A DNA stretch of 64,000 nucleotides, taken from Lentisphaerota bacterium. GTDB lineage: Bacteria; Verrucomicrobiota; Lentisphaeria; Victivallales; Victivallaceae. The DNA lies in NCBI GenBank assembly GCA_015061775.1, contig SUVY01000007.1, positions 1 to 64,000 on the forward strand. Direction: 5' to 3'. A model generated the notes under the pieces. The model searched no databases, was not told the origin of the DNA, and saw only the letters and a program-made list of their open reading frames with translations. This document shows, in pieces, positions 1-64,000 of the stretch (its first letter is position 1; each line of letters starts with the position of its first letter). The position numbers and the translations under genes were made by a program.

Positions 1-155
1 ACTTTTCCACATACAATATCTCCGTTCACTCCGTTCAACTCCGTTCTTCTCCGTTCGGGAGCCTTCCGTTTTCTCAAGCCGGACTGCGTGGCTTGGCTTC
101 TTTCAAACAATAGATAAAGGCTGTTGCACTCCTCTTTCGAGGTTTCGCAACAGCC
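1..155. repeat. 155-bp direct repeat copy 1 (truncated by window edge); matches 9382-9536 with 3 mismatches and no gaps
   Basis: Direct visual alignment; differences at positions 5, 115 and 146 only; identity stops right after GCAACAGCC. Confidence 0.95.
118..155 (-). terminator. Rho-independent-type hairpin downstream of 189..1301
   Basis: Minus strand GGCTGTTGC-GAAACCTCGAAAGAGGAGT-GCAACAGCC then TTTATC; inner CCTC/GAGG stem. Confidence 0.6.
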
Positions 156-188
156 ACTTCTGTTATAAGGGAGTGTCGAAGCGGAGTA

Positions 189-1301
189 TCATTCCTGTTC
201 GAGGGTGATGGTTTTTCCGTGGTATATCGACTCATAGGCGGCGTTCATGACGCGGACGGCTGCGTAGCTGTCGGCAAGTCCGGTCTCAGGCTTGGAGATC
301 CTTCCTTCGATGGCGGCGACAAAACTTCCGACCAGAGAGTCGTCAAGACCTCCGTCCATGCGCGGAACTCCTTCGACGATCATGCGGTTCGGAGAGGGAA
401 ATCCCGGGCCGAGAACGTAGCTGTGGCGGTCGAAGAAATCTACTGATATATAGCCTTTTGTTCCCGTGACTTTCAGGTTGCACTCAAGGCTTTTGGGCCA
501 GTAGAGACGCCTGACATCGCAACGCTCCTCAAGATTGCTGTAACTCGGGTTGATGAAATATTTCACTCCGTTGGAGAGAACTCCTGTGATCGCGGCATGG
601 TCTTCAACGGCGAGATGGCTTCTCTGATTGTCGGCACAGACGGCGTTGACGGTTTTGAATTCAGCTCCGGTGAGCCAGCGCACGACATCGTAGGGGTGCG
701 GGTGATCTGTGATGGCTCCTCCGCGCCATGTGTTCATACCTTTCCGGATGGGAATACGTTTGCCGTAAGAGAGCAGCGGGTCTCCCCAGTTCTTATAGTA
801 ATTGCACGGACTCTGGCTGATGTTTGTGAGATATATGCTTTTGATCTCGCCGATCTTTCCCTCTTCGATAAGGCGTTTGGCGTTGGCGAACTGTGGATTG
901 AAGTGCAGCTCAAGCTCGACGGCGATGACCTTGTCGTAACTTTTTTCGATCTCGATCATCTGACGGCACTCATCCTCATCCATGGATATGACTTTCATCA
1001 TGTAGATGTGCAGACCGCGCTTGACCGCCTCCTTGAACATGGCAAAGTGGTCGATGTTATCGCTGCCGATCATAACCGCATCAGCCTCAGGATGCGCGTC
1101 AAACATGGCGATATAGTCGTTGTAAAAAGCTATGGAGTCCGCTGCGCTTCCGGCACGATTTTTCGCAAGATCCAGCCTGGACTGGTCGAAGTCGGATATC
1201 GCTATCACGTCCAGCAGCCGGGTATCGCGTCCGGCTCCGTTGACGTAGAGTGCAGCGTGTGGATTGGCAAGGCCTGCGATCATCATTTTATAACGTTTCA
1301 T
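189..1301 (-). CDS. Gfo/Idh/MocA family oxidoreductase
   Basis: ORF 370 aa; N-terminal Rossmann-like MIAGLANPHAALYVNG, EKVI/AVELELHFNP, GGAITDHPHPYDVVRWLTG. Confidence 0.8.
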   Translation of the reverse strand: MKRYKMMIAGLANPHAALYVNGAGRDTRLLDVIAISDFDQSRLDLAKNRAGSAADSIAFYNDYIAMFDAHPEADAVMIGSDNIDHFAMFKEAVKRGLHIYMMKVISMDEDECRQMIEIEKSYDKVIAVELELHFNPQFANAKRLIEEGKIGEIKSIYLTNISQSPCNYYKNWGDPLLSYGKRIPIRKGMNTWRGGAITDHPHPYDVVRWLTGAEFKTVNAVCADNQRSHLAVEDHAAITGVLSNGVKYFINPSYSNLEERCDVRRLYWPKSLECNLKVTGTKGYISVDFFDRHSYVLGPGFPSPNRMIVEGVPRMDGGLDDSLVGSFVAAIEGRISKPETGLADSYAAVRVMNAAYESIYHGKTITLEQE

Positions 1302-1939
1302 TGTCCGAGACTCCTTTTGATGAGAGCTGCAAGTTTTTCGATATTCTGTTTTCCCGGAGCGATGAGTCCGCGCTCAAGCTTGATGTCAAAGCGCAGTTTC
1401 ATCCAGCCGAAGGGACCCTCTGCGGCGGGATAAGCTCCGTTTTCAGCGATGAGAGTTGACATGCCGTTTTCATCGGCGCAGATAAGACCCTCTTCGTTGA
1501 AGTAACCCACGACCGGCTGGTTGGTAACGTGTCCGTCTGAGTAATTCCCTTTGACAAAACAGATATCCTGCATGGTGTCCGGAAGCTCCTCGTTGAGCTC
1601 GAATTCGGCAGCCATTTTGTTTTCAAACTCTGCTACGGCGAAGATGATGTTCATTCCATCGACCTTTTCGGTGTGAAGCCGGGTGTATTCAGAGTTTGTC
1701 ACATCCTGTGCCGCATCCAGGAGCGAGAGAAAGTGGCTGTAAATAAATTCCTCTTCGCTGACCGCGTTCTTTTTGCAGCGCATAGAGGTGTAGCGCAGAC
1801 TGCAGAGCTTTCCTGAAAAGCCCTGGTTTTTGACGTTGCGGCACTTTTCTGATATCGGAAAATGCCTCCAGTAAAGCGCAACATAATAGTCTCCATCAGG
1901 GCGTTGCAGAGCCTGATATGGAGTTATGATTTCTTTCAT
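1298..1939 (-). CDS. hypothetical protein, translationally coupled to oxidoreductase
   Basis: 213 aa ORF overlapping neighbours by 4 nt on both sides; no family recognised. Confidence 0.7.
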   Translation of the reverse strand: MKEIITPYQALQRPDGDYYVALYWRHFPISEKCRNVKNQGFSGKLCSLRYTSMRCKKNAVSEEEFIYSHFLSLLDAAQDVTNSEYTRLHTEKVDGMNIIFAVAEFENKMAAEFELNEELPDTMQDICFVKGNYSDGHVTNQPVVGYFNEEGLICADENGMSTLIAENGAYPAAEGPFGWMKLRFDIKLERGLIAPGKQNIEKLAALIKRSLGQ

Positions 1940-4848
1940 TTCAACTTCTCCGTGTGGAATATTAGTGTTTCGCCGTTTTTGAGGTCGAAAACAAGTTTTT
2001 TTGCTTTGTATTTTTTGCCGGATATGATTTCGGTGAGCTGATACTCCTGATCGAAGACAAGCTCTTTTTTCCCGTCGCCCGCAGCATGGAGCATCACGAA
2101 AGATTCGTTGGCACGCACGAGGTCTCCGGACTTGTTGTAGAGGTGGACGTTGGAAACTTCAGCGGTTCCTCTGAGAAGATCGGCAGTCGGACGGATGAGG
2201 CTGTAAAAGCTTTTGCCTCCCCACGGAGCGTCGATGGCGGCGAGCGCGTTGAGCTCTCCGAATTTGCCTGAGATCTCAGCTCCGGGAGATGTTACCGAAA
2301 ACGCAGGGTCGAAGTAATATTTTTCATAATCGCGTTTAAGATACTTAGTCCATCCCGAGTTGGCGGTGACGGAAAGCTGTTTTCGTCCGGAACGTCTCGA
2401 ACAGGCAAAGTCAAAGCCGGTGAGCCGCTTCATCTGTTTGGTGCTGTACCCTCCATAAGTGATGAATCCCGGAGCGTAAAACCAGATGACATTAGCCTTG
2501 TTGCGGGCGAATTTCGCGTGGAGCTGCGCGATATTTTTTTCTGCGTTCCACAAATTTGTGAATATATACAGCTTGTAGTCCGGCATATCGGGGTTGAACA
2601 TGTCGCTGTAAAGATAGGTGTCGTAAGCAAATCCAGCGTGTCCGACCTCGGAGCGTACCATGCGGACAAAATCGTGGTTGCGCAGGCATTTGTCGTTGAC
2701 GAACACCATGCTCTTCTCATCGACGATGAGCGCAACCTCAGCCTTGCTGCGGCGCGGAGCTCCCTGATACTGCTTCTCGATCTTTGCCATGCGGGAAAAC
2801 TGCTGCATAAGCTCTTCGTCGTGGAAACTTGCCGGTCCCGCGAGCGTCAGCCATTGCAGATGAGTTCCCTGGGTGAGGGCGTTTCCGAGAGTTCTCCAAT
2901 GGACATCGACTGTCTCTTTGCGGGTCGGAGTCTTGTAAACCGCGTTGTCGGAGCAGAAACAGGTGCGCATATCCGCTTCGTCAAAGTAGAGCTTTTTGTG
3001 CAGCAGCAGACTTGCGGTGTAACCGTTGAGGAAATCTCCCTCCATTCCTGCGCGGCGGCGGTCGTAGCTGGTGGGGCTTACGATAAAGTCGATATCAGGA
3101 TTGGCGAGCACCTTGTCGAGGTTGTGGAATCCCTGACGTTCAAGATGCGGGTGCCAGAGCGTATATCCGTAGAATACTCCGATAACTTTGCGGCGTTGAA
3201 CGGCATCTTTGGCGGTCTTGACAAAGAGTGCCATCGCGTCGGTCACGCTGTCGCTGGAAAACAGCCGGTAGTCGATGACGTCGCGCGCTTTCGGGGGATA
3301 ACGGAAAAATCCCAGTTCAGATACGTCGGAACGCTTTTTCGGGGAGGGGATCTGTGCCGTTTCAAAATCAACAGTGTCATCATTCCACGCTTTGCGCAGA
3401 GCTTCAACACTTTTATAGCGTTTTTTGAGCCAGAGTCTCCAGGCTGACGTATTGCATTTTGAGTAGTCAACGCAGCCGTGATGAGTTCCCCACCAGTACC
3501 ATTCGCTTGCTCTGCCTCCGGCGATGAGGTAACCGTATATCCGGGAGGCGTAGGGTTGACTTTCGATGTGTTTGAGAAGTGCTGCGAGTGCGGCAGTTCC
3601 GTCTTTGCGCCAGGAGGGGCTGTTGAATGACGGCTGGAAGCGGTCATTTTTTCCGTCGGCGGTGACTCCGGCTTCGGCTTTGTGGCGGTTCGCCCACCAG
3701 CGCGGAACATCGACCTTGACGCGCAGCATGATACGTCCCTGCGGATTGGCTTCGAGGGCTTCGCGGATACCGTTGTCTATGCGTGAGAAATCATACTTTC
3801 CCGGAGCGACCCACCAGTCGTGGATACCGCGTTTCCAGATAGTCATGTTCTGTACGAGCCGCTCGGTGTTGGGAACTCCGGCGGCGGCAAAGTCGCGCAT
3901 ACTGGCGCGGGTCTGGTGGTCGAGCCCCTTCGGAGTCTGGCTGGCAGTCATCGACGGCATGATCTTACCGTTGCGTATCAGATACATCGCTCCGTTACGC
4001 AGTTCGACTGTTACAGGAGTGTTCTCTTCAACAAGCTGCGGAGGAAGGTTCTTTTCAAACGCTTTGGTCAGCTCAAGTTTGTTGGAAAAGTCCGGAGAGA
4101 AGTTTCCGAAATCCTGTTTTTTTACGCTCGGTATTTCGATCTTTCCGGAAGGATATTTTGCCTTCTCTGTCTCATAGATTTTTTTGATCTCATCTGCCGA
4201 AAGCGCACGGTCGTAGCAGGATATTTTTGCGATGAAGCCATTGAAAAAAGCGTAAGATCCGCCTCCGTCTCCCTGTCCAAGACCTACGGCTGCAGGAGCG
4301 TTGGTCAGAGGAAGCTGTTTTGCGCGGCTGGTACCGCGGGCGGCAACTTTTCCGTTGAGGTAAGTGGTGATGTTTCCGTTGTCGAAGGTGGCGGCGATGT
4401 GGTTCCAGGCGTGGGGAACAGCTGACGCACAATCCTTGAGCGGAACAAGCCGCGTCCCGTATTTGCCGGTGCGCAGACTTTTGTCGTAGCGCATAATACC
4501 TTCCCAGTTTCCGTTTGCCGGATTTATGAAGTTGAAGGCAGGAACAAAATTGTAGAGCTGAAGAGTGAAATCCATCATGTTGCGGGCACGGTTTCCCTTG
4601 CTGATGATGGTGCGGTATCCCGCCTTGCTTATGTCGGAGTTTCCGCTTTCAAAGCCGGGCGCTGCCCAGGTTTCGATGGTGAAGGCTTTGCCGGTAAACT
4701 TGCTTTCATCGAAACGCAGCTGCGGATTTTGGTTTGGGTTGTCTCCTGCAAGCAGAGCTTCTTCAGGAGCAAAGGTAAAAGGAGCCTGTGCCGCAAAAAG
4801 CTGTAAAAACGGCACAAGCGTGGCTATTATCAGAGATTTTTTGAACAT
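1936..4848 (-). CDS. secreted LamG/concanavalin-like + beta-galactosidase (GH42-like) glycoside hydrolase
   Basis: Signal peptide MFKKSLIIATLVPFLQLFAAQA; LamG-type FTIETWAAPG...WNHIAATFDNGNITTYLNGK; TIM-barrel-like GYLIAGGRASEWYWWG...WRLWLKKRYKSVEALRKAWND. Confidence 0.7.
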   Translation of the reverse strand: MFKKSLIIATLVPFLQLFAAQAPFTFAPEEALLAGDNPNQNPQLRFDESKFTGKAFTIETWAAPGFESGNSDISKAGYRTIISKGNRARNMMDFTLQLYNFVPAFNFINPANGNWEGIMRYDKSLRTGKYGTRLVPLKDCASAVPHAWNHIAATFDNGNITTYLNGKVAARGTSRAKQLPLTNAPAAVGLGQGDGGGSYAFFNGFIAKISCYDRALSADEIKKIYETEKAKYPSGKIEIPSVKKQDFGNFSPDFSNKLELTKAFEKNLPPQLVEENTPVTVELRNGAMYLIRNGKIMPSMTASQTPKGLDHQTRASMRDFAAAGVPNTERLVQNMTIWKRGIHDWWVAPGKYDFSRIDNGIREALEANPQGRIMLRVKVDVPRWWANRHKAEAGVTADGKNDRFQPSFNSPSWRKDGTAALAALLKHIESQPYASRIYGYLIAGGRASEWYWWGTHHGCVDYSKCNTSAWRLWLKKRYKSVEALRKAWNDDTVDFETAQIPSPKKRSDVSELGFFRYPPKARDVIDYRLFSSDSVTDAMALFVKTAKDAVQRRKVIGVFYGYTLWHPHLERQGFHNLDKVLANPDIDFIVSPTSYDRRRAGMEGDFLNGYTASLLLHKKLYFDEADMRTCFCSDNAVYKTPTRKETVDVHWRTLGNALTQGTHLQWLTLAGPASFHDEELMQQFSRMAKIEKQYQGAPRRSKAEVALIVDEKSMVFVNDKCLRNHDFVRMVRSEVGHAGFAYDTYLYSDMFNPDMPDYKLYIFTNLWNAEKNIAQLHAKFARNKANVIWFYAPGFITYGGYSTKQMKRLTGFDFACSRRSGRKQLSVTANSGWTKYLKRDYEKYYFDPAFSVTSPGAEISGKFGELNALAAIDAPWGGKSFYSLIRPTADLLRGTAEVSNVHLYNKSGDLVRANESFVMLHAAGDGKKELVFDQEYQLTEIISGKKYKAKKLVFDLKNGETLIFHTEKLK

Positions 4849-4864
4849 ATTTCAACTCAGAAAA

Positions 4865-5725
4865 TCAGAGTGCTTCTGCTCCGGTGCTGAACGCCTGGTA
4901 CTTGACGAAATTCATGTTGGCGATCTTGTTTCCGAAGCTTGCGTTGTACTTGCTGGAGTCAACCGGATATCCGGCTTCGGCGATGTCTCCGAAACTTGCA
5001 GCCTTGCCGTGTCCGTCGAAGTAAACGATGTTGCATCTGTTCATCGCGTGGGCATCCCAGAAGGGAGAGAAGCGTTTTGCATCGATGCGGATGAACGGGT
5101 CATTTATGAGGAACGGGTCGTTTCTGATGGAGTCGGCAAACATCAGCAGACGGCTGGGGTGCTGGATGCGGTTGACGATGATGGTTCCATAAGATTTACT
5201 ATCGTATTTACCCTTAGCGGTTCCGGTATAAATTTTCCACGGATGGACTCCGTCCTGATGCCAGTAAACCTGTCTTCCGACAACTCCGTTACCCATATTG
5301 ATTCCGAAGAGGCAGCCGGTCGATCTCTTTTTGTCGGTATCAAAGTAGCCTTTGTTGTCGGTGGAGTACATGTTTTTCGGGCAGGAGAATTTTTTGTATC
5401 CGTTATCTCCGATAAGTTTTGAGTTGTAAAGACGCCATGACCATTCAGGCTTGCCCTTGAAAAATATGTCGTTTTCGTAGAGACAGATAGCCTGTTTGTT
5501 GCTTTCGAGATACTCGGTCATAGCCATGAAGAGACTCTTCTGGTTGGCGAGACACTGGGTCGCGCTCGCCCGGTTTCTCGCCGATTGCAGCGCGGGCATC
5601 AGAATGGAAGCCAGGATCGCGATGATGGCGATGACGACCAGAAGTTCGATGAGCGTGAAGCTCCCGAGCTTCATCTCTCTGCGGCAGAGAGATATCTGTG
5701 TGTTTTTTACAGCTTTTTTACACAT
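4865..5725 (-). CDS. prepilin-type N-terminal cleavage/methylation domain protein
   Basis: [32 protein letters not shown]-terminal H-X10-DG ([14 protein letters not shown]); start set at MCKKAVKN (ATG 5725) rather than the ORF-track start 5872. Confidence 0.85.
5673..5693 (-). other. leader-embedded hairpin (9-bp stem, 3-nt loop)
   Basis: Minus strand ATCTCTCTG-CCG-CAGAGAGAT within codons ISLCRREM. Confidence 0.7.
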
Positions 5726-5745
5726 GTTTTTCTCCTTGTTATAGG

Positions 5746-6501
5746 TTAAAGGTTCTTGACCAGAGGACGGTATTTGGCGAGTTTCGCGGCGTTCTTTTCG
5801 TCGCCGCCGGGAACGTTTGCGCTGCTCCACAGCGGAGGCTCTATTCCACGCTCGACGCAGATGCGGACGCACTCTATTTCGAGCCAGTGCGCGATGGTGA
5901 AATCGACCACGTTCGAGATGGGAGCTATGCTATTTTCGCATCCCGGAACATTCACCGCAGCATCTCCGACCGGATTGTAGTCGTCTATGGCAACATCGGC
6001 ATAGTCGAAGAGGTTCTTACCGTTGCTGTGGCGGATGAAGTGGTCGGAAGGCATCTCATCCTGCCAGTAGCTTGAGGATACGGCGATGATTTTTGCTCCG
6101 GCTTTTTTCGCTTCCATGGCGGCGTCGATGGTGGCGGCGTTGATTCCGATATTGTGGAAGATTATCAGCACGTCATCCTTCTTGAGGTCATAGTAGCGCA
6201 TGATCGCGCTGCCGTAGTTCTCGATACGCTCAAGTTCGAGGTATTTGAGAGCCTGATTGAATACCGAGAGACCGGTCTCCATGATGGGGTTGATATTGGC
6301 AAAGCCTCCGGCGCGGAAGAACATCTCTCCCATGACGAGAGTGGTGTGTCCGCCTCCGCCGTAAACGCTTATCAGGCGGTCGTTGGCGACGGCGTCTGCC
6401 ATGAGCTCTGCGGCTTTGCGGATATTGCCTGCCTGCTCTTTTTTGACCCGGTCAAGGTTTGCCTTGATGGTGTCGAGGTATCCGAAATCATTGAGTTCCA
6501 T
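5746..6501 (-). CDS. SIS (sugar isomerase) domain protein
   Basis: [22 protein letters not shown]...[34 protein letters not shown]. Confidence 0.75.
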
Positions 6502-6519
6502 AGGAAGAGTATCTCCTGT

Positions 6520-7548
6520 TTACTTTTGGAGCAGACGCTTGTAGTTTTCTCCGATGCGGTCCCAGAGCTCGATGGCGTGCGGAGCTGCGACCATGGTGTT
6601 GACACCTCCGCGGAAAGTCCAGGCGGCGAGGCGGTCTGCACCCATGTCGGAGTAGAGCTGGGCGACTTCATCGACTTTGGCAAAGTCTTCGGGCTCTTTG
6701 TAGTAACCCATGATCCAGCGTTCGCTGATCTTGTTGTATTTCTTCGCCATTTTGATGGTGCGCTCGGTGATATCGACGAAGAATTTTTTGGGCTGATCCC
6801 AGCCGATGATGGTGGTGGAAAATACGTCGAAGTACGGGCAGGCTCCGATAAGATCCCAGTCATCATAGCCGCGGTATCCGATGTTGTAGTAATCGTGGAG
6901 CGTGGCGTGGATGCAGCAGGTGATTTCCAGCTCGGGCTTCAGCTCTTTGAGCTGGCGTGAGCAGTCAGCGAGGGTGAAGAGAGCCTCTTTTCTGCGGAAT
7001 TCCGCGACATCATCATTCATGAAACGGGGCATCTCGTAACCGTAGTATGCCTCAAATTTCTTCATGCACTCGGGGCAGCGGCAGCTCCAGTCTTCGGAAA
7101 GCTGCAAGAAGCTTGAAGTGTGCATCGGAAGTCTGTAATGCGGCTCATCCCAGAAGAATCCGTCGGCATCGCAGTCGCGGGCGATGGTGAGACACATGTG
7201 GTTGAAGTAATCTCTGAACGCCTGACTGGTAAAGCAGGCGGCGGGAAGAGCCTCGCCGGTCAGTGCGCTGACTTGACGGTGGTTGACGTTGTTCTGGAGG
7301 AAGAGACTGACCTGCTCTCCTCCGAAAAATTTACCTATTCCCCACGGGTCGATGAGGACTCTCAAGCCCTGACGGTGCGCTTCGTCAACGACTTCCGGAA
7401 TCACGCATCTTCTGAAATCGAAGTCGAATTCGGTGACTGCGAGGATAACGGTGGTACATCCGTGTTCGACCATCTCCTTGAAGTCCGGGGCTGACTGTTT
7501 CGCGCTCTGGAAACCGTAGTAGCTTATCGCTGTCTGCGTTACTGCCAT
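6520..7548 (-). CDS. putative TIM-barrel glycosidase-like protein
   Basis: DADGFFWDEPHYRLP followed by CRCPECMKKFEAYYG; DIGACPYFDVFSTTI-type segments; located in a sugar operon. Confidence 0.5.
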   Translation of the reverse strand: MAVTQTAISYYGFQSAKQSAPDFKEMVEHGCTTVILAVTEFDFDFRRCVIPEVVDEAHRQGLRVLIDPWGIGKFFGGEQVSLFLQNNVNHRQVSALTGEALPAACFTSQAFRDYFNHMCLTIARDCDADGFFWDEPHYRLPMHTSSFLQLSEDWSCRCPECMKKFEAYYGYEMPRFMNDDVAEFRRKEALFTLADCSRQLKELKPELEITCCIHATLHDYYNIGYRGYDDWDLIGACPYFDVFSTTIIGWDQPKKFFVDITERTIKMAKKYNKISERWIMGYYKEPEDFAKVDEVAQLYSDMGADRLAAWTFRGGVNTMVAAPHAIELWDRIGENYKRLLQK

Positions 7549-7552
7549 GATT

Positions 7553-8590
7553 TTAACCTTTCTTTATTATTGAGCTCTGGCGTATTACAAGTTGAGGTTC
7601 AAGCAGGGTGCGCCGTAAACCGACGTCTTTGCCGGAACGTATTTCATTGAGTATATCAAGTGCTCCGGCGGCGAGCTTACGGAAGGGGTAAGCTATGCTC
7701 GAGAGCGGAGGGAGGGTTTCCGTGCATATCGGCAGGTTGTCAACTCCGACTACTGCGATGTCGTTGGGAACTTTGAGCGAGAGAAAGTGGGTCGCTCTCA
7801 ATACTCTCATCGCCAGAAGATCGTGGAAACAGAACACTCCGGCAGGGAGTTTGGAGAGGTTCTTTTTGAAGAAGTCCGCGAATTCGTTGCCCTGCATCTC
7901 GTGTCCTACCTTGAGAATGTGGCTCTGCGGAACTTTGAAACCTCTGCGTTCAAGCGCCAGGATGAAGCCCTTCATACGGTCATCGAAAATAGCCGTTCCC
8001 TCATTTACATAGAAGAAGTCGCGGCAGCCCTGAGCAATGAGGTGTTCGGCAGCGATCTCTCCGGCACGGATGTTATCCACTTCGACCACAGGAAGGTTGT
8101 GCAGAGAGCTGCGATTGCCGACACAGACAACGGGAATTGCTCCGGGAATAGATTTTACATTCGATTTATTGGGGCAGATACAGATGCCTTCGGTCTGATT
8201 TTCCCGGAACATCTGCAGTATTCTGCGGCTGCGTTCAGGGTCATCGGCACAGCCTGCTGAAAGTATCTCTATTCCGCGCTCTTCCCCCTCGCGTTCAAAC
8301 TCGTTGAGCAGACGGGAGTAGAATGGATTGTCGAGCTGGGAGACGATGACTCCTATGCGGCGCAGTTCTTTTTTCTTTGCGCTGACGATCTTCATTCCCC
8401 TGCCGTCGCGGACGATCAGTCCGGCATCGCACAAACGGTGAACAACCTTTTGGATGGTCACCGGACTTGCTCCGAAGCTTTCGCTCAAATTGCGGACGGT
8501 GGGAAATGCGTCTCCGGCATTTCCGAGCGTTCCTCCGGTGATCTCGACCACCAGCTGCTTGAATATATCATTTTGTTTGGTTACGGACAT
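7553..8590 (-). CDS. GntR-type wHTH + LacI/PBP-like sensor transcriptional regulator
   Basis: LSESFGASPVTIQKVVHRLCDAGLIVRDGRGMKIV wHTH, then RRIGVIVSQLDNPFYSRLLNEFEREGEERG...AVVGVDNLPICTETLPPLSSIAYP. Confidence 0.88.
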   Translation of the reverse strand: MSVTKQNDIFKQLVVEITGGTLGNAGDAFPTVRNLSESFGASPVTIQKVVHRLCDAGLIVRDGRGMKIVSAKKKELRRIGVIVSQLDNPFYSRLLNEFEREGEERGIEILSAGCADDPERSRRILQMFRENQTEGICICPNKSNVKSIPGAIPVVCVGNRSSLHNLPVVEVDNIRAGEIAAEHLIAQGCRDFFYVNEGTAIFDDRMKGFILALERRGFKVPQSHILKVGHEMQGNEFADFFKKNLSKLPAGVFCFHDLLAMRVLRATHFLSLKVPNDIAVVGVDNLPICTETLPPLSSIAYPFRKLAAGALDILNEIRSGKDVGLRRTLLEPQLVIRQSSIIKKG

Positions 8591-8601
8591 GAAAATTCCC
8601 T

Positions 8602-8666
8602 ATTGTTTCATCTATTGCCTATATTATACAGCAGGTGTAACAATCGGGCAATTTAAGTGTAACAAT
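8602..8666 (-). promoter_or_regulatory. regulator promoter with candidate operator repeats
   Basis: Minus-strand TTGCCC (8651-8646) 17 nt TATAAT (8628-8623); GTGTAACAAT direct repeats at 8635-8644 and 8657-8666 (22 bp apart) bracket the -35; inverted imperfect copy ATTGTTTCAT at 8602-8611. Confidence 0.6.
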
Positions 8667-8742
8667 AAAGATGGGATTTTTTTTGATGATATGCCGATGT
8701 ATTACATGTACTGTGCGTTTGTCTGTTCAGTTTGAAATAAAA

Positions 8743-8834
8743 GGCTCCGCTCCCTGTAAGGGCAGGTAAAAGTAAATAAAAAGTTTTTCGCTTTCTTTCG
8801 CATCATCTCCCCATATCGGGAACAAAGCTAATAA
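8743..8834. repeat. dispersed element flanks without the central palindrome
   Basis: ggctccgctccctgtaagggcaggtaaaagtaaataaaaag...gcatcatctccccatatcgggaacaaagct, aligns to both flanks of the element at 16095-16262. Confidence 0.75.
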
Positions 8835-9381
8835 AAAAAGGGGCAGTTGCAAAACCTTATTGTTTCAGCATCGTATGGTGAGGGAGTTTAAGAGGCTGCT
8901 TGCCTCTTAAAAATCTCCCGGCAGGGGAGAGTCCCCTGCACCTCAAGATACGTAAAAATTTCATTTTTCCGTATCTGCCTTTGGGGATTTTTTCGGACTG
9001 CTGTTCTTTTTATTGTGACTTTCCGCTCCCGGCTGTCCGCCTCTTCCCTGCGTTCGGCTCCGGGCGGCATAGTAGCCGCCCCTGAGCAGCCTTTTCTGGC
9101 TGCTCAGGCACTCACATCCGTGCGATGCGCAAGGGTGGATTTCATCCCCCCTTTGAACCCCCTGAGCAGGGCAGCCTGCCCTGCACCTGCCCTGCACCGA
9201 TTTTTCTATCGGTTCAGGGCGACTTAATGCGATGTGTATAGACGACTGGGTATATTTTTTGCGCTGCCGCGCAAACTCACGCGGTTGTTTGCGGCGGTGT
9301 TTGGCGCTTGGGTATGTTGCACGCTGTTGTTCGCGGCGTAATGCACGGCTAAGTTGCGGCGCAGACAATGGCGGGCGGAAT

Positions 9382-9536
9382 ACTTCTCCACATACAATAT
9401 CTCCGTTCACTCCGTTCAACTCCGTTCTTCTCCGTTCGGGAGCCTTCCGTTTTCTCAAGCCGGACTGCGTGGCTTGGCTTCTTTCAAACAATAGAAAAAG
9501 GCTGTTGCACTCCTCTTTCGAGGTTTTGCAACAGCC
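9382..9536. repeat. 155-bp direct repeat copy 2
   Basis: 98% identical to 1-155. Confidence 0.95.
9499..9536 (-). terminator. Rho-independent-type terminator downstream of 9560..10423
   Basis: Minus strand GGCTGTTGC-AAAACCTCGAAAGAGGAGT-GCAACAGCC-TTTTTC. Confidence 0.7.
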
Positions 9537-9559
9537 CCGGGGGAAGACTTCTGGAAAGG

Positions 9560-10423
9560 TCAAAGGTCTTTGAGCATGACGGGAGCAGTGTCTTCTTTGT
9601 TGAGGTACACCGCGTGTTTGCTTTTGAGAGCTGTGGCGTTGGTTCTGATTTTGTACTGGATCGGCTGGTTGAGATCGACGTGACCGTCTGCCCAGAGGGC
9701 GGCACTTCTGCCGTTGTGGTTTGGCATGATTCCGGTGGAGCTGGTGTTGTAGTATTTCCAGGTCGGAGCGACTCTCTTTATCGAAGAGACGTAAGTGCTG
9801 GCTTCAACTACGCACGCCATATCGCTCGGACGCTTCATTCTGGATATCTGGATTCCGGTTCCGCCTATATCATCTTTGTTGCCGGTGAGTGCGAGCATCG
9901 AGGGGTCGGTGTCGGTCTGATTCATAAAGTGACCGTCGGGGTCGTTGAACGTCGCATAGGAGCGGTTTTTGGCTGTTCCGAGTTTTCTTGCCGCATCATA
10001 GCTTGGTGCTTCGCTCGAAGGACAGAAGAACATATCGTATTTCTGGACGTAGTTGCGGCAGATTTTTTTGGCAAGCGGCTTATCTGAGGTGCTGCCGTAC
10101 TTGTTGTAATAATTCCAGGAGATCAGACCGAAGAGCGGAATTCCCTCTTTCATAGTTGAGTCATCAACTTTCGGATACCAGAGCCAGATGACGTCTTTGG
10201 CGTCCTGGGCGTACATCGCCATTCCGAGACCGATCTCTTTCATGTTCGAGGTGCAGCTGCTGGTCTTTGCTCTCTCTCTTGCGCTTGAGAGCGCGGGCAT
10301 CAATATCGCGGCAAGAATAGCGATGATCGCTATCACAACCAACAGTTCGATCAGGGTAAACCTTGCAAGGTTTATCTGTTCATGGTGAACAGATACTTTT
10401 CTCTTTTTGAATGCAGAAAGCAT
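9560..10423 (-). CDS. prepilin-type N-terminal domain / H-X9-DG protein
   Basis: [50 protein letters not shown] (H-X9-DG). Confidence 0.88.
10373..10395 (-). other. leader-embedded hairpin (10-bp stem, 3-nt loop)
   Basis: Minus strand TATCTGTTCA-CCA-TGAACAGATA within codons VSVHHEQI. Confidence 0.75.
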
Positions 10424-10587
10424 AGTTGAAACTCCTTTTGTTTGGTGTGCTTCATATCGTATGCTGTATATTATACTCTATAAAGAGTGCTTCCGCAAGG
10501 GGGAGTGTTAAAAAAAACACCTTTTTACAGGGAGAACAGTATTTTTTTATTGAATATTTGCTCTTTCAGATATATCTTATAACTGTT

Positions 10588-11325
10588 ATGAGTACAGCGC
10601 AACAACTTTTTACATCCATCTGCCGCCTTGCCGGAGAGGCTGCAGTGAACTACAATATGACCCGGGAGGGCGACCGCGTTCTCGTTGGGCTGTCCGGAGG
10701 CAAAGACAGTTTTGTCCTGATGCACGTGCTGGAGCATCTCCAGAAGGCGGCTCCGGTCAACTTCTCTTTTGCCGCCGCTACGTTTGACCCCGGATTTGAG
10801 GGGTTCGGAACAGAAGAGATCGCCTCATACTGCCGCGAACACAACTGGGAACACCATGTGGTCAAACTCGATATGCCGCAGATAATCCGGGAGAAGTCTT
10901 TTGAAAAGTCTCCGTGCGTGCTCTGCTCGCGGCTGAGGCGCGGAAAACTTTACGGACTCGCCTCGGAGCTCAACTGCAATATCCTCGCTCTCGGACAGCA
11001 CCTCGACGATATAGTCATATCTTTTCTTATGAGTGTCTGCCGCGGGCAGGGAATAAGCACCATGGCTCCCGTGGTGATTCCGAAACAGGAGCATTATCCC
11101 AAAATCATACGCCCTCTGGCATTGGTTCCGGAAAAACTGATAGCTGATTACGCCGCTACGCTTGAGCTTCCGGCTGCCGGAGTCTGCGCCTACAAGGAAC
11201 AGCTTCTTGCCGGAGACCGAGCCAATTTCAAGGCACTTCTTGCCCAGCTTGAGGAGCGTATTCCGGATATCCGTTCCAATATCGCCCGCAGCCTCAAGAG
11301 AGTAGAAACTGAACACCTGTTATAG
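10588..11325 (+). CDS. ttcA: TtcA-like PP-loop ATPase (tRNA 2-thiocytidine biosynthesis family)
   Basis: VLVGLSGGKDSFVLMHVL PP-loop; SPCVLCSRLRRGKLYGLA CxxC; GQHLDDI; ATG at 10588 chosen (MSTAQQLF). Confidence 0.75.
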   Translation: MSTAQQLFTSICRLAGEAAVNYNMTREGDRVLVGLSGGKDSFVLMHVLEHLQKAAPVNFSFAAATFDPGFEGFGTEEIASYCREHNWEHHVVKLDMPQIIREKSFEKSPCVLCSRLRRGKLYGLASELNCNILALGQHLDDIVISFLMSVCRGQGISTMAPVVIPKQEHYPKIIRPLALVPEKLIADYAATLELPAAGVCAYKEQLLAGDRANFKALLAQLEERIPDIRSNIARSLKRVETEHLL

Positions 11326-11418
11326 GTATTGTTATTTGTATGGATAGATAAAAAAGCTATATTATTAATAATAATTATTATACAAGAACTTCGCTTTTCT
11401 TGAAGTGGGCAGGGGGCG

Positions 11419-11472
11419 CGGGGGAAGGGCGAAACCTCTTTTCTCGTGAAAAGAAGTTTCGCCCATCCCCCG
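11419..11472. repeat. dispersed palindrome copy B
   Basis: CGGGGGAAGGGCGAAACCTCTTTTC-TCGT-GAAAAGAAGTTTCGCCCATCCCCCG, 25-bp stem with 2 mismatches. Confidence 0.9.
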
Positions 11473-11523
11473 CATCATCTACCCAAATCAGGAACTGCGC
11501 TTTGCTGTAAAGGAGAATATACT

Positions 11524-12150
11524 ATGAAAGTACTGTTGATCAATGGCAGTCCGCGCAACGGGAGCTGCGTGCATACCGCCCTGAGTGAAATCGCTTCGAC
11601 GCTTGAAACCGAAGGAGTGCAAAGTGAGATTTTCTGGATAGGAAACAAACCCGTTCAGGGCTGTACCGCCTGTTTCCAATGCCATACCGGCGGCAAAGAC
11701 GGCTGCGTATTCAAGGATGAGCTCTACACCTCTCTCGTATCCAAACTCAAGGAGTGTGACGGCATCATCATCGGCAGTCCGGTCTATTATGCCGGTCCCG
11801 CCGGTTCGCTCTGCGCTATCCTCGACCGCGTCTTTTTCTCCGCCGGCCCCTTTCTGCGCGGAAAGCCCGCCGCCTGTGTGGTCAACGCACGGCGCGGAGG
11901 CTGCTCCTCTGCATTCGACCGCCTCAATAAATACTTTACTTTGATGCAGATGCCGGTGGTGAGCAGCACCTACTGGAATGCCACTCACGGCACGTCTCCG
12001 GATGAGGTGAAGCTCGACCTCGAGGGTATGCAAGTGATGCGAAATTTAGCGCGTTCAATGGCGGAGATGCTGAAAAATTATGATGCCTCAAAAGTTCCTG
12101 CCGCCGAAAAGAAGGTGAGAACCAACTTTATCCGGGAGATCGCTGACTGA
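11524..12150 (+). CDS. NAD(P)H-dependent FMN reductase / flavodoxin-fold protein
   Basis: MKVLLINGSPRNGSC; GCTACFQCHTGGKDGCVFKDE; GIIIGSPVYYAGPAG; ATG 11524. Confidence 0.85.
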   Translation: MKVLLINGSPRNGSCVHTALSEIASTLETEGVQSEIFWIGNKPVQGCTACFQCHTGGKDGCVFKDELYTSLVSKLKECDGIIIGSPVYYAGPAGSLCAILDRVFFSAGPFLRGKPAACVVNARRGGCSSAFDRLNKYFTLMQMPVVSSTYWNATHGTSPDEVKLDLEGMQVMRNLARSMAEMLKNYDASKVPAAEKKVRTNFIREIAD

Positions 12151-14966
12151 TGTATCCTGTGACGCTTTCACTCGACGGAGAGTGGGAGTTTTTCTACTCT
12201 CCGCTGAAATTTGTTCCGGAAACAGATGATTTGCCCGTCCGTTCGCTTTTTACAGGGAAAATGGTCACTCCGGGGTACTGGGACGATCACCTCGAACTCT
12301 TCGATGAGGAGGACTTTTTCGGACTTACTGCCCGCTTCAATCCGGATTACCGCAAGCCGCATTTTCCGATGGGCAGATCGCTCACTCCGCACGCTTCGAG
12401 CTGTTTCCTTGTCGGAACAGGGTTCTACTGCCGGGATTTTGATTTGAGCTGTTTCAAGCCGGGAGACCGCGCTGTGCTCACCGTGGGACCCTCCATGTGG
12501 GGGTGTTCGGTATTCTGCAACGGAGTTTTGTCCGGTAAAACCACAGGGTATTCCGTGTCAAGCAGTTACGATGTCACGGATCTGCTCGTTCCGGAAGGAC
12601 GCAATACCATAACGATCGCCGTTGACAATGTCCGCGATGACGGAGGAGCCTACTGCCGCGCAGACGGTTCACATGACGGTATTCCTTTTGGAACACGTCC
12701 GGGGCAGCACCGCGGGCTCGCCGCTCAGGGCTATCAGTCCGAGCGCGGAGGCATCGGCGGAGGCGTCTCACTCAAGGTATCAAGGCAATTTTGTATCGCT
12801 GACGCCTTTATCTCTTATGTCGGAGTCTGCGCCGTCTGGCACGCGGAAGTTGACTGCCCGAAGGGGGCAACGCTGCATTACTCTCTTAAACAGCATGGGG
12901 TGTCTGTCGCCGAAGGAAGCGTTCCCGTTGAAGAAAACAAGTTGGTGTTCGATACCTGCGCTCCTGAAAAACTCTGGAGTGACCGCGCTCCTGAATTGTG
13001 CGATGTTGAGCTTGCTCTTGAGTACTCCGGAACGCTCTGCGACAGAGTGAGTTTCAAATGGGGTGCCGTCAGTTTCGTCTGCCGCGGGACCCAGCTTGAA
13101 GTCAACGGCAGAAAAGTCTATCTGCGCGGAGCTACTGAGCACTGTTATTTCCCTGAGACAGCCAATCCGCACTTCGACAAAGAGAAGTATCTGCGCGATC
13201 TCGGAGTCCTCAAGGATGCCGGATTCAACTTTATCAGATGCCATACCTGGTGTCCTCCTGAGCCGTTCTATGATGCTTGCGATGAGCTGGGTATATTCGT
13301 TCAGACGGAGTTTCCGTCGGTTTACACTTTCGATGAGGTGCGCGATATCCTCAGGATGATACGCCGCCACACCTGCGCTGTGATCGTCTGCGAAGGCAAT
13401 GAAAAGTATATCGACGAATCCGGTATCGACCGCTTGCGCGAGGTCTGCCGCATAGCAAAAGAGATGATTCCGCAGGTCCTCTTCAATCCGCAGGAGGCGA
13501 TACGCGGAGTCGAATACGGTTTCCTTCCGGGACAGAAGACAGTTTCTTTCCCCTTTGAGCACGATGCGGAGCGTTTCAGCAAAATAGCTGAGTTTTCCGA
13601 CCTCTACGGCTCGCTCGGAGGAGGGTATTTCAGTTACAGCCACGATGAGTTTCCCGGAGTTGAGCAGGTCGAAGAGATGCACTCCATCTACCGCAAGCCC
13701 TGCCTCAGCCATGAGATAGGTATTCTGGGAGGCTACCTCGACTTTTCGCTCGAACAACGCTACTCCGGCACCTTTATCGGAACTGATCTCTTTGCCGCCG
13801 CCAGAGAAAATATGCTCAAGCACGGAGTTTATCAGTTTGCCGATACTTACTATAAATATAATACACTCTTCATATCCTCCGTCCGCAAGCAGCTGGTGGA
13901 AAACATCCGCAGCTGTCCATCCATCGCGGGGTACGATTACCTCGGAGCTATCGACACCCATTGGCATCTGGTCGGCTATCCGTGCGGAATATTCAATGAG
14001 TTTTACGAAGAAAAGTACGGAGAAAGCATCGCTGATGTCGCTGTTTACAACGGTGAAAGCATCCTGATTTCCGGAAGAGGCAAGTTCCGCAATATCACAG
14101 CGGGCAGGAGATTTGAAAACGATATCCTGCTCTCCTTTTTCGGAGACCAATCGGCGGATACGGGTTCTCTTGAGTGGTCTCTCTCCTGCGAAAGAGAGGT
14201 GGTTGCAAGCGGAAGCAGCAACTTCGCAGTGCCTGCGTGCGGAAGTGTCTCCTGCATCGGCAAAGTCGCCGCCGATATTCCGCCTTACAGCTGCGGAAAA
14301 GCTCTCGTTCTCGATGTCGAGTGTCTCATCTCCGGTGAAAAGCTCGTCAACTCCTGGAAATTCTGGGCGTTTCCGGAAGCCGCAGAGGATTCCGAAAATG
14401 GGCGTGTCCGCTCTCTCGACCGGCTCTCGGCAGAGGATGTAGAGTTCCTTGAAGCAGGTGGCAGAGTCCTTCTGACCGGAAATTTCCCCGCCAAAAGTAT
14501 GCCTGAGCGTTTTGCTCCGCACACATCCGGCAGGTCGATCGGGCACTCCGGAGCTCTCATACATCCCCACCCCGTCTGGGAAAAGTTTCCGCATGAGGGG
14601 TTCGCCGACTGGCAGTTCTATATGATGATGACCGGTTCAGAGTCGCTGGTGAGCGAACAGGGAGTTCCGGAATACGCTCCCGTCATAGAGCTTATCCCGA
14701 GCTTCAAACTCATCAAGCGCAAGTCTCTGCTCTCAGAGTATCAGGTCGGAAAAGGAAGGCTCATGATTTCAGGACTCCGTCTCGATGCCGATGACCCCGC
14801 CGCAGCATGGATGAAGCATATCCTGATCGAGTATCTCGGAAGCGAAACACTTGCCGACGCTCCGGCGTGGGACAGCTGCGCTCTGAAAGCCGCGATTTCA
14901 GAAAAACACGGAGCCATTTCAACCGGTCAGAAAATCGATGCCGGAGGTCGCCCCACAGGTGACTGA
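12150..14966 (+). CDS. glycoside hydrolase family 2-like protein
   Basis: TLSLDGEWEFFYSPL; VNGRKVYLRGATEHCYFPE; FNFIRCHTWCPPEPFYDACDELGIFVQTEFP; TGATG coupling to previous gene. Confidence 0.85.
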   Translation: MYPVTLSLDGEWEFFYSPLKFVPETDDLPVRSLFTGKMVTPGYWDDHLELFDEEDFFGLTARFNPDYRKPHFPMGRSLTPHASSCFLVGTGFYCRDFDLSCFKPGDRAVLTVGPSMWGCSVFCNGVLSGKTTGYSVSSSYDVTDLLVPEGRNTITIAVDNVRDDGGAYCRADGSHDGIPFGTRPGQHRGLAAQGYQSERGGIGGGVSLKVSRQFCIADAFISYVGVCAVWHAEVDCPKGATLHYSLKQHGVSVAEGSVPVEENKLVFDTCAPEKLWSDRAPELCDVELALEYSGTLCDRVSFKWGAVSFVCRGTQLEVNGRKVYLRGATEHCYFPETANPHFDKEKYLRDLGVLKDAGFNFIRCHTWCPPEPFYDACDELGIFVQTEFPSVYTFDEVRDILRMIRRHTCAVIVCEGNEKYIDESGIDRLREVCRIAKEMIPQVLFNPQEAIRGVEYGFLPGQKTVSFPFEHDAERFSKIAEFSDLYGSLGGGYFSYSHDEFPGVEQVEEMHSIYRKPCLSHEIGILGGYLDFSLEQRYSGTFIGTDLFAAARENMLKHGVYQFADTYYKYNTLFISSVRKQLVENIRSCPSIAGYDYLGAIDTHWHLVGYPCGIFNEFYEEKYGESIADVAVYNGESILISGRGKFRNITAGRRFENDILLSFFGDQSADTGSLEWSLSCEREVVASGSSNFAVPACGSVSCIGKVAADIPPYSCGKALVLDVECLISGEKLVNSWKFWAFPEAAEDSENGRVRSLDRLSAEDVEFLEAGGRVLLTGNFPAKSMPERFAPHTSGRSIGHSGALIHPHPVWEKFPHEGFADWQFYMMMTGSESLVSEQGVPEYAPVIELIPSFKLIKRKSLLSEYQVGKGRLMISGLRLDADDPAAAWMKHILIEYLGSETLADAPAWDSCALKAAISEKHGAISTGQKIDAGGRPTGD

Positions 14967-14995
14967 GCGTTATTGTTGATAGTGGTTGTGATGAA

Positions 14996-15051
14996 GTGGG
15001 GGAAGGGCGAAACTTCTTTTCACGAGAAAAGAAGTTTCGCCCTTCCCCCAC
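14996..15051. repeat. dispersed palindrome copy C (perfect 26-bp stem, 4-nt loop)
   Basis: GTGGGGGAAGGGCGAAACTTCTTTTC-ACGA-GAAAAGAAGTTTCGCCCTTCCCCCAC. Confidence 0.97.
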
Positions 15052-15111
15052 ACCCCCATCCCACTTCAAGAAAAGCGGAGTACTTTTACTTTATTTTACT
15101 TTATTTTATTT

Positions 15112-16053
15112 TTACTTTTTGCTTGGGAGGTCGATGATAACTCCGAGGTTGGCTCCGACGGTGCGCTCAAGACCGAAGCGGTAGGAGTTCATTTTCAAGA
15201 GCTTCTTCCGGTCGTGCAGAAAGAGGGTCGTGGAGCCGCCTCCATCCATATTGAGGGCGTCATCTGCTCCGAGAAATCTGATTATCCGTGCGGTCTCTCC
15301 CACGGTGCAGCCGTTGCTGTATCCCGGTTGTCTGCCGTCGATGACCAGGATATACATGGTTTTGCGCGCGGAGTCCAAGCCGTATGCGGTTCGCGGGGCG
15401 AGGGACTCTTTCTTTTGGATTTTCAGAAGTTTGCCATCCTTTACTATTTGCACAAAACCGCTTATAGCGTGGCGGATTTGTGATATATCTGCGTCCTTTG
15501 CGATATGCATGAAATCACATGAGCCGTCATCTTTCACCACGAATGAGGGACGGTTGCGGTGCGGATAGGAGACCAGCACTTTATCCGATATCAACAGCCC
15601 CATGTGGTCGGCGTATTTGTGTGTCCAGGGGGCTTTCCAGGGACCCCACGGAGGACCGTTGACCGCCAGAACCATGTTTTCCCCCGCTTTGCGCGACTCC
15701 CCGATAAAGTGCCGGGTCTTGCGCCGTGCCGTCCGGATGGTGTATTTCTGTCTCTTCTGGTCGGCGTCCGGCATGGGTTTGCCCCAATCTTTGTCTCTTC
15801 CTGTTACTTTGAAGCGCATTCCGGGAGTGCGCAGGTCGATTTTGACCGCGCAGAGTGCGATAAGACGCGGAGAGGTGAGCTTCATTTTGATATAGCTTAC
15901 TCCGCTGCAAAGTTGTTTTACCTCCGGATTTTTCCAGTCGAATGATGCGGAATTTTGTTCCGCAGACGGTATCGCCGCAGGGACGGATTGCGGTTCGGCT
16001 GCCAGAGTGGACAGCATGAGAAGAACCGGTAACAGATATATGGTGAATTTCAT
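15112..16053 (-). CDS. phosphodiester glycosidase (NAGPA-like) family secreted protein
   Basis: DDALNMDGGGSTTLFLHDRK near the C-terminus; ARTAYGLDSARKTMYILVIDGRQPGYSNGCT; start MKFTIYLLPVLLMLST (upstream ATG 16086 also possible). Confidence 0.82.
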   Translation of the reverse strand: MKFTIYLLPVLLMLSTLAAEPQSVPAAIPSAEQNSASFDWKNPEVKQLCSGVSYIKMKLTSPRLIALCAVKIDLRTPGMRFKVTGRDKDWGKPMPDADQKRQKYTIRTARRKTRHFIGESRKAGENMVLAVNGPPWGPWKAPWTHKYADHMGLLISDKVLVSYPHRNRPSFVVKDDGSCDFMHIAKDADISQIRHAISGFVQIVKDGKLLKIQKKESLAPRTAYGLDSARKTMYILVIDGRQPGYSNGCTVGETARIIRFLGADDALNMDGGGSTTLFLHDRKKLLKMNSYRFGLERTVGANLGVIIDLPSKK

Positions 16054-16094
16054 AACAGAGTTGCTCCACAGTTTTTTGCAGTTCAATTAATATA

Positions 16095-16262
16095 GGCTCT
16101 GTTCCTGACAAAGGTAGGTAAAAGCAAATAAAAAAGTTTTTTCGCTTTTCTTGAAAGGGTGAGAGGGGCGCGGGGAGAGAGGGAAAACTTCTTTTCTCGC
16201 GAAAAGAAGTTTTCCCGCTTTCCCCGCATCATCTCCCCATATCGGGAACAAAGCTTAATAAA
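16095..16262. repeat. dispersed element with palindrome copy D
   Basis: 16171-16226 CGGGGAGAGAGGGAAAACTTCTTTTC-TCGC-GAAAAGAAGTTTTCCCGCTTTCCCCG, 26-bp stem with 2 mismatches; flanks match 8743-8834. Confidence 0.9.
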
Positions 16263-16287
16263 AAATCCATAAGCAGGGGAAGTTTTT

Positions 16288-17592
16288 ATGTCTCTGATAT
16301 ATTTTATACTGCTGGCAATTACAGTAGTTGCATCAGCTGGAATTGTGATATATATTCTGCGCCGTAATGAGTCCGGAGAGGATATCGCCAATAAAATATC
16401 CATACTCGAGCATGATATACAGCGTATGGAGACCCTCATCCGCGAGGAGATGGGGCGCAGCCGTGCTGAGTTGACCAACCTTCTCGGACAGAACCGCGAA
16501 GAGATATCCCGCTCTCTTTCCGCGAACGAAAAGCGCTTCGGAGAGTTCATAATCGCCAATGCCGAAAGGTCCGACGCCTTTACATCGAGCGTCAACAGCC
16601 GTTTTGAGCACATCCGCGAGAGTATGACAGAGAACCTCTCAAAGATACAGGACAGCAACGCCAAAAAGCTCGACGAGATGCGCAAGATCGTGGATGAGAA
16701 ACTCCAGGAGTCTGTCGAAAAGCGCTTCAATGACTCCTTCAAGCTTATAAGCGAGCGTCTTGATGCGGTGCATAAGGGGCTGGGAGAGATGCAGAATCTT
16801 GCCTCCGGGGTCGGAGACCTGAAACGGGTGCTCACCAATGTCAAGACCCGCGGCTGTATCGGAGAAGTTCAGCTCGGAGCCATCCTTGAACAGTACCTTT
16901 CTCCCGATCAGTATCTGGTGACAGCCCAGGTGCGTCGCAACACCCATGAGCGTGTTGAATTTGCCGTTAAAATGCCGGGAAAAAAAGATGAAGAGGGATT
17001 TGTTTTGCTTCCCATCGACTCTAAATTCCCGACCGAGGATTACCAGCGTCTGCTTACAGCGTATGAAAATGCGTCAAGTGAGGATATCGCCGCGAGCGGC
17101 AAAGCTCTTGAAACTGCGATCAAGCGTTTCGCGGGAGACATCCGCAACAAATATATCAATCCTCCAGTTACGACCGATTTCGCATTGATGTTTGTTCCGT
17201 CCGAGGGATTGTATGCCGAGGTGCTCCGGAGACCCGGGCTCTTCGAGCAGCTGCAGCGCGATTACCGGGTGACGGTCGTGGGACCGGCGAACCTTGTCGC
17301 GTTCCTCAATAGTTTGCAGATGGGATTCCGCACGCTTGCCATCGAGAAGCGTTCAAGTGAGGTCTGGAGTGTGCTCGGAGCGGTCAAAACCGAGTTCGGC
17401 AAGTTCAGTGATGTGCTCGAAAAAATGCGTAACCGCCTCGACCTTGCGGTCAAAGAGATCGACAATGCCGGACGCCGCAGCCGCGCCATAGAGCGAAAAC
17501 TCAAGAATGTCGAGCAGCTTCCGGGAGAAGAGGCAACAGCATTGCTCGCTCTTGACGAAGAATTTGAAAATTTTTCAGCTGATGCTGATTGA
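16288..17592 (+). CDS. rmuC: DNA recombination protein RmuC
   Basis: Single TM N-terminus plus coiled-coil; KTRGCIGEVQLGAILEQYLSPDQYLVT; LPIDSKFPTEDYQRL; PPVTTDFALMFVPSEGLYAEV. Confidence 0.93.
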   Translation: MSLIYFILLAITVVASAGIVIYILRRNESGEDIANKISILEHDIQRMETLIREEMGRSRAELTNLLGQNREEISRSLSANEKRFGEFIIANAERSDAFTSSVNSRFEHIRESMTENLSKIQDSNAKKLDEMRKIVDEKLQESVEKRFNDSFKLISERLDAVHKGLGEMQNLASGVGDLKRVLTNVKTRGCIGEVQLGAILEQYLSPDQYLVTAQVRRNTHERVEFAVKMPGKKDEEGFVLLPIDSKFPTEDYQRLLTAYENASSEDIAASGKALETAIKRFAGDIRNKYINPPVTTDFALMFVPSEGLYAEVLRRPGLFEQLQRDYRVTVVGPANLVAFLNSLQMGFRTLAIEKRSSEVWSVLGAVKTEFGKFSDVLEKMRNRLDLAVKEIDNAGRRSRAIERKLKNVEQLPGEEATALLALDEEFENFSADAD

Positions 17593-17646
17593 AAATCTTA
17601 AATATAGTTAATATCTCAACCGAAGCAAACAAGCGTTTTGTGCATG

Positions 17647-17675
17647 TTGACAAAATATAACCAATGTGCTATATT
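17647..17675 (+). promoter_or_regulatory. sigma70-like promoter
   Basis: TTGACA-17-TATATT upstream of 17791..19125. Confidence 0.65.
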
Positions 17676-17790
17676 TAAATGTATAACAAAATAGCGTTTA
17701 TCATCGATTCAAAAACGCTTTCACAAAAATTGGAGCAATGCCTAAATATAATGGTATCTTAAACAAACCACTAAAAAGAAAGGTGAAAAA

Positions 17791-19125
17791 ATGAGAACAA
17801 TCAAAACTCTGGCTGTGCTGATGCTGGCGGCGGTGATATCCGCCGGAGCGTTTGCCGCCGCAAAAAAAGTTGATTCCGGAAGCCGTATTCTGGGAAAGAC
17901 TGACAAGAACCCCGTGTCTTACAAAGTGGGAGAAGAGATAACTATCACTCTTACTCCGGTCGTCAAAAACCTTCCTGAAGGCAAATACTTTGTCATATAC
18001 AATCTTGACGCTGATCACAATGCCGCAGCCAAACAGAAGGGCAAAGTCGATGCTTCCAAAGGAGACATCGTGCTCAAAGTCAAAATGAGCCAGCCCGGAT
18101 TTGTCCGCGTGGTCGCCAAGCTCGTCAATGAGAAGGGCAAGGTCGTCAAACGTTATCAGAAAGGCAAAGGCAAAATGGTTGACGTCGCATTCAACGGCGG
18201 AGCCGGAGTCGAGATCGAAAAACTTCAGGGCAAACCCGAGCCTGCCGACTTCGATGCCTACTGGGCAACGCAGAAAGCCCGTCTTGCCGAAGTTCCGGTC
18301 AAGGCTGATATCAAACTTATCAAAGAGGTCAAGGGAGTCAAGATCTACGCGGTGTCAGTTGCTTGCCCGGGCCCCCGTCCGGTGACCGGATATCTCACCA
18401 TCCCCTCCAACGCGAAAAAAGGCAGCCTGCCTGCCTCCGTCACCTATCACGGTTATGGAGTCCGCGTCCAGAAGGCTCCCGCCTCCGGAAGCAAAACCGG
18501 AATCCTCTTCAATGTCAATGCTCACGGTTACGATCTCGAAAAAGATAAAGCCTATTACACTGAGTTCTTCAAGAGCATCCGTTCCGGAAACAAGAACTAT
18601 GCAATGAATCCTGAAGACTGCAAAGACCGCAACAAACACTACTTCAACGGAATGGTTCTCCGCGTGCTGCGCAGCCTTGAGTTTGTCCGCACTCTTCCTG
18701 AGTGGAACGGAAAAGACCTCACCGTGTTCGGCGGAAGCCAGGGCGGACTTCAGAGTTTCTGGGCGGCTGGACTTGATGATAAAGTCACCAAGTGCCTTCC
18801 GAACATTCCGTGGTGCTGCGATCTCTCCGGACGCACCCTCGGCAGGATCGCTCCGAACTGGGGAGTTCCCTATACTTCCGAGATGGATTACTATGATGCC
18901 GCATACCACGCCAAGCGCGTGAAGTGCCCGGTCGTCATTCCCCGCGCCGGAATCGGTGACTACACCTGTCCTCCTTCCGGAATCGCGGTAGCTTACAACA
19001 ATATCAAAACTCCCAAGGCTATCTACTGGATGCAGGGTTCGACCCACGGTTATATTCCCGATGGAAATGGTAAGGTCAACGGCAACCATTCCGGTCCCGA
19101 TACCTTCAAGATAAATCAGAAGTAA
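17791..19125 (+). CDS. secreted acetyl xylan esterase / cephalosporin-C deacetylase-like alpha/beta hydrolase
   Basis: Signal peptide; VTGYLTIPSNAKKGSLPASVTYHGYG; LTVFGGSQGGLQSFWAAGLD (GGSQGG nucleophile elbow). Confidence 0.85.
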   Translation: MRTIKTLAVLMLAAVISAGAFAAAKKVDSGSRILGKTDKNPVSYKVGEEITITLTPVVKNLPEGKYFVIYNLDADHNAAAKQKGKVDASKGDIVLKVKMSQPGFVRVVAKLVNEKGKVVKRYQKGKGKMVDVAFNGGAGVEIEKLQGKPEPADFDAYWATQKARLAEVPVKADIKLIKEVKGVKIYAVSVACPGPRPVTGYLTIPSNAKKGSLPASVTYHGYGVRVQKAPASGSKTGILFNVNAHGYDLEKDKAYYTEFFKSIRSGNKNYAMNPEDCKDRNKHYFNGMVLRVLRSLEFVRTLPEWNGKDLTVFGGSQGGLQSFWAAGLDDKVTKCLPNIPWCCDLSGRTLGRIAPNWGVPYTSEMDYYDAAYHAKRVKCPVVIPRAGIGDYTCPPSGIAVAYNNIKTPKAIYWMQGSTHGYIPDGNGKVNGNHSGPDTFKINQK

Positions 19126-19142
19126 TCTGTTTTGCACCCTCC

Positions 19143-19185
19143 GTGCCGGAGCCTGACTGAAATATCAGGTTCCGGCACTTTTTTG
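19143..19185 (+). terminator. Rho-independent terminator
   Basis: GTGCCGGAGCCTGA-CTGAAATA-TCAGGTTCCGGCAC-TTTTTT. Confidence 0.88.
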
Positions 19186-19197
19186 TGCTGTTTTTAC

Positions 19198-19225
19198 TTG
19201 AAAAAAAGTATATTTATGATATATT
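19198..19225 (+). promoter_or_regulatory. sigma70-like promoter
   Basis: TTGAAA-16-TATATT upstream of parE. Confidence 0.55.
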
Positions 19226-19271
19226 TAGCAGAATAATTATAACTTTATTTTCGGGAGAACAGACTTTAGTT

Positions 19272-21101
19272 ATGGCAACAGACGCAGTTCAGGCATATAC
19301 AGCTGATGCTATTACCCATCTTGACCCGCTGGAGCACGTGAGAAAACGGCCGGGAATGTATATCGGACGCACCGGTAACGGCAGCCATCCGGATGACGGT
19401 ATCTACATATTGCTCAAAGAGGTCATCGACAACAGTATCGATGAGTTTATCATGGGGTGCGGCAGACGTGTCGATGTTACGATAGAGGACAACGCCGTAT
19501 CCATCCGCGACTACGGACGCGGAATTCCGCTTGAAAAGCTTGTCGAGTGTGTCTCAGTTATGAACACCGGCGGAAAATACAGCGATGATGTATTTCAGTT
19601 TTCCATCGGTTTGAACGGAGTGGGAACCAAGGCGGTCAACGCTCTGTCCATTGAGTTCACGGTGAAGAGTATCCGCGACGGCAAGTTCCGAGAGGCGAAG
19701 TTTTCGCGCGGCAAGCTGTTGGATACCGTCGAAGGGGAGTGCACAGAGAAGAACGGAACATTTGTGAGATTTGTTCCGGACAATGAGATTTTCCCTGATT
19801 ATAAATTCCGCAACGAGTATATCAGCAAGCGTCTCTGGATGTACGCCTATCTCAACAGCGGGATATCCCTTTATTACAACGGCGAGCGTTACTACTCCGC
19901 AAACGGACTGCAGGATCTTCTCGACTCCGAGACCGGAGAGGACAAACTCTACGATATCATCTATTATAAGAGCAAGGATATCGAATTTTCCCTCACCCAC
20001 AGCGACCGTTACGGAGAGAATGCCCTGAGTTTTGTCAACGGTCAGTACACCAGCGACGGAGGAACCCACCTCTCTGCATTCAAAGAGGGTGTGCTCAAAG
20101 GAATAAATGAGTACAGCGGCAAATCTTTCAAAGCAGACGCCATCCGCGATGGAATGGTCGGAGTTATTGCCGTCAAAGTCAAAGAGCCGAATTTTGAAAG
20201 TCAGACCAAAAACAAGCTGGTCAACACCGATGTTCGCGGACCTATCGTAGCGCAGGTGAGTGCTGCTGTTGCGGATTTTCTCCATAAAAATAAGGAGATC
20301 GCCGAGTGTGTGCTCGACAAAGTCCAGCGCAACGAGCAGATGCACCGCAAGATCCAGGAGGTCAAAAAGATGTCCCGCGAGACCACCCAGAAAATGGTCT
20401 TGCGTATTCCGAAACTCAAAGATTGCAAGTATCATGTCGGAGCAAAGTGGCCCCGCGGTACCGAGCCGCGTGAGACGATGATCTTCCTCACCGAGGGAGA
20501 CTCCGCCGCCGGAAGTCTGGTGAAAAAGCGTGACGTAGAGTGTCAGGCGATTTTCGCACTGCGTGGAAAACCGAAAAATGCCTACGGTGAAAATATCGAG
20601 ATGATCTACAAGAACGAGGAGCTCAACTTCCTCATACAGGCGCTCGGAATCGAAGAGAGTACCGAAAACCTGAGATATGACAAAGTCATCATCGCAACCG
20701 ACGCCGACGTTGACGGACTGCATATCCGGAATCTGCTGCTGACGTTTTTCCTCTGTTTCTATGAGCAGCTGGTTTTGTCCGGACACCTTTATATCCTTGA
20801 AACTCCGTTGTTCCGGGTGAGCAAACCCAAGGAGTCTCCGATATACTGCTATAATGAGTCCGAGCGCGATGCGGCTGCGGCAAAGCTGGGCAGCAAGGCT
20901 GAGATAACACGTTTCAAGGGATTGGGAGAGATCAGTCCCGATGACTTCGGAGAGTTTATCGGCGAAAATATCCGTTTGAGTCCGGTATCGCTCGACAATA
21001 TGCGCGGAATACCCGAGATACTCAAGTTTTATATGGGTGAAAATACTCCTGAGCGCAAAGAGTATATCATGCAGAATTTGGAGGTAGTCGATTATGAGTG
21101 A
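19272..21101 (+). CDS. parE: type IIA topoisomerase subunit B (ParE/GyrB)
   Basis: HLDPLEHVRKRPGMYIGRTGNGSHPDDGIYILLKEVIDNSIDEF; TEGDSAAGS; ATG 19272 chosen. Confidence 0.88.
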   Translation: MATDAVQAYTADAITHLDPLEHVRKRPGMYIGRTGNGSHPDDGIYILLKEVIDNSIDEFIMGCGRRVDVTIEDNAVSIRDYGRGIPLEKLVECVSVMNTGGKYSDDVFQFSIGLNGVGTKAVNALSIEFTVKSIRDGKFREAKFSRGKLLDTVEGECTEKNGTFVRFVPDNEIFPDYKFRNEYISKRLWMYAYLNSGISLYYNGERYYSANGLQDLLDSETGEDKLYDIIYYKSKDIEFSLTHSDRYGENALSFVNGQYTSDGGTHLSAFKEGVLKGINEYSGKSFKADAIRDGMVGVIAVKVKEPNFESQTKNKLVNTDVRGPIVAQVSAAVADFLHKNKEIAECVLDKVQRNEQMHRKIQEVKKMSRETTQKMVLRIPKLKDCKYHVGAKWPRGTEPRETMIFLTEGDSAAGSLVKKRDVECQAIFALRGKPKNAYGENIEMIYKNEELNFLIQALGIEESTENLRYDKVIIATDADVDGLHIRNLLLTFFLCFYEQLVLSGHLYILETPLFRVSKPKESPIYCYNESERDAAAAKLGSKAEITRFKGLGEISPDDFGEFIGENIRLSPVSLDNMRGIPEILKFYMGENTPERKEYIMQNLEVVDYE

Positions 21102-23652
21102 TGAACAGCTCAACAATGCCGTTGATCCCATGGATGACGAGACTTCCGGAGAGGTGGCGGAAAAGGGTCGCGGAACCAATGACTTCTTCCGCACCATGAT
21201 GGACCGCAACTTTCTTGATTACGCAAGTTATGTTATCGGTTCCCGTGCGATCCCCGATGTGGATGACGGTTTGAAGCCCGTGCAGCGGCGTATCATGTGG
21301 ACTCTTTACCAGGCGTATGAAAACGGACGTACCACCAAGACCGCAAACATCGTCGGCAACGCCATGCATTACCATCCGCATGGAGACGCTTCTATCGGAG
21401 ACGCCATCGTCGTGCTCGCCAACAAAGGCGGCTGCCGCGAAGAGACGATATACGACGCCAAACTGAAAGCAGAAAAGACGGTCAACGTAAGCTATCCATA
21501 CTTTATCAAGACCCAGGGAAACTTCGGAAACCTGCTTACCGGAGACCGTGCCGCTGCAGCGCGATATACCGAGTGTTCTCTCTCGCTTCTGGCTTATGAA
21601 ACGATGTTCAACAACGACATCACCGACTTTGTTCCGAACTATGACGGACGCAAGAAGGAGCCAGTCCTTCTTCCGGCGAAGGTTCCGAGTCTGCTTATGC
21701 TCGGCAGCGACGGTATTGCAGTCGGAATGTCAACGACAGTGCTTCCGCACAACTTCAATGAATTGATCGATGCTGAGATAGCCGAATTGAAGGGCGAGAG
21801 TTTCCAGCTCTATCCTGATTTTCAACAGGGCGGACTTATGGACGTCCGGGAGTATGATGACGGAAACGGAAGGATAACGCTCCGAGCCAAAATCGACATA
21901 GACGGAAGAGTTCTGGTCATCCGAGAAATTCCTGCGACCTGCACCACCGAGACTCTCGTTGAGTCGATCGAAAAAGCGTGGAAGAAGAACAAAATCAAGA
22001 TATCCAACGTGCAGGATTTTACTACCGATCGGGTGGAGATCCGGGTCACTCCGACAAAGGGACAGGACCCCGAAAAGGTCTTGCAGGGACTCTATATGTA
22101 CACCGATTGTTCGGTGAGGGTGTCTCCTAAGATGATGGTGATTTGCGACCGCAAACCGGTGCAGATGACGGTCACGCAGGTGCTCAAACGCAATGTGCAG
22201 AAACTGCTTGGATATATACGGCGTGAGTTTGAGATCGAGCTTGAGCGGCTCAACGAGCTGCGACACGCAAAAACACTCGCCCAGATATTCTTTGAGAACC
22301 GCATATATAAACGCATCGAAGAGTGCAAAAGCGTCGAAGAGGAGTATCAGGAGGTGCTCGACGGGCTTGCTCCGTTCAGAAAAGAGCTTCTCCGCGATGT
22401 GACCAAAGAAGATGTCGATAAACTGCTTGCCCTTCCTGTCAGGCGCATTGCCCGTTTTGATATCGAAAAGAACCAGAAGGAGCTGCGTGAGATCGCCGAT
22501 AAGATAAAGGAGATCAAACACCATCTGGCGCATCTGGTCGAATATACGATAGGTTATCTCGAAAGTCTCAAAGAGAAGTTCGGAGCCATGTTCCCGCGCC
22601 GTACCGAGATCGAACAGTTCGAGCAGATCGACCGCACCAAGGCTGCCCTCAACAATATCAAGATCGGCTGGGAGCGTAAAACAGGTTATATCGGAACCGC
22701 TATCAAGAGCGATGATACTCTGGTCTGCAATGAATTTGACCGCTTTATCTGTCTGGAAAAATCCGGAAAGTACCGTATTATTCCGCTTCCGGCAGAAAAG
22801 AAGGTTTTTATCGGCAAGATGTACGATTTCCGCAGATACGATGCCTCCGTTGAATTCGGAGTCATATACCGCGAAAAGAAGAGCGGGAAATATTACGGAA
22901 AACGTACCACTATCGGAGGCTTCATCCTTGAACGCGATTACGCCATGTGCCCGGAGGGATGTTCACTTGAACTCTTTACTCCGCGCTCTGACGCGATTTA
23001 TATGCTGACCGGAGTTGACGGCAGGGGACGTGAAGTTGTGACCGAACTCAATCTGATGACGCTTCCGACCCGTTCTCCCAAGGCGAGGGGACTGCTTATC
23101 ACCGGAAACAAGTTGAGTAAAATAACTCACCAGCGTTATCTCACCGATGAGGAAAAGGCTGAGTTTCTGGCAGTTTCCGCAGCAGAAGCAGAGCCGGACG
23201 ATGGAGCAGATGAATCGATTTCAACTGAGCCCGCCGTTCCCGCAGCAGAAGTTTCTCCTGAGGTTGCAGAGCCTGTGAAGGACGTAGTTTCCGAACCTGC
23301 CGGATGCACAGAAGCTCAGGCTGTTCAGGAAGCTCCAGGGGAGAGTACCGAGACCGCTTCAACAGAAGTTGCTGAGGAGCCAACAGAAGCAGAAGAGAGC
23401 ACCAAAGATGTTTCCGCGCCGGCGGATAACACGGAAGAGGTTGTCGATCGTGAGCTTCCAGAATCCGAAGAGGCATCTGAGGATGCTGTTCCGGAAACAT
23501 CTGGTGAGGATAATGTTTCCGGAGATGAGCTCTTGACGGTTGAAAAGACGCAACCGGTCAAAAAAGAGAACAAGAAGGCCGCAGAAAAGATAACATCCGC
23601 CTCAGACTCCGAAGAGGATTTCGGAATAGTTCAGCCTGAGTTCGGCTTTTGA
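21094..23652 (+). CDS. parC: type IIA topoisomerase subunit A (ParC/GyrA) with long acidic C-terminal tail
   Basis: LDYASYVIGSRAIPDVDDGLKPVQRRIMW; NAMHYHPHGDASIGDAIV; AAAARYTECSLS; no recognisable QRRGGKG GyrA-box. Confidence 0.85.
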   Translation: MSDEQLNNAVDPMDDETSGEVAEKGRGTNDFFRTMMDRNFLDYASYVIGSRAIPDVDDGLKPVQRRIMWTLYQAYENGRTTKTANIVGNAMHYHPHGDASIGDAIVVLANKGGCREETIYDAKLKAEKTVNVSYPYFIKTQGNFGNLLTGDRAAAARYTECSLSLLAYETMFNNDITDFVPNYDGRKKEPVLLPAKVPSLLMLGSDGIAVGMSTTVLPHNFNELIDAEIAELKGESFQLYPDFQQGGLMDVREYDDGNGRITLRAKIDIDGRVLVIREIPATCTTETLVESIEKAWKKNKIKISNVQDFTTDRVEIRVTPTKGQDPEKVLQGLYMYTDCSVRVSPKMMVICDRKPVQMTVTQVLKRNVQKLLGYIRREFEIELERLNELRHAKTLAQIFFENRIYKRIEECKSVEEEYQEVLDGLAPFRKELLRDVTKEDVDKLLALPVRRIARFDIEKNQKELREIADKIKEIKHHLAHLVEYTIGYLESLKEKFGAMFPRRTEIEQFEQIDRTKAALNNIKIGWERKTGYIGTAIKSDDTLVCNEFDRFICLEKSGKYRIIPLPAEKKVFIGKMYDFRRYDASVEFGVIYREKKSGKYYGKRTTIGGFILERDYAMCPEGCSLELFTPRSDAIYMLTGVDGRGREVVTELNLMTLPTRSPKARGLLITGNKLSKITHQRYLTDEEKAEFLAVSAAEAEPDDGADESISTEPAVPAAEVSPEVAEPVKDVVSEPAGCTEAQAVQEAPGESTETASTEVAEEPTEAEESTKDVSAPADNTEEVVDRELPESEEASEDAVPETSGEDNVSGDELLTVEKTQPVKKENKKAAEKITSASDSEEDFGIVQPEFGF

Positions 23653-23670
23653 AGAAAAAGAGGTATCGCT

Positions 23671-24438
23671 ATGGTAAATATGAGTTGTTCGATGAGCTCG
23701 GCAGTGCTGAGAAAAAAGGTTCATCTTGAAGTTATACTTCCATCAGAAACGCTTCCTGAGAGCGGAAAATTTCCGGTGATCTGGCTGCTGCACGGTCTCA
23801 GCGACGATGATGCCAGCTGGGTGACATTGACTTCGATCAGCCGTTACGCCCGCGAGGCGGGATTTGCGGTCGTGATGCCCGACGGAGGAAGAAGTTTTTA
23901 CGCAGATATGGCGTGCGGTCCGAAATATTGGAGCTTTGTTTCCGAGGAGCTGCCGCGGGTCTGCCGTTCACTTTTTCCGCTTTCAGACAAGCGCGAAGAG
24001 AACTTTGTCGCCGGTCTTTCCATGGGCGGTTACGGAGCTTTGAAGCTTGCCCTCAACTTCCCGGAGCGTTACGCCGGAGTTGCCGCATTTTCCGCTGTTG
24101 CAAATATCCGTGCGTGGATAAGTGAAGTCATCACTACTGACCCCATGCTCTGCCACGAGATGAAAATGACCTTCAAAGATGACAACGCAATAAGCGAAAG
24201 CGGAAGCGATCTTTTCGAGCTGCTGAATAAGCTTGTTTCCGCCAAAGCTGAAATTCCTCACATCTTCCATGCCTGCGGAAGTGAGGATTTTCTCATCAAA
24301 TACAACCGCGAGTTCCGCGATCTTGTCCGGAAAAACAACGTTGAAAACTATACCTATCTTGAGGAACCCGGAGTTCACAACTGGGAGTTTTGGGATCGCA
24401 ATATCCAGCGGGCAATAGAATTTTTCAAACAAATCTAA
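23671..24438 (+). CDS. esterase D / tributyrin esterase-like alpha/beta hydrolase
   Basis: KFPVIWLLHGLSDDDASWVTLTSISRYA; FVAGLSMGGYGALKLAL (GLSMGG). Confidence 0.85.
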   Translation: MVNMSCSMSSAVLRKKVHLEVILPSETLPESGKFPVIWLLHGLSDDDASWVTLTSISRYAREAGFAVVMPDGGRSFYADMACGPKYWSFVSEELPRVCRSLFPLSDKREENFVAGLSMGGYGALKLALNFPERYAGVAAFSAVANIRAWISEVITTDPMLCHEMKMTFKDDNAISESGSDLFELLNKLVSAKAEIPHIFHACGSEDFLIKYNREFRDLVRKNNVENYTYLEEPGVHNWEFWDRNIQRAIEFFKQI

Positions 24439-24524
24439 TCAAAATATATTGAAAAGCCTGTATGGTCGGGCTACCTTATATCAGGAAGATATTTTCTTCT
24501 GTTTCAGAAAGAGCAAAACAAACT

Positions 24525-26945
24525 ATGGATGATAAAACAATAAGTGTCGGCGGAATGAGAAAACTCGGTTCCACATCAGGGTTGTTCCTGGTGCGGAATT
24601 CGGTTGTTTTTCCGTTCAGCCTCACTCCGATAACAATAGATACAGAAGCCAACAGCAAGATCGTAGCTGAGGCGATGGCGACCGACCGCATGATCGCGGT
24701 TTTTCCCTATTACTGTTCAGACAGGGACAGTGAGCGGCCTGAGCTTCAGGAGATTCCCCACTTTGTGCTGTTCCGTGAGCGCATATCAAGTATCGGAGTG
24801 CTGTGCCGTATCGTGCGCGAGATAAATCTTCCCGACGGAACATCCCGTATCGCTGTGCGCGGGGTCAAACGAATTTGTTACGATGCCCACACCTTCAATT
24901 CAGAAGGTCTCGTTCAGGTGCATTATCACAGCATCGAAGAGGATATGGAGGCGAACTCTGATCTGGAAAACATCGCCCGCATGAGGGCGGCTACTCCGAT
25001 ATTCATGGAGCTTGCTTCAATGCTTTCCAACCTCTCCGAAGAGGTCATTCCCACGGTTGAAAACGCGACTATTCCCGGAAGAAGGGCGGATATCATTGCT
25101 GATGCGGTTCCGTTCACCCGTGAGGAAAAGATACAGCTTCTTTCCACCGTTGATATCGGTGCGCGCCTTGAACTGCTTGCTGTGCTGCTTGCCAAAGAGC
25201 TGAATATTGCCCATCTGAGCATGAATATACAGTCTCAGGTGCAGGATGCTATGGGAGACTCCCAGAGAGAGTTTTTCCTGCGCGAGCAGCTCAGGATAGT
25301 CAAACGTGAGCTCGGAGAAGAGTCAAGGGGAGGGGATATCACCTACCTTGAGCGTAAATTTGAAAACACCGAACTTCCGGAAAACGTTGCCGAAGTCGTG
25401 CGGACAGAGATCGAGCGTCTTGAATGTCTGCCGACTTCTACTCCAGAGTTCCATATAAGTTTCTCATACGTCAACTGGCTGCTCGATTGTCCGTGGTGTG
25501 TGTTCACCGAGGATCTTCTCGATTGCCGCCGTGCGCGCAAGATTCTCGATGAGGATCATTACGGACTTGAAGATGTCAAATCAAGGATACTTGAGTTTCT
25601 TGCCGTTCTTCAGCTTCGCGGAGGCGAGATGTCTCCCAGAGCTCCGATACTCTGCCTGGTTGGACCTCCGGGAGTCGGTAAGACTTCGATCGGACAATCC
25701 ATTGCCAAGGCGATGAATCGCAAATTCATCCGTGTTTCGCTGGGCGGAGTCCGCGATGAGGCTGAAATACGCGGTCACCGCAGGACTTATGTCGGAGCTA
25801 TGCCGGGAAGGATAATCCAGAATCTGAAAAGAGTCGGCAGTTCAAATCCCGTGTTTATGCTCGATGAGGTCGATAAGCTCGCGCAGGATTTCCGCGGAGA
25901 TCCCGGTTCTGCGCTGCTTGAGGTGCTTGATCCGGCACAGAACCACTCGTTCAACGACAACTATATAGAGCTCGGATATGATCTCTCCAAGGTGTTTTTC
26001 ATCGCCACAGCCAATTCGATAGAGAGTATTCCCGGTCCGCTGCGCGACCGCATGGAAATAATCCGCGTATCCGGCTACACCTCAGTTGAGAAGCGCGAGA
26101 TAGCCAAACGCTATCTTATTCCCCGCCAGATCAAAGAGTGCGGATTGCCGGAAAAGCTGCTTTCGTTCCGTCAGTCAGGAATAGATACCATAATAAAATA
26201 CTACACGATGGAAGCCGGAGTCCGCGAGCTTGAGCGTGTAATATCCCAGTTCTGCCGCAAAGTCGCTATGAAGCTCATCGAAAAGGGTGAGGATATGGAT
26301 GAAAAAATCACCGTCGATCCGGCGTGCGTGGCAGAGTATCTTGGAAAATACCGTTACCAGCCAGACGGGATCCGCAAAGACCGCAATCCCGGTTACGCCC
26401 TCGGTATGGCGTGGACTGGTGTCGGAGGTACTGTGCTGCCTATTGAAATACTCTCCGTTCCCGGAGGCAAAGGTGTGCTCAAACTTACCGGAAGCCTCGG
26501 CAAAGTCATGCAGGAGTCTGCTGAAACCGCATTTTCTTATGTCCGCAGTATCGCGAAAAAATACGGAGTCGATCCTGAGTTTTTCAATACCAATGATTTT
26601 CACATCCATGTTCCGGATGGAGCTACTCCCAAAGACGGTCCATCTGCCGGCGTGACACTGGTTACAGCTCTGATTTCGCTTATCAGCGGAAAAGTTGTGA
26701 ACGCGGCACTCTCCATGACTGGAGAAGTGACCCTTCACGGACACGTCACCGCGGTCGGCGGAATAAGAGAGAAAGTCACTTCCGCCCAGCAGGCAGGAGT
26801 GAAATATATCATCCTTCCTGAAGAGAACCGCAAGGATGCGGATGAGCTTCCTGAGGAAGTTGCATCAAAGGTCAAATTCTTTTTTGTCAAAGATTGCGGG
26901 CGCGTGTTGCAGCTTGCTTTCGCAGATCTGGAGAATGAAAAATGA
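24525..26945 (+). CDS. lon: ATP-dependent protease Lon
   Basis: LCLVGPPGVGKTSIGQSIAKAMNRKFIRVSLGGVRDEAEIRGHRRTYVGAMPGRI; DGATPKDGPSAGVT catalytic Ser motif; ATG 24525 chosen. Confidence 0.95.
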   Translation: MDDKTISVGGMRKLGSTSGLFLVRNSVVFPFSLTPITIDTEANSKIVAEAMATDRMIAVFPYYCSDRDSERPELQEIPHFVLFRERISSIGVLCRIVREINLPDGTSRIAVRGVKRICYDAHTFNSEGLVQVHYHSIEEDMEANSDLENIARMRAATPIFMELASMLSNLSEEVIPTVENATIPGRRADIIADAVPFTREEKIQLLSTVDIGARLELLAVLLAKELNIAHLSMNIQSQVQDAMGDSQREFFLREQLRIVKRELGEESRGGDITYLERKFENTELPENVAEVVRTEIERLECLPTSTPEFHISFSYVNWLLDCPWCVFTEDLLDCRRARKILDEDHYGLEDVKSRILEFLAVLQLRGGEMSPRAPILCLVGPPGVGKTSIGQSIAKAMNRKFIRVSLGGVRDEAEIRGHRRTYVGAMPGRIIQNLKRVGSSNPVFMLDEVDKLAQDFRGDPGSALLEVLDPAQNHSFNDNYIELGYDLSKVFFIATANSIESIPGPLRDRMEIIRVSGYTSVEKREIAKRYLIPRQIKECGLPEKLLSFRQSGIDTIIKYYTMEAGVRELERVISQFCRKVAMKLIEKGEDMDEKITVDPACVAEYLGKYRYQPDGIRKDRNPGYALGMAWTGVGGTVLPIEILSVPGGKGVLKLTGSLGKVMQESAETAFSYVRSIAKKYGVDPEFFNTNDFHIHVPDGATPKDGPSAGVTLVTALISLISGKVVNAALSMTGEVTLHGHVTAVGGIREKVTSAQQAGVKYIILPEENRKDADELPEEVASKVKFFFVKDCGRVLQLAFADLENEK

Positions 26946-27670
26946 AGATGAGATACACAGCTGCTTTGTTCCTCGCATTGGTTTGTTCATTCGGACTTGA
27001 TGCCGCAGTCAGCAAAGACACTTCCGCGTTTGTGGAGAAAGTCCGTTCGATGCGTGGTTCGACCTATGCATCGCTCAATGGATTGCTCCAGCACCGCCGC
27101 AGCGGAAAACCTGCCCAATCCATGCCGATATACGTGGGTCTCATAATCCAGCCGGAGCGCACAACTGGACAGATAATTCTGGATGCAGTTGAGGGCTATC
27201 TTATCGGTCAGGGACGCGGAGCGCAGGCGCGCTCTGTTGTGCCCATGCAGAAATCGACCGCCAATCTGGATAACTCCGGAGTGCGTGCTTCAGATTTGAC
27301 TCTTTCGTTTCTCTTTGACGAGGTGAGCGAAGAGCTTGAAAATGCCACTGTGTCCGGATTTGTTCCATGCCGGGTGATCTGTTTTGTCAATGCCAAAACC
27401 AAAGAGACGGCGCGGGTATATATATCTAAACAACACTATTTTCCGCTCAAAGCGGAGTTCATAAGGCAAGGGGAAAGCAAGCCTTGGCGTACACTTGAAA
27501 CCGATGGTTTCGCCGAAAAGAACGGACTCTACTATGCTTCACGCATACAGGTCGAGGGCCCGGGCTGGCGTACCAGAATACGTTTCGATGAAGCGAGGTG
27601 CGAAATGGGAAAATACGATGCCGCAAAACCTGTAAAGGTTATCAAAAAATTGCCTCCCGTGAACAAATGA
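26942..27670 (+). CDS. exported outer-membrane lipoprotein-sorting (LolA)-like protein
   Basis: Signal peptide; VSGFVPCRVICFVNAKTKETARVYISKQHYFPLKAEFI resembling the lipoprotein-sorting family. Confidence 0.5.
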   Translation: MKMRYTAALFLALVCSFGLDAAVSKDTSAFVEKVRSMRGSTYASLNGLLQHRRSGKPAQSMPIYVGLIIQPERTTGQIILDAVEGYLIGQGRGAQARSVVPMQKSTANLDNSGVRASDLTLSFLFDEVSEELENATVSGFVPCRVICFVNAKTKETARVYISKQHYFPLKAEFIRQGESKPWRTLETDGFAEKNGLYYASRIQVEGPGWRTRIRFDEARCEMGKYDAAKPVKVIKKLPPVNK

Positions 27671-27684
27671 AAGGAAAATGGAAA

Positions 27685-28350
27685 ATGAAATTTGACATGA
27701 AGCTTACAAACGACGGACGCATTGCTGTAATCGCAATACTGATGAATATTGTAATGCTGGCATTGTTTTGTGCCGGATGGTCAGCCTGGGTGCACCTTTT
27801 CAGGGATGATTATCTCCGCAATCAGAAAATGAAACAGATGGCGGCAGTTCCCAAGTTCGAGCGTCCGAAACCGACTCCGGAGCAGATCGCAGAGTTCAAA
27901 CGTATGCGCGCTGAGTTCCAGAAGAGACGCGATGCGGAAATGAAGCTGAGAGCAGATCTCGTGACATTGCTCAAGAACCAGAAGGCTCCTGCGGCAAAGA
28001 TCGCCGCTGCCGAGTGTGATCTTACTCTTGCAAAGATGAGGATGATGCGCCGCAAACGCCGTTCCCAGCAGGGATTTTCCGCAGCTGAATTTGTGGTCAG
28101 ATCATACTATGCCGCCAAAGCGGCTCCTGCCAAAGTTGACGCCGGCAGCGAGGAGAGCATCCGCGCCGCGATCGCCGATATGGAGTTTAAAAATCAGTCA
28201 GGTATGCTCCGCCGTTTTATGGCGGAAGAGGAGTTCAAATACGCCGCAACTGAGTGGCAGAAGAATCCGACCGATGCAAATTTGAAAGCGCTTTGCGAGG
28301 CAGAAGGCAACGTTCCCGAGCCAGCCCCGCGCAAGCGCATGAAAAGATAA
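27685..28350 (+). CDS. hypothetical single-TM protein
   Basis: One N-terminal TM (IAVIAILMNIVMLALFCAGWSAWV), highly charged C-terminal region; ATG 27685. Confidence 0.6.
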   Translation: MKFDMKLTNDGRIAVIAILMNIVMLALFCAGWSAWVHLFRDDYLRNQKMKQMAAVPKFERPKPTPEQIAEFKRMRAEFQKRRDAEMKLRADLVTLLKNQKAPAAKIAAAECDLTLAKMRMMRRKRRSQQGFSAAEFVVRSYYAAKAAPAKVDAGSEESIRAAIADMEFKNQSGMLRRFMAEEEFKYAATEWQKNPTDANLKALCEAEGNVPEPAPRKRMKR

Positions 28351-28380
28351 AACAATACTCAAAAATCCAAGGAGTGAAAG

Positions 28381-29196
28381 ATGAGTTTTTTCAGTGACAT
28401 GAATGCCGCAGCCGACCGCAACAACAGTCTTGTGTGCGTCGGACTTGACCCCGATTTCAGAAAACTTCCGGAGTGCGTCAAAGGCGCGGCAAAACCGTTC
28501 TTTGAGTTCAACAAGGCGATTGTCGATGCGACACGCGATCTCGTGTCCTGCTACAAGCCCCAGGCGGCTTACTATGCCGGATGCGGAAGAGAGGACGAAC
28601 TGCTTGCCACGATCGAGTACATCCATGAGAACGCTCCCGGCGTTCCCGTGATCCTCGATGTCAAACGCGGAGATATCGGTTCCACCGCCGAGCAGTACGC
28701 CCGCGAGGCGTTTGAACGTTACAATGCGGATGCTGTCACGGTCAACCCCTACATGGGATACGATACTCTGAAGCCGTTCCTTGACTATGCAGATAAAGGA
28801 GTCATCATTCTCTGCCGTACCTCAAATCCGAACTCAGGAGATCTCCAGAGTCTGGTTTGCGACGGACTTCCGATCTACAAGCATGTGGCGAAGCTCGTGC
28901 GCGACAAATGGAACGCCAACGGCAATGCAGCCATCGTGGTTGGAGCGACCTATCCTGAGGAGCTTCAGGAGCTCCGTCAGCTCTGTCCTGAACTGCCCTT
29001 CCTGGTTCCCGGAGTCGGAGCTCAGGGCGGAGATGTCGAAAAAGTCGTCCGTTTCGGCTGCACCGCAGACGGCAAAGGGCTGATGATCAACTCTTCCCGC
29101 GGAATCATCTTCGCCGGAAAAGATGACGACTTCGCTGAAGCATCCCGCAAGGCCGCAATGGCTTTGAGAGATCAGATCAACTCCTTCAGAAAGTAA
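28381..29196 (+). CDS. pyrF: orotidine 5'-phosphate decarboxylase
   Basis: VCVGLDPDFRKLP; VPVILDVKRGDIGSTAEQYA; VTVNPYMGYD; LVPGVGAQGGD. Confidence 0.95.
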   Translation: MSFFSDMNAAADRNNSLVCVGLDPDFRKLPECVKGAAKPFFEFNKAIVDATRDLVSCYKPQAAYYAGCGREDELLATIEYIHENAPGVPVILDVKRGDIGSTAEQYAREAFERYNADAVTVNPYMGYDTLKPFLDYADKGVIILCRTSNPNSGDLQSLVCDGLPIYKHVAKLVRDKWNANGNAAIVVGATYPEELQELRQLCPELPFLVPGVGAQGGDVEKVVRFGCTADGKGLMINSSRGIIFAGKDDDFAEASRKAAMALRDQINSFRK

Positions 29197-29203
29197 TCCA
29201 TTT

Positions 29204-30673
29204 ATGGAAGAAAACAGTTTAGAGCCGATCATCCGTTCATCTGCCCGCCGCTATCCAACAATAGCGATCGTGGGCAGACCGAATGTCGGCAAATCAAGCC
29301 TTTTCAATGCCATTCTCGGCAGACGCATGGCGATCGTCCATGAGATGAGCGGAGTTACCCGTGACCGGGTTTCCACCACTGTCCGCCGCGATGGACGCTG
29401 TTTTACATTGATCGACACCGGAGGTCTCGGACTGCTTTCCGGAGAGACCAAAAACGTCGAGATGTGGGATGCCAATATCGCCGTCCAGGTTGAAGCCGCA
29501 GTGGCTGATGCCGACGTTCTGATCATGGTGGGAGATGCCCAGGCTGGAGTTACTCCGCTTGATATGGATGTCGCCGACCGTCTGCGCGCCGCCGGAAAAC
29601 CGGTGGTCATGGCAGCAAACAAATGCGATACCGCCCAGCTTAAAGACGATGCCGCGGAGTTTGTCCGTCTGGGCTTCGGCAATGTTTCCCCCATCTGCTG
29701 TCAGCATCGCGGAGGAATAGCCGCTCTGCTCGAAAAGGTATGGGCGGCATTTCCGAAAGATGTCGAGTGGGTCAGCGAGAGCGAACAGCCTGCTGAGCGC
29801 ATAAATATCGCCGTTATCGGACGCCCCAATGTCGGCAAGTCAAGTCTGGTCAACGCTCTGCTTGGTGACGAACGGGTCATGACCAGCGACATTGCCGGAA
29901 CCACCCGTGACGCTGTCGATATCGATTTCGATATCACCTATAACGGAGAGTCTCACCCCGCCGTTCTGGTCGATACCGCAGGGTTGCGCAAGTCAGCTAA
30001 AGTTGATGAGATAGTTGAATATTTCAGCGTAATGCGCAGCAAGAGTGCGATCGAGCGCGCAGATCTGGTGATTTTCGTTGTCGAAGCCGGACTTGACGGA
30101 GCGACGGCTCAGGATCGCCGTATTGCCGGAATGATCTCCAAGGCGGGAAAAGCCTGCGTTATTGCGGTCAACAAATATGATCTTTGCCCTGAGATCGCGG
30201 TGAAGAAACTGCTTGCCGAGCTGCGTTACAGTCTTCCCGGAATGGGATTTGTTCCGGCTGTACTTATAAGTGCGGCAAAACGTCAGAACCTTGATAAACT
30301 GCTCGACCAGATAGCCGATGTCATGGAGCAGCTTGAACAGGATATTCCGACCGGAGTATTGAATCGTGTGCTGCAGTCAGCATTTGAATCAAACCCTCCG
30401 CCAGTTATGGGAACGGCACCGTTGAAGCTCTTTTATGCGTCGATGGTGGGCAGAAAGCCTCCGCGTTTCAAACTGTTCGTCAACCGGGCGGAGTTCGCGG
30501 CTGATAATTATGTGACATTTTTGAAGAACAAACTGCGCGATGCGTTTGATTTGACCGGAATTCCGATTATAATAGATGTAGTGTCCCGTCCCAAAAAGAT
30601 CGAGGGCATACGCAAAAATCAGGAAAAACGTCCGGCGATGCGCCGCAAGAAAGTTGAAAAGAGGAGACGCTGA
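29204..30673 (+). CDS. der: ribosome biogenesis GTPase Der (EngA)
   Basis: Two G domains: IVGRPNVGKSSLFN and VIGRPNVGKSSLVN; DTGGL, DTAGL; NKCD, NKYD. Confidence 0.95.
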   Translation: MEENSLEPIIRSSARRYPTIAIVGRPNVGKSSLFNAILGRRMAIVHEMSGVTRDRVSTTVRRDGRCFTLIDTGGLGLLSGETKNVEMWDANIAVQVEAAVADADVLIMVGDAQAGVTPLDMDVADRLRAAGKPVVMAANKCDTAQLKDDAAEFVRLGFGNVSPICCQHRGGIAALLEKVWAAFPKDVEWVSESEQPAERINIAVIGRPNVGKSSLVNALLGDERVMTSDIAGTTRDAVDIDFDITYNGESHPAVLVDTAGLRKSAKVDEIVEYFSVMRSKSAIERADLVIFVVEAGLDGATAQDRRIAGMISKAGKACVIAVNKYDLCPEIAVKKLLAELRYSLPGMGFVPAVLISAAKRQNLDKLLDQIADVMEQLEQDIPTGVLNRVLQSAFESNPPPVMGTAPLKLFYASMVGRKPPRFKLFVNRAEFAADNYVTFLKNKLRDAFDLTGIPIIIDVVSRPKKIEGIRKNQEKRPAMRRKKVEKRRR

Positions 30674-30675
30674 CC

Positions 30676-31143
30676 ATGAACAAAGCAGAAGAGAGTATGG
30701 TCAAGGAGCTGCTTGCACAGCTTCTTGCAGAGGGAGTTTCTCTCTCTGATGCGCAAAACAGAATAAATGAAGAGCTGAATTTGAAGCTTACCTATATGGA
30801 TATCCGTATAATCGCTTCAACGCTCGAGGTGGATTGGAAAAAGGGTGATCCCCATCCTCCGAAAGAGGAAGAAAAAGCCGATGAAGAGCCAGCCGGAGCA
30901 GAAGCTCAGCCGGACGCTGAAAACGGAGGCAGCGGAAATACTGTCGTTGAGATCAGCAAGCTGGTGCGTCCCGGTATGGCGTTGTCCGGAACCGTCAAAT
31001 TCGCTTCCGGCTCAAGTGCCGACTGGTATCTTGACAACACCGGCCGTCTCGGTTTGGAAAACCTGGTCGGAGACAAACCGACGCAGGAAGATATCCAGCT
31101 CTTCCAGATGGAACTGCAGCGCGCCATAACCGGCGGCCGCTGA
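30676..31143 (+). CDS. hypothetical protein
   Basis: 155 aa ORF following der with tight spacing; no family recognised. Confidence 0.6.
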   Translation: MNKAEESMVKELLAQLLAEGVSLSDAQNRINEELNLKLTYMDIRIIASTLEVDWKKGDPHPPKEEEKADEEPAGAEAQPDAENGGSGNTVVEISKLVRPGMALSGTVKFASGSSADWYLDNTGRLGLENLVGDKPTQEDIQLFQMELQRAITGGR

Positions 31144-31165
31144 AAACATTATCCGGAACAACACC

Positions 31166-32540
31166 ATGTCAGACCGCTTTAAAATACTCATTGCCGACGA
31201 TGAATTCAACACGCGAAACGCTTGCACGCTATATGCGCCGCAGCTACGAAGTTGATACAGCTATCGACGGTACGGAAGCCAAAGAGAAGATCACTTCCAA
31301 CTCCTACGATCTCATACTCACAGATCTGCGGATGCCGGGAGCTGATGGTTTCGAAGTGCTTTCCTGTGCAAATACCGCAGGAAAAAACACTCCGTGCATC
31401 GTACTTACCGCTTACGGGTCGATAGTCGATGCGGTGAGGGCGGTCAAAGCTGGAGCATTTGATTTTGTATCAAAGCCGATAAAGCTCGACCAGCTCGAGG
31501 CGGTGATAAACTCAGCTCTTTCCGGAAAAAGCAAAGCTGTGCAGGAATCAGTTCCGGAAAAAGCCGAGGCCTCAGCTCCTGAGGGAACCATCGTTCCTGA
31601 AGCCGGCGACCCGATGAAAGCGGTGTTCGACAATGCTTCAGCAGTAGCTCCGAGCAGGGCGTCCGTGCTGCTCAGCGGAGAGAGCGGAACCGGCAAAGAG
31701 GTCATCGCGCGTCTCATCCATGAAAAGAGCGGCAGAAGCGGAAAATTTGTTCCTGTGCATTGTGCGGCACTTACTTCAACTATTCTTGAGAGCGAACTCT
31801 TCGGTTATGAGAAGGGAGCTTTCACCGGAGCCGCTGAACGCCGTCAGGGAAAATTTGAGATTGCTGACGGAGGAACGCTGTTTCTCGATGAGATAGGTGA
31901 GATAGATCAGGCAACTCAGGTAAAACTGCTCAGGGTGCTTGAGACGCGCAGTTTTGAGCGGGTCGGCGGAGTTGAGCCGGTTAAAAGTGATTTCCGGCTG
32001 GTGGCGGCTACAAATAAAGATTTGCGTAAGATGGCTGATGAGGGAACTTTCCGAGAAGATCTCTACTACCGCCTTGCGGTAATCAATCTTGAGCTGCCTC
32101 CGCTGCGGGAACGCCGTCAGGAAATTCCGCGTCTGGTGAAAAAATTTGTTGCCGAATTTGCTGTTGAAAACGGCAGGAACATTCCTGAAATCACTCCAGA
32201 AGCGATGGATAAACTTTGCGCATTTGATTGGCCGGGAAATATCCGCCAGCTCCGCAACTGTATCGAATCAGTGGTGGTGCTGCTGAGGGATGGAGTGATA
32301 AAGGCAGAGGATATTCCGCTTATCTCCAATCCGGTCAAAAATGAGCTTCCTGCCGCCGGAGAGCAGAGTGTGGAGCCAGCTCCGGTCAATACTCCCAAAG
32401 CGATGAAAGATATCGAGTGGGAACTCATTGAAAAAGCACTCTCCGAGTGCGGAGGCAACCGTTCCAAAGCAGCTGAAATGCTCGGAATCAGCCGCCGGAC
32501 GATCCAGAGAAGACTGCTTGAACACGGAAAAAAATCTTAA
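31166..32540 (+). pseudogene. NtrC-family sigma-54-dependent response regulator with apparent 2-nt frameshift near its 5' end
   Basis: ATG 31166 frame reads MSDRFKILIADDEFNTR then stops; the other frame continues ETLARYMRRSYEVDTAIDG...LILTDLRMPGADG...ESGTGKEVIARLIHE...GAFTGA...RSKAAEMLGISRRTIQRRL. Confidence 0.75.
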
Positions 32541-32599
32541 TATCGCGAGTATCCATACCGTTTTTTGGAATAAATATCGATTCGTGCATCCAAAAATAT

Positions 32600-32627
32600 T
32601 TGAAAAAAACTTGTTTTGATATATATT
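32600..32627 (+). promoter_or_regulatory. sigma70-like promoter
   Basis: TTGAAA-16-TATATT upstream of the AraC-type regulator. Confidence 0.55.
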
Positions 32628-32652
32628 TAATCAGTTCAGAACAGGTGTTATA

Positions 32653-33558
32653 ATGGACAAAAGCGAGTTTTTATCTCAGAAAATATCATATACGGTCCAG
32701 AACGGTCAGCTTATACACAAGCTGATCGGCAAGATGCCGTTGCTTCAGCAGAAGTATGGTTTCTGGATAATCAATATCTCTATAAACTGTAAGACCGCGA
32801 TAAACGGTTACAATACCTGTCCTGTCCGCAAATTTGAATTCTACTCCTTGAGCCACCTTACCGATGGAGGTGGTAAACTCTGGCTTCCGGATATCGGGGA
32901 AACTCAGCTCAAAGTCGGAGACTGGGTGCTGATCTGCCCGGGGGATATGAACCGTTACGGTGGCGCAGACGGCTTGCCTTATATCGAGGACTCTGTCCGC
33001 TTCTGTGGTCCTGTTGCGGACAGCCTGCGCGATGCCGGAGTCATAAAAAGCGGAGTGATAAGCGGTTCGAGCTGCCGCCAGCTTTTAAGTATCCACGAGT
33101 TGTCATGCGACCCGCGGGAAAACTCCCAGATCAACGCCAATATTTCTCTTCAGCGGCTGCTGGTCGATCTTTACAATATAAGGGAGCGCAACAATACTCC
33201 TCCGTCGGCAATAGATCAGCTTATCGAAGAGTTGAAGCGGCGTCCGGATTACTGGTGGACAGTATCCGAACTTGCTGAGTTCTGCCATTTATCGACAGAT
33301 CAGCTGCGCCGCAATTTTCTGCGTCACACCGGAATGCTTCCAAAACAGTATATCGAAGAACTGAAAATACGTCAGGCGGCGGCATTGCTGCTTGACTCCA
33401 GGCTGACCGTGACCGAAGTTGCGGCAAAGTTCGGATATCTCGATCCCTACCACTTCAGCCGCCGTTTCAAGCAGCGTATCGGAGTGTCACCCGAAAAATA
33501 CCGTAACGCCTATATTTTAGGGCAGGCGGATGGACATACACTTACGTTGGAAAAATAA
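32653..33558 (+). CDS. AraC family transcriptional regulator
   Basis: C-terminal double HTH: WTVSELAEFCHLSTDQLRRNFLRHTGMLPKQYIEELKIRQAAALLLDSRLTVTEVAAKFGYLDPYHFSRRFKQRIGVSPEKYR. Confidence 0.92.
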   Translation: MDKSEFLSQKISYTVQNGQLIHKLIGKMPLLQQKYGFWIINISINCKTAINGYNTCPVRKFEFYSLSHLTDGGGKLWLPDIGETQLKVGDWVLICPGDMNRYGGADGLPYIEDSVRFCGPVADSLRDAGVIKSGVISGSSCRQLLSIHELSCDPRENSQINANISLQRLLVDLYNIRERNNTPPSAIDQLIEELKRRPDYWWTVSELAEFCHLSTDQLRRNFLRHTGMLPKQYIEELKIRQAAALLLDSRLTVTEVAAKFGYLDPYHFSRRFKQRIGVSPEKYRNAYILGQADGHTLTLEK

Positions 33559-33582
33559 TCAACATAACACGAAAGGAACAAA

Positions 33583-36006
33583 ATGAAAAAGATCCTGTTG
33601 ATAATGCTCTGTGCCGCAGCATTGTTTTCTGTGATCCAGGCTGCTCCGAAGCGCAAAGCGCAGACTTATGAGAAGAACCGCCTTGAGTTGATCAAGCCGG
33701 TGAAAAAGGGAGTACTGCAGCTGCGTCCGACGTTCAACTCCTGCGGATTTTATTTCGGATCTTCCAAAGTGAAGTCTCCGGTTCTGGAGTACCGCAAGAG
33801 CGGAAGCGGAAAATGGCTCGCAGCTTTTACTCCTGTCCACTTCTTTGAGAATAAAAATACCGTGTCCGGGCTCGTGATGAATGAGTACCGCGGAAGTATC
33901 GTCAAGCTTGAAGAAAACACCTCCTATGATGTGCGGTTCAAAGACGGAAACAAAGTTTTGAAGCAGGGAAAATTCACCACCTGGAAAAGTAACGTTCCCA
34001 TCGCAAAAACAGTCTATATAGATACTGAAAACTTCAAAGCTCCCTATGTGATTTCTGCGAAGGGAACTCCCAACGGCTGGATACGCTATACCACCAAAAA
34101 CGGAAAAATTCTCAAAAACGATACTATCCAAAACACCATCGAGGTCAAAGACGCAGCTTACGTTCTCATCGACGATATGGTCATTCAGGGAACTGAAAAC
34201 AGCCGCAGCGTCATAACCATCACCAATTCCAAAAATGTCCGCGTGAGAAATTGCGACATATCCAAGTGGGGACGCGTTGGAGTTCCGAGATACGATTTTC
34301 TCGGTCAGTTCTATGTTTTCCCGAAAGACAAGAGCAAGATAGACTACAATCGTATGTACCGCTACCGCGTCAACTACGACGGAGCAATCGCTCTCAATCC
34401 GGGAACCAGCGAGACTGTGATCGAACGCTGCTACATCCATGATCCCTACGGCCGCGCGAACAGCTGGTATTACAGCCATCCTGCCGGACCTCAGGCAGTC
34501 ATGTGCAACAAGCCTGACCACAGCATAGTTATCCGCTACAACGACTTTATCGGCAGCGATCTGCACCGCTTCAACGACGCAGTCGAGAGCGCAGGAAACT
34601 TCCACAGCAACGGAGGTATCAACCGCGACGCCGACGTGTACGGAAACTTTATGATCTTCTGCAACGATGACTGCATTGAGCTCGACGGTGGACAGCAGAA
34701 CGTCCGTTGTTTCCAGAACCACTTTGAGGGAGCACTCTGCGGCGTATCCATTCAGGGCTGTATGACCAGTCCGGTGTATGTTTTTGAAAATATCTTCGGA
34801 GGTATCGGAGAAGAGTTCGGTATGACCAATGCCTCCATCAAGACCAGCGGAGGTATGGGAATTGCTCCTGTCTCATATATCTTCAACAACACCTTTGTCG
34901 GTCCGGGCAGTGCAATCAGTTTTAACGCCAATCTGAAGACAGATCTCAAGAACAACATCTTTGTCGATGCTCAGTACGTTGCAGGTTTCGAGCGCAACAA
35001 CGGAGGAGTCATCAAAAACAACTCTGTTGCCTGCAAAGACAATAAAGCGGTTGCGGGTATTGATAAAGTTGACTCAAAACTTGAGAATAAGGAGTTTGGA
35101 TTGTACGCTCCGGTTGACGTTCTCAAGGCTGAACGTATCGCCAACTTCTGTGAGGATACTTCCGCACGCGGAGCGATAGCCAAAGGCAGCAAAGAGCCGC
35201 TTCCTTACCGTCCGTTCCCGGTCGTTCTCGACCGCACCCGCATTGCCGGAGTTAAAGTCAAGGACGGTGCCGCAATGCCTGCTCAAGTCAAAATCACCGC
35301 GACTGTCGGAGGTAAAAACTTCAAATCCGCGTACACCATCCGCAAAAACGATGTCTTCGACTGGATCACGGTAACTCCTTCAAAAGGAGTCCTCAAATCC
35401 GGAGACAAGGTGACCTTTACCGTCAAATTCGATCCTGAAAAGATGAATGAACGCCGCATTTACCGCGGAGCCTTCAGTCTGCGTCTTGCCAACGGATTTT
35501 CACGTGTCGTCACCGTCTATGCCGATACAGACTTTGTCCAGCCGTTCAAACTTGAAAAAGCGGGAGAGACGGCAGTTTACATAGACCCTGTTCCTGCCAG
35601 GGCCTACCGCGTTAAAAACAACAAACCGTCAACCGTAACTCCGCGCGACAATCCGCTGGGAAGGGATGGAAAAGTAGTCATTCCGAGTTCCCGCAGCATC
35701 TATGAATACACCTTTGATGTTCCCAAAGACGGACGTTATTATGTGATGATCCACGGATGTATTCCCAAGTTCCGCACCACGATCTATGCGGCAGTAGATA
35801 ATGACAAAATGGAGCAGGCAATGCTTCAGGCAAAGCCCCACATGACCTGGATGCCGCTTGCACCGGCAGCAAGATTCGGTAACAGCAACCGTTACTATGA
35901 TTTGAAGAAAGGAACACACAAGCTCCGCATCAAAGCAGGAAAAAACACCTTTCACTTTGACGGAATCGTTGTGACCGATTCTCCCGGATCATTTGAGCCG
36001 CGTTAA
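33583..36006 (+). CDS. secreted right-handed parallel beta-helix protein (polysaccharide-active candidate), paralog 1
   Basis: Signal peptide; VRVRNCDISKWGRVG, ETVIERCYIHDPYGRANSWYYSHPAGP, RDADVYGNFMIFCNDDCIELDGG repeats. Confidence 0.75.
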   Translation: MKKILLIMLCAAALFSVIQAAPKRKAQTYEKNRLELIKPVKKGVLQLRPTFNSCGFYFGSSKVKSPVLEYRKSGSGKWLAAFTPVHFFENKNTVSGLVMNEYRGSIVKLEENTSYDVRFKDGNKVLKQGKFTTWKSNVPIAKTVYIDTENFKAPYVISAKGTPNGWIRYTTKNGKILKNDTIQNTIEVKDAAYVLIDDMVIQGTENSRSVITITNSKNVRVRNCDISKWGRVGVPRYDFLGQFYVFPKDKSKIDYNRMYRYRVNYDGAIALNPGTSETVIERCYIHDPYGRANSWYYSHPAGPQAVMCNKPDHSIVIRYNDFIGSDLHRFNDAVESAGNFHSNGGINRDADVYGNFMIFCNDDCIELDGGQQNVRCFQNHFEGALCGVSIQGCMTSPVYVFENIFGGIGEEFGMTNASIKTSGGMGIAPVSYIFNNTFVGPGSAISFNANLKTDLKNNIFVDAQYVAGFERNNGGVIKNNSVACKDNKAVAGIDKVDSKLENKEFGLYAPVDVLKAERIANFCEDTSARGAIAKGSKEPLPYRPFPVVLDRTRIAGVKVKDGAAMPAQVKITATVGGKNFKSAYTIRKNDVFDWITVTPSKGVLKSGDKVTFTVKFDPEKMNERRIYRGAFSLRLANGFSRVVTVYADTDFVQPFKLEKAGETAVYIDPVPARAYRVKNNKPSTVTPRDNPLGRDGKVVIPSSRSIYEYTFDVPKDGRYYVMIHGCIPKFRTTIYAAVDNDKMEQAMLQAKPHMTWMPLAPAARFGNSNRYYDLKKGTHKLRIKAGKNTFHFDGIVVTDSPGSFEPR

Positions 36007-36026
36007 GTTTACCGGCAGCAAAACTC

Positions 36027-36066
36027 AGCGGAAGCAGCAGAAATCCTGTTGTTTCCGCTTTTTTTT
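36027..36066 (+). terminator. Rho-independent terminator between beta-helix paralogs
   Basis: AGCGGAAGCAGCAG-AAATC-CTGTTGTTTCCGCT-TTTTTTT. Confidence 0.8.
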
Positions 36067-36172
36067 GTGTTTAAAATACTGAAATCGTTTGAAAACATCT
36101 GCTTGATGTGGTATTGTAAAACAACTTCATTTTGTGAGATGAGGCAACTTGAAAAAAGAAAGGAAAAGAGCA

Positions 36173-38647
36173 ATGTTAAAACGTTTTGCGCTTGTACTGC
36201 TTGCTGTATTCACAGTAATTGCAGTATGTCACGGAGCTAAACCCAAAAAACGCAGCCACATGGATAAAACCATGTCGGCACGTCAGAAAAAGATCGTAAA
36301 TTCACCGTTGGAAAAGAACCGTCTTGAGTTGATAAAGCCGGTCAAAAAAGGTGTGTTGCAGCTGCGTCCGACGTTCAACTCCTGCGGATTTTATTTCGGT
36401 TGTTCAAAGGTGAAGTCTCCGGTGCTTGAGTTTCGCAAGGCAGGAGAGACAGAATGGCAGCTTGCTCTTGCTCCGATCCACTATTTTGAGGATGGAAACA
36501 CCAAAACCGGACTTGTGATGAACGAGTACCGCGGAAGCATCGTCAAGCTCGATGAAAATACCGTCTATGAGATACGCTTCAAAGACGGCAGCAAGGTCTT
36601 GAAACAGGGAAAATTTACCACCTGGAAGAGCGATGTTCCTGTCGCAAAGACTATTTATATCGATCCCGCAAATTTCAAAGCTCCCTATACGATCTCTGCT
36701 AAGGGAACTCCCAAAGGCTGGATACGTTATGCGATAAAAGGAAACAAAAAACTTGCCGCCAACAGCAATACTCCGGTATTTGTGGTTAAAAATGCCGCGT
36801 ATGTCCTGATTGACGATATGACGATCACCAACGGCAAAGGAAGCCGCAGTGTCATAGATATCAGCAATTCGACCGGCGTCCGCGTCCGCAACTGCGATAT
36901 ATCCAAGTGGGGAAGAGTCGGAGTCGCGAAATACGATACTCCCAAAGGTGTTGGAATGTACTATATCAATGACTCCAAAGGAGTTCCCCGCGCGGTCAAC
37001 TACGATGGCGCAATCCAGATATTCAGCGGAAGCAAAGAGATCGTGGTCGAGCGTTGCTATATCCACGATCCTTACAGCCGGGCCAACAGCTGGTTTTACA
37101 GCCATCCGGCAGGACCTCAGGCTGTCATGTGCTACAAACCCGATCACAGCGTGGTCATCCGTTACAACGACTTTGTCGGCAGCGATGAACACCGTTTCAA
37201 CGATGCCGTTGAGAGCTCCGGAAACTTCCACAGCAACGGAGGTCTCAACCGTGACGCCGATGTGTACGGTAACTTCATGATCTACTGCAATGACGACAAT
37301 ATCGAGCTCGACGGAGGACAGCAGAATATGCGCTGCTTCTGGAACCGTTTTGAAGCCGCTCTCTGCGGAGTATCCGTCCAGGGATGCATGACCAGTCCGG
37401 TTTACGTATTCGAGAACCTCTTTGCCGGAATGTGCGGCGAGTTCGGAGAAGCCGGACAGACCATCAAAACCGGCGGCGGTAAACACGGAATCAACTCCTA
37501 CGCCTTTTTCTTCAACAACACTCTGGTTGACAAGGGCAGCGGTATTTCCATGATGCCGACGCTCAACAGCATTATCAAAAACAATGTGTTTACCCACACC
37601 CAGGGAATCAACAAAGCCTATATTTCTCCCCGTTCCAAATACGAAGCGAACTCTCTCAGCAGCAATTCCCGGAGCGGTTTCGGAGCCGGACGCGAGAAAT
37701 ATGATGCGAAATTTTCCAATGTCAAGACTGGAGACTTCACTCCTGTCGATACCGGCAAAGCCGTTGCCATCCCCAACTTCCTGCCCAACGGAGGTGACCG
37801 TGGAGCTTTCCAGAAAGAGAATACCATGAGTATCCCCTTCCGTCCTGTTCCGTTTGTGCTTGACACCAACAGGATCATCGACGTCAACGTCAAGGACGGC
37901 AATGCCGCTCCTGCCGAAGTCAAGGTGCTCTGCACCGTCGGCGGAGATAACTACCGCGCTGCGTATTCGATCCGCAAGAACGACGTCTTTGACTGGTTTG
38001 AAGTGACTCCTGCCAAAGGAATTCTCAAGTCCGGAGACAAAGTGACATTCACCGTCAGATTCAAGCCTGAAAAGATGAACAACCGCCGCAACTATCGTGG
38101 AGCGTTTCTCGTGCGTACTGCCGATGGATTTTCCAGAGTGGTTTCCATCTACGCCAAAACCGACTTTGTCCAGTCGTTCAAGCTCGAAAAAGCAGGAGAG
38201 AAGGCGATTTACATTGACGTTTTCAAAGGCAAAGCCTTCAACGCCAAGAAAAAAACTTCCACCAGTTTGAGTGTCAAAGATGACGCAATGGCAGAGGGAG
38301 GAAAGGTTGTTGTGCCGAGTTCCCGCAAGATCTATGAATATACTGTTGATGTTCCTGAGGACGGACGCTACTATTTCATGATCCACGGACGTGCCGCCAA
38401 GGATTCAGGAAATCCCCGCCTCAAAGTATCAGTCAACGACGCCAAGTTTGATATTTCCCGCCAGCAGACAGAATCTGATCGTATGACTTGGACGATGCTC
38501 ACTCCGGGCAGAGGATTCGGTCACATGAGTCAGCACTTTGATCTCAAAAAGGGAACGAACAAAGTGCGGATACAGAGTTCTACCGGAGTATTCCACTTCG
38601 ACGGATTGGTTCTCACCGATTCTCCCGGATCATTTGAGCCGCGGTAA
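36173..38647 (+). CDS. secreted right-handed parallel beta-helix protein, paralog 2
   Basis: Long collinear similarity to 33583..36006 including NSCGFYFG, HPAGPQAVMC, TDSPGSFEPR C-terminus; ATG 36173 with an upstream purine-rich RBS. Confidence 0.78.
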   Translation: MLKRFALVLLAVFTVIAVCHGAKPKKRSHMDKTMSARQKKIVNSPLEKNRLELIKPVKKGVLQLRPTFNSCGFYFGCSKVKSPVLEFRKAGETEWQLALAPIHYFEDGNTKTGLVMNEYRGSIVKLDENTVYEIRFKDGSKVLKQGKFTTWKSDVPVAKTIYIDPANFKAPYTISAKGTPKGWIRYAIKGNKKLAANSNTPVFVVKNAAYVLIDDMTITNGKGSRSVIDISNSTGVRVRNCDISKWGRVGVAKYDTPKGVGMYYINDSKGVPRAVNYDGAIQIFSGSKEIVVERCYIHDPYSRANSWFYSHPAGPQAVMCYKPDHSVVIRYNDFVGSDEHRFNDAVESSGNFHSNGGLNRDADVYGNFMIYCNDDNIELDGGQQNMRCFWNRFEAALCGVSVQGCMTSPVYVFENLFAGMCGEFGEAGQTIKTGGGKHGINSYAFFFNNTLVDKGSGISMMPTLNSIIKNNVFTHTQGINKAYISPRSKYEANSLSSNSRSGFGAGREKYDAKFSNVKTGDFTPVDTGKAVAIPNFLPNGGDRGAFQKENTMSIPFRPVPFVLDTNRIIDVNVKDGNAAPAEVKVLCTVGGDNYRAAYSIRKNDVFDWFEVTPAKGILKSGDKVTFTVRFKPEKMNNRRNYRGAFLVRTADGFSRVVSIYAKTDFVQSFKLEKAGEKAIYIDVFKGKAFNAKKKTSTSLSVKDDAMAEGGKVVVPSSRKIYEYTVDVPEDGRYYFMIHGRAAKDSGNPRLKVSVNDAKFDISRQQTESDRMTWTMLTPGRGFGHMSQHFDLKKGTNKVRIQSSTGVFHFDGLVLTDSPGSFEPR

Positions 38648-38666
38648 AATCAGTTGAGCATAAAGA

Positions 38667-38710
38667 GGCTGTTGCAAAACCTTCTGAATGTGAGCAATAG
38701 CCTTTTTTAT
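38667..38710 (+). terminator. Rho-independent terminator using the GGCTGTTGCAAAACCT arm
   Basis: GGCTGTTGC-AAAACCTTCTGAATGTGA-GCAATAGCC-TTTTTTATT (one mismatch). Confidence 0.75.
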
Positions 38711-38738
38711 TGCCAGAAAGAGAGAGGAACAGCAGATT

Positions 38739-39650
38739 TTATTTTCCTGTGATGCGTCTGGAAAACGAGGCAAGGATCGCTCCGGAAACATTGTGCCAGA
38801 CGCTGAAAATCGCACCGGGCAGGGCGGAGGCAGCTCCGAAAAACTTTCCGGATATCGCTGCTGCCAGCCCGGAGTTTTGCATTCCTACTTCGATTGCTAT
38901 GGTAAGGGCTGTTGTTTTGTCACACTTCAATAAGCGTGCACAAATATATCCGAGGACAAGTCCGGCAGTATTGTGGATCATTACCGCAGTTATCGTCAGA
39001 GCTCCGCTTGAAAACAGCGTTTTTACGTTGAGGGAAACGATGATACCGATGACAAAGATGATCGAAACCACCGACAAGACAGGAGACACCTTGTTTATGA
39101 TATCGCGGTGCTTTCTCAATATCCGGTTGACCAGCACTCCTGCGGCGACCGGAATAGCTACGACAAAGACGATGCTTTTCAACATTTCAGCAGCCGGGAC
39201 ATCTACTGTTTTGCCGAGATACAGCGCGGATACCAGTGGAGTGATGAATATTCCTGCGGCGGTGGAACAGGCTGTCATGGTTATGGAGAGTGCGACATTT
39301 CCTCCGGCAAGATAGGTGATAACGTTGGAAGCCGTTCCGCCTGCGACACAGCCTACCATAACTACTCCGATAAAGAGTTCCCGCGGCAGCTGTAAAAGAG
39401 TTGATGTTACAAATGCGATTGCCGGCATAAGGGTAAATTGCAGGGCGATCCCGATGAGGACTGCCCGGGGATTTTTTGCCGCATTTACAAAATCACCGAC
39501 CGAGAGAGTTGCTCCCATTCCGAACATGATGAGGCCGAGCAGCGGAATTATCAGAAAGCCGAGATGCGACAGGGACGAGGGAAATATGCAGGCGAAAATC
39601 GAGAATAAGACCGCTCCTGCCGGAAAAATTTTAACAGCCAGTTTTGCCAT
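38739..39650 (-). CDS. bile acid:sodium symporter (BASS) family transporter
   Basis: Multi-TM; IMFGMGATLSVGDF; GCVAGGTASNVITYLAGGNVALS; EVGMQNSGLAAA. Confidence 0.88.
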   Translation of the reverse strand: MAKLAVKIFPAGAVLFSIFACIFPSSLSHLGFLIIPLLGLIMFGMGATLSVGDFVNAAKNPRAVLIGIALQFTLMPAIAFVTSTLLQLPRELFIGVVMVGCVAGGTASNVITYLAGGNVALSITMTACSTAAGIFITPLVSALYLGKTVDVPAAEMLKSIVFVVAIPVAAGVLVNRILRKHRDIINKVSPVLSVVSIIFVIGIIVSLNVKTLFSSGALTITAVMIHNTAGLVLGYICARLLKCDKTTALTIAIEVGMQNSGLAAAISGKFFGAASALPGAIFSVWHNVSGAILASFSRRITGK

Positions 39651-39700
39651 CAGATGTCTTCCTTTCTAACCAAGCAAAAGAAATAAATCGAGCAGGGAGA

Positions 39701-40792
39701 TCAGAGCGAGTCCCTTTTTATGACTCCAACATCGAGCAGTCCCGATGGGATTTCTCTGTTTTCGATTTTTGCCAGCAGCATATCAACGGCAATGCGGCTC
39801 AGAGAGGAAGAATCGACTTTTACCGTGGTGAGTGCTGGAACGGTGTACGAAGAGAACCCTATGCCTCCGAAACCGCAGACAGCAAAATCCCGCGGAATAC
39901 TGTACCCCAGGCGTACCAGGGAGCTCATAGTTTTGACTGCGGTGTAATCACAAGTTGCGATGATCGTTCCACCGACATTGCCAGGAACGGCTATACGTTT
40001 CACTGTTTCATGTATCAGGGGGTTATAGTCGCCGTGGATGTGGAAAAGCTGGTCAAAGATATCGTTTTTGATATTTTTGCTGTAATCAATATAGGTGAAA
40101 TCGACACCGGCTTTCTCCGCCGCACGGAAGAAACACTCTTTTTTCCAGCGGAATAGAGAAGTGCTTTCCTGACCGACAAAAAATATCGGACCGCTGCGTT
40201 TTACAGCAAGCTCGATCAGTCCGGTAAAACCTTTTTCCGCGTCCGGAGCTGCGACAGGCTGGCTGCACTCTTCCGGATTTCCGTCAACGTAGACGAGATT
40301 TGGAAATATATCGGATAGAAAATTGTATTTTCCGGAATCCATCTGGAAAGCTCCATCAACGATGACTCCATCGTATTTGAGCTTGGAAAACAGTTTTCTC
40401 GCTTCTGATTCAGTATGAAACTCCTTTGAAAACAGCGAGAAATCCAGCTCTCTCTCCCGGGTTGCCGCCTCAGCTCCGTAAATGATATCGCTGTAATAAC
40501 TGTCTGTGATATCGTATTGCAGAACGCGGGTATATAAGTTGAGCATTCCCAGGGTTCCGTGTATGATGCCTTTTCCGTTGCTTCGGACAAAAGTTCCTTT
40601 TCCCTGATGGCTTACAAGGATGTTTTCATCGACCATCATGCGGATAGCGCGGCGTACAGAGGTACGTGAGACTCCGAGTTTTTCGCAGAGCAGGTTTTCT
40701 GAGTAAATGGCGTCACCGACTTTGAGCGTTCCGGAGGCGATATTTTTCCTCAGGAACGCTGCGACCTGCTGATATATTTTGTCTTTAGCCAT
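39701..40792 (-). CDS. GntR wHTH + LacI-type sensor transcriptional regulator
   Basis: ENLLCEKLGVSRTSVRRAIRMMVDENILVSHQGKGTFVRS; C-terminal PBP-like FAVCGFGGIGFSSYTVPALTTV. Confidence 0.88.
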   Translation of the reverse strand: MAKDKIYQQVAAFLRKNIASGTLKVGDAIYSENLLCEKLGVSRTSVRRAIRMMVDENILVSHQGKGTFVRSNGKGIIHGTLGMLNLYTRVLQYDITDSYYSDIIYGAEAATRERELDFSLFSKEFHTESEARKLFSKLKYDGVIVDGAFQMDSGKYNFLSDIFPNLVYVDGNPEECSQPVAAPDAEKGFTGLIELAVKRSGPIFFVGQESTSLFRWKKECFFRAAEKAGVDFTYIDYSKNIKNDIFDQLFHIHGDYNPLIHETVKRIAVPGNVGGTIIATCDYTAVKTMSSLVRLGYSIPRDFAVCGFGGIGFSSYTVPALTTVKVDSSSLSRIAVDMLLAKIENREIPSGLLDVGVIKRDSL

Positions 40793-40820
40793 ATATTACC
40801 TCCGTGCAGCGTGTCATCTC

Positions 40821-41639
40821 TTAATGAAACGGAAGATGATCGAGCTTGAAGTTGTGCATCTCATCGTCATCGTAAAACACCTTCATCAGGAACAATCCCT
40901 GCGGAGGAGCTGTTTCCGGAGCATTTGTTCTGTCTTTTGACTCAAGGATACGGGTAACAGCATCGGGGGAGAGTTTTCCTGCTCCTGCGGCTTCGATGGT
41001 TCCCATAAGACAGCGGATCATTTTGTAGAGAAAGCCGTTTCCGACAAACGTGAGTGTGCAGTAGTCTCCGAAAAGCTGCTGATCTATACGGAATATGGTG
41101 CGGACGGCGTCGTCTATTTTGCTGCGTTCCACAACAAAGCTTGAGAAGTCGTGAGTTCCGACGAGCCTCTGGGCTGCGGCATTGAGGAGTTCAGGATCAA
41201 GCCTTCTCAGCGGACGCCAGCTGTAACGGTCGGAAAAAGGACTGCTGTCGCGCAGATTGAGAACGTAGGTGTAAGCTTTTCCCTTCGCGTCGTAGCGCGA
41301 GTGGAAATCAAACGGAACTTCGCGGATCGACATTACTTTTATATCTCCCGGAAGCTGGCGGTTGACCGCTCTCAACAGTTTGTCCGGCGCGATATCAGGA
41401 CGCTCCGGAGCAAGGAAACTTGCCACAAAGCCCAAAGCATGGACTCCGGCGTCGGTGCGGCTGCATCCGATGAGATGTATGGGCTGATCCATATACATAT
41501 AAGTCAAAATCTTCTGCAATACCCCCTGCACGGCGAGGCGGTGCGGCTGGATCTGCCATCCGCTGTAATTGGTTCCGTCGTATGCGATCTCAAGCACATA
41601 GCGGTGCAACGGGGTATATGAAGTCTCTTCTATGCTCAT
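40821..41639 (-). CDS. truA: tRNA pseudouridine(38-40) synthase
   Basis: LEIAYDGTNYSGWQIQPHRLAVQGVLQ; LIGCSRTDAGVHALGFVASF; GNGFLYKMIRCLMGTI; ATG 41639. Confidence 0.95.
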   Translation of the reverse strand: MSIEETSYTPLHRYVLEIAYDGTNYSGWQIQPHRLAVQGVLQKILTYMYMDQPIHLIGCSRTDAGVHALGFVASFLAPERPDIAPDKLLRAVNRQLPGDIKVMSIREVPFDFHSRYDAKGKAYTYVLNLRDSSPFSDRYSWRPLRRLDPELLNAAAQRLVGTHDFSSFVVERSKIDDAVRTIFRIDQQLFGDYCTLTFVGNGFLYKMIRCLMGTIEAAGAGKLSPDAVTRILESKDRTNAPETAPPQGLFLMKVFYDDDEMHNFKLDHLPFH

Positions 41640-42718
41640 AAAATAACTCTTTCTGCGATATCGTTCCAATAGAGCAGACCATCTGGAGTAAGCCGTATAT
41701 TCTGCCCGTTTATAATATAGAACTTATCCGGCACACTTTCCATAGCTGAAGAGAAAATTTCGCTGATTTCGCGCCATGAAAGTCCGGAAAAACACCAATC
41801 CCGGCAGTTCCAGCCACGGACAGTTCTCAGATTGACCGCAAATATCTCGCGGCACCTTGCTTCCTGAGAGAGTTCATCTTTTTCTGCAGCCGCTCCGTTG
41901 AGCCATCCTGAGAGGTTTTCACAATTTATTGTGCGAGACACTCCGTCAAAGCCTGCTCCGGATGGACCGAACGCTGCGAGTTTGCCGCCCTTCCAGACAT
42001 TGATATTGTGACGGCACTCTGCTCCCGGAAGTGCGTAATTCGATATTTCGTAACGTTCGATGCCGTATTTTTTTAAAGTTTTTTCTGCATCGTGATACAT
42101 TCCGACCGCTATTTCATCGTCGATTATGAAGGTGCTGCCGAGCAGACTCTGCTCTTCAGGAGTAAGACTGTAACACGAGACATGATCGACTCCGCATGAA
42201 GCGACGGTTTCAAGATCGTTGAGCCATTGAGATCGCGTCTGACCGGGAATTCCGTATATCAGATCGCAGTTGAAATGCTTTATCGACGATTGCTGGATCA
42301 GCGATATCGCGTTTGAAAGGGCTTGGCTGCTGCAGTTTCTTCCGAGTGTCCGGCGCAGCGCGGGATCAAAGCTCTGGACTCCGAGACTTATGCGGGTGAC
42401 GTATTGTTCAAGCAGCTGTATCTTGCGGTTGTCGAGAGTTTCAGGATTGCTCTCAATGGTGATCTCACATCCGGAAACAGGGGATAGAAAACGCATTACA
42501 GCGTCCAAAAGACGTTCAAGCTGAGATGCGTCAGGAAGCGTTGGAGTTCCGCCTCCGATATACACCGTCTCAGCCTTGATGTCCGGATGTTTTTCCATAT
42601 CGCAGATCACCTTGTCGAGCCAGCTTGAAATCAGCTCTTCGGATGCTCCAGGTTCGGAGTAAAACGCGCAGTAGCCGCATTTGCTTCTGCAGAATGGAAC
42701 GTGTATGTAGCAGTTCAC
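41636..42718 (-). CDS. hemW: HemW-like radical SAM protein
   Basis: CYIHVPFCRSKCGYCAFYS; YIGGGTPTLP; ITIESNPETL; ISLGVQSFDPALRRTLGR. Confidence 0.88.
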   Translation of the reverse strand: MNCYIHVPFCRSKCGYCAFYSEPGASEELISSWLDKVICDMEKHPDIKAETVYIGGGTPTLPDASQLERLLDAVMRFLSPVSGCEITIESNPETLDNRKIQLLEQYVTRISLGVQSFDPALRRTLGRNCSSQALSNAISLIQQSSIKHFNCDLIYGIPGQTRSQWLNDLETVASCGVDHVSCYSLTPEEQSLLGSTFIIDDEIAVGMYHDAEKTLKKYGIERYEISNYALPGAECRHNINVWKGGKLAAFGPSGAGFDGVSRTINCENLSGWLNGAAAEKDELSQEARCREIFAVNLRTVRGWNCRDWCFSGLSWREISEIFSSAMESVPDKFYIINGQNIRLTPDGLLYWNDIAERVIL

Positions 42719-43878
42719 TCTTTAACAGTTCCTGCCAGAGCAAAGTTCACGAGGAATTTTATTCCGTTTGCGAGCATCTCATCAGGAGCATCCAGTCTGG
42801 GGTTGTGCAGATCAGGAGCATCAACTCCTGTTCCTATGCGCAGGTAAACTCCCGGAGCGCGGTGGAGGAAATAGGCGAAATCCTCAGAGCTCATCGCAGA
42901 ATTGGGTTCCCACTCAAGCGGAATATTTGCGTTTTCAATGACTTGTGCTGCCATATCAACGGCGTTGTCATCATTTACAGTCGCGGGATAGCGTCCTGAA
43001 ATGTTGACATCAACTTCGACTCTGTGGAGTTTTGCTACACACTGACAGATATCCCGGAGTGATTCGATCAGCTTTTCAGCGGTGTCGTCGGTGAGTGCGC
43101 GGATGGTTCCGGAGAAGGAAGCTTCTTCTGATATGATGTTGGGAAGCGTTCCTCCGGATACGGTTGCCACGCTTATTACGCCTGACTCAAAGGGAGTTAT
43201 TCTGTTTTGAACCGCTCCCTGCAGTTCGACGATCGCGCTTGCCAGAGCTGTAATGGGGTTTCTTGCCAGATCAGGACGGCTTCCGTGTCCACCAAGGCCA
43301 TTGAATTTCACGATGAAGTGTGCGCTTGCCGCAGAGACAGTTCCTTTGCGTATGACCAGCGTTCCCACCGGGTACTTGGGGACTATATGCAGAGCAGCGA
43401 CATAGTCCGGAGCAGGGGTATTGATAGCTCCCGCCGCGATGAGGTCTTTTGCCATTGAGACGTTTTCTTCACCCGGCTGAAAGACAAAGCGTACTGAACC
43501 TGAGAGTTTATCCTGCAGTCTGCTGAGGACTTTTGCCGCTCCGCAGAGCATCGCCATGTGGGCGTCATGTCCGCAGGAGTGGGCAAAACCGGGATGTTCC
43601 GAAGAGTATTCGGCTCCGCTTTGCTCAGCAAGCTCCAGCGCGTCGATGTCAGCTCTCAATGTGACATTTTTTCCCGGAGTTCTGCCGTAAAGCATGGATA
43701 CCGTGTCAGTTTCAAGGAACGGTGATGCTGTTTCGAGATGTGGAACTCCTGAAAGAAATTTCCGGATCTCAGCACAGGTTTTGAATTCCTTTCCGGCGAT
43801 TTCCGGAATGGAGTGCAGTTTGTGCCTGAGGGCAATTATTTCAGGAGTTATCTCCTTGATTATATCGTCTGTTTGCAT
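42715..43878 (-). CDS. M20 family amidohydrolase
   Basis: LRADIDALELAEQSGAEYSSEHPGFAHSCGHDAHMAMLCGAA; GGHGSRPDLARNPI; SSEDFAYFL. Confidence 0.9.
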   Translation of the reverse strand: MQTDDIIKEITPEIIALRHKLHSIPEIAGKEFKTCAEIRKFLSGVPHLETASPFLETDTVSMLYGRTPGKNVTLRADIDALELAEQSGAEYSSEHPGFAHSCGHDAHMAMLCGAAKVLSRLQDKLSGSVRFVFQPGEENVSMAKDLIAAGAINTPAPDYVAALHIVPKYPVGTLVIRKGTVSAASAHFIVKFNGLGGHGSRPDLARNPITALASAIVELQGAVQNRITPFESGVISVATVSGGTLPNIISEEASFSGTIRALTDDTAEKLIESLRDICQCVAKLHRVEVDVNISGRYPATVNDDNAVDMAAQVIENANIPLEWEPNSAMSSEDFAYFLHRAPGVYLRIGTGVDAPDLHNPRLDAPDEMLANGIKFLVNFALAGTVKE

Positions 43879-43880
43879 TT

Positions 43881-45149
43881 TCAGAGCTGATATACCAGTT
43901 TGCCGTCCACGTAGGTACGCTCGATGCGTCCTGCGACGCTCATTCCGTCGAACGGAGTGTTGCGGGCCTTGGATTTGAAGAGGTTTTTGTCGATGACATA
44001 CTCTGCTGCCGGATCGAAGATCACAAGATCAGCGGGATTTCCTTCCGCGAGATTGAAGTTTTCGATACCCATGACTTCTGCGGGACCTTTGGTGAGTTTC
44101 TCGATGAGTTTGGGCAGAGAGATGACGCCTTTTTTCACGAGTTCGGTGTAGCAGAGAGAAAATGCCGTCTCCAAACCGATGATGCCGAATGGAGCAAAGT
44201 TGAATTCAACCATCTTCGCGGTAGTGGTGTGAGGAGCATGGTCAGTTGCAATGACCGTGATCGAGTCATCAGCAATACCTTCGATAAGAGCGATGCGGTC
44301 CTCTTCGCTGCGGAGCGGAGGATTCATCTTGTAGTTGGTGTCAAAACTCTTGATCTTTTCATCGGTGAGAGTGATGTGGTGCGGAGTAGCTTCTCCGGTG
44401 ACCTTGATTCCGCGTTTTCTTGCCTGACGGATGAGATCGACACTCTCTTTTACGGAGATATGCTGCATGTGGATCTTCCAATCGACCATCCTTGAGAGGA
44501 TGATATTGCGGGCGACGATCAGCTCTTCCGAGGCTCCGGAAATACCGTTGAATCCGAGGAGCACCGACCATTTGCCTTCGTTCATCACTCCGCCGGCGGC
44601 GAGGGTGGTCTCTTCACAATGGTCGAGAATGGGCAGATTGAAGCTCTTGGCATACTCGACGATATGGCGCATGAGGTCGTGATCCTGGACGCATTTTCCG
44701 TCATCGCTCAATGCGGCGACGCCCGCGCTCTTGAGAGAGCCGATGGGAGCCATCTCCTTGCCTTCGCTGTTGACGGTCATGCATCCGCATGGAAGGACTT
44801 TGACGACAGCCTGCTGCTCAGAAGTGCGGCGCAGCAGTTCGATAGCTCCGACCGTATCCGCGGCGGGTTTGGTGTTGGGCATGGCGACGATGGAGGTGAA
44901 ACCTCCGGCGGCGGCAGCCATGGTTCCGGTCTGGATGGTTTCGGCGTTGGTGTTTCCGGGCTGACGCAGATGGACGTGGACGTCAAGGAAACCGTGAGTC
45001 AGGACTTTGCCTGAGAGATCGATGACTTCGGGGTTTGAGAGTTTTCCGCAATCGGTGATGACTCCGTTGGAAACTCCGAGATCGCCTACTGTATCTATGC
45101 TGCGCTCAGGATCGATGATCCTGGCATTTTTAAAAAGAATATCGCTCAT
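43881..45149 (-). CDS. pyrC: dihydroorotase
   Basis: HGFLDVHVHLRQPGNTNAETIQTGTMAAAAGGFTSIVAMPNTKP; VIATDHAPHT; ATG 45149 preferred. Confidence 0.93.
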   Translation of the reverse strand: MSDILFKNARIIDPERSIDTVGDLGVSNGVITDCGKLSNPEVIDLSGKVLTHGFLDVHVHLRQPGNTNAETIQTGTMAAAAGGFTSIVAMPNTKPAADTVGAIELLRRTSEQQAVVKVLPCGCMTVNSEGKEMAPIGSLKSAGVAALSDDGKCVQDHDLMRHIVEYAKSFNLPILDHCEETTLAAGGVMNEGKWSVLLGFNGISGASEELIVARNIILSRMVDWKIHMQHISVKESVDLIRQARKRGIKVTGEATPHHITLTDEKIKSFDTNYKMNPPLRSEEDRIALIEGIADDSITVIATDHAPHTTTAKMVEFNFAPFGIIGLETAFSLCYTELVKKGVISLPKLIEKLTKGPAEVMGIENFNLAEGNPADLVIFDPAAEYVIDKNLFKSKARNTPFDGMSVAGRIERTYVDGKLVYQL

Positions 45150-46072
45150 TTCTGCACACATCCTGACACTAAATAGAGAACTGCCATGCGAACGGCAAGT
45201 CCGTTGGTTACCTGTTCGAGAATCACTGAATTGGGACCGTCGGCGACTGCTCCGGAGAGCTCAACGTCGCGGTTGATGGGACCGGGGTGCATGATAAGCA
45301 CATCGGGTTTGAGGAATTTCATGGACTCCTCGCGGATACCGAAAAATCTTGAGTATTCTCCGGTGCTGGGGAAGAAGCTTGCGTTCTGTCGCTCATGCTG
45401 GATACGGAGCAGATTGATGACATCGGCATCGGCGACAGCCTCTTTGAGGTCGTGACAGACTTTGACTCCGATGCTTTCAAACTCTTTGGGAACGAGTGTG
45501 GAGGGACCTGCAACGGTGACCTCAGCTCCAAGTTTGAGCAGTCCCCAGATGTTGCTGCGGGCGACGCGGCTGTGGAGGATATCTCCGATGATGGCTACTT
45601 TGAGACCGGCGATACGGCCCTTTTTCTCTCTGATGGTGAAGAGGTCGAGCAGAGCCTGAGTCGGATGGGCATGGGCACCGTCTCCGGCATTGACGACTCC
45701 GCACTTGAGGTGTTTTGCGATGAAGCTCTGGGCTCCGGGAACCGAGTGGCGCATGACCACAAGATCGACCTGCAATGCTTCGATGTTGCGGACGGTGTCG
45801 AGCAGAGTCTCGCCTTTGAGCAGACTGCTTGCCTGAGCCTGCATATTGACGATATCTGCACTGAGACGCTGTTCAGCGAGCTCGAATGATACACGGGTGC
45901 GGGTGCTGGGTTCAACGAAGAAGTTGACGACGGTCTTTCCGCGCAGGGCGGGAACTTTTTTGACGCTTCGCTCTGATACCTTCTTGAATTCAGCAGCGGT
46001 ATCGAGTATGTATTCGATCTCTTCGCCGCTCAAATCATAAAGGGTGAGCAGGTCTTTGCGGGTCCATTTCAT
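45146..46072 (-). CDS. pyrB: aspartate carbamoyltransferase catalytic subunit
   Basis: FFVEPSTRTRVSFELAEQRL; MRHSVPGAQ; GDGAHAHPTQALLDLFTI; MHPGPINRDVEL. Confidence 0.96.
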   Translation of the reverse strand: MKWTRKDLLTLYDLSGEEIEYILDTAAEFKKVSERSVKKVPALRGKTVVNFFVEPSTRTRVSFELAEQRLSADIVNMQAQASSLLKGETLLDTVRNIEALQVDLVVMRHSVPGAQSFIAKHLKCGVVNAGDGAHAHPTQALLDLFTIREKKGRIAGLKVAIIGDILHSRVARSNIWGLLKLGAEVTVAGPSTLVPKEFESIGVKVCHDLKEAVADADVINLLRIQHERQNASFFPSTGEYSRFFGIREESMKFLKPDVLIMHPGPINRDVELSGAVADGPNSVILEQVTNGLAVRMAVLYLVSGCVQK

Positions 46073-46102
46073 ATTTTCAAATCCTTGCTTGAAGAAAAAA
46101 GT

Positions 46103-46639
46103 TTACGAATTCCATTCTCTGCAGAAAATTCCTGGTTCGTTGTCGAAGCTGACGACGATTTTGTTTTCGGCAGGGATATCGATATCAAATCCGGTGACAT
46201 CGGCATGGATGGGGAACTCAGGATTTCCGCGATCGACAAGGACAGCGAGACGGATGACTTTGGGCCTTCCGTAATCGGTTATGGCGTCGAGAGCGGCGCG
46301 GATGGTTCTGCCTGAAGAGAGGACGTCATCGACCAGAATGAGTATCTTGTCGTTGACATCGAACGGAATATCCGTTTCGCGTATCAGCGGAAGACGTTTG
46401 CGGTTGCTGATATCGTCGCGGTACATGGATATATCGAGTTTTGCGAGGGCAGGGGAGTAACCTGTTTCGCGTTCGATGATCTCTTTGAGTTTTTCTGCGA
46501 GCGGAACACCCATCTGCTGGATTCCGACAAAGGCGTAATCCTGTTCGAGTGCGCTGTAACGGCGGTGGATGTCGAGTGCCATCCTTTTGATTTCCGGCAA
46601 CATCTTTTCAGCCGGAACAAGCTCTTTTTGACTGGTCAT
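46103..46639 (-). CDS. pyrR: PyrR bifunctional pyrimidine regulator / uracil phosphoribosyltransferase
   Basis: FVGIQQMGVPLAEKL; ISMYRDDIS; ILILVDDVLSSGRTIRAALDAI PRPP loop. Confidence 0.92.
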   Translation of the reverse strand: MTSQKELVPAEKMLPEIKRMALDIHRRYSALEQDYAFVGIQQMGVPLAEKLKEIIERETGYSPALAKLDISMYRDDISNRKRLPLIRETDIPFDVNDKILILVDDVLSSGRTIRAALDAITDYGRPKVIRLAVLVDRGNPEFPIHADVTGFDIDIPAENKIVVSFDNEPGIFCREWNS

Positions 46640-46678
46640 CTGAGTGTACTCCGAAAATTGATACTGTTCCGGAGGAAT

Positions 46679-46708
46679 AATATATCATCAAACCGTTGTC
46701 TGTGTCAA
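46679..46708 (-). promoter_or_regulatory. sigma70-like promoter for pyrR operon
   Basis: Minus-strand TTGACA (46708-46703)-18-TATATT (46684-46679). Confidence 0.65.
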
Positions 46709-46760
46709 GTGAGAAGTGCATTTTTATTGATATATTTTTTATTATAAGTGGGGCAACTGT

Positions 46761-46788
46761 TTGAAAAAAGCAAATATAATGTTATATT
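46761..46788 (+). promoter_or_regulatory. sigma70-like promoter for the GH38 gene
   Basis: TTGAAA-16-TATATT, 31 nt upstream of the ATG. Confidence 0.55.
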
Positions 46789-46818
46789 TACCCAAAACAA
46801 CAAACGGAGAAAGCTATC

Positions 46819-49542
46819 ATGAAATTTTATTACTTCAATTCAACCCACTGGGATCGTGAATGGTACCAGCCGTTTCAGGAGTTCCGCAAGTATCTTGTGG
46901 ACACAACTGCGGAGATGCTGGATATTTTCAAAAACGTTCCTGAGTTTGAAAAATTCACCTTTGACGGACAGACTATTGTGCTTGAAGATGTGACTGAGAT
47001 ACATCCTGAGTGGAGGAACGAGTTGGTGAAACTTGTTTCCGACGGCAAACTCAATGTCGGCCCGTGGTATGTCATGCCGGATGAATTTCTCTGTTCAGGA
47101 GAGGCTATGATGCGCAACTTCTCAGTCGGACACCAGGTCGCTGACGAGTTCGGAGGAAAAGTCTGGAAATCCGGCTATATCTGCGATATCTTCGGTCACA
47201 TTGCCCAGATGCCGCAGATCATGGCTGGCTTCGGTCTCAAGGGCGCGGTCGTGTGGAGAGGTTTCCCGGATGACAAAGGAGGCAAAGGCATCTGGGAGTC
47301 TCCGGACGGAACCCGCATCCCCGCTCTGCGTCTGCACCCCTTCTGCGGATACGGCAAGTTCAGTCTTGAAGTTCGCGGCTGGTGGAATGAAAAACTTGAT
47401 GAAAAATCAATGAAAGAGCGTCTTTCCAAATGGATAGAAGAGAACCGTTATTTCTTCGGAGACACTTTTGTTCTCAGCGATGCTCTCGATCATGCGGTTC
47501 CGTCGGCAGACACTCCGAAGCTGCTCAAATGGGTGAAGGAGCTTTATCCTGACGCCGAGGTCGTACACAGCGACTTCCTTGATTTCTTTGCCGAAGAGTT
47601 TGAAAACAGCGCGGAGCTTCCGGTTTTTGCCGGAGAGCAGATATATACCGCGAGCGGCAATCAGAACAACGGCTATCAGATACCCTATACTTTGAGTTCC
47701 CGTTACGATGTCAAACGCGCCAACGACCTCTGTCAGAACACGCTTGAACTGCTCATCGAGCCTGAGCTCGCCCGCCGCGCTGCCGACGGAGACACCAAAA
47801 GTCTGCCGTTCCTGCGTTGTCTCTGGAAAACTCTGCTCAAAAACCATCCGCACGATTCGATATGCGGCTGCTCTATCGACACCGTGCACCGTCAGGTGCT
47901 GGGGCGTTTCGAGGAAGTTCAGCAGCTTGCTTCCCGCATGGAGGAAGAGTTCCGTTTCATCGAACGCAAGCGCATTTCAGGCAAGACCATTGCCGAAGAG
48001 CTCAAAGGTTCGGACGGAATAGATAAATCCGACAAAGAGATCGCTGAAGACGGTAATTACACTCTGCGTCTCTACAATCCGCTTCCGTATGCAATGGATG
48101 GAGTCCGTGAGCTGACGATAGCGTTTCCGGCGATCACCCCCTATGTGTCGCGTCCTGAGGGAATGTTTATCAAAGATACCATTAACGCCTTCCGGCTGTT
48201 CGATGCCGACGGAGCTGAATTGCCTTATGTGATAAAAGCGCTCAAGCGCAATCAGGTGCGTCCATTCTGCCGTCAGGATGTCAGAAGATACGATGTCTAT
48301 ACCGTGGCGGCGAAGTGCCGTCTTGCTCCGTCATCGTGGACGAGCATTTCCATAAAGCCCTCAAAGTTTCAGGTGCGCAACTGGGGAAGTCTCGTTACCG
48401 GAGTCCGCTCAGCCGAAAATGGTATCATCAAACTTGAGATATCCAATGATGGAACATTCAGCGTGACTGATCTGCGTTCCGGAAGAGTTTACTCCAACCA
48501 GAACGAATACCTTATCGACCGCGATTGCGGAGACGGCTGGTATTTTGTCTCTCCGGCGGTCAACCCGACCGTTTGCGGAACCAATGACGTGACAGTCAGA
48601 CTTCTGCATAATATGAGCGATTACGCTGAGTTTGAAGTCATCAAGCGCTACCGGGTGGCAAAAGAGCTGGTCTGGAAAGGCAGCATAAACGAGTCATACG
48701 TCGGAGCTTTTGAGAGCGAAGAATATACCACGCTTGAAATAAAAAGTTATATCTCTCTTTCTTCATCAAGCGACAGCGTGAATGTCAGAACCGTGGTGGA
48801 TAATACCCTCTGCGACGCGAGAGTGCGTTTGAGAGTGCCGACCGGCATCGCGGGAAAATATTTCACAAGTCAGGTGGCGGCGATCCTTGAAAACAATATG
48901 GGTCGTCCGCATGGAGACGCTTCGATAAACATCGATGAGCCTGAGGTCATCGAACGCAACTTCGACGGAATTGCCGGAAAACGCGATGAAAAGGGCGGAA
49001 TCGCCTTTATCTCCAAAGCTGGCTTGCATGAGGTCGCCGGAATTCCGTACAGCAGCGATGAGGCACTTGCGGTCACTCTGTGGAGAAGTTTCCGCCGAAC
49101 CGTTATGACCAACGGAGAAATCGACGGACAGCTTTTGAAACGCCTTGAATTCAATTATTCGTTGAAGTGTTTTGATGCCGGCGTCTCTTACTCCGATATG
49201 GTGCGCGATATGCAGAAAATGCGAGCCGATGTTCCCAGCGATATCATAAAGAGCTGTGCGGTAAAGGAAAAGGATGCCGCTCCGTTCTTCGAGGTCAGCG
49301 GAGATCTGCTGCTCTCAGCCTGCAAGCCTGCCTGGAACGCGGAAGAAAACACCATTATCCTGCGTCTTGTGAACTACTCAGACGTTGAGGTCTCTTCAGA
49401 GGTCAAGTTTGACAGAAATATCCGCTCCGTGATGCTCTGCCGTCTCGATGAGAGCGAGATATCGGATGTCGAATTTTCCGCAAACACCTTCAAGGCAACC
49501 GCCGGCAAATGGGCGTACGTCACGTATAAGATAGCGTTCTAA
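46819..49542 (+). CDS. glycoside hydrolase family 38-like alpha-mannosidase
   Basis: YYFNSTHWDREWYQPFQEFRKYLVD; GPWYVMPDEFLCSGEAMMRNF; SGYICDIFGHIAQMPQIMAGFGLKGAVVWRG; NHPHDSICGCSID. Confidence 0.93.
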   Translation: MKFYYFNSTHWDREWYQPFQEFRKYLVDTTAEMLDIFKNVPEFEKFTFDGQTIVLEDVTEIHPEWRNELVKLVSDGKLNVGPWYVMPDEFLCSGEAMMRNFSVGHQVADEFGGKVWKSGYICDIFGHIAQMPQIMAGFGLKGAVVWRGFPDDKGGKGIWESPDGTRIPALRLHPFCGYGKFSLEVRGWWNEKLDEKSMKERLSKWIEENRYFFGDTFVLSDALDHAVPSADTPKLLKWVKELYPDAEVVHSDFLDFFAEEFENSAELPVFAGEQIYTASGNQNNGYQIPYTLSSRYDVKRANDLCQNTLELLIEPELARRAADGDTKSLPFLRCLWKTLLKNHPHDSICGCSIDTVHRQVLGRFEEVQQLASRMEEEFRFIERKRISGKTIAEELKGSDGIDKSDKEIAEDGNYTLRLYNPLPYAMDGVRELTIAFPAITPYVSRPEGMFIKDTINAFRLFDADGAELPYVIKALKRNQVRPFCRQDVRRYDVYTVAAKCRLAPSSWTSISIKPSKFQVRNWGSLVTGVRSAENGIIKLEISNDGTFSVTDLRSGRVYSNQNEYLIDRDCGDGWYFVSPAVNPTVCGTNDVTVRLLHNMSDYAEFEVIKRYRVAKELVWKGSINESYVGAFESEEYTTLEIKSYISLSSSSDSVNVRTVVDNTLCDARVRLRVPTGIAGKYFTSQVAAILENNMGRPHGDASINIDEPEVIERNFDGIAGKRDEKGGIAFISKAGLHEVAGIPYSSDEALAVTLWRSFRRTVMTNGEIDGQLLKRLEFNYSLKCFDAGVSYSDMVRDMQKMRADVPSDIIKSCAVKEKDAAPFFEVSGDLLLSACKPAWNAEENTIILRLVNYSDVEVSSEVKFDRNIRSVMLCRLDESEISDVEFSANTFKATAGKWAYVTYKIAF

Positions 49543-49562
49543 CGCAATAAAACTCAAAAAGC

Positions 49563-49601
49563 AAAACGGTACCGCGTCCATAAACCGCAGTACCGTTTTT
49601 T
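49563..49601. terminator. bidirectional terminator between convergent genes
   Basis: AAAACGGTAC-CGCGTCCATAAACCGCA-GTACCGTTTT-TT. Confidence 0.8.
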
Positions 49602-49621
49602 GTTTGCTTTGAATTCCGGTG

Positions 49622-50464
49622 TCAGAACGTTGAGTCCGGAGTCTCTCCGATGGCAGATGAGAAATATTTTTTGCCTTTGATGAAATTGTAATTGGAGGTT
49701 TGGATAAACTCTCCCGGAGTGATGAGCGCAGCGTGACCATCAAGGAAGAGGGTACTGTTGCGTCCGTTATGCCTGAAGTTCGGGTAGCTGTTTCCTCCCC
49801 AGTAACACTTCCAGCTGGGAGTCTGAGGACGTCCTGCTTCGAGAATCATCTTGAATGCAGAGGGGCGTTTTACTGTTCCCGGAGGAATATGGCAGCCGAG
49901 GGTCGCGGTCGGGTGCATTTTGTATAAATCACGGTTGGTGTCAGAAGGAGTACCCGGAATCCAGGAGTAAAGTCCGAAAGAAGCGTAAGTGCTGTCCTTG
50001 GGGTTGCCTCCGCGTCTCTTGATCTCTTTTATTGTTGCGTATCCGCCGACAGACGGGCAGTAGAACATATCGGTTTTGGTAAGATAATTTCCGCAGAGCC
50101 TGAGAGTGATCTCACGGGATGCTGTGTTTCCGCCGATCTCCTGAACCAATTTTCTGCTGATCAGCATGGAATACGGAAGTCCGTAAACATCACTCTGCGG
50201 TATATCTGTGTTGGGGTACCAGATGACTACGGTATCCCGGTTGTTTGCGGCATATTGTGCCATACCGAGACCGATCTCTTTCATGTTATTGACACAGGTT
50301 GCAGACTTTGCTCTGTCTCTCGCACTTGAAAGCGCAGGCATCAGTATTGCGGCAAGGATAGCGATGATGGCGATCACGACAAGCAGTTCGATAAGCGTAA
50401 AACTCCGGAGTTTTATCTGCTCACCTTGAGCAGATAAATAACGTTTCCCAGCAGATGATTTCAT
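49622..50464 (-). CDS. prepilin-type N-terminal domain / H-X9-DG protein
   Basis: [50 protein letters not shown]. Confidence 0.9.
50413..50437 (-). other. leader-embedded hairpin (11-bp stem, 3-nt loop)
   Basis: Minus strand TTATCTGCTCA-AGG-TGAGCAGATAA within codons LSAQGEQI. Confidence 0.8.
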
Positions 50465-50551
50465 AATATCCTCTCAAAGTTGTTGATGTAGGTTTACAGT
50501 AATTATACGCATGAAAAACTTTACCGCAACCCCCGGCATGAAAAAAAACAG

Positions 50552-50586
50552 AAAAAAATCCCCTGCCGCGGTTTACGGCAGAGGAT
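50552..50586 (-). terminator. Rho-independent terminator downstream of 50607..54524
   Basis: Minus strand ATCCTCTGCCG-TAAACCG-CGGCAGGGGAT-TTTTTTC. Confidence 0.75.
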
Positions 50587-50606
50587 TTATGACGTTAGAC
50601 GGAATA

Positions 50607-53600
50607 TTATCTGCTGTTTCCGTGAGCTTTGATTTTCCAGGGCTCATGGTTTATTCCGCAGAGCACTTTGACCATCTCACAGCGGAACTCATAGCTGGTT
50701 TCCGGAATTATCACCACGGCGGCGATTTCGGCAGTGATATCGCGCATTGAGTGCAGGGTGATACCGTCTCCGGCGGAGATTCTGGTGAAGCGCGGAGAGT
50801 GATAGGGATATTTGTTCTGATCTCTATCGAGAGCGGCATCCCATCTGAAGCGGCTCCATCCTTTACCGTACTGAGCTTTGTAGAAGTCGTTTCCGGCATG
50901 GATGCCCTGCATGACTCCGAACATTTTTCCATCGGCGAGTTTGATTCCGATGATCGGATTTCTTTCGCACATGGTGGGAATGCGGCTGAGGGTCCAGACG
51001 AGATAACTGCCTTCGGCAAAGGGTTTGAATCCGAAACGCGCCTGCTCTCCGCGTTTGCTCAGGGAAACGCAGTCCTGGACGCGCTCTTTTCCGGCAGGAG
51101 CGGTTTTTCCGCCCTTGAGCAGTTTGGCATCTCTGGCAAGGGACATCTGGACGCCTTGAGCGACGAGGACAGTCAGTTCTTTCTTTGCTCCGTTGTCGTC
51201 GATGACCACGTTGTCAAAGCGCGGCAATGAGCCGCTGTTTTCAGCGGTGATGGTGAGTTTTCCATCCTTGAGTACAGCGGTCACTCCGTTGGTTGAGATG
51301 ACTTTTGCCTCTTTACCGGCTCCGGCTATTTCGTGAGTCACGCTCTTGCCGGGCTCGACCACGGTGAGCTGACGCTCGTTACCGGGAAGGGTTCCGGCGT
51401 AGGGAGCATCTTTTATCTCTATGCTCTTGACATCGCTTCTGTATGCCACAACAATATCGGCGGGAGCATTGTTTCTGCTCTTGAAAAGCAGGGAGTTCTT
51501 TCCGCCCTTGAGCTGGCAGTTCTGGAGGCGGCTGTTGAACATCACTTCAGTCCAGGCATCAAATTTTGCGATCTTTGCGATCGGAGCTTTGACTTTGATA
51601 ATATATCCCTGGCGGGCTCTCACAGCGTAGGTTGCAACTCCGTTGGCATCGGTGATGAGTTTGCGGAACGTTTTTGCTCCATCAGTTGATATCTCGATAT
51701 CAGCAGTTTTTCCATCGAGCGTAACAGCCTTGTATCCTGCTGCCACGATCGGGTAGGGCAGATCGACCTGATAACAGAAATCTTTGGGTGTCACGCGGGA
51801 GAAGGTGAGCTTGTTGTCTGCGGGCTTTCCGCTGAAAGAGAGGTAGGCGTTCGAGTAGTGCGGGAACGGCCTTATGACCTTGTAGAGCTGCTCATTTGCG
51901 ACAACTTCGGCAGGAGCCTTGGATATGACGGACAACTCCTTGGGGTAGGGGAACTTGTCATGCGGATGCACGGCGTTGGGGTCGATGCAGCGTTTGTTCT
52001 GGATATCGTTGTAGGCTCCGTCATTGTAGAAGTAGAGACGCATTTTCTCTCCCGGACGCAGGTTGTAGGCGATGCGCTGCTGCATGACAGGAGTGTTTCT
52101 TGCATACCAGCGGGATACTCCCTGACGGGCAAACGCTCCTCCTGAGTTTTTGTAACGCTGGAAGGGACCGTTTTCGATATCAAGCTGTCTCAGGCTGGCA
52201 GCGGTCTCGTTGTCATGGGCAGGGAAAAATCTCTGGGCAGAGAGGTCATAAACGTGGTTTTTGCCATCGTAGAAGACCTGCTCAAAGGCGTGACCGTAGC
52301 CTCCGATCATCGTTGCGGGAAGCATTCCGGAGCAGGTGAACATATTGGCAGTCATGTTGTTCAACGGACCGCACTCAAATCCGCAGTAGTTGTTGAGCAT
52401 GGAAAGTGCCTGATAGTCGGCTCTGCGGGCAGCGTTTGAGTGGGGAATGAAACTGACCTGATTGGTCATGAAGTAATCACTTGCCTTCAACACCAGATTG
52501 AAGAGGATATTGGCGCGGTCTTTTTCGCTGACTTTATCCATTTTGAGACTGTCGGCGAGGTCTCCGAAGCTGCGGGTATCGAGTTCATCGTTGGCGATGA
52601 GCACGGGGTGTGACACTCCCTTGACTCCGGAGGGGCAGGCTATCTCGACATAGTCCATGTAGGTGTTGGCTGGAACGCTGACGACTTTGCTTTTTCCGTG
52701 TGAGGCACGGAACTTGATGACTCCTGATTTTCTCGCCGCCTTGAAGTCTTTTACCGAAGGCAGCACGGGGTAGTTGAGTGTATTGAGGACGATGTCCGGA
52801 TTTGAGTGGTCCTGCAGTTTGGCAGGATAATACTGGATGACCTTTTCTCCCAGTTTGAATTTGCGGGATGAGAGCGGAAGATATTTGTGGTTGACTGATG
52901 CGGAAATATTTCCCTGTCCCCACGCGCTCTTTCCGTCTATATTGTGGTCGAAGTTGAAGAGGGCTGCAGTCCTGCTGTCGCACTTGAACTCTTTTGCCGG
53001 AGTGAAATCTTTATCGTAACGTTTTCCCTCAGAGATACGGACAAGATCCATTTGGAAAGGTGCCAGCGGAGCCGCTTTGGTCTGGTCGAAGCTTTTGCGG
53101 TGCATTCCGAGGTTTCCGCCGAACTCTACCTGCTGGACAGAGAGACCGTTGGGTTTTTTATCGCTGAAAATATCGCGGGGCTTGTAGCTGTATTTGCTGT
53201 CGTTGAAAATCCTTTTTCCATTGATATAGCAGGAAAATCCATCTTTACCATATTGAAAAGCGAGATGGCTCCAGCTGTTGAGTTCCACCTTGCCGGGGAA
53301 AGTGAAGGTGCGGTTTTTGAGAGTTGCATCTTTGACCTGAACTTTCCATCTTCCTCTTGAGGGAAGGTAGGTGGCTGTGAACATTGCTCCGAAAGGAGAT
53401 TTGTAGTTTCTGCGGTCTTCTCTGTCGCGGTTCATCGCGGTAACGACGATGAGTTCACGTTTTTCCCCCTTGTTCCACGTCGGGCGGAACCAGAGTTCGA
53501 CAGTGGCATCATTCTGGGGCCAGCAGGTCTCATGCTGTCCGCGCAGCTGTTTGCCTTCTGCGTAAACCGAGTGGCTGTTCGGAGTATAGAAAAATATAGT

Positions 53601-54524
53601 TCTGCCGTCGAGATTGAATGCGGTATCTCCGTCTTTTCCGGAAATACCTTTGGCGAAAAAGTGTTTGTCGTAAGCCGGGAACGGCAGCTGAGCCGCCTGT
53701 CTTACTGCGAGCTTGCTCAGCTCCACTTCAGCGAGTGAGACGGAGTGGTCTTTGATTCTGATACCATAGTTGTCAAAGGCGTATTTCGGAGAGACCATCT
53801 CAAAAGCGAAGGCGATCTTTACCGCGTCTTTGTGGAAATATCCGGTTTCGATGTGATGAGTGACGACTCCCGGAGCGCGCATAAGGCTTATCCAGCGCGG
53901 ATCGGTGAGGCTTTCGGCGAGCAGTTTGCCATTTTTGTCATACTGTTCGACTTTGGTTCCGTTGCCCCAGGTGAGTTTTGAGAGTGACTTGACGGTGAAT
54001 TCAAGTTTAGCCGGAGTTCCTGCGTATCCGGCAGGAAGGGTGACAAAATATTTGACGGTGCTGGTACCGTGGGATTTGATTTTAAATGACACGCCGTTTG
54101 CAGTGACTTTTGCAGCGGTATTTTTGGGAACGCTCCACTTGGAGGTGCTTTTCAAAGCTCCGGCAAAGAGATTGTCAGTCGAGTTTGCACAGGATTTTTT
54201 GACTTTTGCGCTGCCGGCTCTTCCAATCAGACGGACAGTTCCGGCGGGGACTTTGAACCGGAGTGTTTCAACTCCTTTGACGTTTGAGTCGAGTATAGCG
54301 GTATCGAGCTTTGTTTCGCCTTTTTTGCTGACAGCGAAGACTTCGATAGCCTGATCTTTGCCGACTACGGCGAGTTTTTCGAGTTTGTTTCTGTCGAGGA
54401 CAGTCTCGTAAGATAACGTAGTGTCGAAGCGTGGATTCCACTCAAGCGGAATATCGTTTGCGGCGGCAAACAGCGTTCCGGCGGAAGCTGCTGCGATAAA
54501 GATAGATAAAAGTTTTTTTACCAT
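50607..54524 (-). CDS. large secreted protein with LamG-like and transglutaminase-like regions
   Basis: Signal peptide; ATVELWFRPTWNKGEKRELIV...WSHLAFQYGKDGFSCYINGKRIF (LamG); GFECGPLNNMTANMF...GYGHAFEQVFYDGKNHVYDLS (Cys-His-Asp arrangement). Confidence 0.65.
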   Translation of the reverse strand: MVKKLLSIFIAAASAGTLFAAANDIPLEWNPRFDTTLSYETVLDRNKLEKLAVVGKDQAIEVFAVSKKGETKLDTAILDSNVKGVETLRFKVPAGTVRLIGRAGSAKVKKSCANSTDNLFAGALKSTSKWSVPKNTAAKVTANGVSFKIKSHGTSTVKYFVTLPAGYAGTPAKLEFTVKSLSKLTWGNGTKVEQYDKNGKLLAESLTDPRWISLMRAPGVVTHHIETGYFHKDAVKIAFAFEMVSPKYAFDNYGIRIKDHSVSLAEVELSKLAVRQAAQLPFPAYDKHFFAKGISGKDGDTAFNLDGRTIFFYTPNSHSVYAEGKQLRGQHETCWPQNDATVELWFRPTWNKGEKRELIVVTAMNRDREDRRNYKSPFGAMFTATYLPSRGRWKVQVKDATLKNRTFTFPGKVELNSWSHLAFQYGKDGFSCYINGKRIFNDSKYSYKPRDIFSDKKPNGLSVQQVEFGGNLGMHRKSFDQTKAAPLAPFQMDLVRISEGKRYDKDFTPAKEFKCDSRTAALFNFDHNIDGKSAWGQGNISASVNHKYLPLSSRKFKLGEKVIQYYPAKLQDHSNPDIVLNTLNYPVLPSVKDFKAARKSGVIKFRASHGKSKVVSVPANTYMDYVEIACPSGVKGVSHPVLIANDELDTRSFGDLADSLKMDKVSEKDRANILFNLVLKASDYFMTNQVSFIPHSNAARRADYQALSMLNNYCGFECGPLNNMTANMFTCSGMLPATMIGGYGHAFEQVFYDGKNHVYDLSAQRFFPAHDNETAASLRQLDIENGPFQRYKNSGGAFARQGVSRWYARNTPVMQQRIAYNLRPGEKMRLYFYNDGAYNDIQNKRCIDPNAVHPHDKFPYPKELSVISKAPAEVVANEQLYKVIRPFPHYSNAYLSFSGKPADNKLTFSRVTPKDFCYQVDLPYPIVAAGYKAVTLDGKTADIEISTDGAKTFRKLITDANGVATYAVRARQGYIIKVKAPIAKIAKFDAWTEVMFNSRLQNCQLKGGKNSLLFKSRNNAPADIVVAYRSDVKSIEIKDAPYAGTLPGNERQLTVVEPGKSVTHEIAGAGKEAKVISTNGVTAVLKDGKLTITAENSGSLPRFDNVVIDDNGAKKELTVLVAQGVQMSLARDAKLLKGGKTAPAGKERVQDCVSLSKRGEQARFGFKPFAEGSYLVWTLSRIPTMCERNPIIGIKLADGKMFGVMQGIHAGNDFYKAQYGKGWSRFRWDAALDRDQNKYPYHSPRFTRISAGDGITLHSMRDITAEIAAVVIIPETSYEFRCEMVKVLCGINHEPWKIKAHGNSR

Positions 54525-54547
54525 TTTTTTCTCCTTGTTATATCAAA

Positions 54548-55207
54548 TCAAAGTTGTTTTTCAAGCTGCCAAGAGAAAGTGTTTCCGATATGGTCGGTCG
54601 CGCTCAGGGTGTCTCCGGCAGAGAGCGAGCCGACACCGGGAGGCGTTCCTGTATAGATGAGGTCACCGCTCTTGAGTTCCCAGTATTTGGATATCTCCAT
54701 GATGAGTTCAGGGATCGGGAATATCATTTTTGCGGTGTTGCCCTGCTGACGGAGCGTTCCGTTGATGCTTCCGGAAAATTGCAGAGCGGCAAGATCATCT
54801 GCGGTTCCTGAGAATGCGGAAAAGTTTCCGATGGGCGCGCTGTCATCGAATCCCTTGCAGATATCCCACGGGAGAGCTTTGGAAAGCAGACGGTTTTGGG
54901 TCTCACGCAGGGTGAGATCATATCCAACTGCGAGGGCTCCAACGAAAGAGACAGCTTCTTCCGTTGACGCCGGAATTCCGTCTTTGCCGATAAGCACCAC
55001 AAGTTCAATCTCAAAGTGCGGAGTCTCTCCGCAGCGGGGAAAACGCACTGTTTTTCCCGCAGGAACAAGGGAGGTCGGAGGCTTGGAAAAAATCACCGGA
55101 CTTGCCGGCCGGTCGTTTCCCAGCTCTTCAATATGTTCCACATAGTTTCTGCCGATACAGAATATCCTGCGGCAGATATACTCATTCCGGTTCACAATGA
55201 ATTTCAT
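54548..55207 (-). CDS. fumarylacetoacetate hydrolase family protein
   Basis: IFCIGRNYVEHIEELGN; PVIFSKPPTSLV; PHFEIELVVLIGK; GDLIYTGTPPGVGSLSAGD. Confidence 0.93.
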   Translation of the reverse strand: MKFIVNRNEYICRRIFCIGRNYVEHIEELGNDRPASPVIFSKPPTSLVPAGKTVRFPRCGETPHFEIELVVLIGKDGIPASTEEAVSFVGALAVGYDLTLRETQNRLLSKALPWDICKGFDDSAPIGNFSAFSGTADDLAALQFSGSINGTLRQQGNTAKMIFPIPELIMEISKYWELKSGDLIYTGTPPGVGSLSAGDTLSATDHIGNTFSWQLEKQL

Positions 55208-56025
55208 AATGGATCACTTTCGATAAGTTGTTTGAATTTTTCTTCAAAATTATTGAGCATACTTATCCACGACTGCGGATCGATAAATGCATCGGTTTCT
55301 CCGTTCAGAACTCTGTTTCCGCGTCCGATGGTGTCGTTCTGGGAGCAGTGGTTGCCGACGTTGATATGAACGGTTCTGGTTTTGCAGTAAGCGATAGATT
55401 TTATGTATGCCTCCCGCCAGTTTTCAGCTTCAAGATTGTACTTCTTTATATACGGAGTGCGGAGCGTATTCAAACCGAGTCCTCCCATCATGGCTGATGT
55501 GAGAGTTCCGGCGGGAGTTTGAGTTTCCCAGAAGAACGAGAATGTTCCAGGAGTATGTCCCGGAGTTGACACACATTCTATTTTGGTGTTTCCGAGCTCG
55601 AGGATATATCCGTCTTCCATGACGATGTCCGGAGTGAATGTCTGGAAATCCATTCCCAGGTCTTTAGCTGCGACGAGATCATTTTCTCCTGTTACCATTC
55701 CGCAGTCATCTTTGCCTACGATGGTTTTTGCTCCGGTCAATTCGGCGAGGGCGCGGGTCGCTCCCGAGTGGTCGATGTGACCGTGGGAGTGCAGGATATA
55801 TTTTATGTCATGCGGATCGAATCCGAGCTTGTATATGTTGTCGATAACTCCGTAAAGAGTCTCAAAGTATCCTGAGTCTATGAGGATAATACCGTCTCCG
55901 GTATCAATGATGTGGGTCGATGCCGGAACGGTTCCGACAAAGTAGATGTTACCGCACAACCTGAACGGAGTTGCAATATTTCCCCATTTGTGTTTTTTAG
56001 TTTCAGCCATCGTATGCCTCTTCAT
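55204..56025 (-). CDS. MBL-fold metallohydrolase
   Basis: IILIDSGYFET; ILHSHGHIDHSGATRALAE; STPGHTPGTFSFFWE. Confidence 0.92.
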   Translation of the reverse strand: MKRHTMAETKKHKWGNIATPFRLCGNIYFVGTVPASTHIIDTGDGIILIDSGYFETLYGVIDNIYKLGFDPHDIKYILHSHGHIDHSGATRALAELTGAKTIVGKDDCGMVTGENDLVAAKDLGMDFQTFTPDIVMEDGYILELGNTKIECVSTPGHTPGTFSFFWETQTPAGTLTSAMMGGLGLNTLRTPYIKKYNLEAENWREAYIKSIAYCKTRTVHINVGNHCSQNDTIGRGNRVLNGETDAFIDPQSWISMLNNFEEKFKQLIESDPL

Positions 56026-56040
56026 TCGTGATTTTCAGTT

Positions 56041-59000
56041 TCAGTCATTATATTTTGCGGCTTCCTGATTGAGTGACGCAAGATCGAGTTTCCCGTTTCC
56101 GAGCAGCGGAAGCTGGGGAATATATATAAAGTTTTCCAGTTTGGGTATCCACAAGTTCGGAATCTGTTTCTCTCTCAATTTTTTTACTACCTGCTCAGGA
56201 GCAAGTTTTTCGCGGTTGCAGTAAAACACTATGAGTTTTTCACCCTTCACAGCGTCATTTGCTCCGCAAACGGCGAGCAGCCGGTCTTCAGGACAGAGGA
56301 TGTTGTTGATCTCTCTCTCAACGAGCTCATGAGGAACCATTTCGCCGGCGATCTTGCTGAAACGGGACAGACGTCCGGTGATGGTGATGAAGCCGCGGCG
56401 CGACATACGGGCGATATCTCCGGTGATATACCAGCCGTCACGGATGACTTCGTTGGTCTTTTCTGGCTCTCCGAGATAACCCTTCATAACGATCGCACCC
56501 TTGACGATGAGCAGACCGTCGGTGTTTTCCGGCATGAGTTCAAAGGTGGATGGATCGACAACTTTTGCACAAACACCGATGAGCGGCGGTCCGATGCTTC
56601 CGGGTTCGACGACGTGAGTACCCATCTCGTTAACTGAGGCGGCGAGGTTGATGGAGACCACGGGAGAAAGCTCCGTGCAGCCGTAAGCCTCGGTGATGAC
56701 AAGACCGGTCATGTTCCGGAATCTCTCTGCAACATCATCGCGGAGCTTTTCCGCTCCGGTAATGACTATGCGGATATTTTTGAAGTCCTCCGGAACACAT
56801 TTTCTCATATAGAGCTGGAGAAATCCCGGAGTTGCACTCAAGACTGTGAGATTTCCATACTTCATGGACTCTGCAACGCTTGCTGCATCAAGCGGGTTGG
56901 GGATAAGAACGGTTCTTGTTCCAGTAACGATCGGCATCCAGAAGCATACCGCCATTCCGAAGGAGTGGAACAGCGGAAGATTGCCGACGACACCGTCGTT
57001 CTTGCGGTAGCTTATTGAGTTGCTTATGGAGAGCACATCAGCAATTATATTGTGGTGGGTGAGCATGATTCCCTTGGGAATACCGGTCGAACCGCTGGAA
57101 AAAATCAGAGCTCCGACCCGGTTGACGTCGTTCCAGTTTTCCGGAGAGACCTGTTTCATCAGCTCATCGGCGGGGAATACCGTTGCAGCGATGAACCAGC
57201 AGAATTTGCTCCAGATGGTGCAGCAGTTCTTTTTTGCATCCTCGATAAAGATTATTTCAGCATCAGTTTCGAGATGTGTCTTCTCAAGAACTTTTCTTGA
57301 GGTGATGATACGTTTCAACTGAGCTTTTTCGATGGCTATTTTGAGCGATTGTATTCCGGCGGTGTAGTTCAGGATCGCCGGAGCCTTGTTCGCCATTTGT
57401 ACTCCGAGCATGGCGTTCGCAAAATCCAGGGAGTTCGGCAGCATGATTCCGACATATTCCGACTCGTTTTTCGGAGCTGTTCGGCGCAGATATCTGCTCA
57501 GAAGCAGCGACTTCATAAAGAGTCTGAAATTGCCCTGTTTTTTCCATTCCGGAGCGGTGCACTCTGAAAATATCCTGCTGAACGGATTTCTCTTTGCCTG
57601 ATAGCAGAAAAGCGTGTGCAATGGTTTTGCGGAAGCGTCCGGAATAAGTTCGGTATCAGCCCCGAGTTCCGCCATGATGATACGCATTTCATAAGCGTTT
57701 GTCTCTTTGGGAATGGGGTTTCCGATGGTCACGGAAGCCGGATGTCTCCGCAATCCCGGCAGGCGCAACTTGAATCTGCCATCCTGACTGCATGAAAAAA
57801 TGCTTCCCCAGGTCATGCCTATGCGCATCGGAATGACCGGAATATCCATATCCTCCGGAAGCCAGTTGCCGATACCGTTTCTGAAGCTCGACATGGTTCC
57901 GTTGCGGGTGATGTCGTCTTCAGGAAATACGCAGATGAGTTCTCCGCTTTTGAGCAGCTGCCGGGTGTTCTGGATGAGCTCTTTGTGTTTCTGCACCCGT
58001 TTGCTCGGAACTTCAAGAAATCCAATGGATTTATAGAGCGTGTGCAGGACAGGTACCCGGTAGTAGTGTTCATGCATCATAAAGCGGATCGGACGGCTGG
58101 TGCAAGCCGATATAAAGAGGATATCCACGAATGAAGCCCGGTTGGCGACCAGCAGGGCTGGACCGCTTTCAGGAAGGCGTTCTGCGTTGTAAATATTGAG
58201 CCGGTATATAGTGTCGAGCATGATTCTGAAGAGCATACGCAGCAGGAATTGCGGCATGAGAGTAAAGCTGACTATTGAGAGCGTCAGAGTGAGCAGCGCA
58301 ACGACGAGCGATACGGTGAAGATGCTGACGTTGAAGTAATACATGAGGAACGCAAGGACGATAGCCAGCAGGATACCTCCGGAAAATTGCAGATAGAACC
58401 AGCTGAAAAAGCGCGGAGCGAAATCCTGCTTGATAAAGTATGCCTGATAACATTGCAGCGGAACGAGTATGCTTCCTGAAGCAAATCCGAAGATAAAGAG
58501 CAGAATGACCAGAAAACTGCCTTCGGCGTAGCGGTCTCCGGCAAAAGGAAGCATTCCGACGGCGAGTGCAGAGAGGATCATGAAGACGATTCCGGTGGGC
58601 ACGATACCGATTTCAACGTTGCCTTTGGAGCGGCAGCCTGAGGAGATTATTCCGAGAACGCTTCCGATGATCGGAGTCGCCATGAGAAAGTATTGCAGGT
58701 AGAGATTATCGGTTACTGTGGTGAAGTGCAGTCCGAGATATTGTACTGCGATAGAGGATATGAGTATCAATGCGGCAAAGACGTAACACTCTCCGACGCC
58801 GGTCATGACAAGTTCGCGGTATCTCTGCAGCTTGACCATTCCTTTGGGAAGCTTTATTTTGAGCTCGAGCTTGAGTTCATCAACATCAGCCTGCGGAGCC
58901 GGAGTTGATTCGAGAAGAGAGGAAAATATCATTGCAGCAGCAGCCGGGATGATGGCAAGTCCGAGTGCGAGACTTCCGTCAAGATGGCATTGTACAGCTG

Positions 59001-59541
59001 CGATTCCGCTGATGGTGCCGAGGGTGATTCCGGAAAAAGTGGCACATTCAGTTGTCGCGCAGATGGTTGCAAGCCGCTTCAATTTTACTGTTTTTGAGGT
59101 GTAAACTTTTAGGGCAGGGCGGTATATGGACAAATTCAATCCCATCAGCACAGCGATCACAAAGAGTGGAATATAGCCTGTGATATCGACAAATCCAATT
59201 ATGACAGTTGCTGCCGTCGCAATGAATATCTCGATCAACCGGCTGTAAAACATCACATTGCGCGCCGAGAAACGTGCCAGAAATCCGCTCGATGCCGCGC
59301 TGCTGCACAGCCAGGGAATGGTATAGAAGGCGGACAGTACGAGCACGTTGAGTGCGTGCTGTTTGAATATCGGAGCGTTTCTGTACATCAGAAGCGCAAC
59401 TATAGTGCAGAAATATACCGGATTGAATGAACTGAAGAAGTTCATGCAGAATATATTGGCTGCACTCACATTATATTTGTTTTTCTCATGGTAGTGTGGC
59501 ATATACTCAAGTTCCATCGTTATAAATAAAGATACAATCAA
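56041..59541 (-). CDS. MFS transporter - PlsC acyltransferase - AMP-dependent ligase fusion (LplT/Aas-like)
   Basis: N-terminal about 12 TM region; acyltransferase region LVANRASFVDILFISAC...VFPEDDITRNG; AMP-binding LIFSSGSTGIPKGIMLTHHNI...GWYITGDIARMSRRGFITITGR. Confidence 0.85.
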   Translation of the reverse strand: MIVSLFITMELEYMPHYHEKNKYNVSAANIFCMNFFSSFNPVYFCTIVALLMYRNAPIFKQHALNVLVLSAFYTIPWLCSSAASSGFLARFSARNVMFYSRLIEIFIATAATVIIGFVDITGYIPLFVIAVLMGLNLSIYRPALKVYTSKTVKLKRLATICATTECATFSGITLGTISGIAAVQCHLDGSLALGLAIIPAAAAMIFSSLLESTPAPQADVDELKLELKIKLPKGMVKLQRYRELVMTGVGECYVFAALILISSIAVQYLGLHFTTVTDNLYLQYFLMATPIIGSVLGIISSGCRSKGNVEIGIVPTGIVFMILSALAVGMLPFAGDRYAEGSFLVILLFIFGFASGSILVPLQCYQAYFIKQDFAPRFFSWFYLQFSGGILLAIVLAFLMYYFNVSIFTVSLVVALLTLTLSIVSFTLMPQFLLRMLFRIMLDTIYRLNIYNAERLPESGPALLVANRASFVDILFISACTSRPIRFMMHEHYYRVPVLHTLYKSIGFLEVPSKRVQKHKELIQNTRQLLKSGELICVFPEDDITRNGTMSSFRNGIGNWLPEDMDIPVIPMRIGMTWGSIFSCSQDGRFKLRLPGLRRHPASVTIGNPIPKETNAYEMRIIMAELGADTELIPDASAKPLHTLFCYQAKRNPFSRIFSECTAPEWKKQGNFRLFMKSLLLSRYLRRTAPKNESEYVGIMLPNSLDFANAMLGVQMANKAPAILNYTAGIQSLKIAIEKAQLKRIITSRKVLEKTHLETDAEIIFIEDAKKNCCTIWSKFCWFIAATVFPADELMKQVSPENWNDVNRVGALIFSSGSTGIPKGIMLTHHNIIADVLSISNSISYRKNDGVVGNLPLFHSFGMAVCFWMPIVTGTRTVLIPNPLDAASVAESMKYGNLTVLSATPGFLQLYMRKCVPEDFKNIRIVITGAEKLRDDVAERFRNMTGLVITEAYGCTELSPVVSINLAASVNEMGTHVVEPGSIGPPLIGVCAKVVDPSTFELMPENTDGLLIVKGAIVMKGYLGEPEKTNEVIRDGWYITGDIARMSRRGFITITGRLSRFSKIAGEMVPHELVEREINNILCPEDRLLAVCGANDAVKGEKLIVFYCNREKLAPEQVVKKLREKQIPNLWIPKLENFIYIPQLPLLGNGKLDLASLNQEAAKYND

Positions 59542-59666
59542 TATAATATAACATGGAAAACGGATATTTTCAACACATCACGAAGCAGACAGGAGCAAAG
59601 AACAGGTGTTTGCCGGGGTGGAAAAATGCTCCCGGCACGACCGCAATATTTTTGGGGAAACAGTTT

Positions 59667-60497
59667 TTACAGCTGTTCGGAATTGGTGATAGTCACCTGT
59701 TCAGCGGAGCTGATCCTGTCGCCGAAAAAGCGCGATGCGCTGCTGAGAAATTTTTCCGTAGTATCGGTCACGCAGAAACGGTATTCCGGAGTTTTTCTTC
59801 CGGAGTTTGCGAGGACATCTCCGCTGTTTATGAGTTTTTTAACATACTCTGCAGCGGCAGATGCACTGGATATGATTTTGACTTTTCCCGAAAAGAAGCG
59901 GTCAAATTCCTCTGTGAACAACGGATAGTGGGTACAGCCGAGCAGAAGAGCCTGCGGCATATTGGCAAGATATTTTCCGAGATATATATCAAAAACGCCG
60001 CCGAGGATGTTCCAGCTTTTGATCCCCTCTTCGGCGAGCGGAACAAGCAATGGGCAGGCGATGCACTCGACATCGGTGTACGGAGAGATCCGTTTGATTT
60101 CCTGCCAGTATGCTCCGCTTGATATGGTGGTCTTTGTTCCGATGACCGCCACGGTGCCCCTGATTCCGGATGCTGATGCGGCTCCTGCTTCGATGACTCC
60201 GCAAACCGGAACGGATATCTTCTTTTTCAACTCTCCGAGTGCGACAGCAGACACGGTATTGCAGGCGGCAATGATGAGTTTTACATTGCATTTTTCGAGA
60301 AAGGATGCGTCTTCGAGAGCGTAACGGATGATGGTATCTGATGATTTGTCTCCGTATGGAACTCTTGCTGTATCGCCGAGATAGACGATAGACTCCCGAG
60401 GAAGCTGGCGGGTCAACTCGGACATTACGGTCAATCCTCCTATCCCGGAGTCAAAAACTCCTATCGGACGGTCGTCGTGTTCTTTTGCGGAAGTCAT
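59667..60497 (-). CDS. murI: glutamate racemase
   Basis: PIGVFDSGIGGLTVMSELTRQLPRESIVYLGDTARVPYG; IIAACNTVSAVAL; LLLGCTHYPLF. Confidence 0.95.
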   Translation of the reverse strand: MTSAKEHDDRPIGVFDSGIGGLTVMSELTRQLPRESIVYLGDTARVPYGDKSSDTIIRYALEDASFLEKCNVKLIIAACNTVSAVALGELKKKISVPVCGVIEAGAASASGIRGTVAVIGTKTTISSGAYWQEIKRISPYTDVECIACPLLVPLAEEGIKSWNILGGVFDIYLGKYLANMPQALLLGCTHYPLFTEEFDRFFSGKVKIISSASAAAEYVKKLINSGDVLANSGRKTPEYRFCVTDTTEKFLSSASRFFGDRISSAEQVTITNSEQL

Positions 60498-60501
60498 TGT
60501 G

Positions 60502-62124
60502 TCAACGCTCCGGGGTGGACTTAGCTTGTTTTGCCGGAAAATTCAGTATTCGCGGGAACGGAAAACTCTCATCGTTTTCAGGATTGAGAGTCATCTCTTT
60601 GTACTCATCCGGAAAGTGTTCAGCGGCAAATGCCGAAAGCTCTTTGACTTCACCCATGACAGTCATTCCGTCGCCGCATTCGATGATAGTTGCTCCGCGA
60701 GGCTGGATGATGCGGTTTTTTCTGCGGATCATCGTGACCAGAAGCTCTCTGGGAAGTTCAAGCTCAGCGAGGCTTTTTCCGGCAAGCGGAGAGTCCTCCG
60801 GAATTATGAATTCAAACATGGAGCTGCCTTTGCTTACTGCAGTTTGTTCCAGCTCAAGCGGGCTGCGTTCACGCTCTGTAACGTGTTTGTCGAGCTTGAG
60901 TTTTCTTGCCAGCGGCATAAGGGTAGTACCCTGTATCACAAGCGAGAGCAGAACCATAATGAATATCAGGTTGAAAAGGATCCTGCCTGCCGGTTCTCCC
61001 GGAGTGTTGTCGAAGTTAGCCAGCGGAAACGTTGCAAGCACGATAGGAGCTGCTCCGCGCAGTCCGACCCATGAGACAAAGAGTTTCTCTTTGAAGGAGA
61101 GCCAGCGCGGAGGCATGGTGATGAAAATCGATACCGGACGGGCGACCAGCATGAGGAAAACTGCAAGCAGAGCTCCGGTGCCGAGGAGACTCGGAAGAAG
61201 CTGAATGTCGATAAACAAACCGAGCGTGGTGAACAGTGCGACTTGCATGAGCCACGAAACTCCGTCGCTGAAACGGGTGATGCTTTTCTGGTAGTTGAAG
61301 CGGCAGTAACTCATGGTGACTCCGCAGACGTAACACGCCATCATTCCGTTTGCGTTCAGCAGTTCGGCAAAGCCGTAGGTCGAGAGGACGATCGCCACAT
61401 TGAAAACAAAGTAGAGTCCATCGTATTCGAGTTTGATGTTGTAGAGAAGTTTTGCCAGCCTTCCTGCGAGCCATCCGAAAAAGACTCCAGCCGCCATGCG
61501 GTAGATCAGAGAGATGATGGTCATTGCTCCGAAGGAGTTTTTTCCGAGCAGGATATCGACCATGAGGACGGTGAGGAAATAAGCCATGGGGTCGTTGCTT
61601 CCGGATTCAAGTTCGAGCATTGGACGCAGTTTGCCCTTCAAGCCGACGCTCTTTCCGCTCAATATAGCGAAGACTGCGGCGGCATCTGTCGAGGATATCA
61701 TTGCGCCAAGCAGCAAGGCTGTGCAGATGAGTTTTGCGGAAGAGTTTGCAGCGGTAGAGCCGTTGGGATCTGGTATGAGCAGCATGTCTCCGGCAATAAG
61801 ATATGCGCCGATGCCGAGCAGGAATGCTGTTATCAGAACTCCGATCGTTGAGAGGACGCCTCCGGGAACAAGGACATCGCGTATTTTTTTGTATGAGGTA
61901 TCGAGCCCTCCGGAAAAGAGGATGAAGCTCATCGCAACTGTTCCGAAGATATTTATGCCTTGAAACCCTTTGTCTGATGGCATATAGCTGTAACCGAGCA
62001 CTCCTCCGAGTATGAGAAAGAGTATCAATATCGGCACATTGAATCTGCTCGAGAGTTTATTGGATAATGCTCCGGCAAGCAGCATTACTCCTATAAGCGC
62101 AAGAATAAAACTCAGATCAAACAC
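60502..62124 (-). CDS. CPA1-type K+/H+ or Na+/H+ antiporter (NhaP2/CvrA-like)
   Basis: Multi-TM; GAMISSTDAAAVFAILSGKSVGLKGKLRPMLELESGSNDPMAYFLT; C-terminal TrkA_C-like region. Confidence 0.88.
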   Translation of the reverse strand: MFDLSFILALIGVMLLAGALSNKLSSRFNVPILILFLILGGVLGYSYMPSDKGFQGINIFGTVAMSFILFSGGLDTSYKKIRDVLVPGGVLSTIGVLITAFLLGIGAYLIAGDMLLIPDPNGSTAANSSAKLICTALLLGAMISSTDAAAVFAILSGKSVGLKGKLRPMLELESGSNDPMAYFLTVLMVDILLGKNSFGAMTIISLIYRMAAGVFFGWLAGRLAKLLYNIKLEYDGLYFVFNVAIVLSTYGFAELLNANGMMACYVCGVTMSYCRFNYQKSITRFSDGVSWLMQVALFTTLGLFIDIQLLPSLLGTGALLAVFLMLVARPVSIFITMPPRWLSFKEKLFVSWVGLRGAAPIVLATFPLANFDNTPGEPAGRILFNLIFIMVLLSLVIQGTTLMPLARKLKLDKHVTERERSPLELEQTAVSKGSSMFEFIIPEDSPLAGKSLAELELPRELLVTMIRRKNRIIQPRGATIIECGDGMTVMGEVKELSAFAAEHFPDEYKEMTLNPENDESFPFPRILNFPAKQAKSTPER

Positions 62125-62227
62125 TTTGCAGAAAAAACCTTAATGTGAATTAAAAATACACCCCTTTTATCTCCATTGTATAATATAGGTGTATATATCT
62201 GTTTTTTCCACAGTATATTTGCTGAAA

Positions 62228-62821
62228 TCACCCTCTTTTTTTGATGACTTTTGCCGGAACTCCGACTGCAACGCTCATTGGAGGTATATCTTTGGTGACG
62301 ACAGCTCCTGCACCGATGACGCTGCCTCTGCCGATAGTGACACCGGCGTTGATGTGGACGCCGCCTGCGATCCAGACGTCATCTTCGATGGTGATGTGTC
62401 CGGGCTTCATTCCCTGTTCGCGTATCGGTTTGTTGGGATCAGCAAAAACGTGGTCTGACGCGATGAGCATGCAGTTGGGGGCGATCCGGGTGTTATCGCC
62501 TATGGAAATCAATCCGGACGGCTCTTCACAGGTTCCGTAGCCGACAATGATGGTGCGCACCTGGACGGATACGTTATTGCCTATTTTGATATTTCCCTGG
62601 AGAACAGCCTGCGGAGAGATGATGCTCTTTTCTCCGATGGTGATTTTTCCGGAACGGGGATTTATCATTGCGTCAGGGGATATCGATGCGCTCTTTGCTA
62701 TTTCGACATTTTTGTTCCTGAGCGCGAGATATCTGCCTATTTTAAGAGCCAAACGTTCACCCCAGGTTGCCCGGCGCGGCTGATTGTAGCCGCGGCGCAG
62801 AAAGTTGAGGAAAATACTCAT
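62228..62821 (-). CDS. hexapeptide-repeat acyltransferase
   Basis: Left-handed beta-helix repeats; DDVWIAGGVHINAGVTIGRGSVIGAGAVVTKDIPPMSVAVGVPAKVIKK. Confidence 0.92.
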   Translation of the reverse strand: MSIFLNFLRRGYNQPRRATWGERLALKIGRYLALRNKNVEIAKSASISPDAMINPRSGKITIGEKSIISPQAVLQGNIKIGNNVSVQVRTIIVGYGTCEEPSGLISIGDNTRIAPNCMLIASDHVFADPNKPIREQGMKPGHITIEDDVWIAGGVHINAGVTIGRGSVIGAGAVVTKDIPPMSVAVGVPAKVIKKRG

Positions 62822-64000
62822 TTTGTCAGCTCCTCCGGTACTTTGATTTTGGCGATACAGCAGAGGTTGTCTTCATCAAAGAAGTTGCTCAGGATATATC
62901 TGCCGTCCGGAGTGAACCTCGGATGGTGACAGCAGCGGTTGTGGTCGCGTACTGTTCCCTGGGGAACGAAGCCCGGAACACGGCAGGGCAGCTCGATGGA
63001 GTCAACTGCTGAATTTCTCTTCTTGTCCCACAATCTTACGATCTGGGGATGGTTTTCATCGTTGACACAGATATCCGGACGCACCGGAGAAAGAGACGGG
63101 TGTCCTCCTCCGAACTCCGGGCTGGCGATACGTGAGAGTTTTTTGTCTTTGGGGTCAAAGAGGTAAATGTGCTGACGGTCATCCCCGTCTGCGCGGTAGA
63201 ATCCCATGAGCGAGCCGTTATCCTGAATGCTCCAATGGCATCCCCTGCCGCTGACATCGATTGCGAAGTGCAGCTCTTTTGAGCCGCGTTTTCCGTAGAA
63301 TATGTGGCTGATCCTCGGCTCATTGCGATCCGGAACAACGCAATGGTTTCCGAAATAGAGCAGAAAGTGTTCTCCGTTTGGAGAAAATCTCACGCAGTAC
63401 GCCATCAGGCTCAGTCCGCAGACACGGCTGTATTTTTCAGCCAGCTCTCTATCGAGAGAGAGCAAATCATCTTTCATCGGGTGGAACGAGAGGATATCAT
63501 TGATGCTGTATTCGAGCTGCGGCTCTTTTCCGTCGAAGCCGAACTGAAAGATTCCGTGACGGTCTCTCTCTTCAAAGGGAATCGGGCAGAGGGAGGGATT
63601 GTAAACGTTATATCCATATCCGGCAGCATAGAGCATACCCGGAAGTCCTCCGAGAATAGGTTCTCCTGAGGGCGGAGCTCCTTCGAGATCGACTCCATCG
63701 AGCGTGATTACACTCTTTTTCTCTATATCGTACCTTGAAACAGACGGTTTGGTAAGAGTTCCGCTCTGATAGTAGATATAACGGCAGTCGGGACTCCAGG
63801 ACTCCCAGCTTCCTGTATGGTAAAACATTGATTCAGCTTTGCGGTGTCCGAAATTATCGAGGATTTTACCATCTTCATCGAGAATAAAAACGCTGCACAC
63901 CTGAGTTTTTAAATCACAAGCCGCAAGGGTGAGCCGTCCAGAGTTATCCGGAGCAAGCGGCATAAGAGTATAGTAACTGCTTATGGTCCATTGGCCCGGA
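62818..64000 (-). CDS. TolB/WD40-like beta-propeller protein (oligogalacturonate-lyase-like), truncated at window end
   Basis: Repeated blades (SPDCRYIYYQSG, SPNGEHFLLYFG, TPDGRYILSNFF); frame stays open upstream of 63963, reading PGQWTISSYYTLMPLAPD to the window edge. Confidence 0.65.
   Translation of the reverse strand, partial: PGQWTISSYYTLMPLAPDNSGRLTLAACDLKTQVCSVFILDEDGKILDNFGHRKAESMFYHTGSWESWSPDCRYIYYQSGTLTKPSVSRYDIEKKSVITLDGVDLEGAPPSGEPILGGLPGMLYAAGYGYNVYNPSLCPIPFEERDRHGIFQFGFDGKEPQLEYSINDILSFHPMKDDLLSLDRELAEKYSRVCGLSLMAYCVRFSPNGEHFLLYFGNHCVVPDRNEPRISHIFYGKRGSKELHFAIDVSGRGCHWSIQDNGSLMGFYRADGDDRQHIYLFDPKDKKLSRIASPEFGGGHPSLSPVRPDICVNDENHPQIVRLWDKKRNSAVDSIELPCRVPGFVPQGTVRDHNRCCHHPRFTPDGRYILSNFFDEDNLCCIAKIKVPEELTK

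Follow-up and report, generated by a model that had tools for sequence, protein, structure and literature searches.

The staphylococcal insertion sequence IS1272, a member of the IS1182 family, is reported to replace DNA stem-loops and to make no target duplication (PMC5678879). The stem-loop targets of the composite transposon TnSha1 include confirmed terminators, again with no target-site duplication (PMC4923244), and in both systems the terminal repeats are about 16 bp long (PMC5678879, PMC4923244). Bacterial MITEs have no gene, occur in many copies and have only their terminal repeats in common with an autonomous insertion sequence (PMC3852290). The element described here is like IS1272 and TnSha1 in its stem-loop and terminator targets, in the apparent removal of the target hairpin and in the lack of a target duplication. 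It differs from them since both are staphylococcal elements with a transposase gene, whereas it is gene-less, belongs to Lentisphaeria, has another end sequence and has a body built as a mosaic of hairpins. It resembles such MITEs in the respects named above, though it is long for one at 700 bp, contains a shuffled series of hairpins and apparently replaces its target rather than duplicating it. BIME and REP sequences are mosaics of palindromes, extragenic and often located after genes. The element is like them in these three properties and unlike them in having defined transposon ends and a link to the IS1182 type. We suggest, with a probability of about 85%, that it is a MITE of an IS1182/IS1272-type insertion sequence, which is mobilised in trans and replaces stem-loops.

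The window, i.e., the whole stretch of 64,000 nucleotides that was analysed, comes from contig C33 in the draft genome (107 contigs, 2.70 Mb) of a gut Lentisphaeria bacterium (G000). Positions 8840-9538 hold a complete, 699-bp copy of a dispersed, gene-less element. The following features define this copy, its neighbours and a second, incomplete copy in the window:

1-157, plus strand: half of another copy, with its right end, truncated where the contig begins
7553-8590, minus strand: neighbouring gene for a GntR/LacI-type regulator, oriented with its 5' end toward the left end of the element
8840-8857, plus strand: left (A) terminal inverted repeat, GGGGCAGTTGCAAAACCT
9484-9538, minus strand: right end, matching the ends of insertion sequences in genomes of the same genus (up to 93% over 55 bp)
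9521-9538, minus strand: right (B) terminal inverted repeat, AGGTTTTGCAACAGCCCC
9560-10423, minus strand: neighbouring prepilin-like gene, whose stop codon is 21 bp from the right end

The two repeats are 18 nt long and differ by one mismatch, as the preliminary description had proposed. Because their outermost two to four letters vary among copies (GGGG, GAGG, GTGG, AGGG, GGAG), the conserved core of the terminal repeat is approximately GGCTGTTGCAAAACCT. A search of the genome with the element gives 61 matches, one of which is full length at 92% identity (contig C103, 707 bp), and the borders of the copies coincide with the inverted repeats. Neither of the outcomes that the preliminary description had named as refuting it is thus seen. 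In all, 31 left ends and 29 right ends were typed, and both ends are present in five copies, of 613, 699, 707, 755 and 802 bp. The copy number, counted from the stretches around matches, is at least about 31, and it may be higher because many contigs terminate within a copy. The body is found in two species only, and the right-end 55 bp are distributed more widely in the genus. The exact core of the element is also present in the sheep-colon MAG Lentisphaeria bacterium RGIG5525, which is probably the same as one of the same-genus genomes (G002). The earlier statement that the element has no convincing coding sequence holds: open reading frames of 200 and 113 amino acids run across it without a Pfam match, and the longest ATG-initiated frame in the full copies (58-83 amino acids) is not common to them. 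A coding element was rejected on these two grounds.

The relationship to insertion sequences comes from the ends. The right-end 55 bp match, whole or in part, ends in most of the other same-genus genomes searched. At one such locus (L113, genome G022) an end of the element's type precedes an open reading frame beginning MAYFTNSQGYLFLCSDIPFEEKQ, which has a Pfam DUF772 match and, in its N-terminal part, matches the NCBIfam IS1182-family transposase model at 1e-14, a partial match below the full-length cut-off. This transposase is truncated; an internal deletion is followed by C-terminal codons and the repeat AGGTTTTGCAACAGCCCC. In the genome under study, the copy on contig C94 (L101) still has, next to its hairpin body, what is left of the first codons of the transposase, and the same junction is present in the contig-end fragments C16 and C60. 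Many copies, coincident borders and ends in common with an insertion sequence thus support the earlier proposal of a non-autonomous mobile element. In another genome (G011), elements with this left end and 35 codons of the transposase are joined to a different hairpin-rich sequence, which is tandemly repeated. This sequence was rejected as a homologue of the element body, since no homology is seen as far as the comparison goes. At locus L181 of G011 (contig C31), tandem units of about 900 bp combine a hairpin-rich block, which is conserved, with short direct repeats (CCCGGCGATATCTCCCGCAAA-like) in an array; the units adjoin a partial 5S rRNA match, and the block has no Rfam family.

A search of 25 genomes gave no DUF772 transposase in the element's own genome, a draft in which many contigs end in the element, or in most of the genus, where only truncated relatives were found. 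A search of 35 same-genus genomes with the transposase N-terminus likewise gave truncated copies and no full-length autonomous partner. Among other candidates, proteins with DUF772 from other families in the order were rejected because they are without the element's ends, and a plasmid collection gave only distant IS1182-family relatives (<60% identity). An active MITE would be expected, though not by strict definition, to have a complete autonomous partner in its genome. Repeats are often missing from draft assemblies, and such a partner may have been lost from this one. Because its own genome has no DUF772 match, the working transposase is something that we infer. At two loci in relatives (L024, L113), a promoter immediately follows the terminator hairpin, just inside the end of the insertion sequence; it consists of TTGTTT and TATAAT with 17 bases between them. 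The MITE has kept the TTGTTT hexamer of this promoter and lost TATAAT.

The location of the copies points to the kind of target. A gene 3' end is faced by 49 of the 60 typed ends and a 5' end by 11 (p = 8e-7 versus 50%), with the longest nearby open reading frame, rather than an annotated gene, taken as the neighbour. Most of the 3'-facing ends (36/49) are 12-69 bp from the stop codon. The share that faces a 3' end is about the same for left ends (26/31) and right ends (23/29), and no strand is therefore preferred. Just outside the ends, seven bases are mostly A (0.3-0.8 depending on the position, compared with 0.27 farther out), as expected of sequence adjoining a terminator. We inspected orthologues of seven flanking genes in the relatives G001 and G002. 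Textbook terminators are found at a comparable distance in orthologues at L150, L151, L152, L154, L159 and L166; two or three orthologues have no clear terminator, and the orthologue terminators cannot be aligned to the single base. Many copies near gene 3' ends, together with an interior made of short palindromes, would also be expected of a REP/BIME-like mosaic moved by a transposase of the RAYT type, or by another that acts on single strands, instead of an IS1182 enzyme. We consider this very improbable, because the element has defined terminal inverted repeats and these are common to an IS1182-type DDE element.

The element also ends in a terminator of its own, and related hairpins occur alone:

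9500-9536, minus strand: intrinsic terminator, a hairpin followed by a T run (TTTTTC), -25 kcal/mol, with none of 500 shuffles as stable
38664-38708, no strand assigned: solitary terminal-hairpin copy between convergent open reading frames, in a terminator position 17 bp after a stop codon

In the window, the right-end hairpin is 21 bp behind the prepilin-like gene. Solitary terminal hairpins (about 40 nt, without the element body) are mostly located 15-28 bp after stop codons, both in this genome and in relatives. Besides the copy at 38664-38708, these hairpins of the IS1182-type end are seen at L033, L036, L037, L060, L064, L065, L080 and L094, in genomes throughout the genus and in one from a different family. 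They may be minimal elements or remnants, or they may represent an older terminator which the insertion sequence resembles.

As to the insertion process, the preliminary description had seen no clear target-site duplication, and none is present in the five complete copies. This is informative since it is consistent with insertion that replaces a stem-loop. Further evidence comes from a second MITE family, R2, which has the ends GGCTCTGTTCCCGACAAAGG and TCGGGAACAAAGC, 61 matches in the genome, two interior versions and several copies with 8-9-bp target duplications. Examples are window positions 16113-16265, loci L120-L148 and the copy next to the main element:

8743-8829, plus strand: short R2 copy adjoining the left end, probably flanked by AATAAAA (8736-8742 and 8830-8836)

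Several copies of the main element are inserted within R2 copies. Unoccupied R2 copies read GGGGCGCGGGGAGAGAGGGAAAACTTCTTTTCTCGCGAAAAGAAGTTTTCCCGCTTTCCCCGCATCATC, which is a strong hairpin within a hairpin. On contig C9 (L055), the element takes the place of GGGAAAACTTCTTTTCTCGCGAAAAGAAGTTTTCCC of the unoccupied R2, and both junctions are at the feet of the inner hairpin. At L056, L013, L077 and L091 the element meets R2 at one foot of the outer stem (GCGGGGA..TCCCCGC), and at L085 and L102 at the opposite foot. Precise replacement on both sides is thus seen in one copy only (L055), the six further R2 insertions being one-sided, and for the window copy no empty site can be recovered. We suggest that a trans-acting IS1182-family (IS1272-like) transposase would recognise the terminal repeats through their core and insert the element where DNA forms stem-loops, chiefly at intrinsic terminators shortly after stop codons. 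By analogy with the excision-replacement chemistry described in the IS1272 papers, the target hairpin would be removed and no duplication made. The right end would bring its own terminator hairpin, and because of this termination may be kept.

The interior is dense in hairpins. Those listed in the preliminary description are at the positions given there, except that GCAGGGGA/TCCCCTGC is located ten bases away, at 8921-8939 rather than 8931-8949. Folded as a single strand, the element reaches -302 kcal/mol, compared with a shuffle mean of -234 (z -8.7; 20 shuffles). Seven hairpin slots can be traced across copies, and the interior features (none assigned to a strand) are:

8887-8911: slot 1, hairpin TTTAAGAGGC/GCCTCTTAAA, whose loop differs among copies
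8921-8939: slot 2, hairpin GCAGGGGA/TCCCCTGC, in some copies exchanged for a module of about 86 bp that is also found at slot 5
8946-8976: slot 3, hairpin with a variable loop, its stem in five versions at one position
9062-9108: conserved hairpin pair GGGCGGC/GCCGCCC and CCTGAGCAGCC/GGCTGCTCAGG
9129-9184: slot 5, three alternative hairpin modules
9189-9220: slot 6, hairpin
9259-9274: slot 7, hairpin TTGCGC/GCGCAA with a variable loop

Slots and linkers are reassorted among copies, with most slot pairs failing the four-gamete test, and the module of about 86 bp is present at two slots (2 and 5). The simplest cause of this mosaic would be recombination or gene conversion between copies. Part of it could have been made in assembly, by the wrong joining of similar repeats, in which case the element is real and less shuffled than it appears. 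Numerous contigs of the 107-contig draft do end inside the element. We nevertheless regard this explanation as rather unlikely, because reassortment is also seen in contig-internal copies (C103, C9, C65, C94, C97) and many different junctions recur. Less likely again is that the slots are swapped by structure-dependent replacement, where the same transposase, or a hairpin-specific repair, exchanges stem-loops at their feet. The element would then be an array of hairpin cassettes that shuffles itself and supplies its own landing pads.

The stems persist among copies while the loops vary freely. In slot 3, 97% of cells are paired and 9 of 13 pairs have changes on both sides; in slot 6, 6 of 13 pairs do. 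These paired changes exceed both shuffles (0/500 reach the covariation score) and slid controls. Together with the very stable fold, they are what one would expect if a large non-coding RNA with a defined structure, perhaps acting in trans or as a 3'-UTR, had been spread by transposition and its stems kept by RNA selection. The preliminary description had named such an RNA as a candidate, and in our analysis it finds no support. A search with the Rfam covariance models gave no match, apart from a CRISPR-repeat hit to the terminal hairpin that stays below the threshold, and a known structured RNA family was rejected for this reason. No promoter-like site was found for the element, and it has no preferred orientation toward the preceding gene. 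The covariation comes from few independent stem changes among few stem versions, and true G-U pairs, as intermediates in the varying stems, are nearly absent, a scarcity which also suits DNA-level upkeep of palindromes. The narrow distribution of the body, which is seen in two species only, with the exact core in RGIG5525 as one further genome, also argues against it. Taken together, we find the RNA explanation improbable. Hairpin-guided template switching would also keep the stems paired.

If the element is a stem-loop-replacing MITE, as we favor, its kind is known, and its gene-less form, its phylum, its clear terminator targeting and its shuffled hairpin body together set it apart from the systems described before. 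Insertion that replaces stem-loops is known from the staphylococcal IS1272, and the same pattern is found here for a gene-less element in an unrelated phylum. The dozens of natural insertions are a source for learning the target rules. In addition, the shuffled hairpins are a natural set of variants with which to ask if paired stem changes arise from RNA selection or from DNA-level correction of palindromes, and confusing these two can mislead searches for structured RNA. Finally, since one terminator would be removed and another brought, the element suggests a route by which transposon ends could become the terminators of host genes.
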